Shown: positions 1-64,000 of the stretch, in pieces
Numbering within the stretch: the first letter of the stretch is position 1
Layout: every line of letters starts with the position of its first letter
NCBI RefSeq assembly: GCF_009707365.1
Contig: NZ_CP046122.1
Span: 4,774,001 to 4,838,000 of the forward strand
DNA length: 64,000 bases
From: Microlunatus sp. Gsoil 973
Lineage (GTDB): Bacteria; Actinomycetota; Actinomycetes; Propionibacteriales; Propionibacteriaceae
Reading direction: 5' to 3'
Made by a program: the position numbers and the translations under genes
Notes under the pieces: model-generated
Told to the model about the DNA's origin: nothing
What the model saw: the letters and a program-made list of their open reading frames with translations, nothing else
Database searches by the model: none

Positions 1-122
1 TCGCGCTGGCCGGTACGGCCCTGCCGGATGCCGGAATCGAGCCGCTCTATCTGCGCCGCCCGGACGCAGCCCCACCCGGACCCCGCAAATCCGTGCTCGC
101 CCACCCGAGGGCCCTGCGGTGA
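1..122 (+). CDS. tsaB: TsaB C-terminus (partial), t6A biosynthesis
   Basis: Only the last 39 codons are in the window; the frame starts at base 3 and ends at a TGA at 120-122. The tail has the pattern EPLYLRRPDA followed by PGPRKSVL, which is how TsaB proteins end. TsaB is the non-catalytic partner of TsaD in making the t6A base at position 37 of ANN-decoding tRNAs. The stop overlaps the GTG start of rimI (GTGA), and rimI overlaps tsaD, so the three form one translationally coupled operon. The identification rests on the short tail plus this conserved order. Confidence 0.85.
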   Translation, partial: ALAGTALPDAGIEPLYLRRPDAAPPGPRKSVLAHPRALR

Positions 123-580
123 TCACCTTGGCCGTCCGCGCCGCAGATCCGGATGATCTGTCGGCGATCATGGAATTGGAGTTGGCCGGATTCGACGGCT
201 GCGAGCAGTGGGGCCGGGACAGCTGGGAACACGAGCTGAGCCATCCGGCACTGGCGGTGCTGGTCGCCGGAGATGATCAACTCCACGGCGTGATCGCGCT
301 GCGGATCGGCCCGGACGTCTGCGACCTCGACCGGATCATCGTCACCCCCGGCAGCCGCCGGCGCGGTATCGGACGGCGGTTGATGACCGCCGGCCTGGAA
401 CTGGCCGCCGGTCGCGGCGTCCAGGAAATGATCTTGGAGGTGCGCACCGACAACGAATCGGCGATCGCGCTCTACCGGTCGTACGGCTTCGAGCAGTTCA
501 GCGTACGCAAGGACTACTACGGGCCGGGTAGCGACGCGATGATCATGCGCCGGCCGCTGGGGGATGACGACCATGACTGA
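119..580 (+). CDS. rimI: RimI, ribosomal protein S18 alanine N-acetyltransferase
   Basis: This 153-residue GNAT acetyltransferase would acetylate the N-terminal alanine of ribosomal protein S18. The acetyl-CoA loop RRRGIGRRL sits near residues 79-87, followed by the RimI signature [18 protein letters not shown] near residues 126-143. The GTG start at 119 overlaps the tsaB stop. Its stop at 578-580 overlaps the beginning of tsaD. Position between tsaB and tsaD is the standard actinobacterial arrangement, so the name is secure even though GNAT proteins are otherwise hard to assign. Confidence 0.93.
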
Positions 581-1637
581 ACCGCTGATCCTCGGCATCG
601 AATCGTCCTGCGACGAAACCGGAGTCGGCATCGTCCGCGGCAACCGACTGCTGGCCAACGAGGTCGCCTCGAGCGTCGAGGAGCACGTTCGCTTCGGCGG
701 GGTGGTGCCGGAGGTCGCCAGCCGAGCCCACCTGGAAGCGATCGTGCCGACCCTCGAACGCGCCCTGGCCACAGCCGACATCGAGTTGTCCGAGGTCGAC
801 GCGATAGCGGTCACCGCCGGGCCGGGTCTGATGGGCGCCCTGGTCGTCGGCATCGCCGCCGCCAAGGCTCTGGCGCTGGCGACCGGAAAGCCGCTGTACG
901 GGGTCAACCACCTGGCCGGACACGTCGCGGTCGACCTGCTGGACCACGGGCCGCTGCCGCAACCCGCGGTGGCTCTCCTGGTCTCCGGTGGGCACACCTC
1001 GCTGTTGCAGGTCGACGACGTGGCGACCAAGATCATCGAGGTCGGCGCGACCATCGACGACGCAGCAGGGGAGGCGTACGACAAGGTCGCCCGATTGCTC
1101 GGGCTGTCCTATCCCGGCGGTCCGGTGATCGACCGGATCGCCAACGGCAACGGTGATCCCGCGGCCGCCGGAGACCCTGCGGCGATCCGGTTCCCGCGTG
1201 GGCTGACCGCGCAGAAGGACCTGATCAAGCACCGGTTCGACTTCTCCTTCTCCGGGCTGAAGACCGCCGTCGCCCGCTGGGTCGAGTTGCGGCAACGCGA
1301 CGGACTGGACGTGCCGCTGGCCGACGTCGCGGCAAGCTTCCAGGAGGCGGTCTGCGATGTGCTCAGTGCCAAGGCGATCGACGCCTGCGCGGCGCTGGGT
1401 GCGGAGGACCTGTTGATCGGCGGTGGGGTGGCGGCGAACGGCCGACTGCGTGCGCTGCTCGCCGAACGAGCCGAGCAGGCCGGAATCCGGCTGCGGCGGC
1501 CCAAGCCGGCCCTGTGCACCGACAACGGAGCCATGATCGCGGCACTGGGTGCGGAGATGGTGACCCGGGGATTGCCGCCGTCGACCCTGGAGTTCGGCGC
1601 CGACTCCACACTTCCGGTCAGCCGACCTCTGGTCTGA
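573..1637 (+). CDS. tsaD: TsaD, tRNA threonylcarbamoyltransferase catalytic subunit
   Basis: TsaD transfers the threonylcarbamoyl group to A37 of tRNA with TsaB and TsaE. The protein opens with the family motif [13 protein letters not shown], has the metal-binding HLAGH (His113 and His117 from this start), the VSGGHTSL loop, and ends with DNGAMIA. I chose ATG 573 (354 aa) because a GGGGG ribosome-binding site at 559-563 lies 9 bases upstream; the in-frame ATG at 564 would leave no spacer. It overlaps the last codons of rimI. In many actinobacteria groES-groEL follow closely; here about 7 kb of other genes intervene. Confidence 0.97.
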
Positions 1638-1654
1638 CTCGATCTGGGAGGAAG

Positions 1655-1673
1655 CTGATCAGGGAAAGATCAG
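1655..1673. promoter_or_regulatory. Short inverted repeat between tsaD and P450 gene
   Basis: CTGATC (1655-1660), seven bases, then GATCAG (1668-1673). It lies 18 bases after tsaD and 75 before the P450 start, so it could be an operator or a weak stem. There is no T-run. GATC-rich words are common in this genome, so this is weak evidence. Confidence 0.25.
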
Positions 1674-1747
1674 TGACATCTGTCGGTTGCGTCGCCCCGC
1701 CATCGCGTCAGGATGGAGACCGGACTTCGGGACGGGGAGGCGGGACG

Positions 1748-3010
1748 ATGGCGATCGGTCGACAGCAGGTGGCGTTCATCCGGGAGCTGTACGGGACCCG
1801 GCTGAGGGTTGCCTACCAGGGGCACGTCCGGCGGAATCCCGCCGCCCGGCTGCTGCTGGAAGCGGGTCGACAGGATCCGTACCCGATCTATGAACAGATC
1901 CGGCGGCGTGGCCTCCTGGTGCCCACCCCGTTGGGAAACCACGCGACGGTCAGTCACGCAGCCTGCAACGAGGTGCTCCGCTCCCGGAACTTCGGAGTCG
2001 GCCAGACCGAGGGACGCGACAACCAGCTGTCCCTGCTGGATCTCGATCCGCCCGACCACACCAGGCTGCGCCGGCTGGTGGCGCCGGACTTCACTTCGCG
2101 CCGGATTCCCGCGTTCGCACCGCGGGTGCAGTCGGTGTTGGACGACCTGATCAAGAAACTGCCGAGGGACGAGCCGTTCGACCTGGTCTCCTCCTTCGCC
2201 GCCCCGCTGCCGATCGCGGTGATTACCGACCTGCTCGGCATCCCGGATGCCAATGCCGAGGAGTTCGCCATGCACGGCGCCCGGTTCGGCAGTGCTCTGG
2301 GCGGCATCCAGTCGCTCGCCCATGCCCGCGAACTGATGGCGACCCGGGCGCGGCTGGCCGAGATCTTCACCGAGATCTTCGAGCTCCGCCGGCAGGAGCC
2401 CAAGGACGACCTGATCGGCCGGATCGTGGCCGCCAACCAGAGCTCGACCGAAGCCGTACGCCCCGAGGAGATGGTGCCGCTGTGCACCCTGCTGCTGATC
2501 GCCGGTTTCGAGACGACGGTCAACCTGATCGGCAATACGGTGCTCGCGCTGCTCTCCCATCCCGACCAGTGGCGGCTGTTCACCGAGCAACCTGAGCTCG
2601 CCGACAAGGTCGTCGAGGAGGGACTGCGCTACGACCCGCCGGTCCAGCGCACCGGACGGATGGCGATGGTCGACACCGAAGTACTCGGCCGGCCGGTTGC
2701 CCGCGGCGAGTTCGTGATGACCGCCCTCGGCGGTGCCAACCGCGACCCGGCCGTCTTCACCGATCCGGGCCGGTTCGACATCACCCGGTCCAACGCCGGT
2801 GAACATCTGTCGTTCTCCGGTGGCATCCACTACTGCGTCGGCGCGCCGCTGGCCCGCCTCGAGGCGAGCATGGCGCTGCGCACCATCGCCACCGAGTTCC
2901 CCGATCTGCAGCCGGCCGGCAAACGCGTACGCCGCGCTGGCAGCCTGATCCGCGGCATGCAGCACTTCCCGGTGTCGGTGCCGAGAGCGCGCCAGACGAC
3001 CATCGTGTAG
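1748..3010 (+). CDS. Cytochrome P450
   Basis: A 420-residue soluble bacterial P450 monooxygenase. The I-helix oxygen-activating motif AGFETT is at 252-257, the K-helix ExxR is E291-R294, and the heme-binding loop FSGGIHYCVG has the cysteine ligand at 363. Length and the missing membrane anchor fit class I enzymes that need a ferredoxin and reductase. Neither partner gene is nearby, so the redox partner must be encoded elsewhere. The ATG at 1748 follows a purine-rich GGGGAGG stretch; the open frame runs further upstream but overlaps tsaD antiparallel to any homology. Substrate cannot be read from the sequence; the neighbours give no pathway context. Confidence 0.93.
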   Translation: MAIGRQQVAFIRELYGTRLRVAYQGHVRRNPAARLLLEAGRQDPYPIYEQIRRRGLLVPTPLGNHATVSHAACNEVLRSRNFGVGQTEGRDNQLSLLDLDPPDHTRLRRLVAPDFTSRRIPAFAPRVQSVLDDLIKKLPRDEPFDLVSSFAAPLPIAVITDLLGIPDANAEEFAMHGARFGSALGGIQSLAHARELMATRARLAEIFTEIFELRRQEPKDDLIGRIVAANQSSTEAVRPEEMVPLCTLLLIAGFETTVNLIGNTVLALLSHPDQWRLFTEQPELADKVVEEGLRYDPPVQRTGRMAMVDTEVLGRPVARGEFVMTALGGANRDPAVFTDPGRFDITRSNAGEHLSFSGGIHYCVGAPLARLEASMALRTIATEFPDLQPAGKRVRRAGSLIRGMQHFPVSVPRARQTTIV

Positions 3011-3073
3011 CAGTCCGATGAGTTCCCCCGTCCTGATCGACTGACCCGGCCGGGGCCGCCTACAGTCAGGGGC

Positions 3074-4219
3074 GTGTTGCCCCATCCGGTGACCGCCGAG
3101 GCCCTGGCGGATGCCGCCGCCGAACCCGATCCGGGATCGCTGGCGGCAGCGCAGCGGCTGCGCCGGCACCATCCGCCCGAGGTCGCCGCCGCGGCGCTGG
3201 AGCAGGTGACCCTGCGGCGGCGGGCGTCCGGCAAGTTCGGCGACCGCGCCGCCTCGCTGTTCTTCACCCGGGACGGACTCGAGCAGGCCACCCGGCCGTC
3301 GGTCGCTGCGCACCACGCGGGGCGGTTCGTGCTCGCGGGCGTGCGGCGGGTGATCGATCTCGGCTGCGGAATCGGTTCGGACGCGATGGCCTTCGCCGAG
3401 GCCGGCCTCGAGGTGATCGCGGTCGAGCGGGATCCACACACGGCCGAGATCGCCGCCGCGAACCTGGCGGGGCGCGCCGAGGTGATCACCGGGGACGCCG
3501 AGGAGGTGGCCGACGCCCTGATCGGCGCCGGTGACGGCGTCTTCCTCGATCCGGCCCGGCGGACGACGTCGGGACGATTGTGGCGGACCGAGGACTTCAC
3601 GCCCCGGTGGGCCTTCGTCACCGCGCTCCTGGACGGCTCGCGGACGGTCGGGATCAAGCTCGGGCCGGCCCTGCCGCATCGGGAGATCCCCGCAGCGGTC
3701 GAGGCCGAATGGGTCAGCGATCGTGGCGAGACGGTCGAGGTCAGCCTCTGGTCAGGGCCGGGCTCGGTCCCGGACAGTCGATCGGCGTTGATCATGCCCG
3801 ATCACCGGCTGGTGGCCGACCGGACCGGTGGGCGGCCTGCGGTGGCCGGCCCGGGCCGCTTCCTCTACGAACCGGACGGGGCGGTCATCCGTTCCGGCGC
3901 CATCACCGTACTCGGTGAGGAGCTGGGCGCCTGGCTGCTCGACGATCAGATCGCCTACCTGTCCGCCGACCGGCTGACACCGACGCCGTACGCCACGGCC
4001 TTCGAGATCAGTGAGGTGCTGCCGTACAGCGAGAAGATCCTGCGCCGCTGGGTCCACGACCACGACATCGGCCGCCTGGAGATCAAGAAGCGCGGCATCG
4101 ACGGCGACCCGGCGGCGCTGCGCAGGCGGCTGAAACCGGCCGGCGACCAGGAGGCGACCATGATCATCTCCAGGACACCGGTCGGCGCCCGCGTACTGAT
4201 CGGCCGTCGAGTGCGCTGA
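3074..4219 (+). CDS. Class I SAM-dependent methyltransferase with THUMP-like domain
   Basis: A 381-residue protein with a SAM-binding Rossmann core: motif I is VIDLGCGIGSDAMAFA near residue 95, followed by the acidic residue in VIAVERD. The C-terminal part matches the THUMP-like domain often paired with this methyltransferase in actinobacteria, which suggests an RNA substrate. The target nucleotide is unknown. The GTG at 3074 is preceded by TACAGT at 3061-3066, seven bases before the start, with no separate ribosome-binding site, so the mRNA is probably leaderless. The gene ends against the convergent sppA gene with a repeat-bearing spacer between. Confidence 0.82.
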   Translation: MLPHPVTAEALADAAAEPDPGSLAAAQRLRRHHPPEVAAAALEQVTLRRRASGKFGDRAASLFFTRDGLEQATRPSVAAHHAGRFVLAGVRRVIDLGCGIGSDAMAFAEAGLEVIAVERDPHTAEIAAANLAGRAEVITGDAEEVADALIGAGDGVFLDPARRTTSGRLWRTEDFTPRWAFVTALLDGSRTVGIKLGPALPHREIPAAVEAEWVSDRGETVEVSLWSGPGSVPDSRSALIMPDHRLVADRTGGRPAVAGPGRFLYEPDGAVIRSGAITVLGEELGAWLLDDQIAYLSADRLTPTPYATAFEISEVLPYSEKILRRWVHDHDIGRLEIKKRGIDGDPAALRRRLKPAGDQEATMIISRTPVGARVLIGRRVR

Positions 4220-4248
4220 TCGCCCTCTCCCGCACCGCTTGCTCGGCG

Positions 4249-4272
4249 GCGCACCAACTGCAGCCGGTGCGC
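4249..4272. repeat. GCACC/GGTGC hairpin between convergent genes
   Basis: Perfect 7-base arms GCGCACC (4249-4255) and GGTGCGC (4266-4272) flank a 10-base loop. The element lies between the ends of the convergent methyltransferase and sppA genes, where a two-way terminator would be expected, but no T-run follows on either strand. It resembles the stronger hairpin at 45125-45164. Confidence 0.5.
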
Positions 4273-4338
4273 GGCCGAGGAACTGGTGCGCGGCCGAGGA
4301 ACTGGTGCGCGGTCGAGGAACCGGTGCGGCGAGGAACC
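4266..4338. repeat. 19-bp tandem repeat, 3 copies plus a shortened fourth
   Basis: The unit GGTGCGCGGCCGAGGAACT occurs exactly at 4266-4284 and 4285-4303, with two changes at 4304-4322, and in a 16-base shortened form at 4323-4338. The repeat is intergenic, just past the end of sppA, and each copy begins with the GGTGCGC arm of the adjacent hairpin. The near-perfect copies suggest recent slippage expansion. Confidence 0.85.
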
Positions 4339-4357
4339 CATGGAGGGTCGTCAGGGT

Positions 4358-6037
4358 TCAGCTGAAATCGAAGCGCCAGGGCACGGTCAAGAGGCCGAAG
4401 GAATCCACACCGAGCGCCTGGGTCAGCGTCTCCAGCGGGCCGGGCGGGCGTCCGCCGAGGACGGCAGCCGCGGGCGACTCGCTGGACTCGGCCGGACGGA
4501 GCCTGGCCAGCATCGGCAGCTGGGGGAACCGCTGCACCTGGACATGATCGAGATCGACACCGACCCTGCGGCAGGTCGCGATCACCGCGTCCTGGAAGCC
4601 GCCGAGATCATCGACCAGGCCACGCTCCTTGGCATCGGCGCCGGTCCAGACGCGACCGCGGGCCACCGGTTCGAGGACGTCGTAGGACAGGCCACGGTCC
4701 TCCGCGGCCTTGTGGGTGAAGTCGTCGTAGACCGTGTCGAGCCACGACTCGATCCTGAGCCACTCGTCGTGCTCGAAGACCCGGGTCGGTGAGAACATCG
4801 TCGCCGGCCGATCGCCGATCGTCTCCCGGACGATCCCGATCTTGTTCAACGTCTCCTTGATCACGACCTTGCCGCCGAGCACACCGATCGAACCGGTCAG
4901 CGTACTCGGCAGGGCGGTGATCTGGTCGGCGGCCATCGAGACGAAGTACCCGCCGGAGGCAGCCAGCGCACCCATCGACGCGACCACCGGCCGGCCGGAT
5001 CTCTTGACCTGCAGCACCGCATGGCGGATCGCGTCGGAGGCGACATAGGATCCGCCCGGGCTGTCCACCCGCAGCACGACACCGCGTACCTGATCGTTCT
5101 GCGGGACGGCACGCAGTGCGGCGATCACGTGGTCCGACCCGGCTTGGGGTTGGCCGAACGGGAGTTGCCGGTTGCCGCGGCCGGTGACGATGGCACCCTG
5201 AACGTCGACGACGGCGATGATCGGCCGGCGCCTGGTCCTGCCCAGGCGGGTCCGGCGGATGGCCTCCTTGGTGATCGAACGGGCATATCGGTGGGCGAAG
5301 ACCAGCCGGATCTGGACATCATCGTCGTCCGGTCGCCCGAATTCCTCGCGGATCGCGCGGTAGACGTCGGCCCGGTAGCCGAGCCGGTCCACCAGGCCGC
5401 GGTCGATCGCCTGCTGGGCCGACAGCGGAGCTGCGGCGATCGCATCGGTGACCTGGTCGGGTTGGATCCCGCGCGCGGCGGCGGTTGCCGAAACCACCTG
5501 CCCGGTCACCGAATCACACATCCGGCCGGTCATCTCCCGGTTGGGTTCGCTGATCCGAGTGGAGGTGTACATCTCGGCTGCGGTCTTGTACTCGTGTCGT
5601 TGGCCGATCTGCGGTTCGGCGCCGATCTTGTCCAGCACCCCGCGGACGGTCATCACGTTCAGCGCGATGCCCTGCAGGCCGAGCGACCCGCTGGGTTGCA
5701 ACCAGATCTGGTCCGCCGCGGTGGCCAGGTAGTAACCGACGGTGCCGGGCCCCAGTTCACCGAAACTCTCGGTCCAGGCGATCACCCTCTTGCCGGCCGC
5801 GGCGAACGCCTGCAGTGCCCGACCGAGCTCCTCGGCCTGCCACACCGTCAGCTGCGGGGTGATGTGGACGACCGCTGCCACGACGTCGTCGTCCTTGGCG
5901 CCGTGCCGCAGACCCGACACGATCGTCGGCAGCCGTGGGACGTTGCGGGATCGTACGGCGCTGACCGGATCCTGCGGATCCGAGCTCTGCAGGCCCAGGC
6001 CGAGGTCGATCTCCAGCACCACCGGTTTCTTGTCCAT
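4358..6037 (-). CDS. sppA: SppA-type S49 signal peptide peptidase
   Basis: A 559-residue double-domain S49 serine protease of the 67-kDa SppA class, which in other bacteria degrades cleaved signal peptides at the membrane. The general-base lysine is in EYKTAAEMY (Lys151) in the N-terminal domain and the nucleophile is in ALAASGGYF (Ser361) in the C-terminal domain; the VDSPGGSYVASD strand precedes it. Unlike E. coli SppA there is no hydrophobic N-terminal anchor: the protein starts MDKKPVVLEIDL. It may be soluble or peripherally bound. TAGGTT (6049-6044, minus strand) ends six bases before the ATG, suggesting a leaderless transcript. Confidence 0.9.
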   Translation of the reverse strand: MDKKPVVLEIDLGLGLQSSDPQDPVSAVRSRNVPRLPTIVSGLRHGAKDDDVVAAVVHITPQLTVWQAEELGRALQAFAAAGKRVIAWTESFGELGPGTVGYYLATAADQIWLQPSGSLGLQGIALNVMTVRGVLDKIGAEPQIGQRHEYKTAAEMYTSTRISEPNREMTGRMCDSVTGQVVSATAAARGIQPDQVTDAIAAAPLSAQQAIDRGLVDRLGYRADVYRAIREEFGRPDDDDVQIRLVFAHRYARSITKEAIRRTRLGRTRRRPIIAVVDVQGAIVTGRGNRQLPFGQPQAGSDHVIAALRAVPQNDQVRGVVLRVDSPGGSYVASDAIRHAVLQVKRSGRPVVASMGALAASGGYFVSMAADQITALPSTLTGSIGVLGGKVVIKETLNKIGIVRETIGDRPATMFSPTRVFEHDEWLRIESWLDTVYDDFTHKAAEDRGLSYDVLEPVARGRVWTGADAKERGLVDDLGGFQDAVIATCRRVGVDLDHVQVQRFPQLPMLARLRPAESSESPAAAVLGGRPPGPLETLTQALGVDSFGLLTVPWRFDFS

Positions 6038-6063
6038 ACGACGAACCTAACGCCGTACCGAAG

Positions 6064-7668
6064 TCAGCCTCCGGGCCGGGAGTCCGTCGGCAGCAGACCG
6101 GCGCGCAGCCCGATCTCGACGGCATGGGCCCGGGAGGTCGCCCCGAGCTTGCGATACAGGCTCTTGCGCTGGTTGCGGACGGTCGCCGGGGAGACGTGCA
6201 GGTCGGCAGCGATCTCATTCAGCCCCCCGTCGCCGGCCAGCCGGCCGAGCAACACCTGCTCTCGCGGAGTGAGCCGAGCCGGCGAGCGGGACAGTCGGAA
6301 CGGCCGAGGCGGGGCGATCTCGGCGAGCCGGGACAGTAACGGTGCGGTCTCCGGTGCGTGTCGACCGAGCAGGTCGACGGTGGCCGGGTCGTGCACCGCC
6401 ATCGTGAACAGCCAGGGATCGACCTCGTTGGCGGTCTCCACCGCGGCACGCCGCAGCAGCCGGATGCGGTCGTCGGAATTCAGCCGGAGGGCGAGATCGG
6501 CGGTGACGTGGAGCAGCAGCAGATTGAGCCGCACCCGCCGGCTGATCCGTACCGGCCAACGGGAGTCGGCGACGATCTCCTCCGCCGCCGCCGGGCTGCC
6601 GGTGACCAGCCGGAAACGGGCCGCGGCGACCCGTTCCAACGGATCGTCACCGAGCCTGGCGGCGACCTCCGCGGCCGCGTCCAGGTCGCCGAGGCTGACC
6701 AACAGATCCAGCTCGGCACTGTCCAGCAACATGCCGGGCAGGGAGTGGGCGGAGAAGATCAACGGCACCTGGTCGCGGAAGTCGTGCAGTTCGTTGATCA
6801 GGATCCGCTGGTTGCCGAGGAACAGACCCGCACGGGCCCGCGCGTAGACGACGTACATCCAGTTCTCACTGGGCACCGCCATGTCCTCGGTCACGTTGTG
6901 CCGGTGGAAGTCGGGCCAGTCCAGCCGGTCGATGGCCAGCAGCATGCTGGCCGCCGCGATGCTCTGCCGTTCGGTCGACCGCAACCACCAGTCACCCGCG
7001 CCGGGCTCCAGGCTCTGGGCTCGCTCCAGCCAGGTCGACGCCAAATGGGATTCGCCGCGCAGGGCGTACAGGAAGCCGAGCTTGCCGGCGGCATCCAGGC
7101 CGTGGTTGGCGAACGGCGAGAGATCCCGATAGGCGGCCGACAGATGCCGCTCGGCGCCGGCCAGGTCCGCGGCCATCAGATGGGCGATCCCGGCATGCAG
7201 TTCGAGGGCCGGCACGCTCGAGCCGTCCAGGAAGCCCGGATCGAGTAGTTCGATTCCGAGGTCGACGACCCGGCGGCCCAGCGCGGCCGCCTCGGCGAAC
7301 CGGCCGCGTCGGGTCAGTGCGATCATCGCCGCCAGCCCGACGCCGACCCTGGCCCGATGATCATCCAGACCGGCATGGCCGTCGATCGCCCGATCGAGCA
7401 GCGGGTCGTTGCGCCGCATGATCGCCGGCCGGATCGGGGCGAACAATTCCTGCACCAGGGCAGCGGCCGGATGACGGTGCAGGGCGTCACCGGACAACGC
7501 CCGGGTGGCCCGCAGCAGCAGCGAGGCGTCGGTCCTGATCACGTACGACCAGTGGCGTTCGATCAACTCGCCGACCTGGTCGGCGCCCCCGCCATCCAGG
7601 GCACGACCCAGGCATGCGAACACATCCGCTGCCGGCACTCCTACGATTCCCCCCACTCCGACGATCAC
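6064..7668 (-). CDS. LuxR-family transcriptional regulator (no ATPase domain)
   Basis: A 534-residue protein whose only recognisable domain is a C-terminal LuxR/GerE helix-turn-helix: LTPREQVLLGRLAG, then VSPATVRNQRKSLYRKLG near residues 460-520. The first 450 residues look like an alpha-helical repeat region rich in Ala, Leu and Arg, as in the effector part of MalT-like regulators, but there is no Walker A site. The GTG start at 7668 gives a glycine-rich leader; a GTG about 30 bases further in is an alternative. It follows the broken araC-type gene on the same strand and precedes sppA. Ligand and targets are unknown. Confidence 0.72.
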   Translation of the reverse strand: MIVGVGGIVGVPAADVFACLGRALDGGGADQVGELIERHWSYVIRTDASLLLRATRALSGDALHRHPAAALVQELFAPIRPAIMRRNDPLLDRAIDGHAGLDDHRARVGVGLAAMIALTRRGRFAEAAALGRRVVDLGIELLDPGFLDGSSVPALELHAGIAHLMAADLAGAERHLSAAYRDLSPFANHGLDAAGKLGFLYALRGESHLASTWLERAQSLEPGAGDWWLRSTERQSIAAASMLLAIDRLDWPDFHRHNVTEDMAVPSENWMYVVYARARAGLFLGNQRILINELHDFRDQVPLIFSAHSLPGMLLDSAELDLLVSLGDLDAAAEVAARLGDDPLERVAAARFRLVTGSPAAAEEIVADSRWPVRISRRVRLNLLLLHVTADLALRLNSDDRIRLLRRAAVETANEVDPWLFTMAVHDPATVDLLGRHAPETAPLLSRLAEIAPPRPFRLSRSPARLTPREQVLLGRLAGDGGLNEIAADLHVSPATVRNQRKSLYRKLGATSRAHAVEIGLRAGLLPTDSRPGG

Positions 7669-7785
7669 CCCTTCGGCGCCCCGGGGCTCCGCCGGCTATG
7701 CGGCCGCGCAGGGCCAACCGGGGGCCACGTCCGGAACGGACACGGGGCTACTCGTCGCAACTCTAGATCCGCCGTGAGGGCTTCG

Positions 7786-7810
7786 GGGGCCAAATCTGCG
7801 GATTGGCCCC
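7786..7810. terminator. Possible terminator after the AraC-type gene
   Basis: GGGGCCAA (7786-7793) and TTGGCCCC (7803-7810) form a perfect 8-bp stem around a 9-base loop, 54 bases past the stop of the leftward AraC-type gene. No T-run follows, as is common in actinobacteria. The rest of 7669-7863 shows only a TAGAGT box on the minus strand that could serve the LuxR gene. Confidence 0.45.
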
Positions 7811-7863
7811 ACGACGACGCCATCCCTGAGGTACCTATATGGACAGGGCCTGCCGCAGGACGA

Positions 7864-8711
7864 TCAACTCGGGGGATTGATCGGCTGCGACAGGCCCGAA
7901 CTGTGCTCCCGCACCAATGCAACAAGCCAGTTCCCCGGAGGCATGCCGATGAAACGCCGGAAGTCGTTGGTCAGGTGCGCCTGGTCGGCGTATCCGAATT
8001 CCGCGGCCAACTCGGCAAGAGGCTCGGAGTGCCGGCCGGCCAGCGTCACCAGGCGTTCGGCGGCAGCGTGCAACCGGCCGCGGCGCAGCACCCAGCCCGG
8101 CGTCAGTCCGAGGTAGTCGGCGAAGAGCCGTTGCAGGCTCCGGTCGCTGATCTGCAGCCGGCGCGTCGCGTCGGCGACCCGTTTGACGCCGGCATCGGCG
8201 ACCAACAGGTCGACTGCTCGCTGGACCATCATCAGGTCCGCATCGGGCGCCAGTCCGAGACCGGCGATGTGATCGGCGAACGCGGTGGCGCGGCCGGCGT
8301 CCGAGGTCTGCTCCCGCAGGGCTGAGGCCAGTTGGCGCCCGCCGCCAGCAAGCCCTCCGCCGGCTGGCCGGTGCCGGACAACGACCGGATCGGCACGTCG
8401 GTGAGCAGTCGGGCAGCGCCCGGCCGGAGCTTGATCCCGAAGACCTGACCGTGGCCGGTCAGTGTCCGGGCGAAGACCCCGGACGCCACGCCGGTGATCA
8501 CCAGCCCGTCGCCCTCGAGGGTCAGGTTGACCGTCGGATGCGGCAGGATCCTCGCCGTCACTGCACGACCCTGCGGAATGTCCCATTCGGTCATCCAGAA
8601 CCGGTCGACGCACCAGCCCAGCTGCTCCGGGGGCAGCAACCGGTCCAACCGGTAGGGCAGCCTGCCGGGCAGAGCGAGGATGCCGCGGTGAGACGTGTTG
8701 CCTACGGTCAC
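7864..8711 (-). pseudogene. AraC-family regulator, interrupted by a single-base frameshift
   Basis: Two adjoining frames make one AraC regulator of about 282 residues. The 5' part (from GTG 8711, MTVGNTSHRGIL) encodes the N-terminal sensor domain, with HPTVNLTLEGDG and VFGIKLRPGAARLL. The 3' part encodes the DNA-binding domain with two HTHs, DRSLQRLFADYLGLTPGWVL and AELAAEFGYADQAHLTNDF. The frames join near 8338-8340, where one more G (a C on the plus strand) restores a continuous protein. As written the product loses its DNA-binding domain. Because two other genes nearby show the same defect, a base-calling error is as likely as real decay. The gene is divergent from groES and shares its upstream region. 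Confidence 0.8.
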
Positions 8712-8753
8712 CCACCCAACTATGCCGCCGGGCTCAGACGGCCGGGGAGTGAT

Positions 8754-8780
8754 CTGGCACTCACGGTGACCGAGTGCTAA
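8754..8780. promoter_or_regulatory. CIRCE operator (HrcA site) of groES-groEL
   Basis: Left arm CTGGCACTC (8754-8762), 9-base spacer, right arm GAGTGCTAA (8772-8780). This is the CIRCE architecture (TTAGCACTC-N9-GAGTGCTAA) with two changes in the left arm. HrcA binding here would repress the chaperonin operon until heat or folding stress. It lies 135 bases before groES. Confidence 0.92.
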
Positions 8781-8787
8781 TCTCGGC

Positions 8788-8812
8788 TTAGCACTCTCGG
8801 ACTGAGTGTGCC
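8788..8812. promoter_or_regulatory. Second, degenerate CIRCE-like dyad
   Basis: A perfect left arm TTAGCACTC (8788-8796) is followed after only 7 bases by GAGTGTGCC (8804-8812), an imperfect right arm. It begins 8 bases after the first CIRCE. It could be a second HrcA site of lower affinity. The remainder up to groES holds no other clear signal. Confidence 0.6.
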
Positions 8813-8914
8813 AGAGTGACCGGTGGACACCGGACGGCACCCGCGACGACGTCTCGTGTCTTACCGCCTTACCTGAACTCGTAAAACCACACAAGAACTG
8901 AAAGGGGTTTGAAC

Positions 8915-9211
8915 GTGGCAGTCACGATCAAGCCGCTCGAGGACCGGGTCCTCGTTGAGCCGCTCGAGGCCGAGCAGACGACCGCGTCCGGCCTGGTCAT
9001 TCCGGATACCGCCAAGGAGAAGCCGCAGGAGGGCAAGGTCCTGGCGACCGGCCCGGGACGGATCGACGACAACGGCCAGCGGGTTCCGCTCGACGTCGCC
9101 GAGAACGATGTCGTGATCTTCAGCAAGTACGGCGGCACCGAGGTTCGCTACGACAACAAGGACCTGCTGCTGCTGAACGCCCGCGACATCCTCGCCGTCG
9201 TCTCCAAGTAA
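8915..9211 (+). CDS. groES: GroES co-chaperonin
   Basis: A 98-residue Hsp10 that caps the GroEL cavity. It begins [23 protein letters not shown], contains the mobile loop [10 protein letters not shown] and ends with [15 protein letters not shown], all family hallmarks. The start is GTG 8915, preceded by AAAGGGG at 8901-8907; an in-frame TTG six bases earlier is ignored because the family begins at MAVxIKPLxDR. groEL follows after 29 bases as one operon. Control by HrcA is indicated by the CIRCE sites upstream. Confidence 0.98.
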
Positions 9212-9237
9212 GTCCGACGAAACTCCAGAAGGGATAG

Positions 9238-10845
<1,608 letters not shown>

Positions 10846-10875
10846 TCGGTTGTCCGATCACGATTGATCAACTCA

Positions 10876-10908
10876 GAGGGCCTCTCCCGGACGGGAGGGG
10901 CCCTCTTT
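10876..10908 (+). terminator. Rho-independent terminator of groES-groEL
   Basis: A 14-base arm at 10876-10889 pairs with 10892-10905 with a single G-T wobble, and TTT follows at 10906-10908. It sits 30 bases past the groEL stop and is one of the two clearest terminators in the window. Confidence 0.9.
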
Positions 10909-10980
10909 GGTCCGCCGTCGACAAGCAGCATGATCATTTGTACCGTGGGTCAGGATCGGTGCGTACGACGAGGGAGCGTG

Positions 10981-12243
10981 ATGTCCGGCTCGGGAGGGAT
11001 CAGCCAGTCGTTGATCGCTGATGCGCGCTCCGGCCGTCCGCGGTCCATCATCACGCACCGGATGCCTCGCCGGAGCCTGCTCGCGCTGTTGGCCGCGGCG
11101 CCCGCCGCAGTCGTCACCGCCTGCACGGGCAAGACGCCTTCCGGCCCGAGCCCGACGGTGCCGACCGCGACAGCGGCCGCCACGGACCAGGCATCTGCTG
11201 GCCCGAAGCCCGCGAACCCGACTGCATCGGCCGGGAAGGTCACGGTGACCACCAAAGGGCTCACCGGCGGCCTCGCCGAACTCGCCACCGCCCTGTACAG
11301 CGGCAACGACGTCCGGACCACGGCAGCGACGGCGATCCTGGAGCAGCGGCGTCGGCCGAACACCGACGAGGTGGTGGTCACCGGCAGCGCCGGGCGGTGG
11401 CGCGGCACACCGGTCGGCGTCCTCGCTCACGGCGACGACCTCACCTTCGCCGTGCAACGGCGCGAAGGCTGGACCGTCGTGGCCGGCAGATGGCCGAGCC
11501 TGGGCCTGCACGCGCTGTCCGCCGGAGACCGGCAGTTCGCGTTGATCATCGGCTCCGACGCCCGGGAGAAGCAGGGTGAGTCGATCACCCGCAGCCGTGG
11601 CGACACGCTGCATGTCTGCGGCGTCGACGGCCGTGGCGGCGCAGCGATCGTCGGCATCCCGCGGGACTCCTGGATCGACGGGGAGAAGATCAACGCAGCA
11701 ATGGTGTTCGGCGGCCCGGCCGGGCAGACCGCGGCCGTCGCGAAGCTCACCGGGTTGCCCGTCGATCACTACGTGGTGACCGGGTTCCTGGGCTTCCAGC
11801 GGCTGGTCCGGGCCATCGGCGGTGTCACCGTCGACAGCCCGGGGATCCCCGGTCGCGGCATCCCGAAGGGCGTCGTACGGCTGAAGCCCGAGAAGGCGCT
11901 GCAGTTCGCCAGGGAACGGCACATGCTGCCCAACGGCGACTTCGGCCGATCGGCCAACCAGCAACGGCTGCTGGCCGGGCTCGTCCTGGCGATGAAGACC
12001 CTCGGGCCCACCCGGTTCGGCAGTCTGGTCAACGCGGCGAGCCGGCTGACCGAGACGAACCTCCCCGCCGAGAACGCCCTGCAGTACGCCGCCTGGGCCT
12101 GGACCATCCGGCCGTCGAAGGTCGGGCGGGCGGTCGCCACCGGCGGATTCGGCTGGCGGGGCAGTCAGTCGGTCGTGCTACTCGGCTCCCACGCACAGAC
12201 GATCTTCAAGGACTTCGCCGACGGCAACCTGTCGCACTCCTAG
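10981..12243 (+). CDS. LytR-CpsA-Psr (LCP) family cell-wall polymer ligase
   Basis: LCP proteins attach teichoic acids or arabinogalactan-like glycopolymers to peptidoglycan from undecaprenyl-phosphate carriers. The LCP core spans roughly residues 180-330: LIIGSDAR, SRGDTLHVCGVD, IVGIPRDSW and EKINAAM carry the conserved Asp and Arg residues, and LQFARERH precedes FGRSANQQRLL. A hydrophobic segment MPRRSLLALLAAAPAAVVTAC begins about residue 28 and its VTAC end fits a lipobox, so the protein may be a lipoprotein. The ATG at 10981 follows GGGAG; a later ATG at 11062 would start directly at the signal segment. Its stop overlaps the convergent uxaC stop. Confidence 0.85.
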   Translation: MSGSGGISQSLIADARSGRPRSIITHRMPRRSLLALLAAAPAAVVTACTGKTPSGPSPTVPTATAAATDQASAGPKPANPTASAGKVTVTTKGLTGGLAELATALYSGNDVRTTAATAILEQRRRPNTDEVVVTGSAGRWRGTPVGVLAHGDDLTFAVQRREGWTVVAGRWPSLGLHALSAGDRQFALIIGSDAREKQGESITRSRGDTLHVCGVDGRGGAAIVGIPRDSWIDGEKINAAMVFGGPAGQTAAVAKLTGLPVDHYVVTGFLGFQRLVRAIGGVTVDSPGIPGRGIPKGVVRLKPEKALQFARERHMLPNGDFGRSANQQRLLAGLVLAMKTLGPTRFGSLVNAASRLTETNLPAENALQYAAWAWTIRPSKVGRAVATGGFGWRGSQSVVLLGSHAQTIFKDFADGNLSHS

Positions 12244-13683
12244 AGGTACTTCTCCAGCCGGAAGGTGTTCACCGGGACCCGACCGGCAAGATCGCCGGCG
12301 ATCTCATGCGCCTCGTCCTCGCCCAGCTGATGGGTGGCGACGAGGCCGGCCAGGAACCCGGCATCGAGGCGTCGGGACATGTCGTGCCGGGCCGGGATCG
12401 AGCAGTACGCGCGGGTGTCGTCGATGAAGCCCGAGGTCTTGCCGAAGCCGGCGCTGTCGGTCGCCGACGCACGGAACCTGCCGATCGCGGCCGGGGTGTC
12501 GATGAACCACCACGGTGCGCCGACGTAGACGCTGGGGTAGAAGCCGGCGAGCGGGGCGATCTGCTGGGAGAACGCCGTCTCGTCGGTGGTGAAGAGCACG
12601 AGCCGGAAGGTCTCGCTCCTGCCGAAGTCGTTCAGCACCTGGCGCAGACCGGCGGTGAAGGTGGCCGGGCCGGGAAGATCATGACCGGTGTCCGGGCCGT
12701 ACTTGTCGAAGGACGCCTGGTCGTAGTTGCGGAGGACGTCGGCGTGCAGTTGCATCACCAGACCGTCCTCGGCGGCCATCGCAGCCAACTGGTAGAGCAG
12801 GTTCCGGCGGTAGGCGGCCGACTCGGCCGGTGTCACCGTCCCGGCCAGGCCGGCCCGATGGATCCTTTCCGCCTCGGCATCACTGATCGGCACGGCGTAC
12901 GCGTCCGCCATGCCCGAGTCGGTCGCGGTCGCACCGTGCTCCTGGAAGTACGCCCTCCGGTTGCGCAGCGCGTCGACCAGCCCGCGGTAACTTCCGGTGT
13001 CGATGCCGGAGGCGGAAGCGAGTTCGTCCAGGAAGCCCGGCCACCCGGTGACGTCGGGCGACATGTAGCGGTCGGCGCGGAAGGTCGGGACGACGGCCCC
13101 GGAGAAGTCGGGGTCATCGGCAAGCAGCCGGTGGGCCGAGAGATCAGCGGCCGGGTCGTCGGTGGTGGCGAGCACCGCGATGTTGAAGCGGTCGAACAGT
13201 TCCCGCGGCCGGAAATCGGGTTGGGCCAGCTTCTGCGCCAACTGGTCGTAGATGTCGTCGGCGGTCTCGGCACTCGGCTGCACGTTGATGCCGAACACCT
13301 CCGACAGCTCGCTCTCGAACCAGTAGCGGACGACAGTCCCGGCGAAGACCTGCCAATGGGCGCAGAAGATCCGCCAGATCTCCCGCGGGTCGGCGGCCGG
13401 ATTCCGCACGCCGAGTTGATCAAGCCCGACACCATGGGCGTGGATCAACCTGGTGACGTAGTGATCGGGAGTGATCAACAACTCGGCCGGGTTACCGAAC
13501 GGGCGGTTCTCGGCGATGATCGCGGCATCGACGTGACCGTGCGGGGAGTAGATGGGCGCGCCGGCGACCGACCGGTAGATCGACCGGGCAAGCTCACGAA
13601 CCCCGGGATCGGCCGGCAGCAGCCGGTCCGGGTGGGGGCGAGCCGCCGGGCAGTGGCGGTCGGGCGGAGGCCGGAGGTGGTGG

Positions 13684-13687
<4 letters not shown>
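12240..13687 (-). pseudogene. uxaC: Uronate isomerase UxaC, frameshifted near its 5' end
   Basis: Uronate isomerase interconverts glucuronate/fructuronate (and galacturonate/tagaturonate). The long 3' frame covers LLITPDHYVTRLIHAHGV through FTTDETAF, YVGAPWWF and the C-terminus. The missing beginning lies in another frame: MTTTSGLRPTATARRLAP from ATG 13687, then HPDRLLPADPGVRELARS and the metal-binding SPHGHVDAA. Adding one C to a five-base run (13634-13638; G on the plus strand) joins them into a 482-residue protein, the normal size. The ATG overlaps the lacI stop as ATGA, confirming that start. As written, initiation inside the long frame would lose the HxH metal site. Sequencing error and real mutation are both possible. 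Confidence 0.82.
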
Positions 13688-16483
<2,796 letters not shown>

Positions 16484-16496
16484 TCCGAGGGCAGGC

Positions 16497-17600
16497 ATGT
16501 ACGAGATCGGTCGCAACAAGCGCGCCCAGCAGGGCTTCGCATTCGACGACATCGCGATCGTTCCGTCGCGACGCACCCGTGGTCAGGAGGAGGTCAACCT
16601 TGCCTGGCGGATCGACGCGCTGACCTTCGACTTCCCGATCATCGCCGCGCCGATGGACTCGGTGATGTCCCCGGCAACGGCGATCGCCATGGGCCGGCTC
16701 GGCGGGCTGGGTGTGCTGAACCTCGAGGGCCTGTGGACCCGGTACGACGACCCCGAGCCGCTGTTGGCCGAGATCGCCCGGATCCCCGACGCCAAGACGG
16801 CCACCCAGCGGTTGCAGGAGATCTACGCCCGGCCGATCGACCCGGCGCTGATCGCCAAGCGGATCAACGAGATCCGGGAGGCCGGTGTACCGGCCGCCGG
16901 CTCACTGTCGCCGCAGAACACCAGCGAATACGCCCGCGCCGTGGTGGACTCCGGTGTCGACTTCTTCGTCATCCGGGGCACGACGGTGTCAGCCGAGCAT
17001 GTGTCGTCGGCCTCGGAACCGCTGAACCTGAAGGAGTTCATCTACGAACTCGACGTTCCGGTGATCGTCGGCGGCTGCGCCACCTATCAGGCGGCACTGC
17101 ACCTGATGCGCACCGGCGCCGCCGGCGTGCTGGTCGGCTTCGGCGGCGGTGCGGCACACACCACCCGGGACGTACTCGGCATCGCCGTCCCGATGGCCTC
17201 GGCCGTCTCCGATGTCGCCGCCGCCCGGCGGGACTACCTGGACGAGTCCGGCGGCCGCTATGTGCACGTGATCGCCGACGGGTCGGTCGGCCGTTCCGGT
17301 GACATCGCCAAGGCGATCGCCTGCGGTGCCGATGCGGTCATGGTCGGCTCACCCCTGGCCCGTGCCACCGAGGCGCCCGGCCGCGGCTTCCACTGGGGCG
17401 CCGAGGCCTGGCACGAGTCGCTGCCGCGCGGCGAGCGCGTCGAGGTCGGCGCGGTCGGCAGTCTGTCGGAGATCCTGCACGGGCCGTCACGGGTCAGCGA
17501 CGGAACGATGAATCTGGTCGGCGCGCTCCGCCGTTCGATGGCAACGACCGGCTACACCGAGGTCAAGGAGTTCCAGCGCGTCGAGGTGATCGTCGGCTGA
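16497..17600 (+). CDS. guaB3: GuaB3-family IMP dehydrogenase-related protein
   Basis: A 367-residue TIM-barrel protein of the IMPDH/GMP reductase superfamily without CBS domains. It begins with FAFDDIAIVPSRRTR, has AAPMDSVMSPATAIAMGRLG, VIADGSVGRSGDIAKA and GALRRSMATTGY. The loop that carries the catalytic cysteine in GuaB (GPGSICTTR) reads GFGGGAAHTTR here, so histidine (His221) stands in the cysteine position. Cyanobacterial GuaB3 has been reported to act as a GMP reductase, but without the cysteine neither activity can be assumed. It sits directly after guaB, the standard actinobacterial order. Its stop overlaps the ATG of the next gene. Confidence 0.93.
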   Translation: MYEIGRNKRAQQGFAFDDIAIVPSRRTRGQEEVNLAWRIDALTFDFPIIAAPMDSVMSPATAIAMGRLGGLGVLNLEGLWTRYDDPEPLLAEIARIPDAKTATQRLQEIYARPIDPALIAKRINEIREAGVPAAGSLSPQNTSEYARAVVDSGVDFFVIRGTTVSAEHVSSASEPLNLKEFIYELDVPVIVGGCATYQAALHLMRTGAAGVLVGFGGGAAHTTRDVLGIAVPMASAVSDVAAARRDYLDESGGRYVHVIADGSVGRSGDIAKAIACGADAVMVGSPLARATEAPGRGFHWGAEAWHESLPRGERVEVGAVGSLSEILHGPSRVSDGTMNLVGALRRSMATTGYTEVKEFQRVEVIVG

Positions 17601-18253
17601 TGGCGGGCCGGGTCGAACCCCTCCTGCTGAAGTTTCCGTTCCGCGGCCGTTGGACGGCCCGGAACAGTCCTGCCGACCGCGTCCCCAGTCACGGTGTCGA
17701 TCTGTTCGGCCAGCGGTACGCGATCGACTTCGTCGCCGTCGACGACCGGGACCGGTCGGCCCCGCGTACCCTGCGGTCGATCTTCGCCCCCGAGCCGCCC
17801 GAGCTGTTCGTCGGTTTCGGACGATCGATCCTTTCGCCCGTCGCCGGGACGATCGAGTCCTGCCACGACGGAGAAGTCGATCATGCCGCGCGACGTTCGC
17901 CGATCACCCTGACGCCGTACGCCTTCGGGCAGGCTTCCCGGGCCCGCGCCGGGGTGGGCGCCATCGCCGGCAATCACGTCGTGATCGCCGCCGGTCCGGC
18001 CGGGCCGTACGTGCTGCTGGCCCACCTGCGACAGGGTTCGATCCGGGTACGTCCCGGCCAGGTCGTCGAACCGGGCACGCCGATCGGGCAGTGTGGCAAT
18101 ACGGGCAACAGCACCGAGCCTCACGTGCATCTCCAGGCGACCGACTCTGCCGACTGGTCCCGGGCCACCGGTCTGCCGATCGCCTTCTCCGGTGGGTCGG
18201 GAGACTGCACCGGATGGCTGCCGAGGAACCGCGAGCCGTTCGACGTCGGTTGA
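17600..18253 (+). CDS. M23 (LytM-type) metallopeptidase-like protein
   Basis: A 217-residue protein with the zinc-site pattern of M23 endopeptidases: PSHGVDLFG (HxxxD) near residue 30 and EPHVHLQ (HxH) near residue 175, with the typical GNHVVIA, LLAHL and GQCGNTGNS strands. Such enzymes normally cut peptidoglycan cross-bridges. There is no signal peptide, so it is either cytoplasmic or exported by another route. About 80 residues separate the first motif from the core, longer than in most members. The ATG overlaps the guaB3 stop (TGATG), which indicates translational coupling with purine genes; the functional reason is unclear. Confidence 0.82.
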   Translation: MAGRVEPLLLKFPFRGRWTARNSPADRVPSHGVDLFGQRYAIDFVAVDDRDRSAPRTLRSIFAPEPPELFVGFGRSILSPVAGTIESCHDGEVDHAARRSPITLTPYAFGQASRARAGVGAIAGNHVVIAAGPAGPYVLLAHLRQGSIRVRPGQVVEPGTPIGQCGNTGNSTEPHVHLQATDSADWSRATGLPIAFSGGSGDCTGWLPRNREPFDVG

Positions 18254-18310
18254 GGTACTAGATTCTGATCCGTCCGATCGTCCGGCGGCTGTGATGCAGC
18301 GGAGGTGCTG

Positions 18311-19229
18311 ATGGTCCAGACCCACGATTCCCGGTTCCCGGATCCGACCCGCACCGGGACGATGCCGTTCCGCGACGGGAACACCTGGTACCGGATCACC
18401 GGTGATCTTGACGGCGCCAAGCCGCCGCTGGTCGTCCTGCACGGCGGCCCGGGCGCCGCGCACAACTACAAGTTGATGATGGCCAATCTTGCCGCCCAGG
18501 GGCGTGCCGTGATCCACTACGACCAGTTCGGCTGCGGAGAAAGCACGCACCTGCCGAAGGCACCGGCCGACTTCTGGACCGTTGATCTCTTCGTCGAGGA
18601 ACTCCGTACGCTGGTCGCTCACCTCGGCATCGAGCGGTTCCATCTGCTCGGCCAGTCCTGGGGCGGGATGCTGGCTCCGGAGGTGGTGCTGGCCGACAGC
18701 GCCGGCATCGCCAGTCTGACGATCTGCGACTCGCCTGCCTCGATGGAACTCTGGCTGCGAGCCGCCAATGAGCTGCGTGATCAACTTCCGGCCGACGTGC
18801 AGGAGACCCTGCTGCGGCACGAACGGGCCGGGACGACAGAGCATCCCGAGTACGCCCGAGCCATGAAGGTGTTCTACGACCGGCACGTCTGCCGGGTCGT
18901 GCCCAACCCGGTCGAGGTGGCCGCCTCCTTCGACCAGATCGAGGCGGAGCCGACCGTCTACCACACCATGAACGGTCCCTCGGAGTTCCATGTGGTCGGC
19001 ACCCTGCGGGACTGGAGCATCGTCGATCGTCTGCCCGGCATCCGGTTGCCGACGTTGGTCGTCGCCGGGGCGTACGACGAGGCGCGGCCGTACGTGTGGC
19101 AGCCGTTCCTGGACAAGATCAACGGAGCGCGATCCCACGTGTTCGCCGAATCCAGCCATATGCCGCATGTCGAGGGAGCCCGAGGAGTTCCGCCGCGTGA
19201 TCGGCGGCTTCCTGGCCGAACACGACTGA
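18311..19229 (+). pseudogene. pip: Proline iminopeptidase-type alpha/beta hydrolase, frameshifted at the 3' end
   Basis: Prolyl aminopeptidases release N-terminal proline from peptides. The sequence has the oxyanion motif LHGGPGAAHNY, the nucleophile elbow GQSWGGM and the late histidine in SSHMPHVE. Just after that histidine the frame breaks: removing one G from GGG at 19174-19176 gives the normal ending EEPEEFRRVIGGFLAEHD and a 305-residue protein. As written the last 20 residues are replaced by an unrelated arginine-rich tail. The catalytic residues remain intact, so the product might still fold. ATG 18311 has GGAGG five bases upstream. The following gene is an amino acid permease, suggesting peptide scavenging. 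Confidence 0.82.
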
Positions 19230-19263
19230 ACCCTGCTCGTCCCCATCACTGAAAGGTGTCGCG

Positions 19264-20673
19264 ATGCCCGAAGCACCGGATGACCAGACCCAGGAACTCG
19301 CCGGGTTCGGCTACAAACAGGAACTCAGCCGGCGGCTCTCAACGATCGACCTGCTGATCTACGGCCTGATCTTCATGGTGCCGATCGCACCCTGGGCGAT
19401 CTTCGGCACGGTCTTCAACGAAGCCAAGGGCATGGTGCCGCTGGTCTACATCATCGGCCTGGTCGCGATGATCTTCACCGCTCTGTCCTACGCCCAGATG
19501 TCCCGCGCCTTCCCGATCGCCGGATCGGTCTACTCCTACGTCGGTCGGGGCCTGCATCCCAAGCTCGGGTTCATCGCCGGCTGGACCATCCTGCTGGATT
19601 ACCTGTTGGTGCCAACACTGCTCTACGTCTTCGCCGCTGAATCGATGTCCGGAATCTTCACCGGGGTACCCAAATGGGTCTGGGTGATCATCTTCCTGTT
19701 GATCAACACTGCGATCAACTACATCGGGATCTCGTTCACCGCCTTGGTCAACCGGCTGTTTCTGGCCGCCGAAGTGATCTTCATTATCATCTTCGTGATC
19801 ATGGCGATCACGGCGATCGCTCGGGGGATCGGCGGCGCGACCTTCACCACGACGCCGCTGTTCAACCCGCAGTACTTCAGCGCTCCGCTGGTCGCCACGG
19901 CGTTGTCGATCGCCGTTCTGTCCTTCCTCGGGTTCGACGGCATCGCCACCCTGGCGGAGGAGAGCAAGGGCGGCCACAAATCGGCGGGCACCGCCATGAT
20001 CGGCGGCCTGGTCATCGTCGCGATCTTCTTCATCAGCCAGACCTGGCTGGCCGGCATGCTGGTCCCGGGCAAGACGTCCTTCCCCGAGGACCAGGCAGGC
20101 AACGCCTTCTTCGACATCGTGGCCTCGGTGTCCAGCCACGCCTGGCAGGTCGCCTTCCTCGCGATGAACGCGCTGGCCGTCGGCATCGCCAACGCGGTAG
20201 CCGCGCAGAGTGCCACGTCCCGGCTGCTGTTCTCGATGAGCCGGGACGGCCAGTTGCCGCGTTTCCTGGCCCACATCAATGCCAGGAACAAGGTCCCCGA
20301 GCGGGCGATCCTGCTAGTTGCCGCGATCACTCTGGTGCTCGGCCTGTTCTTCGTCGGTCAGCTCGGGCTGATCAGCAGCCTGGTCAACTTCGGTGCGCTG
20401 ACCGCCTTCCTGCTGCTGCACGTCGCCGTGATCGGCTACTTCGGTGTACGGCGGCGGTCGCGGAACATCCTGCTGCACTGGGTGGCGCCGATCATCGGCT
20501 TCGCGATCATCGGCTTCGTCCTCTGGAACGCCGAACCGGCCGCCAAGATCGGCGGCATCGCCTGGCTGATCATCGGCATCGGCGTGCTGATCTACTACAC
20601 CCGGCGTGGAATCGGCATCCTGCCCGAGCACCGTGCCGACAGTGACGAGCTGACCGCGGACCGGCAGGTCTGA
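19264..20673 (+). CDS. APC-family amino acid permease
   Basis: A 469-residue integral membrane protein with about 12 hydrophobic segments. It begins with a short polar N-terminus, then LSTIDLLIYGLIFMVPIAPW, and has the APC signatures AGSVYSYVGRGLHPKLGFIAGW and LGFDGIATLAEE. It likely imports an amino acid with protons; the substrate cannot be told. GAAAGG lies 6 bases before the ATG. It follows the proline iminopeptidase gene after 34 bases, so uptake of peptide breakdown products is a reasonable inference. The stop codon abuts that of the convergent aldo/keto reductase gene with no room for a terminator. Confidence 0.93.
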   Translation: MPEAPDDQTQELAGFGYKQELSRRLSTIDLLIYGLIFMVPIAPWAIFGTVFNEAKGMVPLVYIIGLVAMIFTALSYAQMSRAFPIAGSVYSYVGRGLHPKLGFIAGWTILLDYLLVPTLLYVFAAESMSGIFTGVPKWVWVIIFLLINTAINYIGISFTALVNRLFLAAEVIFIIIFVIMAITAIARGIGGATFTTTPLFNPQYFSAPLVATALSIAVLSFLGFDGIATLAEESKGGHKSAGTAMIGGLVIVAIFFISQTWLAGMLVPGKTSFPEDQAGNAFFDIVASVSSHAWQVAFLAMNALAVGIANAVAAQSATSRLLFSMSRDGQLPRFLAHINARNKVPERAILLVAAITLVLGLFFVGQLGLISSLVNFGALTAFLLLHVAVIGYFGVRRRSRNILLHWVAPIIGFAIIGFVLWNAEPAAKIGGIAWLIIGIGVLIYYTRRGIGILPEHRADSDELTADRQV

Positions 20674-21663
20674 TCAGCGGGCAGCGTCGCCCATCCGGTA
20701 GTCGCGGGTCAGCTCGTCCAGCCGCGCCAGCATCCCATCGTCCAGCGTGACCTCGGCCGCGGCCAACGAGTCGGCCAACTGGTCCGGTCGGCTTGCTCCG
20801 ATGATCGGCGCGGTGACCGCGGGGTTGGCCAGCACCCAGCCGACGGCCAGGGTGACCAGCGACCGGCCGGACTCGGCGGCGATGTCGCGGAGCTGCTCGA
20901 CGGTGTCGAACTCCCGCTCGTGCCAGTACCGGTTCTGGTAGTTCGACGCGGCGTTGCCCAGGGTGAACCGGCCCTCCGGCGGCGGCGCGGTCCGGTCGTG
21001 CTTGCCCGACAACAGACCGCCGGCGATGGGGTTGTAGGGGATCACGCCGAGTTGCTCCTCGACGGCCAGCGGCAACAACTCGCGCTCGATCTGGCGGAAC
21101 AGCAGGTTGTAGCGCGGCTGCACGGATTCGAAACGGACCAGGTCGCGGGCCTCGCTGCGCCCGATCGCCCGGGCCAGCCGGTAGGCCAGGAAGTTGGAGC
21201 AACCGACATACCGCACCTTGCCCTGCCGCACCAGGTCGTCCAGCGCCTGCAGAGTCTCGTCCAGCGGCGTCTCGGGGTCGTCGCTGTGCAATTGGTAGAG
21301 GTCGATGTAGTCGGTCTGCAGTCGACGCAGGGAATCCTCGACCGCAGCCATGATGTGTTTGCGTGAGGCACCCTGGTCCCACGGGTTGGGGCCCATCCGT
21401 CCCACGCACTTGGTGGCCACGACGAACTCGTCGCGGCGCCCCTTCAGCCAGCTGCCGACAATCTCCTCGGTGCGACCCTTGAGTTCCAACTCGCCGCCCA
21501 GCGGGTAGACATCAGCTGTGTCGAAGAAATCGATGCCGCCCTCCGCGGCGGCGTCCATGATCGCGAACGATGTCGATTCGTCGCTCTGCAGGCCGAAGGT
21601 CATCGTGCCGAGGCACAGCCGCGACACCAGCAATCCGGTTCGTCCAAGACGTAGGTGTTCCAC
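20674..21663 (-). CDS. Aldo/keto reductase
   Basis: A 329-residue NADPH-dependent oxidoreductase of the AKR superfamily. The catalytic tetrad is visible: Asp and Tyr in DTADVYPLGG, Lys in VATKCVG, and His in YQLHSDDP. NADPH-binding features appear in YNPIAGGLLSGKH and APIIGASRPDQL. The start is GTG 21663; TAGCAT ends 8 bases upstream on the minus strand, again suggesting a leaderless mRNA. The physiological substrate is unknown, and the neighbours do not point to a pathway. Confidence 0.93.
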   Translation of the reverse strand: MEHLRLGRTGLLVSRLCLGTMTFGLQSDESTSFAIMDAAAEGGIDFFDTADVYPLGGELELKGRTEEIVGSWLKGRRDEFVVATKCVGRMGPNPWDQGASRKHIMAAVEDSLRRLQTDYIDLYQLHSDDPETPLDETLQALDDLVRQGKVRYVGCSNFLAYRLARAIGRSEARDLVRFESVQPRYNLLFRQIERELLPLAVEEQLGVIPYNPIAGGLLSGKHDRTAPPPEGRFTLGNAASNYQNRYWHEREFDTVEQLRDIAAESGRSLVTLAVGWVLANPAVTAPIIGASRPDQLADSLAAAEVTLDDGMLARLDELTRDYRMGDAAR

Positions 21664-21701
21664 GGCCGACGATGCTACTCACCACGCGCGAAGGAACTGC
21701 A

Positions 21702-22190
21702 ATGGATCTGTACGCCGAGCTTGATGCGGCGAAGTCGGTTGTCGAGGTCGGCGAGGTGGTGCGCCACCTCGGCCGCAGCTGTTGCCGGGCAGACGGTGCG
21801 ACCTTCGTGCTGCGTGAGAACGATCAGTGTTTCTATGCCGACGAGGATGCGATCGCCCCGTTGTGGAAGGGACAGCGGTTCCCGATCGGTAGCTGCATCT
21901 CCGGTTGGGCGATGATGCACGGGGAACCGGCAGTCGTTCCCGACATCACCACGGATGCGCGGATCCCGCAGTCGGCCTACCGGCCGACCTTCGTCAAGAG
22001 CCTGCTGATGATGCCGGTGGGCGCTCCCGACCCGTCGGCCGCGATCGGCGCCTACTGGGCGCGTCTCCACTGGCCGACCGATCAGGAGATCGGGAACCTC
22101 CGGGCGTTGGCGCAGCGGACGGCGACGGTGTTACGACGGGTGGGGTTGACAGAGGCGCCCTGGGCGCCGAACTTCCGTGGGATCGGGTAG
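21702..22190 (+). CDS. GAF domain protein
   Basis: A 162-residue stand-alone GAF domain: ATFVLREND, FPIGSCISGWAMMHGEPAVVPDITTDARIP and SLLMMPVG are the usual strands and loop. GAF domains bind small molecules, cyclic nucleotides or chromophores; two cysteines in SCCRADGA and one in GSCISGW could bind a ligand or form a disulfide. There is no output domain, so it would act by binding a partner. AAGGA lies 6 bases before ATG 21702. It ends 6 bases from the convergent large LuxR regulator; a link with that regulator is only a guess. Confidence 0.82.
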   Translation: MDLYAELDAAKSVVEVGEVVRHLGRSCCRADGATFVLRENDQCFYADEDAIAPLWKGQRFPIGSCISGWAMMHGEPAVVPDITTDARIPQSAYRPTFVKSLLMMPVGAPDPSAAIGAYWARLHWPTDQEIGNLRALAQRTATVLRRVGLTEAPWAPNFRGIG

Positions 22191-22196
22191 AGCTGA

Positions 22197-25160
22197 TCAG
22201 CCGAGGAGTCCGTGCCGCCGGGCGATCGCCACGGCTTCGGTCCGGCTCTCCGCGCCCAGCTTGGCCATGATGTTGGAGACGTGCACGCTGGCGGTCTTGG
22301 TGCTGATCACCAGCCGACGTCCGATCTCCCGGTTGCTCAGCCCGTCGGCCACAAGATCAAGCACCTCGCGCTCCCGCGTGGTCAGCGGATTGGTGTCCGC
22401 CGAGCCGGCCGGCGGACGAGGGCGGACGCCCAGCGCGGCCAATTCCTGTTGCAGCGGTCTTGCGCCCAGCCGGTGAGCGACCTGACCGGCTTCGGCGATC
22501 AACTCCTGGGCCCGACGGCGGTCGTCGGCCTCACCGCAGAGCAGCACAGCGGCCAGCCGTGCCTTGGACCGGGCGGATTCGAAGAGCTGGGGATAGGTGG
22601 CGAAGCCCAGGACCGCCGCCTCCCAGGCGGCCACCTGGTCGGCGTAGGGATCCGGACTGCCGATCGCCGCACGGAACCGGGCGTGCTCGGCATGCACCCG
22701 AGCCAGCCAGGCGTACGCCTCCGGTCCCGGCGGCCGCATCTTCTGGAAGCTTTCCATCGCCTCGGTCGCGGAGACGACCGCGTGCTCGGCACGATCGAGC
22801 AGCGGTGCGGCGTCCCGCCCGGACATCACGGCCGTGGTCAGCACAGCCAGCAGTACGCCGGACATCCGCACCTTGCCGATGAACTTCTGCCCGTAGGCCC
22901 GATCGGTCGCCTCCCGCAGGTCGTCGTACAGCTCGAGTGCGGCGTCGAAGTCACCGACACAGGCGTACAACTCGACGGCCGGCAGGGAGTTGATGATCGT
23001 CATCGCGTCATAGCGCCACCAGCGCCGCAGGCGGGGCAGCAACTCGAAGCCGCTGACCTCACCGCGCCCGGCACGGACCGCGAGGATGCCCAGGTCGAGA
23101 TTCGCCCGGCTCAGATCCGGCACGTGTTCGTCACCGGCAGACAGTTCCAGGGTCCGGTCCCATTCACCGAGTGCGAAGGCGGTCTGGGCGGCCATCACCG
23201 AGGAGTCGAGTCCGTGCGGGGACCAGCGGCGCCCGATCGAGGTCGCCCGCTCGACGCCCCGTTCGAAGGCGGCCAGAGCGTCGGCCAGCCGGCCCTGTTC
23301 GAAACGGATCGAGCCGATCTGGTCGGTGGCCCGCAGCTCGGTCGCGGTGTCACCCTCGGCGGCAGCGGTGTCCCGCACCCGCTCGGTCTCCCGGATCGAG
23401 GCCTCGGGATCACCCAGCCGCTGTTTGATCTTGGCCAGCAGGATGGTCTGGTAGGCGACGGTCCGCCGCAGGCCGAGTTCCTTGGCCAGCGCGGTCGCGC
23501 GCTGGGCGGACTCGATGGCGTCCTCGTACCGGCCGCGGGTCATGAACGACCGCGCCCGGGTGGACAGGATCTTGCAGTAGAGCTCCCGGTCCCGTTCCGG
23601 ATCGATCAGTTCGAGGGCTTCGGTCAGCAGGGTGCGTTCGTCGAGGTCGTAGTCGCTGTAGAGCAGCGAGGCGGCCAGTGCCTGCAGCAGCGACGCACGG
23701 ACGGTGCCCGTCATCGCCGGGTCGGTCAGCCGATCCCTCAGCAGGTCGATCGACTGGTCGAGATGTCCGGCGGTCTCCAGGGCGTCGGCCGTCTTGATGG
23801 TCAGCGCGGCGAGTCCGGCGGTCTGGTCGGCTACGTCGGGGATCGGGTTGGTCTCGGCCAACTGCAGGGCGTTGCGATAGTGCTGCCGGGCGTCGTCGGG
23901 ACCGCCGACCCGGATCGCCTCGTCACCGGCGTCGATGCTGGCCCGGATCGTTGTGGGAATGTCGTGCGCCGCGCGGGCGTGCCTGGCCAGCTCGGCGGCC
24001 GTGCCGCCGATGCCGGGTTTCGCCAGCGCCTGGACGTAGCGGGCGTGGTGCCGGACCCGCTCACCGGGCAGCAGGTCGTCGTAGACGGCCTCGGCCAGCA
24101 GCGCGTGTCGAAAGACGTAGCCGTCGTTCCGGCCGACCAGCACCTGCCCCTCGACGGCACCGCGGATCGCCTGGTCGAGTTCGGCGGTCGGCAGGTCGGC
24201 GACCTCGGCCAGCAGTTCGTGTCCGACCTGCCGCCCGGCCACGGCCGCCACCCGCACCACCTGCCGGGCGGTCTCGGACAGCACGTCGAGCCGGAGCAGC
24301 AACAGCCCGGCCAGATCCGACGGCACCATTCCCCGGACATTCGCGGCGGCCGCCAGCTCCTCGGCGAAGAACGCGTTGCCGTCCGCCCGGCGGACCACAG
24401 CAGCGACGTCGGCCGCTGCCAGGTCCGGTCGGAGTTCGGCGACCACCTGCTCGATATCGGCCTCCGAGAGCGGCGGCAGATCGACCCGCTCCAGTTGGTT
24501 GAGGCGCGACCAGTTCGCCAGCACCGCCCGGACCGGGTGGCTGCGGACCAGATCGTCGGTCCGGTAGGAGACCACGAGGGAGACCGGATGCTCGAAACGG
24601 CGGGTCAACAGATAGGTCAGCAGATCCCGGCTGGACGGATCGGACCAGTGCAGATCCTCGATCATGATGACCAGGCCGCGGTCAGCCGCGAGCCGGTCGA
24701 GGGCCCGGGCGACCGCATCGAACAACTCGGTCCGCGCGACGTGCCCGGCGGAGCCGGTCAGGTCGTCGGGCAATGCCCGCTCGTCGGGCAGCAGCCGGTG
24801 GATGGCCCGATGGCGGCGGGCGATGGCGGCCATCTCGTCGGGCGCCTCAGCCTGCAGTTGGCCGAAGATCTCGGTGAAGGGCAGGTAGGGCAGCGACGCG
24901 TCGCCGAAATCGAGACAGTGGCCGACGGTGACGCGCCGACCGGAGACGACAACGATCTCGCCCAGCGCCGCCAACAACCGGGTCTTGCCGATTCCTGCAT
25001 CGCCGGCGACCAGGGCATGCCGCAACGGCCCGGACTGCCCGGGCGTCACGTCCGAGCCGAGACCGAGCGCCCGGGTGAGCCGACCCAGCTCCGCGGCACG
25101 ACCCACCAGAGTGGTCGCCGCGGGGGAGCGATCGCTCAGCAGTTCTGTTGGCACCCGCAT
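22197..25160 (-). CDS. Large ATP-binding LuxR regulator (LAL/MalT-like)
   Basis: A 987-residue signal-transduction ATPase with a DNA-binding tail. The N-terminal AAA/STAND domain carries Walker A GDAGIGKTRLL (about residue 53) and Walker B GLVIMIEDLHWSD. A long helical, TPR-like region fills residues 350-900 (ALEL, AYQTILLAKIKQRLGD, ALGEWDRTLEL). The C-terminus is a LuxR HTH: NPLTTREREVLDLVADGLSN, then REIGRRLVISTKTASVHVSN. Such proteins switch on nearby operons when a ligand drives ATP-dependent assembly. GGGGAGAAT precedes ATG 25160. The target is not evident; the chorismate mutase gene lies divergently 110 bases away. Confidence 0.92.
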   Translation of the reverse strand: MRVPTELLSDRSPAATTLVGRAAELGRLTRALGLGSDVTPGQSGPLRHALVAGDAGIGKTRLLAALGEIVVVSGRRVTVGHCLDFGDASLPYLPFTEIFGQLQAEAPDEMAAIARRHRAIHRLLPDERALPDDLTGSAGHVARTELFDAVARALDRLAADRGLVIMIEDLHWSDPSSRDLLTYLLTRRFEHPVSLVVSYRTDDLVRSHPVRAVLANWSRLNQLERVDLPPLSEADIEQVVAELRPDLAAADVAAVVRRADGNAFFAEELAAAANVRGMVPSDLAGLLLLRLDVLSETARQVVRVAAVAGRQVGHELLAEVADLPTAELDQAIRGAVEGQVLVGRNDGYVFRHALLAEAVYDDLLPGERVRHHARYVQALAKPGIGGTAAELARHARAAHDIPTTIRASIDAGDEAIRVGGPDDARQHYRNALQLAETNPIPDVADQTAGLAALTIKTADALETAGHLDQSIDLLRDRLTDPAMTGTVRASLLQALAASLLYSDYDLDERTLLTEALELIDPERDRELYCKILSTRARSFMTRGRYEDAIESAQRATALAKELGLRRTVAYQTILLAKIKQRLGDPEASIRETERVRDTAAAEGDTATELRATDQIGSIRFEQGRLADALAAFERGVERATSIGRRWSPHGLDSSVMAAQTAFALGEWDRTLELSAGDEHVPDLSRANLDLGILAVRAGRGEVSGFELLPRLRRWWRYDAMTIINSLPAVELYACVGDFDAALELYDDLREATDRAYGQKFIGKVRMSGVLLAVLTTAVMSGRDAAPLLDRAEHAVVSATEAMESFQKMRPPGPEAYAWLARVHAEHARFRAAIGSPDPYADQVAAWEAAVLGFATYPQLFESARSKARLAAVLLCGEADDRRRAQELIAEAGQVAHRLGARPLQQELAALGVRPRPPAGSADTNPLTTREREVLDLVADGLSNREIGRRLVISTKTASVHVSNIMAKLGAESRTEAVAIARRHGLLG

Positions 25161-25270
25161 ATTCTCCCCGATGCCACTGACAATTCGCCCCTCAATTCCG
25201 GCCTGTCGATCCGGCCGCCTGCATTATCCGCCACAAGCAGAAAACCCCTGGCCGGATAGGCTCTTGCTTC

Positions 25271-25567
25271 GTGACCGAGGACGTATGGGCAGAGCTGCAT
25301 CGGCTGCGGCTGAGCATCGACAACATGGACGCCGCCCTGGTGCATCTGCTGGCCGAACGGTTCAAGATCACCCAGCAGGTCGGCGAGTTGAAGGCCGCCC
25401 ACGGCCTGCCGCCGGCCGATCCCGACCGGGAGACCCAGCAGATCGCGCGGCTGCGAGCACTGGCCGAGGAGTCCCACCTCGATCCCGAGTTCGCCGAGAA
25501 GTTCCTCAACTTCATCGTCGCCGAGGTGGTACGCCACCACGAGGCGATCGCTCGGCGGGCCGTCTGA
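25271..25567 (+). CDS. Chorismate mutase, AroQ class
   Basis: A 98-residue all-helical chorismate mutase converting chorismate to prephenate for Phe and Tyr synthesis. The AroQ pattern is clear: LRLSIDNMDAALVHLLAERF, a lysine in VGELKAAHG and the DPDRETQQ loop, giving the Arg, Arg, Lys, Asp-Arg-Glu set that binds the substrate. It has no signal peptide, so it is the cytoplasmic housekeeping type. The GTG start follows TAGGCT (25257-25262) by 8 bases without a ribosome-binding site, consistent with a leaderless message. It stands alone, convergent with the FAD dehydrogenase gene. Confidence 0.92.
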   Translation: MTEDVWAELHRLRLSIDNMDAALVHLLAERFKITQQVGELKAAHGLPPADPDRETQQIARLRALAEESHLDPEFAEKFLNFIVAEVVRHHEAIARRAV

Positions 25568-25589
25568 CCGCTGAACAGTCGACGGCCGA

Positions 25590-27254
25590 TCAGCCGACGG
25601 CGCGCGCCGCCGCTCGACCGGCGACCCGGCCCGAATACAGGCAGCCGCCGAGGAACGTGCCCTCCAGGGACCGGTATCCGTGTACCCCTCCGCCACCGAA
25701 CCCGGCCACCTCGCCGGCCGCGTAGACACCCGGCAGCGGGGTCCCGTCCGCGGTCAGCACCCGTCCGTCCAGGTCGGTCTCCAACCCGCCGAGCGTCTTG
25801 CGGGTCAGCACATGCAGCCGTACCGCGACCAGCGGCCCTCCGACGCCGGCAACGCCTTCGCCGGGTCGTCGGACGTCCAGGTAGGGATGTGGCGTGGCCA
25901 CCCGGGTCAGCCGATCCCCCAGATACCGCCTGGCCGCCGCGGTCGCGGTGATCTGCGGATCCTTGCCCAGCCCGGAGACCACCTGCTGGTCACGGGTCTC
26001 GATCAGCCGTTGCAGTCGCTGTGCGTCGATCAGCTCGGTACCGGTCAGCGCGTTCATCCGTTCGGCGAGTCCGGCGACGGTTCTCGCCGTCAGGAAGTCC
26101 GCACCGCGGTCGATGAAGGCCCGCACCTCCGGTGTCGGCCCGGGCCGTACCCGGGTGGACAACTGCCTGAGGTCCTTGCCGGTGAGATCGGCGTTCTGCT
26201 CCGAGCCGGACAGGGCGAACTCCTTGCCGACGGTCTCCAGGTTCAGCACGAACCAGGAGTAGTCGTCGCCGTGGCTGGTGATGTGCCGCAGGGCACCGAG
26301 CGCGTCGAACCCCGGATACAGCGGGAACGGCAGCCGTTCGCCCCGTGCGTCAAGCCACAACGCCGAGGGGCCGGGCAGGATGCGGATGCCGTGGCCGGTC
26401 CAGACCGGGGAATGGTTGATCACGCCCTCGGGGTAGTGCCACATCCGTTCCTTGTTGATCACCCGGCCGCCGGCGTTCTCGGCCACCTGCAGCATCGAGC
26501 CGTCGACGAAGTCCGGTACGCCCAAGATCATCTTCTCCGGCGGGTTGCCCCATTTCCTCGGCCAGTTCTGCCGGACGAGATCGACGTTTCCGCCGATCCC
26601 GCCGGCGCAGATGATCACGGCCTGCGCCGACAGTGAGAACTCCCCGGCCGAGTCGTCCGGGCTCCGAGCACCGCGCGGCACCGAACTCGCCGCGAGCACG
26701 TGGCCGTCGACCCGGACGCCATCGGTACCGGCCGAGAGCCCGGAAACCTTGTGTCGATTGAGGATCCGGACCCGTTCCCGATCACGGATGCGGTCGGCGA
26801 ACGGCTGTACCAGGCCGGGCCCGGTGCCCCAGGTGATGTGGAAGCGCGGCACCGAATTGCCGTGGCCGGGCACCGGACCGCCGCCGCGTTCGGCCCACTG
26901 GACGACCGGGAACCAGCGCACGCCCAGGCCGTACAACCAGCTCCGCAGCTCGCCCGAGGCGAAGGACACGTACGCCTCGGCCCAGCGTCTTGGCCAGTAG
27001 TCCGACGGCGAGTCGAAGCCGGCCGAGCCCAGCCAGTCGGCCAGTGCCAGGGCCTCGGAGTCCCGCACCCGCATGCGTCGCTGCTCCGGGGTGTCGACCA
27101 TGAACAGTCCGCCGAATGACCAGTGCGCCTGGCCGCCGAGCGCCCGCGCCGGCTCGCCGTCGAGCAGGATCACCGACCGGCCGGCGGCGACGAGTTCGGC
27201 GGTGGCGACCAGACCTGACAGGCCGTGCCCGATGACGATGACGTCCGCATCCAT
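25590..27254 (-). CDS. FAD-binding dehydrogenase (fumarate reductase/KstD-like flavoprotein)
   Basis: A 554-residue flavoprotein. The FAD-binding beta-alpha-beta motif is [21 protein letters not shown] at the N-terminus, with the second FAD contact in [29 protein letters not shown] at the C-terminus. [12 protein letters not shown] lies between. Relatives include 3-ketosteroid dehydrogenases and urocanate/fumarate reductases, but this full-length subgroup is usually annotated only as FAD-binding dehydrogenase. I start at ATG 27254 rather than the GTG six bases earlier. It is divergent from guaA, from which it is separated by 115 bases. Confidence 0.85.
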
Positions 27255-27369
27255 GACCACGGCTTACCAGCCGGTAGCAACCGGGCGCAACGGGTCGGAG
27301 GACCCGGATCGGTTCCCCGGTAGACTCAGGCCCATCACACCTGCGATCGCAGAGGGCTGCCCGACGCTG

Positions 27370-28965
27370 ATGACCACACACCCAACGCCGAACTCGACAA
27401 CGAGTCCTGCTGAGGACCACGATCTGGTGATCGTGGTCGATTACGGCGCCCAGTACGCCCAGTTGATCGCCCGGCGGGTTCGCGAGGCCAACGTCTATTC
27501 CGAGATCGTCCCGCACACCGCGACGGTCGCCGAGATTCTGGCGCGCAAGCCGAAGGCCGTCATCCTTTCCGGCGGGCCGTCCTCGGTGTACACCCCTGGC
27601 GCTCCGCAGGTCGACCCCGGGATGTTCTCCGGTGACGTGCCGGTGTTCGGGATCTGCTACGGCTTCCAGGCGATGGCCCGGGCGCTGGGTGGTGAGGTGG
27701 CACGGACCGGTGGGAGCGAGTTCGGCCGGACCGCGCTGCAGGTCGGCGATCACGGTCGGCTGCTGGCCGGGCTGCCTGATCACCTGCGGGTCTGGATGAG
27801 CCATGGCGACTCCGTGGTCAAGGCGCCCGACGGCTTCGTTGCGCTGGCCGGCACCGACGGAGCGCCGATCGCGGCGTTCGAGGATCTGGGTCGCGGACTG
27901 GCCGGGGTGCAGTGGCATCCCGAAGTGCTGCACAGCGAGTCCGGTCAGCGGGTGTTGGAGAGCTTCCTCTTCGAGGTGGCCGGCGCGCGGCCGACCTGGA
28001 CCGCCTCGAACATCGTCGAGGAGTCGGTGGCCGCGATCCGGCAAGAGGTCGGTGACAAACAGGTGATCTGCGCGTTGTCCGGCGGCGTCGACTCAGCTGT
28101 CGCCGCGGCGCTGGTGCAGCGGGCGATCGGTGATCAACTCACCTGCGTGTTCGTTGATCATGGTCTGCTGCGCAGGGGTGAGGCGGAGCAGGTCGAGCTG
28201 GATTTCGTCGAGGTGACCGGTGTCGATCTGAAGGTGTTCGATGCCCGCAAGCAGTTCCTGGATGCGCTTGCCGGCGTCTCCGACCCGGAACGCAAGCGCA
28301 AGATCATCGGGGCCGAATTCATCGCCTGCTTCGAACAGGCGGCCCGGGAGATCGTCGGTTCCGTCGACGGATCGGTCGAGTTCCTGGTGCAGGGCACCCT
28401 GTATCCCGACGTCGTCGAGTCCGGCGGTGGCGAGGGTGCGGCCAACATCAAGAGCCACCACAACGTGGGTGGCCTGCCCGATGATCTTCAGTTCACCCTG
28501 ATCGAACCGCTGCGCACCTTGTTCAAGGACGAGGTCCGCGCGGTCGGTGAGGAACTCGGTCTGCCGGCGGCCATGGTCTGGCGGCAGCCCTTCCCCGGCC
28601 CCGGGCTGGCCATCAGGATCATCGGCGAGGTGACCCAGGAACGGCTGGACATCCTGCGTGAGGCCGATGCGATCGTTCGCGCCGAGGTGACCGCTGCCGG
28701 TCTGGACCGGGACATCTGGCAGTTCCCGGTCGTGCTGCTGGCTGATGTCCGTTCAGTGGGTGTCCAGGGCGACGGCCGGACCTACGGCCACCCCATCGTG
28801 CTCCGCCCGGTGACCAGTGAGGACGCGATGACCGCTGACTGGGGACGGCTGCCGTACGACCTGCTGGAGCGGATCAGTTCCAAGATCACCAACAGTGTCC
28901 GGGAGATCAACCGGGTGACGCTGGACATCACCAGCAAGCCGCCGGCAACCATCGAGTGGGAGTGA
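27370..28965 (+). CDS. guaA: GMP synthase (glutamine-hydrolysing)
   Basis: GuaA aminates XMP to GMP using glutamine and ATP. The 531-residue protein has a class I glutamine amidotransferase domain (nucleophile cysteine in [11 protein letters not shown]; His and Glu in [10 protein letters not shown]), the ATP pyrophosphatase P-loop [12 protein letters not shown], and the C-terminal dimerisation domain ending KPPATIEWE. The start at ATG 27370 gives a 15-residue extension before the first strand. TAGACT at 27321-27326 is a candidate -10 box; the 12-base palindrome CTGCGATCGCAG (27341-27352) lies in the leader. Works with guaB in the same neighbourhood. Confidence 0.97.
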
Positions 28966-29484
28966 TCAGCCCTCCGGCTTGTCGTCACCGGCCGGTTCGG
29001 GCCCCTTGTCCCCGGCCGGGCCGGGGTCGGACTGGGCGGGCGGCGTCGGGGGCTGATTGACGGTCGGGCCGCTCGGCTGGGTCGGGTGCTTGGCCCGGCT
29101 GAACAGGTCCTCAGCGCTCTGCCGCGGCGGCTGCGGCGCCGAGGTGTCGATGTTCGGGTCACGGTTCGGCCGCCACGGGGGACCAGCGGCGCCCCAGACC
29201 GGATCGCTGTGCTGCTGCGGATTCTGCTGCTGCCACCCGAACCGCGGTGCCGGACCGATCGATCCGGGCTCCCGGGGCTCGGCCTCGGGAATCAGCAGCA
29301 TCATCAGCAGATAGATCGCGATGACCGGGACCGCCGCGGTGACCAGGGCGATGATCACGACGGCAACCCGGACCAGCGTCGGATCCATGTTCAGGTATTC
29401 GGCGATCCCGCCGCAGACACCGCCGATCCATCGATCGTTCCGACTGCGGCGCAGCCGGCGGGGGCGGGACTCGGGATAGTTCAT
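28966..29484 (-). CDS. PspC-domain membrane protein
   Basis: A 172-residue protein with an N-terminal PspC domain: WIGGVCGGIAEYLNMDPTLVRV followed by a hydrophobic segment ending LLMMLLIPEAEP. After residue 75 it is a proline-, glutamine- and glycine-rich cytoplasmic or surface tail with no fold. PspC proteins sense or counter membrane stress. It is the last gene of a leftward set with the small membrane protein and the larger PspC/LiaF-like gene. Its stop touches that of guaA. Confidence 0.88.
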   Translation of the reverse strand: MNYPESRPRRLRRSRNDRWIGGVCGGIAEYLNMDPTLVRVAVVIIALVTAAVPVIAIYLLMMLLIPEAEPREPGSIGPAPRFGWQQQNPQQHSDPVWGAAGPPWRPNRDPNIDTSAPQPPRQSAEDLFSRAKHPTQPSGPTVNQPPTPPAQSDPGPAGDKGPEPAGDDKPEG

Positions 29485-29524
29485 GATCGTGCCTTCCGGA
29501 TGAGTTGGTGGTCAGGAGCGTGGG

Positions 29525-29707
29525 TCAGGAGCGCGGTCGGGAAGCGGCCAGGCCGATGATCCCGATCAGAACGAGGGTCAGCGGGGCGGCGATCCGGAGT
29601 GTCGACCACTCGAGTCGGCCACCGAAGGACAACCAGAGTCCGCCGATGGCCAGCAGGGTGGCGAGCAGACCGAGGACCAGCGAGACTGCATCGGGTCGGC
29701 GCTTCAT
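29525..29707 (-). CDS. Small two-segment membrane protein
   Basis: A 60-residue protein with a basic start MKRRPD and two hydrophobic segments (VSLVLGLLATLLAIGGLWLSF and LRIAAPLTLVLIGIIGLAA). Its ATG overlaps the stop of the upstream PspC/LiaF-like gene (ATGA), which supports real expression by translational coupling. Actinobacterial PspC clusters often contain a similar small protein. No enzymatic function can be assigned. Confidence 0.75.
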   Translation of the reverse strand: MKRRPDAVSLVLGLLATLLAIGGLWLSFGGRLEWSTLRIAAPLTLVLIGIIGLAASRPRS

Positions 29708-31014
29708 CGACGTACCTCCAGCTGGCCTTTGCCGACCTTCAGATCGACCGTGAACACCGGCCCGACGGTTGCGGCCGGAGGCTGCTCACGGAAGGAAAGG
29801 TTCGGACCGGAGCTGAGTTGTTTGCCGTCGGCGCTGATCATTCCCTCGCGGACGGTCCCGGTCACCCGGGTCGCAACGCCGCGGGGCAGTTCGACGACCA
29901 GCCGTCCGGTGCCGACCGAGGCGGTGTAGCTGCGCGACTGTTCCGGTGCGACCTGGCGCAGGTCGACGGTGAGCTGTCCGACACGCAGGTGGTCACCGGC
30001 CGGCAATTCGGCTGCCGACGTGTACTGCAGCCGCTTGATGCCGACATCACCGGCGAAGGCCGTGTTGTTCTGGGCGACCAGGGTCAGAACCATCGAGACC
30101 GCGACGACAACAGTGGCGAACGCCAGTCCGCGGGGCCGTCCGACGCGGGCGCCGACCAGCAGCGTCGTGCCGAAGATCAACAACGCCGCCGACAGGTACG
30201 CCGGGGCGGTGATCGGTGCGCCGAGTACGGACGCCACCCCGAGCCCGCTCATCGCGACACCGAGCACGATCACCGAGACCAGGCCGAGGCGGCGTGCCGC
30301 ACGGCGACGCAGGCGGGTCTGCGCGGCCAGTTGTTCCATCGCACTGTCCGGTGTCGGCTCGGAATAGAGGCCGACGGGGTCGGGATGGGAGAGGAACACC
30401 TGCCGGTCCACATCGGCTGCCGGTTCGGGCGGCGCCGGGCGGAGACCGACGCCGGCGTTCGGTGCCTCGGCCGTCGAGGAGGAGGGCGCGGCTGCCGACC
30501 GCCGCATCATGGCCTGCTGGTAGTCGGCGATCCGCTGCTGCCAGGCTGTGGCGGCTTCGGTGAAGGCGGTCGGTTCGCCGGGGAATTCGGCGAACTGCAA
30601 CGGTGGCGGCTGCCGGTCGTCCCGATCGGCCGGGCGTCGCCGGTTCCGGTAGTAGCCGAAGTACCAGACCGCGGCCACCACGAGCGCGGCGGTGAAGCTG
30701 AACGGCACCAGCCAGGACAGGGCGAGCGCGCCGATGATGCAGGCGGCAACGACGACGCCGATCTTCACCTCGCGCGACCAGGTACGGGTCTGCGGGACCC
30801 ACTCCTCGAGTTGGGACTGATCCTTGTCCTCGGCGGGCAGCATCAGCCAGCCGGCCGCGTACAGGACGAGTCCGATGCCGCCGCTCAGGGCGAGCACGGC
30901 GAATCCGACGCGGACCAGCATCGGGTCGACGTCCCAGGCGTCTGCCAGACCGGCCGACAGCCCGCTGACCTTGCGATCGGTCGCGCTGCGTCGGACCGTC
31001 CAGATCGAACTCAT
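29704..31014 (-). CDS. PspC-domain membrane protein with LiaF-like C-terminus
   Basis: A 436-residue protein. The N-terminal PspC domain (VSGLSAGLADAWDVDPMLVRVGF, then a hydrophobic segment to WLMLPAED) is followed by two further membrane segments near residues 85-120, a disordered proline-rich stretch, and a second membrane cluster at about 235-315. The last 110 residues are a beta-rich domain (LRVGQLTVDL, YTASVGTGRLVVELP, VFTVDLKVGKGQLEV) like the adhesin-like C-terminus of LiaF. LiaF restrains its histidine kinase in Firmicutes. A PspC-kinase and regulator are divergent from this gene, so an analogous control is plausible. Confidence 0.85.
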   Translation of the reverse strand: MSSIWTVRRSATDRKVSGLSAGLADAWDVDPMLVRVGFAVLALSGGIGLVLYAAGWLMLPAEDKDQSQLEEWVPQTRTWSREVKIGVVVAACIIGALALSWLVPFSFTAALVVAAVWYFGYYRNRRRPADRDDRQPPPLQFAEFPGEPTAFTEAATAWQQRIADYQQAMMRRSAAAPSSSTAEAPNAGVGLRPAPPEPAADVDRQVFLSHPDPVGLYSEPTPDSAMEQLAAQTRLRRRAARRLGLVSVIVLGVAMSGLGVASVLGAPITAPAYLSAALLIFGTTLLVGARVGRPRGLAFATVVVAVSMVLTLVAQNNTAFAGDVGIKRLQYTSAAELPAGDHLRVGQLTVDLRQVAPEQSRSYTASVGTGRLVVELPRGVATRVTGTVREGMISADGKQLSSGPNLSFREQPPAATVGPVFTVDLKVGKGQLEVRR

Positions 31015-31180
31015 GGCATCAATACTGGTGCGCCGGGCCGCGTCGCACCATCAGGGACCACCCCAGCCGACGCCGATTCGCCGCGTCGAACCGAATGGCC
31101 AGGTCAGGGCGGCAATCAGGGTGCTGGTGCGGGCTAACCCTGCTGCCCCCGGGCCCAGATCGTGCAACTCTTGGTATGAC

Positions 31181-32566
31181 ATGGTTTCCATCGGCGCTCA
31201 AGGCCGGTCCGGCTCCCAGCTCGAGTCCGGGCCGGTGCGGGCGCGCCCTGAATCCGGCGAGGAGTCGCCCACCGACTCGGTCCGGGATCAGGTGCTGCAG
31301 ACAGCGGCGCGCAAGGCCGAGGAAGAGACCGCCCCCGGACGTCGGCGGGCGACCCGGGTCAGCGACGGAGCGCTGCTCGGTGGCGTGTGCACCGGCCTGG
31401 CGCGTCACCTCGGCTGGCCCGTGATGGTGCTGCGCATCGGATTCGTCGCCCTGGCCATCACCCAGTTCGTCGGCGTCATCGCCTATGCCGCCCTCTGGCT
31501 GTTGATGCCGCCGGAGACCCGCACCGCCGCCCCCGGGCTCGAGGCGCACAGCCGGCAAGGACTGCGGCAGGAGACCAAACACCGGCGGCGCTCCGACTGG
31601 GGCGTCCTGCTGGCCCTGGTCGTCTTGGGCGCCGGGCTGATCTGGTTGTTGCAGATGACCGGGCTCGGCATCCGGCAGCAGATCTTCTGGCCGGTGGCCT
31701 TCGCCTGCGCCGGCGCCGCACTGGTCTGGCGACAGGCCGACACCGCGCGGCAGAACCAGTGGAAGAAGGACGCCGGCGGTCGGGTCTGGTTGGCGCCGCT
31801 GGTCGCCCGGGGCGGGTGGCCGTCGATCATCCGGGTGGTGATCGGACTGGCCCTGGTCGGTGCGGCGTTCGGCATCGTCGTCGCCCAGCAGAACCAGATC
31901 CAGCAGCTTCCCGACGTGTTGGCCATGACCGTGCTCGCACTGGCGGGGCTCGCCGTGGTCGCCGCACCCTGGCTGCACCGGTCGCGCAGCGCATTGAACG
32001 AGGCCCGGGCAGAGAAGGTCAGGGCCGACGCCCGAGCCGACATGGCCGCCCATCTGCACGACTCGGTGCTGCAGACGCTGGCGCTCATCCAGCGCCAGTC
32101 CGACGACCCCAAGCAGGTCCAGCGGCTGGCCCGCCGCCAGGAACGGGAACTGCGTACCTGGCTGTACGGCGAGGAGGTCTCCGACGCCACCTTGAAGGCC
32201 GCGCTGACCAACGCCGCCGCCGACATCGAGGACGACCGCGCCATCCCGGTCGAGTTGATCATGGTCGGTGACTGCGACCTGACCGAGTCGCTGCAGCCGA
32301 TCATCCGGGCGACCCGGGAGGCGATCGTCAACGCCGCCAAGCACTCCGGCGCCGACAAGATCGACGTGTACGCCGAGGTGTCGGAGGAGAACGTGGAGAT
32401 CTTCGTCCGCGATCGCGGCAGGGGATTCGATCAGAACGACATCGACGAGGACCGGATGGGCGTCAAGGGCAGCATCATCGGGCGGATGGCCCGCCACGGT
32501 GGCACCGCCCGGATTCGCAGCGGTCCCGGCGAGGGAACCGAAGTACGACTGGAGATGCCCCGATGA
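31181..32566 (+). CDS. PspC-domain sensor histidine kinase
   Basis: A 461-residue kinase. Residues 50-105 are a PspC domain (GGVCTGLARHLGWPVMVLRIGF, then LWLLMPPE). Four further membrane segments lie between about 135 and 265. The dimerisation helix carries the phosphoacceptor in MAAHLHDSVLQTLALIQRQS, typical of HisKA_3 kinases, and the ATPase domain shows NAAKHSGADKI (N box) and VRDRGRGFD. It probably senses envelope stress through the PspC domain and phosphorylates the LuxR-type regulator whose ATG overlaps its stop. ATG 31181 is preceded by no clear ribosome-binding site. Confidence 0.9.
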   Translation: MVSIGAQGRSGSQLESGPVRARPESGEESPTDSVRDQVLQTAARKAEEETAPGRRRATRVSDGALLGGVCTGLARHLGWPVMVLRIGFVALAITQFVGVIAYAALWLLMPPETRTAAPGLEAHSRQGLRQETKHRRRSDWGVLLALVVLGAGLIWLLQMTGLGIRQQIFWPVAFACAGAALVWRQADTARQNQWKKDAGGRVWLAPLVARGGWPSIIRVVIGLALVGAAFGIVVAQQNQIQQLPDVLAMTVLALAGLAVVAAPWLHRSRSALNEARAEKVRADARADMAAHLHDSVLQTLALIQRQSDDPKQVQRLARRQERELRTWLYGEEVSDATLKAALTNAAADIEDDRAIPVELIMVGDCDLTESLQPIIRATREAIVNAAKHSGADKIDVYAEVSEENVEIFVRDRGRGFDQNDIDEDRMGVKGSIIGRMARHGGTARIRSGPGEGTEVRLEMPR

Positions 32567-33309
32567 CAAAGGACCGCCCGATGACCGAGCAGCGCAACGA
32601 GTTCACCCAGCCGGACACCCTGGGAAGGGCCGGTAGCGACGCAGGGACGCCGGTCGAACGTCGCCCCGACGACCCGCGCAGCGTGGTCATCGTCGATGAT
32701 CACGCGATGTTCCGCAGCGGTGTACGGCACGAGATCGGCAACCGGTGTCGGGTGCTCGGCGAGGCCGAGGACGTCGATTCGGCAGTGCGGGTGATCCTGC
32801 AGGCCAAGCCGGATGTCGTACTGCTCGACGTCCACCTGCCCGGCGGTGGCGGGGTCGAGGTGTTGAATCGGGTGCATCAGAAGAATCCGGAGCAGAAGTT
32901 CCTGGCATTGTCGGTCTCCGACGCGGCGGAGGACGTGATCGGGGTGATCCGCGGCGGTGCCCGCGGTTACGTCACCAAGTCGATCAGCGGGCCCGAGTTG
33001 ATCGACGCCATCCGCCGGGTCGCGGAGGGCGACGCGGTGTTCTCACCGCGGCTGGCGGGCTTCGTGCTGGACGCATTCTCCGGTGCCATCGACATCGCCA
33101 GTGTCGACGAGGACCTGGATCGACTGTCCCCGCGGGAGCGGGAAGTGATGCGATTGATCGCCCGCGGGTATGCCTACAAAGAGGTGGCCAAGGAATTGTT
33201 CATCTCGATCAAGACGGTGGAGACCCATGTCAGCAGCGTGTTGCGCAAGCTGCAACTCTCCAACCGTCACCAGCTGACCCGGTGGGCGACGGACCGCCGC
33301 CTGGTCTGA
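32563..33309 (+). CDS. LuxR-type response regulator
   Basis: A 248-residue NarL-class response regulator paired with the preceding kinase (ATGA overlap). The receiver domain has SVVIVDDHAMFR, the phosphorylated aspartate in VVLLDVHLPGGG, and the switch lysine in GYVTKSI. The C-terminal HTH is LSPREREVMRLIARGYAYKE then VAKELFISIKTVETHVSSVLRKL. There is a 35-residue unstructured extension before the receiver; starting at ATG 32581 would shorten it. Targets are probably the divergent PspC genes, as in Lia/Psp-type systems; this is inference. Confidence 0.93.
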   Translation: MTKDRPMTEQRNEFTQPDTLGRAGSDAGTPVERRPDDPRSVVIVDDHAMFRSGVRHEIGNRCRVLGEAEDVDSAVRVILQAKPDVVLLDVHLPGGGGVEVLNRVHQKNPEQKFLALSVSDAAEDVIGVIRGGARGYVTKSISGPELIDAIRRVAEGDAVFSPRLAGFVLDAFSGAIDIASVDEDLDRLSPREREVMRLIARGYAYKEVAKELFISIKTVETHVSSVLRKLQLSNRHQLTRWATDRRLV

Positions 33310-33334
33310 GTCTCGAGGAGAAGAGGGGCATCAC

Positions 33335-33601
33335 ATGACCATCATCGGAACCATCATCGCCGGACTCGTCGTCGGCATCCTCGCCCGCGTCGTGCTACCC
33401 GGCAAGCAGGCATACGGATGGATCGTCACCATCCTGCTCGGCATCGGCGGTGCCTTGATCGGGTACTGGCTCGCCTCAATGATGGGCGTCGCCGAGACCG
33501 GGGGGATCGACTGGATCCGCTGGATCCTCAGCGTCGCCGTTGCCGCCGTGTTGAGCGTGATCTTCAGCGCCATCACCAAGCGGCGGAAGGAGGTCCTCTG
33601 A
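33335..33601 (+). CDS. GlsB/YeaQ/YmgE family stress membrane protein
   Basis: An 88-residue membrane protein with three hydrophobic helices and the glycine-rich motifs of the transglycosylase-associated (YeaQ/GlsB) family: IIAGLVVGILARVVLPGKQ and LGIGGALIGYWLA. GAGGAGAAGAGG lies about 10 bases before the ATG. It follows the PspC-kinase regulator pair by 25 bases and may be part of the same stress operon. GlsB-type proteins anchor stress proteins in the membrane in Firmicutes; no such role is proven here. Confidence 0.88.
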   Translation: MTIIGTIIAGLVVGILARVVLPGKQAYGWIVTILLGIGGALIGYWLASMMGVAETGGIDWIRWILSVAVAAVLSVIFSAITKRRKEVL

Positions 33602-33686
33602 CCCCCGCCCCACGGCCAGGTCCCGCCCGCCGACCGGCTCGTCGCGCCTGCGACCCGAGCCGGTCGGGGGCTGCTAGTTTGCCCAC

Positions 33687-34046
33687 ATGGAGCTGGCCGA
33701 CGAGATCGTCCTGCTACTGCACCTGATCGGCTTCGCCGCCCTCTTCGGCGGCATTCTCGTCCAGATCAGGGTGCGGGAGCCGGAGGTCAATGCGGCCATG
33801 CTGCACGGCTCGTACACGATGCTGGTCACCGGCCTGGCACTGGCCGTTCTCGCCTGGACCGGCGGCGGTCCCGGGAACGACGACCAGGTCAACGTCGCCA
33901 AGCTGGTGACCAAGCTCGTGATCGCGGCGATCATCGCCTTCCTGGTGATCATCAACCGCCGGTTCACGTCCATCCCGAGGGGATTGTGGTCGCTGCTCGG
34001 TCTGCTCACCCTGGGTAACGCCGTCCTGGCCGTCCTCTGGCAGTAA
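33687..34046 (+). CDS. Small integral membrane protein, four helices
   Basis: A 119-residue hydrophobic protein with four likely membrane helices (LLLHLIGFAALFGGILV, YTMLVTGLALAVLAWTG, LVIAAIIAFLVIINR, LLGLLTLGNAVLAVLW). No enzymatic motif is present. TAGTTT (33675-33680) ends six bases before ATG 33687, so the transcript is probably leaderless. The Rrf2 regulator starts 12 bases after its stop, so they may share a transcript. Function unknown. Confidence 0.72.
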   Translation: MELADEIVLLLHLIGFAALFGGILVQIRVREPEVNAAMLHGSYTMLVTGLALAVLAWTGGGPGNDDQVNVAKLVTKLVIAAIIAFLVIINRRFTSIPRGLWSLLGLLTLGNAVLAVLWQ

Positions 34047-34058
34047 TCTTCATTCCCT

Positions 34059-34505
34059 ATGAGACTTTCAGCGCGCGTGGACTACGCCCTCCGGGCCGCC
34101 GCCGAGCTGGCCGCGGCGGGTGGGCCTCGCACGCTGGACCAGCTCGCCGCCGCCCAACAGATTCCTGCCAAGTATCTGGAGAGCATTCTGGGCGAGATGC
34201 GCCGGGGCGGCATCCTGCGCAGCCAGCGAGGGCCGGAGGGCGGCTACCGCCTCGGCCGGCCCGCGGAGCAGATCAGCATCGCCGACATCATCCGAGTGCT
34301 GGACGGCGAACTCGCCAACGTCCGCGGCAGCCGGCCGGAGAACCTCGAATACACCGGTGCGGCAGTGCCGCTGCAACAGGTCTGGATCGCACTCAGAGCG
34401 AGTGAGCGGTCGATCCTGGAACAGGTCACCCTCGCCAACATCGCCAGCGCCACCATGCCGCAGACGATCGCAGACCTGATCGCCTCGCCCGCCGCCTGGT
34501 CCTAG
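34059..34505 (+). CDS. Rrf2-family regulator without cysteines
   Basis: A 148-residue winged-helix regulator: MRLSARVDYALRAAAELAA, then QIPAKYLESILGEMRRGGIL and SQRGPEGGYRLGRPAEQISI are standard Rrf2 motifs. It contains no cysteine, so it cannot hold the Fe-S cluster of IscR, NsrR or RsrR; it belongs to the CymR-like side of the family, which controls sulfur metabolism through protein partners or ligands. TAATCT (34044-34049), formed partly by the previous stop codon, lies 9 bases before the ATG. The TauE/SafE exporter follows after a 117-base spacer holding a dyad. Confidence 0.9.
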   Translation: MRLSARVDYALRAAAELAAAGGPRTLDQLAAAQQIPAKYLESILGEMRRGGILRSQRGPEGGYRLGRPAEQISIADIIRVLDGELANVRGSRPENLEYTGAAVPLQQVWIALRASERSILEQVTLANIASATMPQTIADLIASPAAWS

Positions 34506-34549
34506 AGGGTGCTCGTCAACAGACCGATCGCCATGGCGTTTCCACTTTC

Positions 34550-34566
34550 CCTACTCTATATGTAGG
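34550..34566. promoter_or_regulatory. Dyad, candidate Rrf2 operator
   Basis: CCTAC (34550-34554) and GTAGG (34562-34566) flank TCTATAT, upstream of the TauE/SafE gene. The AT-rich centre and the overlapping TAGGAT and TAGGTT boxes (34564-34572) are unusual in this GC-rich context and look like a promoter with an operator on it. Confidence 0.5.
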
Positions 34567-34622
34567 ATAGGTTGGGTCTGCAGGGATAGTTCCCTTCGAG
34601 AAGCAACGGAAGGCGGATCCAG

Positions 34623-35528
34623 ATGCGCAAGCTCGTCGTGGTCGGCATCGTCGGACTGCTGGCCCAACTGGTCGACGGCGCACTGGGAATGGGCTACGGC
34701 GTGACGTCGACGAGTCTGTTGGTCGGCCTGGCCGCGCTGTCCCCGGCAGCGGCCTCGGCATCGGTGCACCTGTCCGAGATGGCCACCAACATCGCATCGG
34801 GTGTCGCGCACTGGCGGCTGAAGAACGTCGACTGGAAGGTCGTCGCCCGGATCGCCCTGCCGGGCGCGATCGGCGCGTTCCTCGGCGCCACCGTGCTCTC
34901 CCGGCTGTCGACGCAAGGAGCTGCGCCGCTGATGTCGGGCATCCTGCTGGCGCTGGGCATCTACCTCTTCATCCGGTTCCTGATCGGTATCAAGCCACGG
35001 CTGGCCGGCCGCCCGACGCTGCGCCTGCTGGCCCCGCTCGGGCTGTTCGCCGGATTCATCGACGCCACCGGAGGGGGCGGCTGGGGACCGGTCGCGACTC
35101 CTGCGCTGCTGACCGACGGCCGGATGCCGCCACGCAAGGTGATCGGTTCGATCGACACCGCCGAATTCTGCGTCAGCGCGGCCGCAAGCATCGGCTTCGT
35201 CGTTGCGCTGGGATCCCAGGGGATCCACTGGGGCCTGGCACTCGCGTTGCTGGTCGGCGGTGTGATCGCAGCGCCGATCGCCGCCTACCTGGTGCGCATC
35301 GCTCCGGCCCACCTGCTGGGCATCGCGGTCGCCGGGCTGATCCTGCTGACGAACACCCGGACCATCCTGAAGACGGCCGACTCGCCGGCGGACCTCAGCT
35401 GGACGCTGTATGCGGTGATCTTCGCCGCGACCGTCCTCGGGTTGGTCTTCGTCGCCCTCCGCCACCGGAACCGGAGGACCGCCGAGGTCACAGCAACGGC
35501 CGGAACGGCGTCAGCACACTCTCGCTGA
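34623..35528 (+). CDS. TauE/SafE (TSUP) family sulfite/sulfoacetate-type exporter
   Basis: A 301-residue membrane protein with about eight helices. Two related halves carry the TSUP signatures LVDGALGMGYGVTSTSLLVG with AASASVHLSE, and LFAGFIDATGGGGWGPVATP with KVIGSIDTAEF. Family members move sulfite, sulfoacetate or other organosulfur anions. GGAAGG lies about 9 bases before the ATG at 34623. The gene follows an Rrf2 regulator, so it is probably under its control. Its last 41 bases overlap the end of the convergent phospholipase D gene. Confidence 0.92.
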   Translation: MRKLVVVGIVGLLAQLVDGALGMGYGVTSTSLLVGLAALSPAAASASVHLSEMATNIASGVAHWRLKNVDWKVVARIALPGAIGAFLGATVLSRLSTQGAAPLMSGILLALGIYLFIRFLIGIKPRLAGRPTLRLLAPLGLFAGFIDATGGGGWGPVATPALLTDGRMPPRKVIGSIDTAEFCVSAAASIGFVVALGSQGIHWGLALALLVGGVIAAPIAAYLVRIAPAHLLGIAVAGLILLTNTRTILKTADSPADLSWTLYAVIFAATVLGLVFVALRHRNRRTAEVTATAGTASAHSR

Positions 35529-36726
35529 ACTTCACCATCACCGGGCGGCTGTGCCACTCGTCCAGGGTGAGTTCACGACAATTGCCGGAGTCGACGTCGA
35601 AGATCTCCTCCAGTTGCCGGGCGACGGCATCGGAGAACACCTCGATGTTGATCTCGTAGTTGCCGGCCAACGACAGCCGATCGATGTTGGCTGTACCGAT
35701 CGTCGACCAGTGTCCGTCGATCGAGGCGGTCTTGGCGTGCACCATCGCACCCTGGTACAGGAACAGCCGTACACCGCCGCGGAGCAGTTGGGTGTAGAAG
35801 CCGCGGGACAGCCAGTCCGCGACAATGTGGTTGGACTCCTCAGGGACGATGATCCGCACGTCGACGCCCCGGTCAGCGGCCTGGGTCAGGGCGCGCACCA
35901 TGTCGTCGTCGGGGATCAGATAGGCGTGGGTCAGGTAGATATGGTCACTGGCCCGGTCGATCGCCTCCAGGTACATGCCGCGGATCGGGAACACCAGGTT
36001 GCGCGGCACGTTCCGGTAGAGCCGGATGTTGGGCTGCCAGACCAGCCCACCGGTGTCCGGCAACGTCGGTAGCCGGCGGCGCGGGAACAGGTTCCAGTAG
36101 TCGATGAAGGCGTTCTGCATGTCCCAGACGATGTCGCCGGTCAGCCTCGCGTGCGTGTCACGCCAGTTGGTGGCGTACAGCGACCCGATGTTGTAGCCGC
36201 CGATGAAGGCGACATCGCTGTCGACGACCACCAACTTGCGGTGGTTGCGTCCCAGCCGCCTGGGCAACGGGAGTGTCCGACCGGCGACCCGGTGCGGCTT
36301 GACCTTGATGTTGGGGTGTCCCGGGAAGCGGAAGAACGACCGCGGTACGACGAGGTTGGCGAACTCGTCATAGACGATGTAGACCCGTACGCCCCGGTCG
36401 GCGGCCGCGATCAGCTCGTCCTTGAACCGTTGACCGACCTCGTCGCCCTTCCAGATGAATGTCTCGAAGAAGATCTGCTTCTTGGCCTGCCGGATCGCGC
36501 CGAGCATGTCGGCGTACAGGTCCTCACCGTAGGTGTAGACGGTGACTTCCGAGCCGCCGGCGGTGACCGACCGCGGCGGCACGCGGGGGAAGACCACCGG
36601 CCCGCGCTTCTTCTTGCGGCGGTGGTCGACGACCGCCAGCGAGGCCAGGGTCACCGCCTGCGCGGCGACGGCCGCGAGCGCCGTACGACGCAGGATCTTT
36701 CGCATCGGTACCCGGCGCAGCCACAT
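35488..36726 (-). CDS. Phospholipase D-type cardiolipin synthase
   Basis: A 412-residue PLD-superfamily protein with two HKD motifs: NHRKLVVVDSDVAFIGGYN and MVHAKTASIDGHWSTIGTANID. Two-motif proteins with a short N-terminal membrane anchor (RRTALAAVAAQAVTLASLAVV, near residues 13-33) usually make cardiolipin from two phosphatidylglycerols or act as phospholipases. A minus-strand TACGCT (36739-36734) ends 7 bases before ATG 36726, so it is likely leaderless. Divergent from pcrA and tail-to-tail overlapping with the TauE/SafE gene by 41 bases. Confidence 0.9.
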   Translation of the reverse strand: MWLRRVPMRKILRRTALAAVAAQAVTLASLAVVDHRRKKKRGPVVFPRVPPRSVTAGGSEVTVYTYGEDLYADMLGAIRQAKKQIFFETFIWKGDEVGQRFKDELIAAADRGVRVYIVYDEFANLVVPRSFFRFPGHPNIKVKPHRVAGRTLPLPRRLGRNHRKLVVVDSDVAFIGGYNIGSLYATNWRDTHARLTGDIVWDMQNAFIDYWNLFPRRRLPTLPDTGGLVWQPNIRLYRNVPRNLVFPIRGMYLEAIDRASDHIYLTHAYLIPDDDMVRALTQAADRGVDVRIIVPEESNHIVADWLSRGFYTQLLRGGVRLFLYQGAMVHAKTASIDGHWSTIGTANIDRLSLAGNYEINIEVFSDAVARQLEEIFDVDSGNCRELTLDEWHSRPVMVKFSESVLTPFRPLL

Positions 36727-36809
36727 GGCGACAAGCGTAGCCGCCGCAGAAGACCGCTCCGCCGGTCGGCGACGCGGCTGTCCGCCACCACTACTAGGCT
36801 GGTCCGGTC

Positions 36810-39467
36810 ATGGCCACAGCATCATCCTCCGCCGGTAATCCGAGCGACACCGCGCGCCCGACGCCGCAGGAGGATGCGCTGTTCCCCGAGGCCGATCGGG
36901 CGCGCCGGCGCAAGGACCGCAAGCGCACCAAGGACCTGCTCGACGGGCTGAATCCGCAGCAGCGCCAGGCGGTCACCCACGAGGGCGGCCCGGTCCTGGT
37001 CGTCGCCGGCGCGGGTTCTGGCAAGACCCGCGTGCTGACCCGCCGGATCGCCTATCTGGTGGGGGAGCGCAATGTGCATCCCGGCTCCATCCTGGCGATC
37101 ACCTTCACCAACAAGGCCGCGGCCGAGATGCGCGAGCGGGTTGTGGAACAGGTCGGCAACCGGGCGAAGTTGATGTGGGTCTCCACCTTCCACTCCGCGT
37201 GCGTCAGGATCCTGCGTTCCGAGATCGGCCGCTTCGGGATGTCCCGTACCTTCTCGATCTACGACGACACCGACGCCAAGCGGCTGATGCAGTTGGTCTG
37301 TCGTGATCTTTCCCTCGATCCCAAGCGCTTCCCGCCCCGTGCGGTGCTGAACTGGGTGTCCAACCTGAAGAACGAACTGGTCGACACCGAGTCGGCCGGT
37401 GATCGGGTGAACACCGCTCTGGAAGAGGGCTATCTGGAGGCGTACAAGGAGTACCAGCAGCGGCTGACCGCGGCCAACGCGCTGGACTTCGACGATCTGA
37501 TCATGACCACCGTGCACCTGATGCAGGCGTTTCCCGAGGTGCGGGAGCAGTATCGTCGGCGGTTCCGGCATGTGCTGGTCGACGAGTACCAGGACACCAA
37601 CGTCGCCCAGTACGCGCTGATCCAGCAGTTGTGCGGGGAGATCGCCGACCCGGACGACGATGCGCCGGTGGCAGCACCGGCGGAGCTGATGGTGGTCGGT
37701 GACTCCGACCAGTCGATCTATGCCTTCCGCGGCGCAACGATCCGCAACATCCTCGACTTCGAGACCGACTTCCCCGGCGCCGAAACGATCTTGCTCGAGC
37801 AGAACTACCGGTCGACCCAGAACATCCTGGACGCCGCCAATGCGGTGATCAGCAACAACCAGGGCCGGACCGAGAAGCGATTGTGGTCCGATGCCGGCAA
37901 GGGCGAGCAGCTGGTCGGGTACGTCGCCGACACCGAGCACGACGAGGCGCAGTTCGTGGCCGGCGAGATCGACGAGCTGACCGACCAGGGCAAGATCAAA
38001 TACAGCGATGTCGCGGTGTTCTACCGGACCAACGCCCAATCCCGGGCCTTCGAGGAAGTCTTCGTCCGTGTCGGGTTGCCGTACAAGGTGGTCGGCGGCG
38101 TGCGGTTCTACGAACGGCGGGAGATCCGCGATGCGATCGGCTATCTGCGGGCGATCGCCAACCGGACCGACGACGTGTCACTGCGCCGCATCCTGAACGT
38201 GCCGAAGCGCGGTATCGGTGACCGCGCCGAGGCAGCGGTCGAGGCATACGCGGCCGAACAGCAGATCAGCTTCGGCGACGCGCTTCGCCGGGTCGATCAG
38301 ATTCCGGGGATCGCCGCTCGGTCGGCCAAGCAGATCGCCGCGTTCACGGCCTTCATGGACAAGTGCGAGCGGATGGTCGCCGACGGTGCGCCTGCCGACC
38401 GGGTGCTCACCACGGTGCTGCAGGATTCCGGGTACCTGACCGAGTTGCACGAGTCGAGCGATCCGCAGGACGAGACGCGGATGGAGAACCTGGTCGAACT
38501 GGTTGCGGTGGCCCGGGAGTTCGTGACAACAGGGGCAGCGCCGCTCGGCGGCACCCCGGGCGCGGGACTCGAGGCGCTGAGCACCGATCCGACGATCGCG
38601 TACGGCTATCAGCTGCCGGCCCCCGAACCGGTGAAGACCCCGGACGCCGCTCCGGAGGACAGCCTGTTCGCCGAGGGCCTGTTCGCCGTCGACGAGCCGG
38701 AGACGGCGCCGTCGATCCTCGAAGAGGTGACGGTCGGGCCGGAGGCCGACCAGCTGACCGGCACCGAATTCGAACTCGGCGCCGGCGCACCGGAGCCCGA
38801 CGTCTCGCTTGGGGCCTTTCTGGAGCGCGTCGCGCTGGTTGCCGATGCCGACCAGATCCCCGATGCGCCGGGCGGCGAGAGTACGGGAATGGTCACCCTG
38901 ATGACCCTGCACACCGCCAAGGGACTCGAGTTCGACACGGTCTTCCTCGGCGGGATGGAGGACGGGATCTTCCCGCACCAGCGGGCACTGGGCGACCGGA
39001 CCGAGCAGGAGGAGGAGCGGCGGCTTGCCTATGTCGGTCTGACCCGCGCCCGCAAGCGGCTCTACCTGACCCGGGCAGTGGTCCGGTCGGCCTGGGGTGC
39101 GCCGCAGCACAATCCGCCCAGCAGGTTCCTGGCCGAGATCCCCGACGAGCTGATCGACTGGCGCCGTACCGAGGGAGCGGTGACCAGCTGGCGCTCCTCC
39201 TCGGCCACCTCCCGATGGGAGCGGGAACGCGCCAAGGACGAGGCGACGGCGCGCTGGCGCAACACGATCGGCTTCGGCAGCCCGCTGCCGAAGAAGAAGG
39301 AGATTCCCAGCCTGGCGCCGGGCGACCGGGTGCTGCACTCGGTCTTCGGCATGGGCAGCGTGGTGGCCACCTCGGGTGCCGGTGAGAACGCCAAGGCCGA
39401 CGTGGACTTCGGGTCCGCCGGCATCAAACGCCTCAGCCTGAAGCACGCGCCCCTGGAGAAGCTCTGA
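36810..39467 (+). CDS. pcrA: ATP-dependent DNA helicase PcrA/UvrD
   Basis: An SF1A 3'-5' helicase acting in nucleotide excision repair and replication restart. It has the Q motif LNPQQRQAV, Walker A GAGSGKT (67-73), DEYQDT (258-263), VVGDSDQSIYAFRGA, QNYRST, VTLMTLHTAKGLEFDTVF and YVGLTRARKRLYLT. A C-terminal Tudor-like RNA-polymerase-binding fold is suggested by GDRVLHSVFGMGSVVA. At 885 residues it is longer than usual: an extra acidic, proline-rich stretch occupies about residues 572-667. TAGGCT (36795-36800) lies 9 bases before the ATG, again leaderless-like. Confidence 0.96.
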   Translation: MATASSSAGNPSDTARPTPQEDALFPEADRARRRKDRKRTKDLLDGLNPQQRQAVTHEGGPVLVVAGAGSGKTRVLTRRIAYLVGERNVHPGSILAITFTNKAAAEMRERVVEQVGNRAKLMWVSTFHSACVRILRSEIGRFGMSRTFSIYDDTDAKRLMQLVCRDLSLDPKRFPPRAVLNWVSNLKNELVDTESAGDRVNTALEEGYLEAYKEYQQRLTAANALDFDDLIMTTVHLMQAFPEVREQYRRRFRHVLVDEYQDTNVAQYALIQQLCGEIADPDDDAPVAAPAELMVVGDSDQSIYAFRGATIRNILDFETDFPGAETILLEQNYRSTQNILDAANAVISNNQGRTEKRLWSDAGKGEQLVGYVADTEHDEAQFVAGEIDELTDQGKIKYSDVAVFYRTNAQSRAFEEVFVRVGLPYKVVGGVRFYERREIRDAIGYLRAIANRTDDVSLRRILNVPKRGIGDRAEAAVEAYAAEQQISFGDALRRVDQIPGIAARSAKQIAAFTAFMDKCERMVADGAPADRVLTTVLQDSGYLTELHESSDPQDETRMENLVELVAVAREFVTTGAAPLGGTPGAGLEALSTDPTIAYGYQLPAPEPVKTPDAAPEDSLFAEGLFAVDEPETAPSILEEVTVGPEADQLTGTEFELGAGAPEPDVSLGAFLERVALVADADQIPDAPGGESTGMVTLMTLHTAKGLEFDTVFLGGMEDGIFPHQRALGDRTEQEEERRLAYVGLTRARKRLYLTRAVVRSAWGAPQHNPPSRFLAEIPDELIDWRRTEGAVTSWRSSSATSRWERERAKDEATARWRNTIGFGSPLPKKKEIPSLAPGDRVLHSVFGMGSVVATSGAGENAKADVDFGSAGIKRLSLKHAPLEKL

Positions 39468-39476
39468 CCTGATCGG

Positions 39477-39992
39477 TCAGACCTCGAACACCGACCAGCA
39501 GATGGCGTTGCGCCGCCGCTGGTCCTCCAGCACCAGCTCGCGGATGGGGTCGGCCAGCTGGTCGCGCTGCCACCGGCACTCCCGACGGCCGGCGGCTTCC
39601 CCGTCACCATCGGCTGCCGCGGCCCGTACCGCCTTGATCGCGTACGCCGCTGCCCCCAGGTCATGTTCGGCGACGTGGGCGACGACCGCGGCCTGACCGG
39701 CCGCGTAGGCGGCGAAACGCGGCGCGCCGACCAGATCTCGCGCCGCGCCCATCGCGTGACCGCCGGCCGCGCGAGTATCCATCATCCCGAGTTCGCCGCG
39801 CACCCAGGCACGGGCCGCCTCGATGGCGTGACGCGGGCGGGTGTCGTCAGGTCGTACCGCCTCGAAGAACCCAAGGACATGCTCGGCGCAGGTCGCCGCC
39901 CACAGGGCCAGGAGATGATGATCGGAATCGGTGAGCGTACCGCCGCGGCGGATCGTGATCAGTCGAGGATCCCTCTCCTTGGACAGGATCAT
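39477..39992 (-). CDS. Imm-5-like putative immunity protein
   Basis: A 171-residue alanine-rich helical protein. The stretches DHHLLALWAATCAEHVLGFFE, RPRHAIEAARAWVRGEL and AGQAAVVAHVAEHDLGAAAYAIKA match the Imm-5 family found in polymorphic toxin loci. There is no toxin gene next to it: pcrA lies on one side and M23 genes on the other. GGGAGG lies 8 bases before ATG 39992. It might protect against a neighbour's toxin or have a housekeeping role; the sequence does not decide. Confidence 0.75.
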   Translation of the reverse strand: MILSKERDPRLITIRRGGTLTDSDHHLLALWAATCAEHVLGFFEAVRPDDTRPRHAIEAARAWVRGELGMMDTRAAGGHAMGAARDLVGAPRFAAYAAGQAAVVAHVAEHDLGAAAYAIKAVRAAAADGDGEAAGRRECRWQRDQLADPIRELVLEDQRRRNAICWSVFEV

Positions 39993-40043
39993 GATTCGAT
40001 CCTCCCGCGGCCGGGTACCACCGGCCCGATGCAGGTGACCAGA

Positions 40044-41111
40044 TCAGATGTGCAGCCCGTGCGCGACGAACCACGGCGCAGGGTTGACCGCCGAGTAGAC
40101 GTCACCCGGGGTGACGCCGGCGGGGTAGAGCTCCACGTGCGTGTGCGGGCCGAAGGCACGACCGGTCATGCCGACGTGCCCGATCAGCTGCCCACCGCTG
40201 ACCTGCTGTCCGCTGCTCACCGCAACCGACGACATGTGAGCGAAGAGCATCTGCTCGCCGTTGGCGAACTTGATCACGACGTAGTTGCCGGCCCAACTGC
40301 TGGCCGGGCCGATGCCCGCGTTGGTCACCACGCCGTTCGCGGTGGCGTGGATCGGGGTGCCGATCGGCGCAGCGAAGTCGATACCGGTGTGGTAGCGGGC
40401 CCAGGCCCCGACCTGGCCGAAGGTGGCCGCGATGGTGAACTGGCCGGGGTTGACCGGCAGATGGGCCTGGCCGTCGCCACCGGAGACGGTGTAGTCGCCC
40501 GAAGCCGTGTCGCCGACCGAACCGGCGCGATCGTCCGAGCCGGCAGCGGCAACGCGGGCGAGTTCCCGTCGGCGGGCCTCCTTGCTGAGCTTGCTGGACA
40601 GCTTCTCGGTCTTGTCGGCCGTGGACTTCAGCGCCTTGGCGCGAGCCTGCGCCGCAGCCTCGGTCCTGGCGTCCTGGCCGCCGGTGTCGACGACCTTGGC
40701 GTTGGCCTGGGCGTCCCGGCGGGCGCTCATGTCGACCGTCCCGTCCAGCGGTTCGCCGGACTTCGGGTCGGTCCCGGCCAACGCCTGGCGCTGAGTGGAG
40801 CGGCTGGTGCCGGTGGTGCGCTGCGACGCCGGATGGTCACCGGCGGACTGGCTTACGGAGAATCCTGGTTCGGCGGCGCCGGTTGACTCGTGGGCCCAAC
40901 CGGTGACCGCGACGGCGCCGGCAGCTCCGAGCCCGAGCGCGGAGATCGCCAGAGCGGCGAGCCCGTTCCGGAGCCAACCCCGCTTGTCCTTCTCGATCTC
41001 CTCGATGGCACGACGGGCGCGCGAATGCCGGAAGGCGCCTGATGCCGTCACACCGAGGCTTCTGAAGCCCTTCAGCGACGGGTCGCCCTGGCGGCGCGGT
41101 TGCGATGGCAC
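40044..41111 (-). CDS. M23 peptidoglycan endopeptidase, membrane-anchored
   Basis: A 355-residue cell-wall enzyme. A basic N-terminus precedes one membrane segment (NGLAALAISALGLGAAGAVAVTGW), then a polar, coiled-coil-like stretch rich in Ala, Lys and Arg. The C-terminal LytM domain has the zinc ligands in RYHTGIDFAAPIGTPIHA (HxxxD) and FGPHTHVELYP (HxH). It should cut peptide cross-links outside the cell. I chose GTG 41111 because AAGGAG lies 10 bases upstream; the frame is open further but without homology. A promoter with near-consensus boxes lies at 41185-41213. Confidence 0.9.
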   Translation of the reverse strand: MPSQPRRQGDPSLKGFRSLGVTASGAFRHSRARRAIEEIEKDKRGWLRNGLAALAISALGLGAAGAVAVTGWAHESTGAAEPGFSVSQSAGDHPASQRTTGTSRSTQRQALAGTDPKSGEPLDGTVDMSARRDAQANAKVVDTGGQDARTEAAAQARAKALKSTADKTEKLSSKLSKEARRRELARVAAAGSDDRAGSVGDTASGDYTVSGGDGQAHLPVNPGQFTIAATFGQVGAWARYHTGIDFAAPIGTPIHATANGVVTNAGIGPASSWAGNYVVIKFANGEQMLFAHMSSVAVSSGQQVSGGQLIGHVGMTGRAFGPHTHVELYPAGVTPGDVYSAVNPAPWFVAHGLHI

Positions 41112-41184
41112 GCGGGATGTACTCCTTGGTCGTCGATTGCCGGTGGCGCGGTAATGTCCCCTACCGGGCTGCAGGCACCCGAAG

Positions 41185-41213
41185 ACCATAACGGACGCAT
41201 AACGGAAGTCCAA
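41185..41213 (-). promoter_or_regulatory. Sigma-70-type promoter of the first M23 gene
   Basis: Read on the minus strand: TTGGAC (41213-41208), 17-base spacer, TATGGT (41190-41185). Both boxes and the spacing are close to the vegetative consensus. Predicted start near 41178 gives a leader of about 65 bases before GTG 41111. A short direct repeat CCGTTATG sits in the spacer. No c-di-AMP riboswitch could be recognised in the leader. Confidence 0.75.
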
Positions 41214-41259
41214 ACCCCCTCTCCGGGGATCTGTGGACAAATTGCGGTGCCGTTGAGGA

Positions 41260-42288
41260 TTACCGGGGGTGAACGCCAATACTTGCCAGCCACGGCACCG
41301 GGTCGACGGCACGATAGACGTCGCCGAAGCGGACTCCGGGTGGATACACCTCGAAATGCAGGTGCGGACCGAATGCCCGTCCGGTCTGCCCGACCCGGCC
41401 GATGACCTGGCCCGCCGCGACCTGTTGTCCGACCGTTGCGCCGATCCACGACATGTGGCAGTACATGGTGGTCACGCCGTCGGCGTGCCGGACCGCAACA
41501 TGGTTGCCCGCCCAATCACCGGTGTTCCCGGCGAACACCACGACCCCCGCGGCGGCGGCGTGGATCGGCTCTCCGTAGGCCGCCCGGAAATCGTCTCCGG
41601 TGTGATAGCTGGACCATGAGCCGTAGGCCCCGAACGGTGCGCCGATCACTCCGGACGCGATGGGCAGCGCCCCGCCCTGGCTGTTCGCGGCCTGGCTGTC
41701 GAGTGAGCCGGTGGGCGCCGCGAGCGCGTCCGCCGGCGGTTCCAGCCCCTGTGCACGCTGTTGTTCGGCCGCGGCCCGGGCTGCCGCGTAGGCCCGGCGG
41801 AGTTCCTCGAGCTTGGCCTTGGCCGCGGCGACGATCTGCCGGTGCTGCCGCTCGGCGAAGATCCTGGTCTGGTGGTCCGCCGTCTGTTCCGACTCGTCGG
41901 CCAGCGCCCGGTGTCGCTTGTCGGCCAGCAGTTGGTCGTTGGTCTGGATGAGGGATTGTTGTTCGGCCGCCAGTTGGTAGTGCCGCTGGACGGCGACCAT
42001 CCTGGTCTGCGCCGGGGTGTTGAGGCGTACCACCGGAGCGGAACCGTCGGTGGGGTCGTAGACGGCGATCGGTGGCGGGCCGGAGGCGGGCTGCTCCGCG
42101 GCCTGGGATCGGGTCGGCGCGGTGAGGTTTGTGCTCGCGGCAACCAGGATGCCGACGCCGCTGATCATCGCCACCGCGGCCACTGCAGACGCCCAGACCC
42201 GGATCCACCCCGCGACGTCGGAGCGCACGCTGCGCAAAGTCGTCCCGGGCAGTGGGCGACGGAATCTCTTCGGTGCGGCTCGTAACAC
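41260..42288 (-). CDS. M23 peptidoglycan endopeptidase, second copy
   Basis: A 342-residue paralogue of the downstream M23 protein. A membrane segment ([21 protein letters not shown]) is followed by an alanine/glutamine/arginine-rich coiled coil (residues about 110-190, [20 protein letters not shown] and similar) and a LytM domain with [19 protein letters not shown] and [13 protein letters not shown]. Both zinc motifs are intact. The GTG at 42288 has AGGAGA three to eight bases upstream. The coiled coil suggests interaction with a partner or self-assembly, as in EnvC/NlpD-like regulators of wall hydrolysis. It lies 148 bases upstream of its paralogue. Confidence 0.9.
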
Positions 42289-42391
42289 GGCTCTCCTCGG
42301 CAACGCCGACGCGTTCCAGTGTTCCACCGCCTCGGTGCATCCGCTGCCGAGTGCGAGGAAAATCCGCGGGCCGCGCGGTAACGTCGGCTGC

Positions 42392-42808
42392 ATGGAGACA
42401 CCGTCGGCCCCACTGAGGATCGTTGTCGCCAAACCTGGGCTGGACGGGCACGACCGCGGCGCCAAGGTCATCGCCCGGGCACTCCGTGACGCAGGCATGG
42501 AGGTGATCTACACCGGACTGCATCAGACGCCCGAGCAGATCGTCGCGACCGCCATCGCCGAGGACGCCGACGGGATCGGCCTGTCGGTGCTCTCGGGTGC
42601 GCACATGACGCTGTTCGCGCGGGTGACGGAGTTGCTGAAGGAATCCGGTGCCACCGACATCGTGGTGTTCGGCGGCGGCATCATCCCCGAGGAGGACCGC
42701 GCGCCGCTGGCGGAGATGGGAGTCGCGGGCATCTTCACGCCGGGGGCCAGGATGGACGAGATCGTCGACTGGGTCCGCCGAAACGTTCGCCGTACCGCTT
42801 CACTCTGA
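42392..42808 (+). CDS. B12-binding small subunit of a split acyl-CoA mutase
   Basis: A 138-residue free-standing cobalamin-binding domain. The base-off/His-on signature is [16 protein letters not shown] with His20, followed by [11 protein letters not shown] (SxL) and [12 protein letters not shown] (GG). It corresponds to the C-terminal domain of methylmalonyl-CoA mutase and to the IcmB subunit of isobutyryl-CoA mutase. The likely partner, a large subunit lacking this domain, is encoded at 59463-61040. TAACGT (42379-42384) ends 7 bases before ATG 42392, suggesting a leaderless transcript. Confidence 0.92.
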
Positions 42809-42823
42809 GCACGCCTGAACCCG

Positions 42824-42851
42824 CCCGCACCGGCTGTCGGCCGGCTGCGGG
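42824..42851. terminator. Probable terminator after the B12-subunit gene
   Basis: CCCGCACCGGC (42824-42834) pairs with GCCGGCTGCGGG (42840-42851) with one bulged C and a 5-base loop. It is 15 bases past the stop; no T-run follows. The rest of the spacer up to sucC contains a TAGGCT box at 42891-42896 that could be its promoter. Confidence 0.6.
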
Positions 42852-42982
42852 CCCGTCCACCCGGGTGGTCGCCCGGATCCGTGCCGGGGCTAGGCTGCGG
42901 CTCGTCTGCTACCGCGGACCGAATCAAACCGTCAGGCGTCACCAAACGCGAATACAAACAGCGAATATCGGAGGTAGGGCGC

Positions 42983-44167
42983 GTGGATCTGTACGAGTAC
43001 CAGGCGCGTGATCTGTTCGAGGCCCACGGCGTCCCCGTTCTGCGCGGCATCACCGCGGCGACGCCGGACGAGGCGAGGTCGGCGGCGGCAGACCTGGGCA
43101 CCCCGGTGGTCGTCGTCAAGGCCCAGGTGAAGACCGGTGGCCGCGGCAAGGCCGGGGGTGTCAAGATCGCCAAGAGCCCCGATGAGGCCGCGGCGCGCGC
43201 AGAGGAGATCCTCGGCCTGGACATCAAGGGTCACGTCGTGGCGAAGCTGATGATCGCCGAGGGCGCCGACATCGCCGAGGAGTACTACTTCTCGGTCCTT
43301 CTGGATCGCGCCAACCGGCAGTACCTGGTGATGTGCTCCGTCGAGGGCGGCATGGAGATCGAGCAACTGGCCGAGGAGCGACCGGAGGCACTCGCCCGGG
43401 TGCCGGTCGATCCCGTGGTGGGCATCGACGAAGCCAAGGCGGCCGAGATCGTCCAGCAGGCGGGCTTCGACGCCGAGACCGGTGCCAAGATCATCCCGGT
43501 GTTGATAAGACTCTTCGACGTCTACGTCAAGGAGGATGCGACGCTGGTCGAGGTCAACCCGCTGGTGAAGACGGGCTCGGGCGAGATCATCGCCCTGGAC
43601 GGCAAGGTCACCCTGGACGACAACGCCGCCTTCCGGCATCCGGACCACGAGGCGCTGGTGGACAACGCCTCGACCGACCCGCTCGAGGTCGCGGCCAAGG
43701 AGAAGGGGCTCAACTACGTCAAGTTGGACGGCGAGGTCGGCATCATCGGCAACGGCGCAGGTCTGGTGATGAGCACACTCGACGTCGTTGCGTACGCCGG
43801 CGAGGAGGTTGCCGGCACGCCCAAGCCGGCCAACTTCCTCGACATCGGCGGCGGCGCCAGCGCCGAGGTGATGGCGAACGGGCTGGAGATCATCCTGTCC
43901 GACGATCAGGTGAAGAGCGTCTTCGTCAACGTCTTCGGCGGCATCACCGCCTGCGACGCCGTGGCCAACGGCATCGTCCAGGCGTTCGATCTGCTGGGCA
44001 AGCGTGGTGACGAGGTGACCAAGCCGCTGGTCGTACGGCTCGACGGGAACAACGCCGACGAGGGTCGCAGGATCCTGACGGACGCGGCACTGCCCGGACT
44101 CGAGCAGGTCGACACCATGGACGGCGCGGCGAAGCGGGCCGCCGAACTCGCCGGCGCGGCGAACTGA
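42983..44167 (+). CDS. sucC: Succinyl-CoA synthetase beta subunit
   Basis: SucC and SucD convert succinyl-CoA to succinate with ADP or GDP phosphorylation in the TCA cycle. The 394-residue beta subunit starts [19 protein letters not shown] (ATP-grasp fold), has [19 protein letters not shown] and [21 protein letters not shown] for nucleotide and metal binding, and [13 protein letters not shown] near the subunit interface. GTG 42983 has GGAGG 8 bases upstream. sucD starts 16 bases after the stop. Confidence 0.98.
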
Positions 44168-44183
44168 ACGGGAGCGGACAGCA

Positions 44184-45074
44184 ATGGCAATTCTTCTGAA
44201 CGCAGACTCCAAGATCATCGTCCAGGGCATGACCGGCTCCGAGGGGCGCAAGCACACCGCCCGGATGCTGGCGTCGGGTAGCAATGTCGTCGGCGGCGTC
44301 ACCCCGGGCAAGGGCGGCCAGAGCGTCGACTTCGAGGGCACCGATGGCACCGTCACGCTGCCGGTCTTCGGATCGGTCGGCGAGGCCAGGGACGCCACCG
44401 GCGCGAACGTGACGGTGATCTTCGTCCCGGCCAAGTTCGCCAAGGCAGCGGTCGTCGAGGCGATCGAAGCCGAGATCCCGCTCGCAGTGGTGATCACCGA
44501 AGGCATCCCGGTCAAGGACTCCGCCGAGTTCTACACGCTGAGCAAGGACTCCAAGACCCGGCTGATCGGTCCGAACTGTCCGGGACTGATCACTCCGGGC
44601 GTCTCCAACGCCGGGATCATCCCGGCAACGATCACCAAGCCCGGCCGGATCGGTCTGGTGTCCAAGTCGGGCACGCTGACCTACCAGATGATGTACGAAC
44701 TGAGGGACATCGGCTTCTCGACCTGCGTCGGCATCGGCGGTGACCCGGTGATCGGGACCACCCACATCGACGCGCTGAAGGCGTTCCAGGACGATCCCGA
44801 CACCGACGCGATCGTGATGATCGGCGAGATCGGCGGCGACGCGGAGGAGCGGGCCGCGGACTTCATCAAGGCCCACGTCACCAAGCCGGTGGTCGGCTAC
44901 GTCGCGGGCTTCACCGCCCCGGAAGGCAAGACGATGGGGCACGCCGGCGCGATCGTCTCCGGGTCGTCCGGCACCGCGGAGGCCAAGAAGGCGGCCCTCG
45001 AGGCGGCCGGGGTCAAGGTCGGCAAGACGCCGAGCGAGACCGCTGAGCTGATGCGCAAGATCATGAACGGCTGA
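44184..45074 (+). CDS. sucD: Succinyl-CoA synthetase alpha subunit
   Basis: A 296-residue alpha subunit with the CoA-binding start [19 protein letters not shown], the [14 protein letters not shown] strand and the phosphohistidine loop [16 protein letters not shown]. It forms the active enzyme with SucC. GGGAG lies about 9 bases before the ATG. The operon ends at a strong palindrome shared with the convergent downstream gene. Confidence 0.98.
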
Positions 45075-45124
45075 CCGCCGTCTCCCCACCCGTCACCCGC
45101 CACCACGTTCTTCCCGCACCGCGC

Positions 45125-45164
45125 ACTGCATCCCGCACCGGGTACACCCGGTGCGGGATGCAGT
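45125..45164. terminator. 19-bp perfect inverted repeat, probable two-way terminator
   Basis: Left arm 45125-45143 (ACTGCATCCCGCACCGGGT) and right arm 45146-45164 are perfectly complementary with only AC between, so the real loop is four bases. It lies between convergent sucD and the membrane-anchored gene. Neither strand has a T-run. Its CCGCACCG/CGGTGCGG core resembles the element at 4249-4338. Confidence 0.8.
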
Positions 45165-45186
45165 AGCTGGTGCGGCAAGGGGTGGA

Positions 45187-46719
45187 CTAGCGCACCTGGG
45201 TGGCGCGTTGCGCGGCCCGGACGGTCAGCGTCTCCCACTGATCCTGGGTCAGATCCCAGTCCGGGGTGCGCGGCAGGAAGGTGTAGACGAGCTTGTTGCC
45301 GGCGGCGACGATGCCGACCCGGTACTTCGAGGTCTTGTTCGCGCTGATCTTCTGGCTGACCAGGGCGACCGAACCGGAGATCGCCGTGTCATCGGCACCG
45401 GTGCCCGACACGGTGGAGAGGTCGTTGACGTCCGCGGTCGGCAACCGGTCGGAGCAGTTCTTGAGGTTCTTGGTGATCAGGTCGGCCTCGTCGGAGGCCG
45501 CCTTGTCCGATTTCATCGTCAGGGTGATCTGGTCCAGGCCGAAGGTCTCCGGCATGCCCTTCGGCTTGTCGACGAGGATGTAGCTGCGGGCAGCTCTGCT
45601 GTCGGCGGAGATCGTGTTGAAGTCGACGTTCTCACAGCCCGAGGTGACCACGTCGGCCGGTGAGCCGGGGGACAGTCCACCCCAGGTGCCGGTGTGGCTG
45701 GTCGGGACCGGGATGTCGGCCAACGCCAGGAAGCCCGGCTCGTCGCCGGCGACCGGAGGCGGCCCGTCAGCGATGTGCGGGTTGCTGGCGCACACCCCGA
45801 TGGCCGCCGTGCACTGCCGATCGGTGAGCCGGCCGAGTGCGGTGGCCGCCTTGTCCAGGTCGGGCTCGGTCTTGGCCTGGGCGATGTCGACAACATTGAC
45901 CAGGCGTCCGGTGCGGTTGGCGACCACGGCACGGTAGGTGTTCTTGGCGGGATCCTTCAGCAGGACCGCCGTCGCCTGGTCGCCGAGTCCGGTGATCACC
46001 CGGGCCGAGGCGATGTAGCTGCCCTTCAGGTTGCACTCGCCGAGGGACTTGGCGATCAGGGCGAACGACTCGGTGGCCAGTTCGGCCGACTTGTACGCCT
46101 CGGCAAGGTGCAGCGCGGTCGGTCCGTTGCTGGCTGTGGTCAATGTCCGGACCACGCCTTCGGCCGGGATCGGCGCGTCGTCCTGGGGCTCGGCCAGACA
46201 CGCCGGCACGGGGGAGTCCGGCGTTCCGGCCGGCTGGTCGGCGGTGATCTTCCAGCGCTGATCGATCACCGACTTGGCCAGCGCCGGGTTCAGCATCGCC
46301 TGGTCATTGACCATGCTGGTGTCGATCGGCGCCGTGGCCGACGGTGCCGGGGGCTGCACGGACGGCGTGCCCCGTTGGTCGGACCAGAACAGATAGCCGA
46401 CGGTGAGGGCGGCAACCAGGACCAGGGCGATGACGCCGCCGAGCACGAACCGGCGGCGGCGGTGCGGAGGCACGGCCGTTTCGGCGACGTTGTCACGGTG
46501 GCCGACATCGGGTCGATCGGCCCGGTCGACATCCGAGGCCGCGACGCTGTCCCGCAGTTGCTGCAGTTCCGCCCGCCGCTCGGCACGCCGGGACGCGGCG
46601 ATCCGGTCCTCTGTGGTCGGCTGGGTGGCCGTTTCGCTGGGTTGGGCGGTCTCGGCAGCTTCGCCCTCGTCGGCGCGGGCCCGGCGCGGTCGGTAGTCCC
46701 CCTGCTTCTTGCCGACCAT
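45187..46719 (-). CDS. Membrane-anchored protein of unknown function
   Basis: I do not recognise this 510-residue protein. Residues 1-85 are charged and probably disordered in the cytoplasm; RRRRFVLGGVIALVLVAALTVGYLFW (about 87-112) is a single membrane segment; the remaining 400 residues face outward. The outer part contains six cysteines (PACLAEP, GECNLK, RQCTAAIGVCASN, SGCENV, NCSDR), enough for three disulfides, and two similar alpha/beta halves can be suspected. It could be an extracytoplasmic sensor or lipid-binding domain. The ATG at 46719 has GGGAG 11 bases upstream. It is divergent from the DUF6350 gene. Confidence 0.7.
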   Translation of the reverse strand: MVGKKQGDYRPRRARADEGEAAETAQPSETATQPTTEDRIAASRRAERRAELQQLRDSVAASDVDRADRPDVGHRDNVAETAVPPHRRRRFVLGGVIALVLVAALTVGYLFWSDQRGTPSVQPPAPSATAPIDTSMVNDQAMLNPALAKSVIDQRWKITADQPAGTPDSPVPACLAEPQDDAPIPAEGVVRTLTTASNGPTALHLAEAYKSAELATESFALIAKSLGECNLKGSYIASARVITGLGDQATAVLLKDPAKNTYRAVVANRTGRLVNVVDIAQAKTEPDLDKAATALGRLTDRQCTAAIGVCASNPHIADGPPPVAGDEPGFLALADIPVPTSHTGTWGGLSPGSPADVVTSGCENVDFNTISADSRAARSYILVDKPKGMPETFGLDQITLTMKSDKAASDEADLITKNLKNCSDRLPTADVNDLSTVSGTGADDTAISGSVALVSQKISANKTSKYRVGIVAAGNKLVYTFLPRTPDWDLTQDQWETLTVRAAQRATQVR

Positions 46720-46868
46720 GCGCGAACGAACTCCCTGCTGACGTGCTGATTCACCGGGCATCCGGCGGGCTCGCCGTCCGGCAGGCCGCTCTCGGGCCGT
46801 TGGGAACTGTACCTGCTCGGGCGTGTCTGTCCCAGATTGCAGCGACCGCGGGAGAGCATGGACGAGCC

Positions 46869-48227
46869 ATGGCCTCGCTGCTCTCTTCCCGCCGTTCCGG
46901 CCGGTCCTCACGCCGGCAGGCCCCGGATGTACCCCTGACGACCGCCCGCGCGGAGGAGGCCGGGTCCGATCCGGCGCCGTACGGTCCGCGGTACGGCTGG
47001 CAGCTGCTTGTCGTCGGCGGAGTCCTGGCGACCGCGGTCGCCGGCTGGATCCTGGTGGCAGGGCTGACCGTCGTCGGCTGGTTGGCCGCCGACCCGGGTG
47101 ATCTCGGCGCCGCGATGCACACCGGGACCAGGTTGTGGTTGCTGGCCAACGGGACCCCTGCCGACCTGGCCGGGGTGCACTGGTCGCTGACACCGCTCGG
47201 GATGAGTCTGGTGATCGCGTTCATGATCAGTCGGTTCACCCGGGCGGCCGTCAGGTACGCCGATCCGGACGACTCCGAGGCGCTCCGGGTGATCCTCGGT
47301 GCGGCCGGTCTGGCCACCGTCGGTTACGCCGTGATCATCGCCGCGGTCGGGCTCAGCTCCGGTGCGGAGATCACCCGCGGCGTCGTCGGTGCCGCGTTGC
47401 TGGCGGCGCTCGGCGGGCTGTGGGGCGCCGTCCGTGGCGCCGACCTCCGGCTGACCGCCCGCTGGCCGGTCTGGGCCAGGTCGCTGCCCGTCGCGATCGC
47501 CGGCGCTCTCGGCGTGCTGCTGCTCGCCGGCGTCGCCGTGCTGACCACCGGGATCGTTGCGAACGCGGACCGGATCGCCTCGCTGACCGCCGGACTCGGC
47601 GCCGGGGCGGTCGGCGGGATCGCGCTGTGGGCGGCGCAGGCCGCCTTCGCACCCAACGTCATCGTTTGGTGTGCCAGCTATGCCCTGGGAGCCGGTTTCC
47701 GGATCGGCCAGGGTTCGGTGGTCGCGCCGTCGGATTCCAGCCTCGGTCTGTTGCCGTCGATCCCGATCCTCGGCGCGCTGCCGGGGAGCGGGCCGGGCAA
47801 CGAGTTGAATCTGCTCTGGCTCCTCTCGGGCGTCGCCGCCGGCGCCGTTGCCGCGGTGCTTGTGGTCCGCGGTCGACCGGCCGCCCGGCCCGACGAGACG
47901 TCCCTGGTCGGCGGGCTGGCAGCCGTGGTGGCGGCCCTGGTCTTCGCCGGGCTGGCGTGGACCACCGGTGGCGATCTCGGCGACGGTCGACTGACCGGCG
48001 CCGGACCGCGATCGGTGGAGCTGCTGGTGATGAGCTGCACGCTGCTCGGGTTGTCCGGGATGATCTGCGGCCTGCTGCTGGGCGTCATCGGGCTGCTCCG
48101 CAGACGGTCGCAATCGCGGGCCGACCGGTCGATGGAGGAGGACGACACCGTTGCGGTGGACGTGCCTCCGGGGGCCGAGAACGACACGACCCGGATCCCG
48201 GTCGGGGCGAAGGGCGGCTCCGACTAG
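46869..48227 (+). CDS. DUF6350 (PerM-like cell division) membrane protein
   Basis: A 452-residue membrane protein with about ten hydrophobic segments, starting MASLLSSRRSGRSSRRQAP and then LLVVGGVLATAVAGWILVAGL. Motifs such as HTGTRLWLLANG, HWSLTPLGMSLVIAFMISR and ALGAGFRIGQGSVVAPSDSSLGLLPSIPILGALP match the DUF6350 family. Its place between sucCD and purN is conserved in actinobacteria. The mycobacterial relative PerM influences cell division under stress; the role here is not known. The last 40 residues are charged and cytoplasmic. Confidence 0.82.
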   Translation: MASLLSSRRSGRSSRRQAPDVPLTTARAEEAGSDPAPYGPRYGWQLLVVGGVLATAVAGWILVAGLTVVGWLAADPGDLGAAMHTGTRLWLLANGTPADLAGVHWSLTPLGMSLVIAFMISRFTRAAVRYADPDDSEALRVILGAAGLATVGYAVIIAAVGLSSGAEITRGVVGAALLAALGGLWGAVRGADLRLTARWPVWARSLPVAIAGALGVLLLAGVAVLTTGIVANADRIASLTAGLGAGAVGGIALWAAQAAFAPNVIVWCASYALGAGFRIGQGSVVAPSDSSLGLLPSIPILGALPGSGPGNELNLLWLLSGVAAGAVAAVLVVRGRPAARPDETSLVGGLAAVVAALVFAGLAWTTGGDLGDGRLTGAGPRSVELLVMSCTLLGLSGMICGLLLGVIGLLRRRSQSRADRSMEEDDTVAVDVPPGAENDTTRIPVGAKGGSD

Positions 48228-48237
48228 GCTGCGCGGC

Positions 48238-48846
48238 GTGGCATTTCGCGTGGTCGTGCTGGTCTCGGGGTCCGGGACCCTGCTGCAGTCGTTGATCGAC
48301 GCGCAGGCAACTGCGGGGTTCGGCGCCCGGATCGTGGCGGTCGGCTCGGACCGGAGCGGCATCGAGGGCCTTGAGCGCGCCGACCGCGCCGCGATACCGA
48401 CCTTCAGTCATCCGCTGGCCAAGGGCGCGGACCGGGCGCAATGGGATCGTCAGCTCACCGACCTGGTGGCCGGGTATCAGCCGGACCTCGTCGTCCTGGC
48501 CGGTTTCATGAAGCTGGTCGGCTCAGCGTTCCTGGAGCGGTTCGGCGGACGGATCATCAACTCCCACCCGGCGCTGCTGCCGTCGTTTCCAGGCATGCAC
48601 GGAGCCCGGGATGCACTGGAGTACGGCGTCAGGATCACCGGCTCGACGGTGTTCCTCGTCGACGAGGGTGTGGACAGCGGAGTGATCCTGGACCAGGCAG
48701 CGGTCGAGGTACGCGACGACGACACGGCGGACACGCTGCACGAACGGATCAAGGTCACCGAGCGCGAGTTGCTGGTCAGGGTGGTGCAGCGGCTGGCCGG
48801 CCATCCCTGGCGGATCGACGGCCGGAAGGTCCGCTGGGACGACTGA
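48238..48846 (+). CDS. purN: Phosphoribosylglycinamide formyltransferase
   Basis: PurN transfers a formyl group from 10-formyl-THF to GAR, the third step of purine synthesis. The 202-residue protein has the start VVVLVSGSGTLLQSLIDAQ, VLAGFMKLVGSAFLERFGGRIINSHPALLPSFPG with the catalytic Asn-His pair, and the Asp in VDEGVDSGVI. GTG 48238 is preceded by TAGGCT (48225-48230) at 7 bases, fitting a leaderless message even though the DUF6350 stop is only 10 bases away. purH, usually next, is absent here. Confidence 0.96.
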   Translation: MAFRVVVLVSGSGTLLQSLIDAQATAGFGARIVAVGSDRSGIEGLERADRAAIPTFSHPLAKGADRAQWDRQLTDLVAGYQPDLVVLAGFMKLVGSAFLERFGGRIINSHPALLPSFPGMHGARDALEYGVRITGSTVFLVDEGVDSGVILDQAAVEVRDDDTADTLHERIKVTERELLVRVVQRLAGHPWRIDGRKVRWDD

Positions 48847-48847
48847 G

Positions 48848-49147
48848 ATGGAAGCCGAACGCAGGCGGGTGCCGCCGACCACGCCCGCCGAGGTGGCGCC
48901 GCTGGCTGTCGTTGTGGGGGGCATGCTGGCCGGTGTCGTCGTCGTGGTGCTGGGTCACTGGAGATTCGGCAGCATGATCATCGGGGTCTTCCTGACCGCC
49001 GGCGGGGTCGCTCGATTGGCGCTCAACGACCGCGCGGGTCTGCTCAGGGCCAGGAACCGGTTCTTCGACGTGATCGCGTTGCTGGGGATGGGCATCGCGA
49101 TCATCGTGCTTGCCATCGTCGTACCCAACGGCACTCCGGCTCCGTAG
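48848..49147 (+). CDS. DUF3017 membrane protein
   Basis: A 99-residue protein with two to three hydrophobic segments (PLAVVVGGMLAGVVVVVLG, FGSMIIGVFLTAGGVARLAL, VIALLGMGIAIIVLAIVVP) and the RFGSMIIGVFLTAGGVARLALNDRAGLL core of the DUF3017 family. It starts one base after the purN stop. The family lies between the purine/folD genes and mdh in many actinobacteria. Function is unknown. Confidence 0.88.
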   Translation: MEAERRRVPPTTPAEVAPLAVVVGGMLAGVVVVVLGHWRFGSMIIGVFLTAGGVARLALNDRAGLLRARNRFFDVIALLGMGIAIIVLAIVVPNGTPAP

Positions 49148-49157
49148 CCCCGACCGG

Positions 49158-49850
49158 TCAGGAGGAGGTGCTGGCGATCGCCGCCGCGATGAGCACGATC
49201 ACGTAGATCAGCACACCCAGGCCCTGCAGGATCACCGAGATGATGCCGCAGATCCGTCCGGCGTTGACCGTACCGCGATTGGTGTACGCACCGGGGTTGG
49301 CGTCGATCTCCCGGAGTGCCCGGTTGCCCATCACCCAGGCGGCGATGCCGAGGCCGAAGCAGATCACGATGCCGAGGATGCCGAAGATCAGGATCATCGT
49401 GCCCTGGGGATGTTCCCGGGGCGCTCCGCCGTAGCCACCGTAGGGCTGGGCCGAGGTCCCGTATCCCGAAGCGCCGTATCCCGACGATCCGTAGTCCGAT
49501 GACCCGTACGGCTGCGCCCCGTACGATCCCGGCGTGCCACCCGGCTGGGCGCCACCCGGCTGGTTGCCGTATCCGGAGGCCGGCGTCCCGTAGCTGGAGG
49601 GCGTTCCATAACCCTGGCCCGGCGGCTGCTGCCCGTAGCCCGGCGGCTGCTGCCCGTAGTCAGGTTGCTGACCGTAACCGGGCTGCTGACCGTAGCCCGG
49701 CTGTTGCTGACCGTAGCCAGGCTGCTGTCCCGACTGATCGCCGGACTGGTTACCCGACTGGTTACCGGACTGGTTGCCCGACTGATCGCCGGACTGGCCA
49801 CCCGAACCCGACTGGTCGTCGTAGGGGTTGGAACCGTAAGGAGAACTCAT
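49158..49850 (-). CDS. DUF4190 membrane protein with Gln/Gly/Tyr-rich N-terminus
   Basis: A 230-residue protein in two parts. The first 140 residues are low-complexity: NQSG and DQSG units, then PGYGQQ units, then SGYG units. The last 85 hold two membrane helices with the DUF4190 core [38 protein letters not shown]. The tail resembles prion-like, phase-separating segments. Start ATG 49850 gives [13 protein letters not shown]; a GTG six bases earlier is possible. It is followed on the same strand, upstream, by a shorter paralogue. Confidence 0.85.
49732..49797. repeat. 12-bp coding tandem repeat (NQSG units)
   Basis: GACTGGTTACCC and close variants (GACTGATCGCCG, GACTGGTTACCG, GACTGGTTGCCC) follow one another every 12 bases, about 5.5 copies. 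On the minus strand they encode the NQSG/DQSG repeat of the DUF4190 protein. A less regular set of 18-21 base units encoding PGYGQQ lies next to it at about 49612-49731. Confidence 0.85.
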
Positions 49851-49910
49851 GACCACATCATTTCGTCTTCACGCGACCTGCGCGAGTTGTTGAAGCCGCC
49901 GATCCACAAG

Positions 49911-50198
49911 TCAGCTGCCCTGGCCGAGGCCGGACAGACGGACGATGAAGCCGACGACGACGATGACCAGGCCGATGATCCCCAGGATCCGGCCGGCATT
50001 GACCGTTCCGCGGTTGCTGTACGCCGACGGGTTGGCGTCGATCTCCTTCAACGCCCCGTTGGCGAGGACGATGGCGATGATCGCGCAGGGCAGGCAGCCG
50101 ACCAGGCTGACGATGCCGAGGATCAGGACCGGAACACCACGCGGATGGGCTTGCGGCTGTGCCGCACCGTAGGGCTGCTGGCCATAGGGAGTAGTCAC
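49911..50198 (-). CDS. Short DUF4190 membrane protein
   Basis: A 95-residue paralogue of the preceding protein: a short proline/glutamine-rich start (MTTPYGQQPYGAAQPQAHP), then two membrane helices around [28 protein letters not shown]. The DUF4190 core is nearly identical in pattern to its neighbour, so the pair arose by duplication and the long version gained repeats. Function unknown. The 97-base gap to mdh shows no clear terminator. Confidence 0.85.
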   Translation of the reverse strand: MTTPYGQQPYGAAQPQAHPRGVPVLILGIVSLVGCLPCAIIAIVLANGALKEIDANPSAYSNRGTVNAGRILGIIGLVIVVVGFIVRLSGLGQGS

Positions 50199-50295
50199 AA
50201 GCTCAGCATGTCGGATCAGGGGGCCAGGCCAGGATAGAAATACCGATCGACCCGTCCGGCTTGAGCCAATCCTGATCTTCGGTGGCTCGCCGTGG

Positions 50296-51285
50296 TCAGA
50301 TCAGCCCGAGGCTCTTGACGGCCTCCGCCTCGTCCCGCAGCTCAGCGAGGGAGGCGTCGATCTTGGCCCGGGAGAACTCGTTGATCTCCAGTCCCTGAAC
50401 GATCTCGTACTCGCCGTCCCGCACGGTCACCGGGAAGGAACTGATCACTCCCTCGGCGATGCCGTACGAGCCGTCGGTCGGTACGGCCATCGAAACCCAG
50501 TCGCCCTCGGGCGTACCGGTCAACCAGGTGCGGGCCGCCTCGAGCGTGGCGTTGGCGGCGCTGGCTGCCGAGCTGGCGCCGCGCGCCTCGATGATCGCCG
50601 CGCCCCGCTGCTGGACGGTCGGCAGGAACACCGACTCCACCCAGTCCTGATCGCTGATCACCTCGGCCGCGGACTTGCCGTTGATCTTGGCGTTGAACAC
50701 GTCGGGGTACTGGGTGGCGGAGTGGTTGCCCCAGATCGTCACGTTGCTGACCTCGCTGACCGCGACCCCGGCCTTGGCCGCCAGTTGTGCCTTGGCCCGG
50801 TTGTGATCAAGACGGGTCAGCGCGTTGAACCGTGAGTCCGGGATGTCGGGTGCGTTGCTGGCAGCGATCAGTGCGTTGGTGTTCGCCGGATTCCCGGTGA
50901 TCAACACCTTGACATCGTCGGCCGCGTGATCGTTGAGCGCCTTGCCCTGGCCGGAGAAGATGGCGCCGTTGGCCTGCAGCAGATCCGAACGTTCCATGCC
51001 CTTGCTCCGCGGCCGGGCACCGACCAACAACGCCAGGTTGACACCGTCGAAGACGGTGTTGGCGTCGTCACCGATCTCGATTCCCGCCAACGTCGAATAG
51101 GCGCAGTCCTCCAGCTCCATCACCACACCCTCCAGCGCCTTGAGCGCGGGAGTGATCTCCAGGAGACGCAGTTCGACCGGTTGGTCCGGGCCGAGCAGTT
51201 CACCGGAGGCGATCCGGAACAACAAGCTGTAGCAGATCTGGCCTGCGGCACCGGTGACGGCGACCTTGACAGGGGCGGGGCTCAT
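50296..51285 (-). CDS. mdh: Malate dehydrogenase
   Basis: MDH oxidises malate to oxaloacetate with NAD+ in the TCA cycle. The 329-residue protein has the Rossmann start [23 protein letters not shown], the substrate arginines in [31 protein letters not shown] and the catalytic histidine in [14 protein letters not shown]. This is the longer, cytosolic-MDH-like form common in actinobacteria. GAGGAGAG lies 5-12 bases before ATG 51285. Confidence 0.97.
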
Positions 51286-51422
51286 GACTGTCTCTCCTCG
51301 GATGCATACCAGTGGGTCGACTGGACGACCCGGTCCTGACGCTAGCAAGATGTGGCGACACGGTGACCTGCCGGGTGGCGTGAGACTGCCCACAGTTCGG
51401 GCGGACAGAGGGAGTCGCATCC

Positions 51423-52505
51423 ATGGCTGAGATGTCTGAGGAGTTCGACGAGGAGTTCGACGAGGAGTTCGGTTGGCATCCACTCGGTGAGCCGGAGGGT
51501 CGGGGCTGGCCGATGCCCCAGACGCTGCGGATGACCGATCGGCTGCCGGCCCGTGCCCGGCGACTGGTTCCCGAGCCGGTCTGGGAACTCAGTCGGCATT
51601 CCGCCGGCCTGTATCACCGGTTCCGCACCGACGCCGCCGAAATCGCGGCGCGCTGGACCGTCAATCTCGAGCCGGTCGCCCTCGGGCACATGCCGGCCAG
51701 CTCGTGCAGTGGCCTGGACCTGTACGCGGCCGACGACAGGGGCAGGCTGCGCTGGGCCGCGGTCGGCGCGCCGACCGGCATCGGCACAACGACCGCCAGA
51801 CTGCTCACCGGCATCCGGCCGGCCGACTCCGGGCTGCGCGAATACCGGCTCTACCTGCCGCTGCACAACCAGGTCGACGACGTCGCGATCGGAGTCCCGC
51901 CCGGGGCGCGCCTGGAGATCGTTGATCATGATCCGACGCCGCCGGTGCTCTACTACGGAACATCCATCGTGCACGGCATCGCCGCCTCCCGGTGCGGGAT
52001 GGCGATGCCGGCCCAGCTCGGTCGCATCCTCGGCCGGCCGGTGATCGGCCTCGGCTTCTCGGGTAATGCCCGGATGGAGGTCGAGCTGGCGGCGCTCTAC
52101 GCCGAACTCGACGTTGCGGCGTACCTGATCGACTGCCTGCCCAACATGACGGCCGAGCAGGTGGCCGATCGCGCGGAGCCCTTCATCCGGCGGCTGCGGC
52201 AGGACCGGCCGACCACGCCGATCCTGCTGATCGAGGACCGGACGATGACCGATGCCTGGATCCGGGAGGGCGTCGACCAGGGGCACGCCGAGCGGCGGGC
52301 GGCACTGCGACGGGCCTACCAGAGACTCGTCGGCTCCGGGGACACGAACCTGCACTATCTTGCGGCGACCGGCCTGCTCGGCGCCGACGACGAGGGCACC
52401 GTCGACGGGTCGCACCCGACCGACCTCGGGTTCACCAGGATGGTGACCCACCTGGTCCCCGCGTGTCAGAAACTTGTCGGTCCGGCCGGTGGGCAGGTCG
52501 GTTAG
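51423..52505 (+). CDS. GxDLY-domain SGNH/GDSL hydrolase
   Basis: A 360-residue predicted esterase or acylhydrolase. A GxDLY jelly-roll domain ([19 protein letters not shown], near residues 97-115) precedes an SGNH domain with block [17 protein letters not shown] (nucleophile serine), [17 protein letters not shown] and the late [10 protein letters not shown] carrying Asp and His. No signal peptide is seen. The N-terminus has the acidic repeat [11 protein letters not shown] produced by a 12-base tandem repeat. GAGGGAG lies about 8 bases before the ATG. Substrate unknown; sugar or lipid esters are typical. Confidence 0.85.
51438..51470 (+). repeat. 12-bp coding tandem repeat
   Basis: GAGGAGTTCGAC is repeated exactly 2.75 times and encodes EEFD units at the start of the SGNH hydrolase. 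Perfect identity suggests recent slippage. Confidence 0.85.
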
Positions 52506-52514
52506 GTTGGTCGG

Positions 52515-53684
52515 GTGACGAATATTGCGGTCGTCGGAACGGGCTACGTCGGACTGTCGATGGCGGTGCTGCTCGCCAAGCACAACCGGGTTGCCGCCTA
52601 CGACATCGACGCGGACCGGATCGCGGTGCTGCGGACGGGGAAGAGCCCGATCGAGGACGCCGACATCGCCGACCACCTGGCCAACGTCGCGCTCGACCTG
52701 ACCTTCACCACAGACAAACAGCAGGCGTACGACGGCGCGGAGTTCGTGATCATCGCGACGCCGACCAACTATCACCCGGTGACCAACTACTTCGACACCT
52801 CGACGGTGGAGGAGGTGATCGGCGACGTCGCGAAGATCAACCCGGATGCGGTGATGGTGATCAAGTCGACTGTTCCGGTCGGGTTCGTCCGCGACGTCAC
52901 CCGTAGGCTCGGTACCGACAACGTGATCTTCAGTCCCGAGTTCCTCCGCGAGGGACAGGCACTGCACGACAATCTGCATCCGTCACGAATCATCGTCGGC
53001 GAGACGACCGAGCGGGCCAAGCGGTTCGCGGCGCTGCTGCTCGAGGCGGCCGAGGACACCGACGTGCCGGTGCTGATGACCGAGCCGACCGAGGCCGAGG
53101 CGATCAAGCTCTTCGCCAACACCTACCTGGCGATGCGGGTGGCCTACTTCAACGAACTGGACACCTTCGCCGCCCTGCACAGTCTTGATTCCCGCCAGAT
53201 CATCGAGGGCGTCGGCCTCGACCCGCGGATCGGCAGCCACTACAACAATCCGTCGTTCGGCTACGGCGGCTACTGCCTGCCCAAGGACACCAAGCAACTG
53301 CTGGCCAACTACAAGGACGTCCCGCAGACCCTGATCGAAGCGATCGTCAGCGCCAACACCACCCGCAAGGACTTCGTCGCCGCCGACATCCTGGCCAAAC
53401 GACCCGGAACGGTCGGCATCTATCGGTTGATCATGAAATCGGGTTCCGACAACTTTCGCGAGTCGAGCGTGCAGGGCGTGATGCAGCGGATCAAGGACGA
53501 GGGCGTCGAGGTGCTGGTCTACGAGCCGGAACTGGACGAGGACACCTTCCTGGGCTGCGAAGTGGTTCGTGATCTTGCCGAGCTGAAGGCCCGATCCGAT
53601 GTGATCGTCGCCAACCGGCGGCATCCCGATCTGGCCGACGTCGGTGACAGGCTCTACACCCGCGACCTCTTCGGCAGGAGCTGA
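52515..53684 (+). CDS. UDP-glucose 6-dehydrogenase family protein
   Basis: A 389-residue four-electron dehydrogenase making a nucleotide-sugar uronate. The NAD site is [19 protein letters not shown], then [31 protein letters not shown] and the catalytic cysteine in [16 protein letters not shown]. Compact size and [17 protein letters not shown] motif resemble UDP-glucose 6-dehydrogenases linked to capsule or glycopolymer synthesis. GTG 52515 follows TAGGTT (52503-52508) by six bases, without a ribosome-binding site. GDP-mannose as substrate cannot be fully excluded. Confidence 0.9.
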
Positions 53685-53724
53685 GCTTTCCGGCTCCGGC
53701 CGGGGATACAACTAGTCTTGGCGT

Positions 53725-56165
<2,441 letters not shown>

Positions 56166-56174
56166 TCCGGCGGG

Positions 56175-58046
56175 TCAACCAAGCGCCTCGTCGATGAAAC
56201 ACCACCGCCACTTCTCGCCCTGCTCGAAGCTGCGCATCACCGGGTGACCGGTGTCCCGGAAATGCCGGCTGGCGTGTTTGCCGATCGACGAATCGCAACA
56301 ACCGACATTCCCGCAGGTCAGGCACAGGCGCAGGTGCACCCAGCGCAACCCCTCGCGCTCGCAGTCCCGGCACCCGCCGGGCCCGTCGGGTTTGACCACA
56401 TGAGGTGCGTCGCGCAGGTGTTGGCAGTCACCCTCGAGTGACGCCCTGGTGATCAGTGGCTCGGCTTCGGACACCTCACCAGTCTGATCCTCCAACACCG
56501 TCAACATCGACTCCTCGACGTCCAACGTGTACAAAACGTCATCGATCACCTCGTGGTCGATCTGGCCCATCGCCCGGATCTGCAGTACCTCCTCGCGTTC
56601 GGCCTCGATTGTCTGCAGGCGTAGCCTGCGGTACTCCTCGGCCGGGGTCTCCACATCACTTTCGGTGCCCAGGTGTTCCCACATCTCGTTGGTCCGGCGG
56701 CTGATCCGCTCCCGGAGTTGGTCGATGGTCGTCTCGGCATCGGTCGGCCGCCTGATCTCCTCCAGCTTCTCCAGCGCCGCCCGGGAACTGGACTGCAACA
56801 CCGACGCGGCCTGCAGCGCATCCTCCCGGGCGTCCGGTCCGCGCAGACCGAGCCGACGCGCCAGGGCCGGGAGTGTCAGTCCCTGCAGCAACAGCGATCC
56901 GGCCGTCACCGCCATCGCCAGAAACACCAAGAGGGGGCGGAACGGGGTCTGCTGCGGCAGCACGAACGCCGCGGCCAACGTGACCACTCCGCGCATCCCG
57001 GCCCAGCCGATGATCGCCGTGCTTGCCCAGCTGCGGCTTCCGCCGCCGTGCACCAGGACCAGCCGGGAGAGCACCGTCATCAGCAACCGGATGACGATCA
57101 CCCCGCCGAACACCGCGGCGAACAACGCGATGATCGTGCCGACACCGATGTCGACGGTGGCCAGGTCGGCGACGATCCACCGCGCCTGCAGCCCGATCAG
57201 CAGGAAGACCGCGTTCTCCAGGAGGAACTGGATCGTTGTCCAGTTCATCCGTTCACTGAGCCGGGATCGCGCGGTCTGCACCACCGGAGCCTTGTGCCCG
57301 ATGATCAGTCCGGCGGTGACCACGGCGATCACCCCGGACGCATGCATGCCGGAGATGTCGACCTCCTCGGCCGGCAGATAGGCGGCGAACGGCAACAACA
57401 GCGACAACGCGTTGTCCAGCCGGGCGGAGGTGATCATCTTCCGGATCCGGACAGCCAGGAACGCCACGGCCAGGCCGATGGCGACACCGCCGCCCGCCGC
57501 GATCAGGAACGACAGGCCGATCCGGAAGACCCCGATGCCGGTGGTCATCGCCAGGATCGCCACCCGCAGACAGGTGATCGCGGTGGCGTCGTTGAACAGC
57601 GACTCGCCCTCGAGGATGGTGATCACCCGGCGCGGCAACCCCACCCGGCGGGCGACCGAGGTGGCGGCCACCGCATCCGGTGGTGCCACCACCGCACCGA
57701 TCGCCACCCCGACCGAGAACGGCACCGGCAACAGCAGATGCACCACAACACCGATACCCAGAGCGGTGATCACCACCAGCCCGACCGACAGCAGGCCGAT
57801 CGCCCACGCCTGGGCGCGGAAGTCGACCACCGACGAGCGGATCGCGGCCGCGTACAGCAGCGGTGGCAGCAGGCCGAGCAGGACGAGCTCAGAGGTCAGA
57901 TGGACCTGCGGGATCTGGGGTACGAACGACGCCGCGATGCCGACCACCATCAGCACCAGCGGCGCCGGAAGATTGAATTTCTGCGCTGCTGCCGTGATCG
58001 CAATGACCGCGGCGGTCAGCGTCGCTATACCGAGTGCCACCTCCAC
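56175..58046 (-). CDS. CPA1 Na+/H+ antiporter with C-terminal UBP-type zinc finger
   Basis: A 623-residue protein. About 12 membrane helices form a CPA1 exchanger with VAPPDAVAATSVARRVGLPR and EGESLFNDATAI (the ion-binding Asp region) and WAGMRGVVTLAAAFVLP. A soluble helical region follows, and the last 85 residues form a UBP-type zinc finger: CRDCEREGLRWVHLRLCLTC, then GNVGCC, GKHASRHFRDTGHPVM and KWRWCF. Bacteria lack ubiquitin, so the finger presumably binds another C-terminal peptide or regulates transport. I start at GTG 58046 (MEVALG); ATG 58067 is possible but overlaps the divergent gene start. Confidence 0.9.
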   Translation of the reverse strand: MEVALGIATLTAAVIAITAAAQKFNLPAPLVLMVVGIAASFVPQIPQVHLTSELVLLGLLPPLLYAAAIRSSVVDFRAQAWAIGLLSVGLVVITALGIGVVVHLLLPVPFSVGVAIGAVVAPPDAVAATSVARRVGLPRRVITILEGESLFNDATAITCLRVAILAMTTGIGVFRIGLSFLIAAGGGVAIGLAVAFLAVRIRKMITSARLDNALSLLLPFAAYLPAEEVDISGMHASGVIAVVTAGLIIGHKAPVVQTARSRLSERMNWTTIQFLLENAVFLLIGLQARWIVADLATVDIGVGTIIALFAAVFGGVIVIRLLMTVLSRLVLVHGGGSRSWASTAIIGWAGMRGVVTLAAAFVLPQQTPFRPLLVFLAMAVTAGSLLLQGLTLPALARRLGLRGPDAREDALQAASVLQSSSRAALEKLEEIRRPTDAETTIDQLRERISRRTNEMWEHLGTESDVETPAEEYRRLRLQTIEAEREEVLQIRAMGQIDHEVIDDVLYTLDVEESMLTVLEDQTGEVSEAEPLITRASLEGDCQHLRDAPHVVKPDGPGGCRDCEREGLRWVHLRLCLTCGNVGCCDSSIGKHASRHFRDTGHPVMRSFEQGEKWRWCFIDEALG

Positions 58047-58065
58047 GCGGGCTATGGTGCCACCC

Positions 58066-59304
58066 ATGGCCGATGTACCCACGCTGCAGCGGGACGACGG
58101 CTCGGACCTGCTCACCTCGGCCGAGGCGCAGGAGGTGCTGACGGCAGCCGTCGGCCACGGCGGCGGACGACTGGTGTCCTGGCAACTCGACCACGTCGAC
58201 GCCAACCCGCGTCGGAGTACGACGGCCACCTTCCACGTCGTCGTCGACTGGCCGCATGGGCGAAAAGAGGAGTTGATCGGCGTCAGTGCGCGGGTCGACG
58301 GCAGAACCCGCAGCGACGAGCGCGCGGTGATCTTCGGCGACGGCACGCGCGAGGTCGCGGTCTGGCTGTACCCCGACGACCCGGACCTGCCGGGGCTGCA
58401 CCGCGCCGCCTTTCCGGACCGGTTCGCCGCGGCGCTGAGCGATCTCGGCACGCTGGGCCGACCGGTCCGTCCCGACCAGGTACGGCTGGAGCTGATCGGC
58501 TACCGGCCGCGACGCCGGGCGGTGGTCAAGGCGGTGGTCGACGGACCGTACGGACCCGAGGTGTTCTTCGTCAAGGCCCTGCGGGAACGCAGCTTCGCCG
58601 GTGTCCTCGGACGCCACCAGCTGCTGCTGGACGCCGGGCTGCCGGCCCCACGGATCGCGGCCGCGACAGCCGACTTCCTGCTCGTCCTGCGCGAACTGCC
58701 CGGCCGTCCGCTGGCGACCGCACTCTTCGACGACGCCCCGCCGATCCGCGCCGACGACCTGGTTGCGGTGCTGGACGCCATGCCGGCACAGGTGACAACA
58801 CTCGACCGGCACAGGCCATGGTCGGACGCGGTGGAGCAGTACGCCAGGATGGTCTCGGCCGCGCTGCCGGAGGCGAAGCCGACTCTGGACCGGATGGTCG
58901 ACCGGATCCGGAACGGGTTGGCCGGCATCCCGGAGGGCAACGAGCCGACCCACGGCGATTTCTACGAGGCCCAGTTGTTCGTCAACCAGGGACGGGTCAG
59001 CGGCATCCTCGACATCGACACCATCGGCCCCGGACGGCGGGCCGACGACCTTGCCTGCCTGGTGGCCCACCTGGCGACGGTCCAGCGGATGAACGCCGAC
59101 CAGGCGGCGCGGGTCCAGCGGCTGATCACCGAGTGGCTGCCTGTCTTCGACCGACGGGTCGATCCGATCGAGCTGAGGTTGCGAGCCGCGGCCGTGGCAA
59201 TCTCCCTGGCAACCGGGCCGTACCGGGGTCAGGAACCCGATTGGCAGGGGGAAACCTGGCAGATTCTGCGATCAGCCGATCAATTGATCCGCAGCATTTC
59301 CTGA
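58066..59304 (+). CDS. Aminoglycoside phosphotransferase-like kinase
   Basis: A 412-residue kinase-fold protein of the APH family. The catalytic loop is THGDFYEAQLFV (Asp as base; Gln replaces the usual Asn) and the metal aspartate follows in SGILDIDTIGPG. The first 130 residues lack a glycine-rich loop and do not resemble known aminoglycoside kinases, so resistance should not be assumed; sugar, amino-alcohol or maltosyl kinases share the fold. TATGGT (58053-58058) lies 7 bases before ATG 58066, giving a leaderless start within 20 bases of the divergent antiporter gene. Confidence 0.8.
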   Translation: MADVPTLQRDDGSDLLTSAEAQEVLTAAVGHGGGRLVSWQLDHVDANPRRSTTATFHVVVDWPHGRKEELIGVSARVDGRTRSDERAVIFGDGTREVAVWLYPDDPDLPGLHRAAFPDRFAAALSDLGTLGRPVRPDQVRLELIGYRPRRRAVVKAVVDGPYGPEVFFVKALRERSFAGVLGRHQLLLDAGLPAPRIAAATADFLLVLRELPGRPLATALFDDAPPIRADDLVAVLDAMPAQVTTLDRHRPWSDAVEQYARMVSAALPEAKPTLDRMVDRIRNGLAGIPEGNEPTHGDFYEAQLFVNQGRVSGILDIDTIGPGRRADDLACLVAHLATVQRMNADQAARVQRLITEWLPVFDRRVDPIELRLRAAAVAISLATGPYRGQEPDWQGETWQILRSADQLIRSIS

Positions 59305-59307
59305 AGA

Positions 59308-59330
59308 CGTGCCTTAATCGGTTAGGCACG
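59308..59330. promoter_or_regulatory. Operator-like dyad
   Basis: CGTGCCT (59308-59314) and AGGCACG (59324-59330) flank nine AT-rich bases. It lies three bases after the kinase stop and 75 bases before the terminator at 59406. Without a T-run it looks more like a protein-binding site than a terminator. Confidence 0.4.
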
Positions 59331-59405
59331 CTACGATCCTTTCGTCTTCGGAACAACGATTCCGACGGCCCATGATCACCGGCCAAACCCCCGATGGCCG
59401 GTATC

Positions 59406-59442
59406 GGATGCCCGCAGGCACCGCCTGCGGGCATCCTTATTC
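59406..59442 (+). terminator. Rho-independent terminator after the kinase gene
   Basis: GGATGCCCGCAGGC (59406-59419) and GCCTGCGGGCATCC (59423-59436) form a perfect 14-bp stem with a 3-base loop, followed by TTATTC. It is the strongest terminator in the window. The mutase promoter box TACCCT (59450-59455) follows at once. Confidence 0.93.
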
Positions 59443-59462
59443 TCTTCTGTACCCTCGGTTGG

Positions 59463-61040
59463 GTGGCAGGGTTCACCGAATCGGGCACGCCGTTCTCCCC
59501 GGTGTACGGGCCGGAGGATCTGGCCGGATTCGACCCGCAGCGACTCGGCGCACCGGGTGAGTTCCCGTACACCCGCGGCGTCTATCCGCAGATGTACACC
59601 CGGCGGCCCTGGACCATGCGGCAGTACGCCGGGTTCGGAACCGCCCGGCAGTCCAACCAGCGGTACCGCGAACTGATCGACAACGGCAGCCACGGGCTCT
59701 CGGTCGCCTTCGACCTGCCCACCCAGATGGGCTATGACTCCGATGCGCCGCTGGCCCACGGTGAGGTCGGCAAGGTCGGGGTCGCGATCGACAGCCTGGA
59801 GGACATGCGCGTCCTCTTCGACCGGATCCCGTTGGCCGAGGTCTCCACCTCGATGACGATCAACGCCCCGGCGGCGGCCCTGTTGCTGCTCTACCAGTTG
59901 GTGGCCGAGGAACAGGGCGTCGATCCGGCGGAACTCACCGGCACCATCCAGAACGACGTGCTCAAGGAGTACATCGCCCGCGGCACCTACATCTACCCGC
60001 CGGCGGCCAGCCTGCGATTGGTCAGCGACACCTTCGCCTACTGCCATCAGCTGCTCCCGCGCTGGAACACCATCTCCATCTCCGGCTACCACATGGCCGA
60101 GGCCGGCGCCCACCCCGCGCAGGAGATCGCCTTCACCCTCGCCAACGGCATCGCCTATGTCGAGGCGGCGATCGGGGCGGGGCTGGGTGTCGACGACTTC
60201 GCGCCACGGCTGTCGTTCTTCTTCGTCGCCCGGACAACGCTGCTGGAGGAGATCGCCAAGTTCCGTGCCGCCCGGCGCATCTGGGCCACCGTGATGCGCG
60301 ACCGCTTCGGTGCACAGAATCCGAAGTCGATGATGTTGCGCTTCCACACCCAGACCGCCGGCGTCCAGTTGACCGCACAGCAACCCGAGGTGAACCTGGT
60401 CCGGGTCACGATCCAGGCGTTGGCCGCGGTACTCGGCGGGACCCAATCGCTGCACACCAACGCCTTCGACGAGGCGATCGCGCTGCCCACCCAGAAGGCC
60501 GCGAGGCTGGCACTGCGCAGCCAGCAGGTGATCGCCTACGAGACCGACGTCACCGAGACCGTCGATCCGTTCGCCGGTTCGTACGCGATCGAATCGCTCA
60601 CCGATGATCTTGAAGCACACATCCTCAAGCTGATGCAGGCGGTGGAGGACCGCGGGGGTGCGGTGGCGGCGATCGAGGACAACTACCAGAAGAACGAGAT
60701 CGAACAGACCGCGTACGCAACGGCACAGCAGATCGACTCCGGCGACCGGGTAGTGGTCGGGGTCAACCGGTTCGCACTGGACAGTGAGGAGCCGTACGAA
60801 CCGTTGCGGGTCGATCCGGCGATCGAGCAGGACCAGAGACAACGGTTGGCCGGGCTGCGTGAACGACGGGACAGCGCCGCCGTACACCGCGCTCTTGATC
60901 AACTGGGTGCAGCGGCCCGGGCTGAGGAGAACGTGCTCCATCCGATGAAGGAAGCCCTGAAGGCCTTGGCAACCGTCGGGGAAGTGAGCGACACGCTGCG
61001 CCGGGTCTGGGGTCGGTACGTGCCGCCGGATAGCGTGTGA
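59463..61040 (+). CDS. Acyl-CoA mutase large subunit (methylmalonyl-CoA mutase type)
   Basis: A 525-residue catalytic subunit of a B12-dependent mutase, with [58 protein letters not shown] and [12 protein letters not shown]. It stops after the (beta/alpha)8 barrel and lacks the cobalamin domain, which is encoded at 42392-42808. Tyr55 (RQYAGF) and Arg173 (IARGTY) correspond, by my alignment from memory, to Tyr89 and Arg207 that hold the carboxylate of methylmalonyl-CoA; isobutyryl-CoA mutase has Phe and Gln. This points to methylmalonyl- or ethylmalonyl-CoA. GTG 59463 follows TACCCT by 7 bases (leaderless). Confidence 0.92.
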
Positions 61041-62242
61041 TGGTGATCAACGATCTTGACACCAAGATCAACTCTCTGGCCGCACAGCTCGATCAGGAGT
61101 TGATCAACTTCCGTCGGGACCTGCACGCCCATCCCGAGCTGGGATTCGCCGAGCATCGCACCACCGACCGGATCATGGCGCGACTGACCGCTGCCGGGCT
61201 GACGCCGCAACGGCTGTCATCGGGAACCGGCGTGTTGTGCGACATCGTCGGCGAGGGTGCTGAGGGCCTGCCACTGATCGGGCTGCGGGGCGACATCGAC
61301 GCCCTGCCGATCCCGGACGGCAAGGACGTCGCCTACCGGTCAACGACGCCCGGCGTCTGTCACGCCTGCGGCCACGATGTGCACACCACGGTCGTCCTCG
61401 GCACCGGTCTGGTGCTGGCCCGCCTGCGTGATCTCGGTCTGCTCGACAAACCGGTACGGCTGATCTTCCAGCCGGCGGAGGAGGCGAGCCCCGGTGGCGC
61501 TCCGGGAACCATCGAGGCCGGCGCCCTGGATGGTGTCGACGAGGTGTACGCCTTCCACTGCGACCCCCGGACCGAGGTGGGGAAGATCGCGCTGAGGGTC
61601 GGGCCGATCACCTCGGCCAGCGACCGGGTGTTGGTCCGGCTCACCGGCGGCGGCGGGCACACCTCGCGACCGCACCTGACCGCCGACCTGATCACCGCGC
61701 TGGCCCAGATCGCGGTCACCGCGCCGCTGCTGCTGTCCCGGCGGATCGATCCGCGAGGCGGCACCTCGCTGATCTGGGGCCGGATCCGCTCGGGTACAGC
61801 GGCCAACGCGATTCCCGACATCGGCGAACTCGAGGGCACCGTACGGTCGACCCAGGTCGGCGGCTGGCGGGACGCGCAACGGATCCTTCCGGACCTGATC
61901 CGGCAGATCGCGGCCCCGTACGGCGCCGGTGTGCAGGTCACCGTCACTCCAGGAGTACCGCCGACCGTCAACCACGCCGCCGGCGTCCGCCGCCTGACCG
62001 AGGCGGCGGCCGCGATCCTCGGCGGGGACGCCATCGCCCTGACCGAGCAGTCCCTGGGCGGGGAGGACTTCTCCTGGATGCTGGACAAGGTGCCCGGCGC
62101 GATGGCCCGGCTCGGCGTCCGTAGCCCCGACGCGACCGAGGTGGTCGACATCCACCAGCCACGGTTCAGCCCCGACGAGCGGGCGATCGGAATCGGTGTC
62201 CGGGTCTTCAGCCGTCTGTGCACCACCGCGGCCGCCCGCTGA
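61040..62242 (+). CDS. M20-family amidohydrolase/metallopeptidase
   Basis: A 400-residue enzyme of the M20D group (amidohydrolase, N-acyl amino acid or hippurate hydrolase type). The zinc ligands appear in CHACGHDVHTT, FQPAEEASPGGAPG, YAFHCDP and the late GGEDFSWML. The lid domain begins at SASDRVLVRLTGGGGHTSRPH. The ATG overlaps the mutase stop (TGATG), so the two are coupled although no shared pathway is obvious. GTG 61037 is an alternative start. Substrate is not predictable. Confidence 0.92.
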   Translation: MVINDLDTKINSLAAQLDQELINFRRDLHAHPELGFAEHRTTDRIMARLTAAGLTPQRLSSGTGVLCDIVGEGAEGLPLIGLRGDIDALPIPDGKDVAYRSTTPGVCHACGHDVHTTVVLGTGLVLARLRDLGLLDKPVRLIFQPAEEASPGGAPGTIEAGALDGVDEVYAFHCDPRTEVGKIALRVGPITSASDRVLVRLTGGGGHTSRPHLTADLITALAQIAVTAPLLLSRRIDPRGGTSLIWGRIRSGTAANAIPDIGELEGTVRSTQVGGWRDAQRILPDLIRQIAAPYGAGVQVTVTPGVPPTVNHAAGVRRLTEAAAAILGGDAIALTEQSLGGEDFSWMLDKVPGAMARLGVRSPDATEVVDIHQPRFSPDERAIGIGVRVFSRLCTTAAAR

Positions 62243-62396
62243 GCCGTTACGAACAGGTATCGGGCTGCTCAGCGGAGGCGGCGAAATCGACACCCAGCCA
62301 CTACAGTGCCGGATGGCTCGGGCACCCCTTATTCACCAGATTCTCGCCCGAGGTTCAGCTCGACCCGGCAGATCCTGGGTCCGAGGAGGAGGCGGA

Positions 62397-63557
62397 GTGA
62401 CAAAGTTATCGGGAAGCCGATCATTGGTGGTCGCCGCGGCAGCGTCCGCGTCGATCGTTCTGGCACTGGCCGGTTGCGCCAAGCCACCGAGCGAATCCGG
62501 GGGTGCGGCACCCCAGACCGGGGCAACAACCTCGGCCGCGCCGTCCGGCGCAGCCTCATCGTCGGCGCCGACCGCGGGCAGCTCCGATTTCAAGGCGTGC
62601 ATGGTCTCCGACTCCGGCGGCTTCGACGACAAGTCGTTCAACCAGACCTCCTACAAGGGCATGACCGATGCCAAGAAGGAACTGGGGATCCAGACCAACC
62701 AGATCGAGTCGAACTCCAACTCCGACTACGCCAAGAACATCCAGTCGATGGTCGCGGCGAAGTGCAACATCATCGTCACCGTCGGCTTCCTGCTCTCCGA
62801 CGACACCCTGGCGGCGGCGAAGGCGAACCCGGACATCGATTTCGCGATCGTCGACAACTACGACCCGAAGTACGCCTCGGTCAAGAACCTCAAGGGTCTT
62901 GAGTTCAACACCGCCCAGTCGGCCTTCCTCGGCGGCTACCTGGCCGCGGCGATGACCAAGACCGGCAAGGTCGGCACCTTCGGCGGACAGAAGATCCCCA
63001 CCGTGACGGTCTACATGGACGGTTACTCCCAGGGCGTGCAGTACTACAACCAGCAGAACCACAAGAACGTCAAGGTGCTCGGTTGGAACGCCACCAAGCA
63101 GGACGGCGACTTCACCAACGACTTCGAGAATCCCAAGGGCGGCCTGACCAAGGCCAACAACCTGATCAGCCAGGGAGCCGACATCCTCTTCCCGGTGGCC
63201 GGTCCGGCGGGTGAGGGTGCCCTCCAGGCGGCCAAGGCCAGTGGCGGCAAGGTCAACGCGATCTGGGTCGACACCGACGGTTGCGTCAGCGCGGCCAACT
63301 ACTGCCCGCAGATCATCAGCAGCGTGTACAAGGGCATGGATGTCGCCGTCAAGGACGTGATCACCAACTCCAAGAACGGTTCCTTCGACCCGACCCCCTA
63401 CATCGGCACGCTGGAGAACGGCGGCACCGGCCTGACTCCGTTCCACCAGTGGGACTCCAAGGTGCCCGCCGACGTCAAGTCCAAGCTCGACCAGCTGAAG
63501 GCCGACATCATCTCTGGCAAGATCAAGATCACCTCCAAGGCGCAGCCGAGCAGCTGA
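62397..63557 (+). CDS. BMP-family lipoprotein, ABC importer substrate-binding protein
   Basis: A 386-residue lipoprotein. The signal peptide ends in the lipobox LALAGC (Cys about residue 27), followed by a Ser/Ala/Pro linker. The PnrA/Med-like binding domain has MVSDSGGFDDKSFNQTSYKG, GFLLSDDTLAAAKANPDIDFAIVDN and WVDTDGC. BMP proteins mostly bind nucleosides for import. GTG 62397 has GAGGAGG about 6 bases upstream; TACAGT near 62303 may be the promoter box. The ABC ATPase gene follows after 11 bases, so an importer operon continues beyond the window. Confidence 0.93.
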   Translation: MTKLSGSRSLVVAAAASASIVLALAGCAKPPSESGGAAPQTGATTSAAPSGAASSSAPTAGSSDFKACMVSDSGGFDDKSFNQTSYKGMTDAKKELGIQTNQIESNSNSDYAKNIQSMVAAKCNIIVTVGFLLSDDTLAAAKANPDIDFAIVDNYDPKYASVKNLKGLEFNTAQSAFLGGYLAAAMTKTGKVGTFGGQKIPTVTVYMDGYSQGVQYYNQQNHKNVKVLGWNATKQDGDFTNDFENPKGGLTKANNLISQGADILFPVAGPAGEGALQAAKASGGKVNAIWVDTDGCVSAANYCPQIISSVYKGMDVAVKDVITNSKNGSFDPTPYIGTLENGGTGLTPFHQWDSKVPADVKSKLDQLKADIISGKIKITSKAQPSS

Positions 63558-63568
63558 TCTTGACCGCC

Positions 63569-64000
63569 ATGACCAACAGCCCTGCCGAGGACGAAACGGG
63601 ACTCCGGCTGCGCGGTATCACCAAGCGGTTCGGCGGTCTGGTCGCCAACGCCGGCGTCGATCTCGAGGTCCGGCCGGGCGAGATCTGCTGCCTGCTCGGC
63701 GAGAACGGCGCGGGCAAGTCGACGCTGATGAACATCCTCTACGGGCTGTTGCAGCCCGACGAGGGCGAGATTGTCGTCGACGGCGTGCCTCGGGTGTTCC
63801 ACAACCCGAGGCACGCCATCGCCGCCGGGATCGGCATGGTGCACCAACACTTCATGCTGGTCGACGTGTTCACTGTCGCGGAGAACATGATTCTGGGCAG
63901 GGAACCCGGCCGGGCCGGCCTGCTGAGCATCGGCCGGGCCAGGCGCCGGGTCACCCGGTTGTCGCAGCAGTACGGCCTCCGGGTCGAGCCGGACGCGCTG
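63569..64000 (+). CDS. ABC transporter ATP-binding protein, partial (BMP/nucleoside importer)
   Basis: The first 144 codons are present and the frame runs off the end of the window. Walker A is GENGAGKST, with the Q-loop in GMVHQHFMLVDVFTVAEN. Family members have two ABC cassettes in about 500 residues and power nucleoside or sugar import (NupA, RbsA and YufO types). An in-frame TTG at 63560 is an alternative to ATG 63569. Together with the BMP lipoprotein it indicates nucleoside salvage. Confidence 0.93.
   Translation, partial: MTNSPAEDETGLRLRGITKRFGGLVANAGVDLEVRPGEICCLLGENGAGKSTLMNILYGLLQPDEGEIVVDGVPRVFHNPRHAIAAGIGMVHQHFMLVDVFTVAENMILGREPGRAGLLSIGRARRRVTRLSQQYGLRVEPDAL

Follow-up and report, generated by a model that had tools for sequence, protein, structure and literature searches.

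Several proteins carrying a PspC domain are gathered around a histidine kinase in the 64,000-nucleotide stretch of Microlunatus sp. Gsoil 973 DNA analysed here (the window, to which positions refer unless stated otherwise). The question is whether this locus is a new hybrid of known envelope-stress systems or a member of a family already described, and what its smallest gene contributes. The reading that we favour, with a probability of about 0.75, is that it belongs among the actinobacterial EsrISR three-component systems for envelope stress and carries one more conserved subunit, a small membrane protein.

Probable kinship with EsrISR

Gene content, conservation, domain folds, the intergenic box, the gene overlap and the selection on the small gene were computed directly. 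The conserved neighbour of the module is guaA (GMP synthase; 27373..28965, plus strand; Pfam GATase 2.1e-40, GMP_synt_C 2e-37). Three genes on the minus strand follow it: a PspC gene at 28966..29484 (172 aa, single PspC domain, Pfam E 1.3e-22), a gene for a 60-aa two-helix membrane protein at 29525..29707, and an EsrI-like gene at 29704..31014, whose 436-aa product comprises a PspC domain (Pfam E 1e-16), further helices and a LiaF-like/Toastrack C-terminal domain. Facing them on the plus strand are an EsrS-like histidine kinase (31181..32566; 461 aa from its likely ATG; Pfam PspC 4e-18, membrane helices, an LHDSVLQTL phosphorylation motif and HATPase_c 2e-11), an EsrR-like response regulator that overlaps the kinase stop (32563..33309; receiver and GerE/LuxR-type DNA-binding domain, Pfam Response_reg 2.9e-20 and GerE 6.3e-20) and a GlsB-like small membrane protein (33335..33601; Transgly_assoc, PF04226, E 1.4e-5, with 25.6 bits barely above the cut-off of 25.3). 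The module thus holds three of the four PspC domains of the genome. The preliminary description had placed every frame from the leftward PspC genes to the GlsB-like gene correctly, in agreement with Pfam, and was right to see in them a module of the envelope-stress type, built from a PspC-kinase with its regulator and a divergent PspC protein. Two details are corrected: the most likely start of the kinase is ATG 31181, in a frame that is open from 30824, and the overlap between the small gene and the esrI-like gene is ATGA, at 29704-29707.

That description knew of no mechanism for such clusters, yet papers on EsrISR of Corynebacterium glutamicum already provide one, in which EsrI inhibits EsrSR and the regulon is activated by bacitracin or vancomycin (PMC9239133, PMC6975037, PMC9960051, PMC10963414). 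According to papers citing Kleine et al. 2017 (doi 10.1111/mmi.13839), its members are EsrI (cg0706), the kinase Cg0707/CgtS7, whose published active histidine is residue 250, and the regulator Cg0709/CgtR7. A class-wide actinobacterial gene layout has also been described, as a "Lia-like system without PspA" (PMC11237479). As far as these sources describe them, the parts of our locus, their order and their orientation match both. As in EsrISR, a kinase with an N-terminal PspC domain and membrane helices lies next to a LuxR/NarL-type regulator (Response_reg, GerE), and a divergent PspC membrane protein shares the intergenic region. The active histidine lies in the same motif, LHDSVLQTLALIQ, which is conserved in all six aligned kinases. 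C. glutamicum is absent from the loci compared, and its close match L175 (kinase of 423 aa, His250) was used as a stand-in; the window kinase aligns with it at 37% identity. Near full-length relatives of the kinase are present in 54 of 57 relatives, and kinases of this type occur widely among Actinomycetes, in 128 of 197 class genomes at E <= 1.1e-40. By analogy with C. glutamicum, EsrI would act as the inhibitor here too, and bacitracin or vancomycin would activate the system.

The comparison covered 182 loci (33 of the same order, 110 others and 39 from Corynebacterium), of which 168 have a divergent EsrI within 1 kb (130 non-Corynebacterium, 38 Corynebacterium). They are unevenly sampled, 80 being the best 80 of 573 matches to a Corynebacterium query (loci named among these listed matches include Amycolatopsis, Saccharopolyspora, Nocardia and Rhodococcus), and contain near-duplicates such as L183 and L196, each on a contig of 670057 bases. 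The gene guaA was found within the retrieved stretch in at least 128 of the 182 loci (16/33 same-order, 80/110 other and 32/39 Corynebacterium), counts that are lower bounds because the stretches vary in length.

The LiaF-like tail that had been noticed on the EsrI-like protein is borne out by family matches and by a structural model. PF09922 (LiaF-like_C) is matched by 52 of 58 aligned EsrI family members at E <= 0.1 (best 8.4e-10), although the tail of the window protein, searched alone, has no Pfam match. The tail is modelled as all-beta (residues 324-435), with a mean pLDDT of at least 90 per 10-residue block from residue 331 on, within a whole-protein model of pLDDT 72.9 and pTM 0.44. In Foldseek, nothing was found at E <= 0.001 and the best match was PDB 4qrk (E 1.1e-3, probability 1.00, TM-score 0.40 by target length); a PDB sequence search with EsrI returned a single match, at E 0.043. 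Through the family members and 4qrk, the C-terminal domain of LiaF (PF09922/Toastrack) is thus recognized on the presumed inhibitor. The window EsrI tail also differs from that of Corynebacterium in carrying several helices ahead of this domain: by a crude rule (Kyte-Doolittle mean of 1.5 over 19 residues), and with EsrI, EsrS and several small-gene starts being guesses, two or more tail helices occur in 128/130 non-Corynebacterium loci versus 3/38 in Corynebacterium.

With LiaFSR of B. subtilis the locus shares this LiaF-like domain and the logic of inhibitor, kinase and LuxR-type regulator; it differs in having PspC on both inhibitor and kinase, a divergent layout and no LiaH/PspA target gene, the only PspA gene of the genome lying about 2.3 Mb away (genome positions 2487177-2487863). 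With the classical Psp system (pspFABC) it shares the PspC domains; unlike it, the locus has no PspA, PspB or PspF gene, so that no PspA is found in the operon, and signals through a two-component pair instead.

The intergenic box and a proposed mechanism

The region between esrI and esrS holds a near-palindrome, TCAGGGTNNTCCCYGATG, in 166 of the 168 loci (score >=10). In the window it takes the form TGGGGTGGTCCCTGATG (31049..31065, minus strand, read towards esrI), its GGGT beginning 49 nt ahead of the esrI ATG; it is among the weaker copies, with a score of 13.0 where the 5th percentile of the 168 regions is 15.5, but its core, GGGTNNTCCCYGATG, is an exact match. The matrix was trained on the same 168 regions that it scored, and independent checks came from two further scans: the core pattern gave 56 exact matches against 1 for the backward pattern in 57 genomes, and a longer form gave 11 against 0 in 197 genomes. 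The box is, as predicted from sequence, likely the EsrR site. Within the window genome, 34 matches with at most one mismatch were found versus 7 for the backward pattern, and the esrI site is the only convincing one. The other exact match, at genome positions 3001405-3001419, falls inside a 576-aa frame, and the best box scores at the fourth PspC locus (L001) and the PspA locus (L005) are poor, at 5.8 and 5.4, respectively. The conserved box would allow the regulon to be predicted genome by genome.

These elements suggest the following mechanism. In unstressed cells, EsrI would keep the PspC-kinase EsrS inactive within the membrane until the lipid-II cycle or the membrane is damaged. Released from this hold, EsrS would phosphorylate EsrR, which may bind the box between the divergent genes and raise expression of esrSR, the esrI operon and genes for envelope defence. 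The two-helix protein, whose translation is coupled to that of esrI, would be produced together with EsrI, of which it is most likely the membrane partner.

The small gene behind esrI

The 60-aa gene, only listed in the preliminary description, is a constant part of the system. Where a divergent EsrI is present, esrI is followed by a gene for a small membrane protein in 127 of 130 loci outside Corynebacterium and in 0 of 38 within it; 122 of these genes encode exactly two predicted helices, and 125 of the 127 overlap the esrI stop. A few of the 127 may be unrelated, the doubtful cases including L100 (133 aa, one helix, a different look) and L174, which starts 28 nt past the stop; a Corynebacterium match in L193 (one helix, 17 nt past the stop) had been excluded before counting. 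The same test applied to control stops gave 8/80 for the regulator and 3/42 for guaA, versus 68/78 for esrI. The gene is under purifying selection: all 18 chosen pairs have a pN/pS below 1, with a pooled pN of 0.101 and pS of 0.311 after dropping the overlap codons. It is annotated in Tsukamurella. The protein, modelled with helices at 7-28 and 40-55 (pLDDT 72.2), reached no Pfam or NCBIfam family cut-off, and no family fits it. The gene's absence from Corynebacterium shows that it is not required everywhere. It is also missing from L089, L143 and L173, and L089 and L173 retain three helices in the EsrI tail.

In the accessible parts of the EsrISR literature no description of this constancy was found, and the small gene is the most constant part beyond those that these sources cover; what is available of the class-wide layout paper (PMC11237479) likewise mentions neither an overlapping two-helix gene nor the box. 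Most likely, the small protein works with EsrI as its membrane partner and a fourth subunit of the system. The bolder proposal, to which we give even odds, is that EsrISR was ancestrally four-part, the translationally coupled two-helix protein being indispensable in most Actinomycetes as a subunit that senses or sets the state of EsrS, and that Corynebacterium, the one genus for which laboratory work on the system was found, lost it, usually together with the EsrI helices, so that the published three-component picture is a reduced form; this joint loss may reflect just one or two events. If the small gene does encode a subunit, the bench model is without part of the mechanism.

Covariation in the four pairings of the small protein, and between the EsrI tail and EsrS helices, exceeded all 8 permutations, with an effective n of 43-58 and relatedness not fully kept in the permutations, because one cluster holds 75 loci; the top covarying pair of small protein and EsrI tail lies where the ends of the two genes overlap. 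A common origin of the small protein and the helices of its partners was considered and not established: hhalign gave 77% for the EsrI tail and 69% for EsrS, versus 68% and 63% with the reversed profile (8-57% and 3-26% with ten column-shuffled profiles).

A possible but rather doubtful alternative makes the two-helix protein an output, protecting or anchoring at the membrane as LiaI does for LiaH, and merely co-expressed with EsrI, outside sensing or inhibition. As part of the esrI transcription unit, which the likely EsrR box precedes, the gene would be stress-induced; PMC9239133 and PMC11237479 describe LiaI of B. subtilis as a small membrane anchor for LiaH, and the genome does have one PspA. 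However, the overlap with the esrI stop in 125/127 loci ties the gene to EsrI itself, a better output candidate, the third PspC gene, follows it, no link to the distant PspA gene was seen, and the LiaF-TM family (PF22570) is not significantly matched (4 of 62 small-protein family members, best E 0.03).

Flanking genes and weaker alternatives

Returning to EsrISR, the third PspC gene and the GlsB-like gene flank the core in the window, as a further difference from C. glutamicum. Three PspC genes had been taken as the defining trait, but the third is mainly restricted to the order: at a distance of 1-3 kb and on the strand of esrI, it is present in 26/33 same-order loci, 5/110 others and 0/39 from Corynebacterium. 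It is thus an extra at the level of the order, placed in the same leftward gene group. The GlsB-like protein, also counted as a module member, is indeed encoded beside the regulator, but its placement varies among 19 same-genus loci (regulator strand in 5, opposite strand in 7, not found in the short flank in 7), and the gene is not a stable part of the system.

The proposal that contacts among three PspC proteins hold the kinase off, in a new hybrid of LiaFSR and Psp, drew on the three PspC domains in a single locus and the LiaF-like EsrI tail. It is improbable, as the two-PspC core is the EsrISR layout described in the available sources and the third gene is mainly limited to the order. Nor did the proposed contact find support, since in paired covariation of the two PspC domains the strongest pairs did not stand out from the permutations (top value reached by 19/20 permutations, top-5 mean by 19/20, top-20 mean by 5/20), in a test of low power because the effective n is 58.

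Finally, that the small frame is a mere by-product of GC-rich coding bias is very improbable: spurious frames are common in high-GC genomes, and 64 frames of at least 50 aa overlap a 10-kb stretch here, but the place, overlap and two-helix design are kept class-wide, against the controls, substitutions are mostly synonymous in all 18 chosen pairs, and the Tsukamurella annotation includes the gene. A scan for promoters and terminators predicted none of the former (0.2 expected) and two terminator-like sites (1.0 expected).

The module core and its EsrISR counterpart

The module spans positions 28966-33601, with guaA (27373-28965) on its left side, in a 4.91 Mb single-contig genome containing four PspC domains, three of them within the module, and one PspA gene, located about 2.3 Mb away. 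The leftward genes encode a 172-aa PspC protein (28966-29484), a 60-aa small protein (29525-29707) and an EsrI-like PspC membrane protein of 436 aa (29704-31014). They face three rightward genes, which encode a kinase with a PspC domain (most probably at 31181-32566), a regulator of the LuxR type (32563-33309) and a GlsB-like protein (33335-33601). All the elements listed in the preliminary description were located.

The combination of a PspC-kinase, its LuxR-type regulator and a divergently encoded PspC membrane protein has been described as the layout of EsrISR in Corynebacterium glutamicum, whose genes are listed as cg0706-0708 in PMC10963414. PMC6975037 identifies cg0706 as EsrI, an inhibitor of EsrSR, and states that bacitracin and vancomycin can switch on the EsrSR regulon, and PMC3353115 gives Cg0707 as 423 aa, with PspC at 47-107 and His 250, as well as the layout of Cg0709. 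A Corynebacterium relative (locus L175; 54.6% GC, guaA nearby) also encodes a 423-aa kinase with a His at 250, which shares 37% identity with the window kinase in an alignment, and all six aligned kinases have the LHDSVLQTLALIQ block unchanged. The module core most likely belongs to the known EsrISR kind. The preliminary description was aware of no described mechanism, yet inhibition and antibiotic activation have been reported for the same layout in C. glutamicum. By analogy with that report, EsrI would inhibit the kinase here as well, and lipid-II-cycle antibiotics would release it.

The LiaF-like tail initially attributed to EsrI is borne out by its relatives and by modelling. Of 58 aligned EsrI proteins, 52 match the Pfam family LiaF-like_C at E <= 0.1, the best of them at 8.4e-10, and the window EsrI searched alone received no score for this family. 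Its model (58 sequences; pLDDT 72.9, pTM 0.44) displays an all-beta domain at 324-435, in which every 10-residue block from 331 has a mean pLDDT of at least 90. Comparison of this domain with the PDB yielded no match at E <= 0.001, the closest structure being 4qrk, which PMC11237479 lists as an example of Toastrack; it was matched at E 1.1e-3 with a probability of 1.00 and, normalised by target length, a TM-score of 0.40.

A conserved small gene behind esrI

Besides this core, the module has a conserved fourth gene, the small gene, for which no description was found in the literature searched; subscription papers were mostly outside this search, which hence is no proof that the gene is unpublished. 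A divergent EsrI was found within 1 kb in 168 of the 182 loci compared (the window, 41 and a further 60 fetched loci, and 80 named ones, the best 80 of 573 matches), several stretches among the other 14 being short or cut. Directly behind esrI, 127 of the 130 non-Corynebacterium loci with a divergent EsrI carry a small membrane-protein gene (the exceptions are L089, L143 and L173), with exactly two predicted helices in 122. The gene overlaps the esrI stop in 125 cases, at offsets of -8 (63), -4 (45), -14 (9), -11 (6) and -1 (2), and the two others begin 1 nt and 28 nt past it. Applied as a control to the first 82 loci, which include seven from Corynebacterium, the same rule was satisfied at 68/78 esrI, 8/80 regulator and 3/42 guaA stops, and its exactly-two-helix version at 63, 1 and 0, respectively.

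None of 38 Corynebacterium loci with a divergent EsrI has the small gene behind esrI, a count leaving out L193 (one helix, 17 nt past the stop). Nine Corynebacterium loci, inspected over up to 2.2 kb behind esrI (L195 stops shortly past it), contain no small two-helix same-strand frame within 300 nt. Helix-bearing same-strand frames (128, 144, 207 and 207 aa) lie at least 340 nt from esrI in L177, L180 and L190, and the C. glutamicum-like L175 has a 189-aa one-helix frame on the opposite strand.

Synonymous sites are favoured in the small gene in 18/18 close pairs selected by hand, whose pN/pS-type ratios run from 0.06 to 0.60 (pooled pN 0.101, pS 0.311). In the protein, just two residues, G13 and G49, come close to invariance among 62 members from the whole class, and M1, W34 and G49 are invariant among 45 members from the window and named loci. 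Pfam and NCBIfam searches of the small proteins revealed no family matched by a convincing number of members, and a model of moderate confidence (pLDDT 72.2, pTM 0.38) places helices at 7-28 and 40-55.

Three features point to the small protein as a membrane partner of EsrI: the gene is coupled to esrI, conserved, and absent from Corynebacterium, whose EsrI usually has one helix ahead of the C-terminal domain. At least two helices stand there in 3/38 Corynebacterium loci versus 128/130 elsewhere. Counted against such a partnership are covariation and profile tests, which gave no decisive signal over controls, and the loci L089 and L173, which lack the small gene yet have three helices in the EsrI tail.

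The box between esrI and esrS

A de novo motif search identified the near-palindrome TCAGGGTNNTCCCYGATG between esrI and the PspC region of the kinase; it is well supported as a candidate operator. A score of at least 10 under the final matrix is reached by 166 of 168 regions (123 boxes pointing to esrI, 43 to esrS). The median is 23.3 for real regions (5th percentile 15.5) and -3.3 for shuffled ones (95th percentile 5.1), the matrix having been trained on the regions it scores. Exact-pattern counts provide a check independent of the matrix: the core GGGTNNTCCCYGATG occurs 56 times, in 35 of 57 relatives, versus once for the backward pattern, and by position stands directly upstream of the kinase in 15 of the 57. 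A longer form was found 11 times, versus 0 backward, in 197 class genomes, seven copies standing before a PspC protein at the kinase. The window box (31049-31065) is among the weaker copies (score 13.0), and its GGGT begins 49 nt before the esrI ATG; this offset is 48-49 nt in 7/9 same-genus esrI sites, and in the remaining two the reading frame was taken to be longer.

Elsewhere in the host genome, the exact core occurs only at 3001405-3001419 (L275), within a 576-aa reading frame. Long-form boxes also precede an ABC-transporter ATPase (L312; PF00005, E 4.4e-35) and HAAS-domain membrane proteins (L314 and L315; PF22564, E 1.4e-6 and 2.2e-6) in class genomes. HAAS domains are tied to PspC systems in PMC11237479, and a HAAS-domain protein is a possible conserved regulon member.

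Flanking genes and spread of the kinase

The three-PspC module with a GlsB-like gene, as first proposed, is present here, but two of its components lie outside the core. The third PspC gene is an addition at the order level, found 1-3 kb off in 26/33 same-order loci, 5/110 others and 0/39 from Corynebacterium. The GlsB-like gene varies in placement among 19 same-genus loci (regulator strand in 5, opposite strand in 7, absent from a short flank in 7). Beyond the module, 33687-34505 encodes two further proteins: a membrane protein of 119 aa, with a DUF2231 match (E 0.0038) that stays below cut-off, and a regulator of the Rrf2 type (PF02082, E 2.8e-30). Their relatives lie beside the kinase in 17/19 and, with short flanks, 6/19 same-genus loci, respectively.

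Near full-length counterparts of the kinase were found in 54 of 57 relatives; the remaining three gave weak matches alone. Among class genomes, 128/197 have a match at E <= 1.1e-40 and 177/197 at E <= 0.001, the best beyond the 128 being 5.4e-18. At E <= 1e-25, matches were found in 102/161 genomes of the genus Corynebacterium (name inferred for most) and 133/151 of a further family, in which all nine genomes of one genus, g23 (5.0-6.2 Mb), lack an EsrS match, probably a loss across the whole genus. A Tsukamurella tyrosinosolvens record filed as a plasmid (L104, NZ_LR134467.1) carries guaA and an entire EsrISR-type cluster, in which the annotation for the small gene is hypothetical protein, and may be a piece of chromosome.
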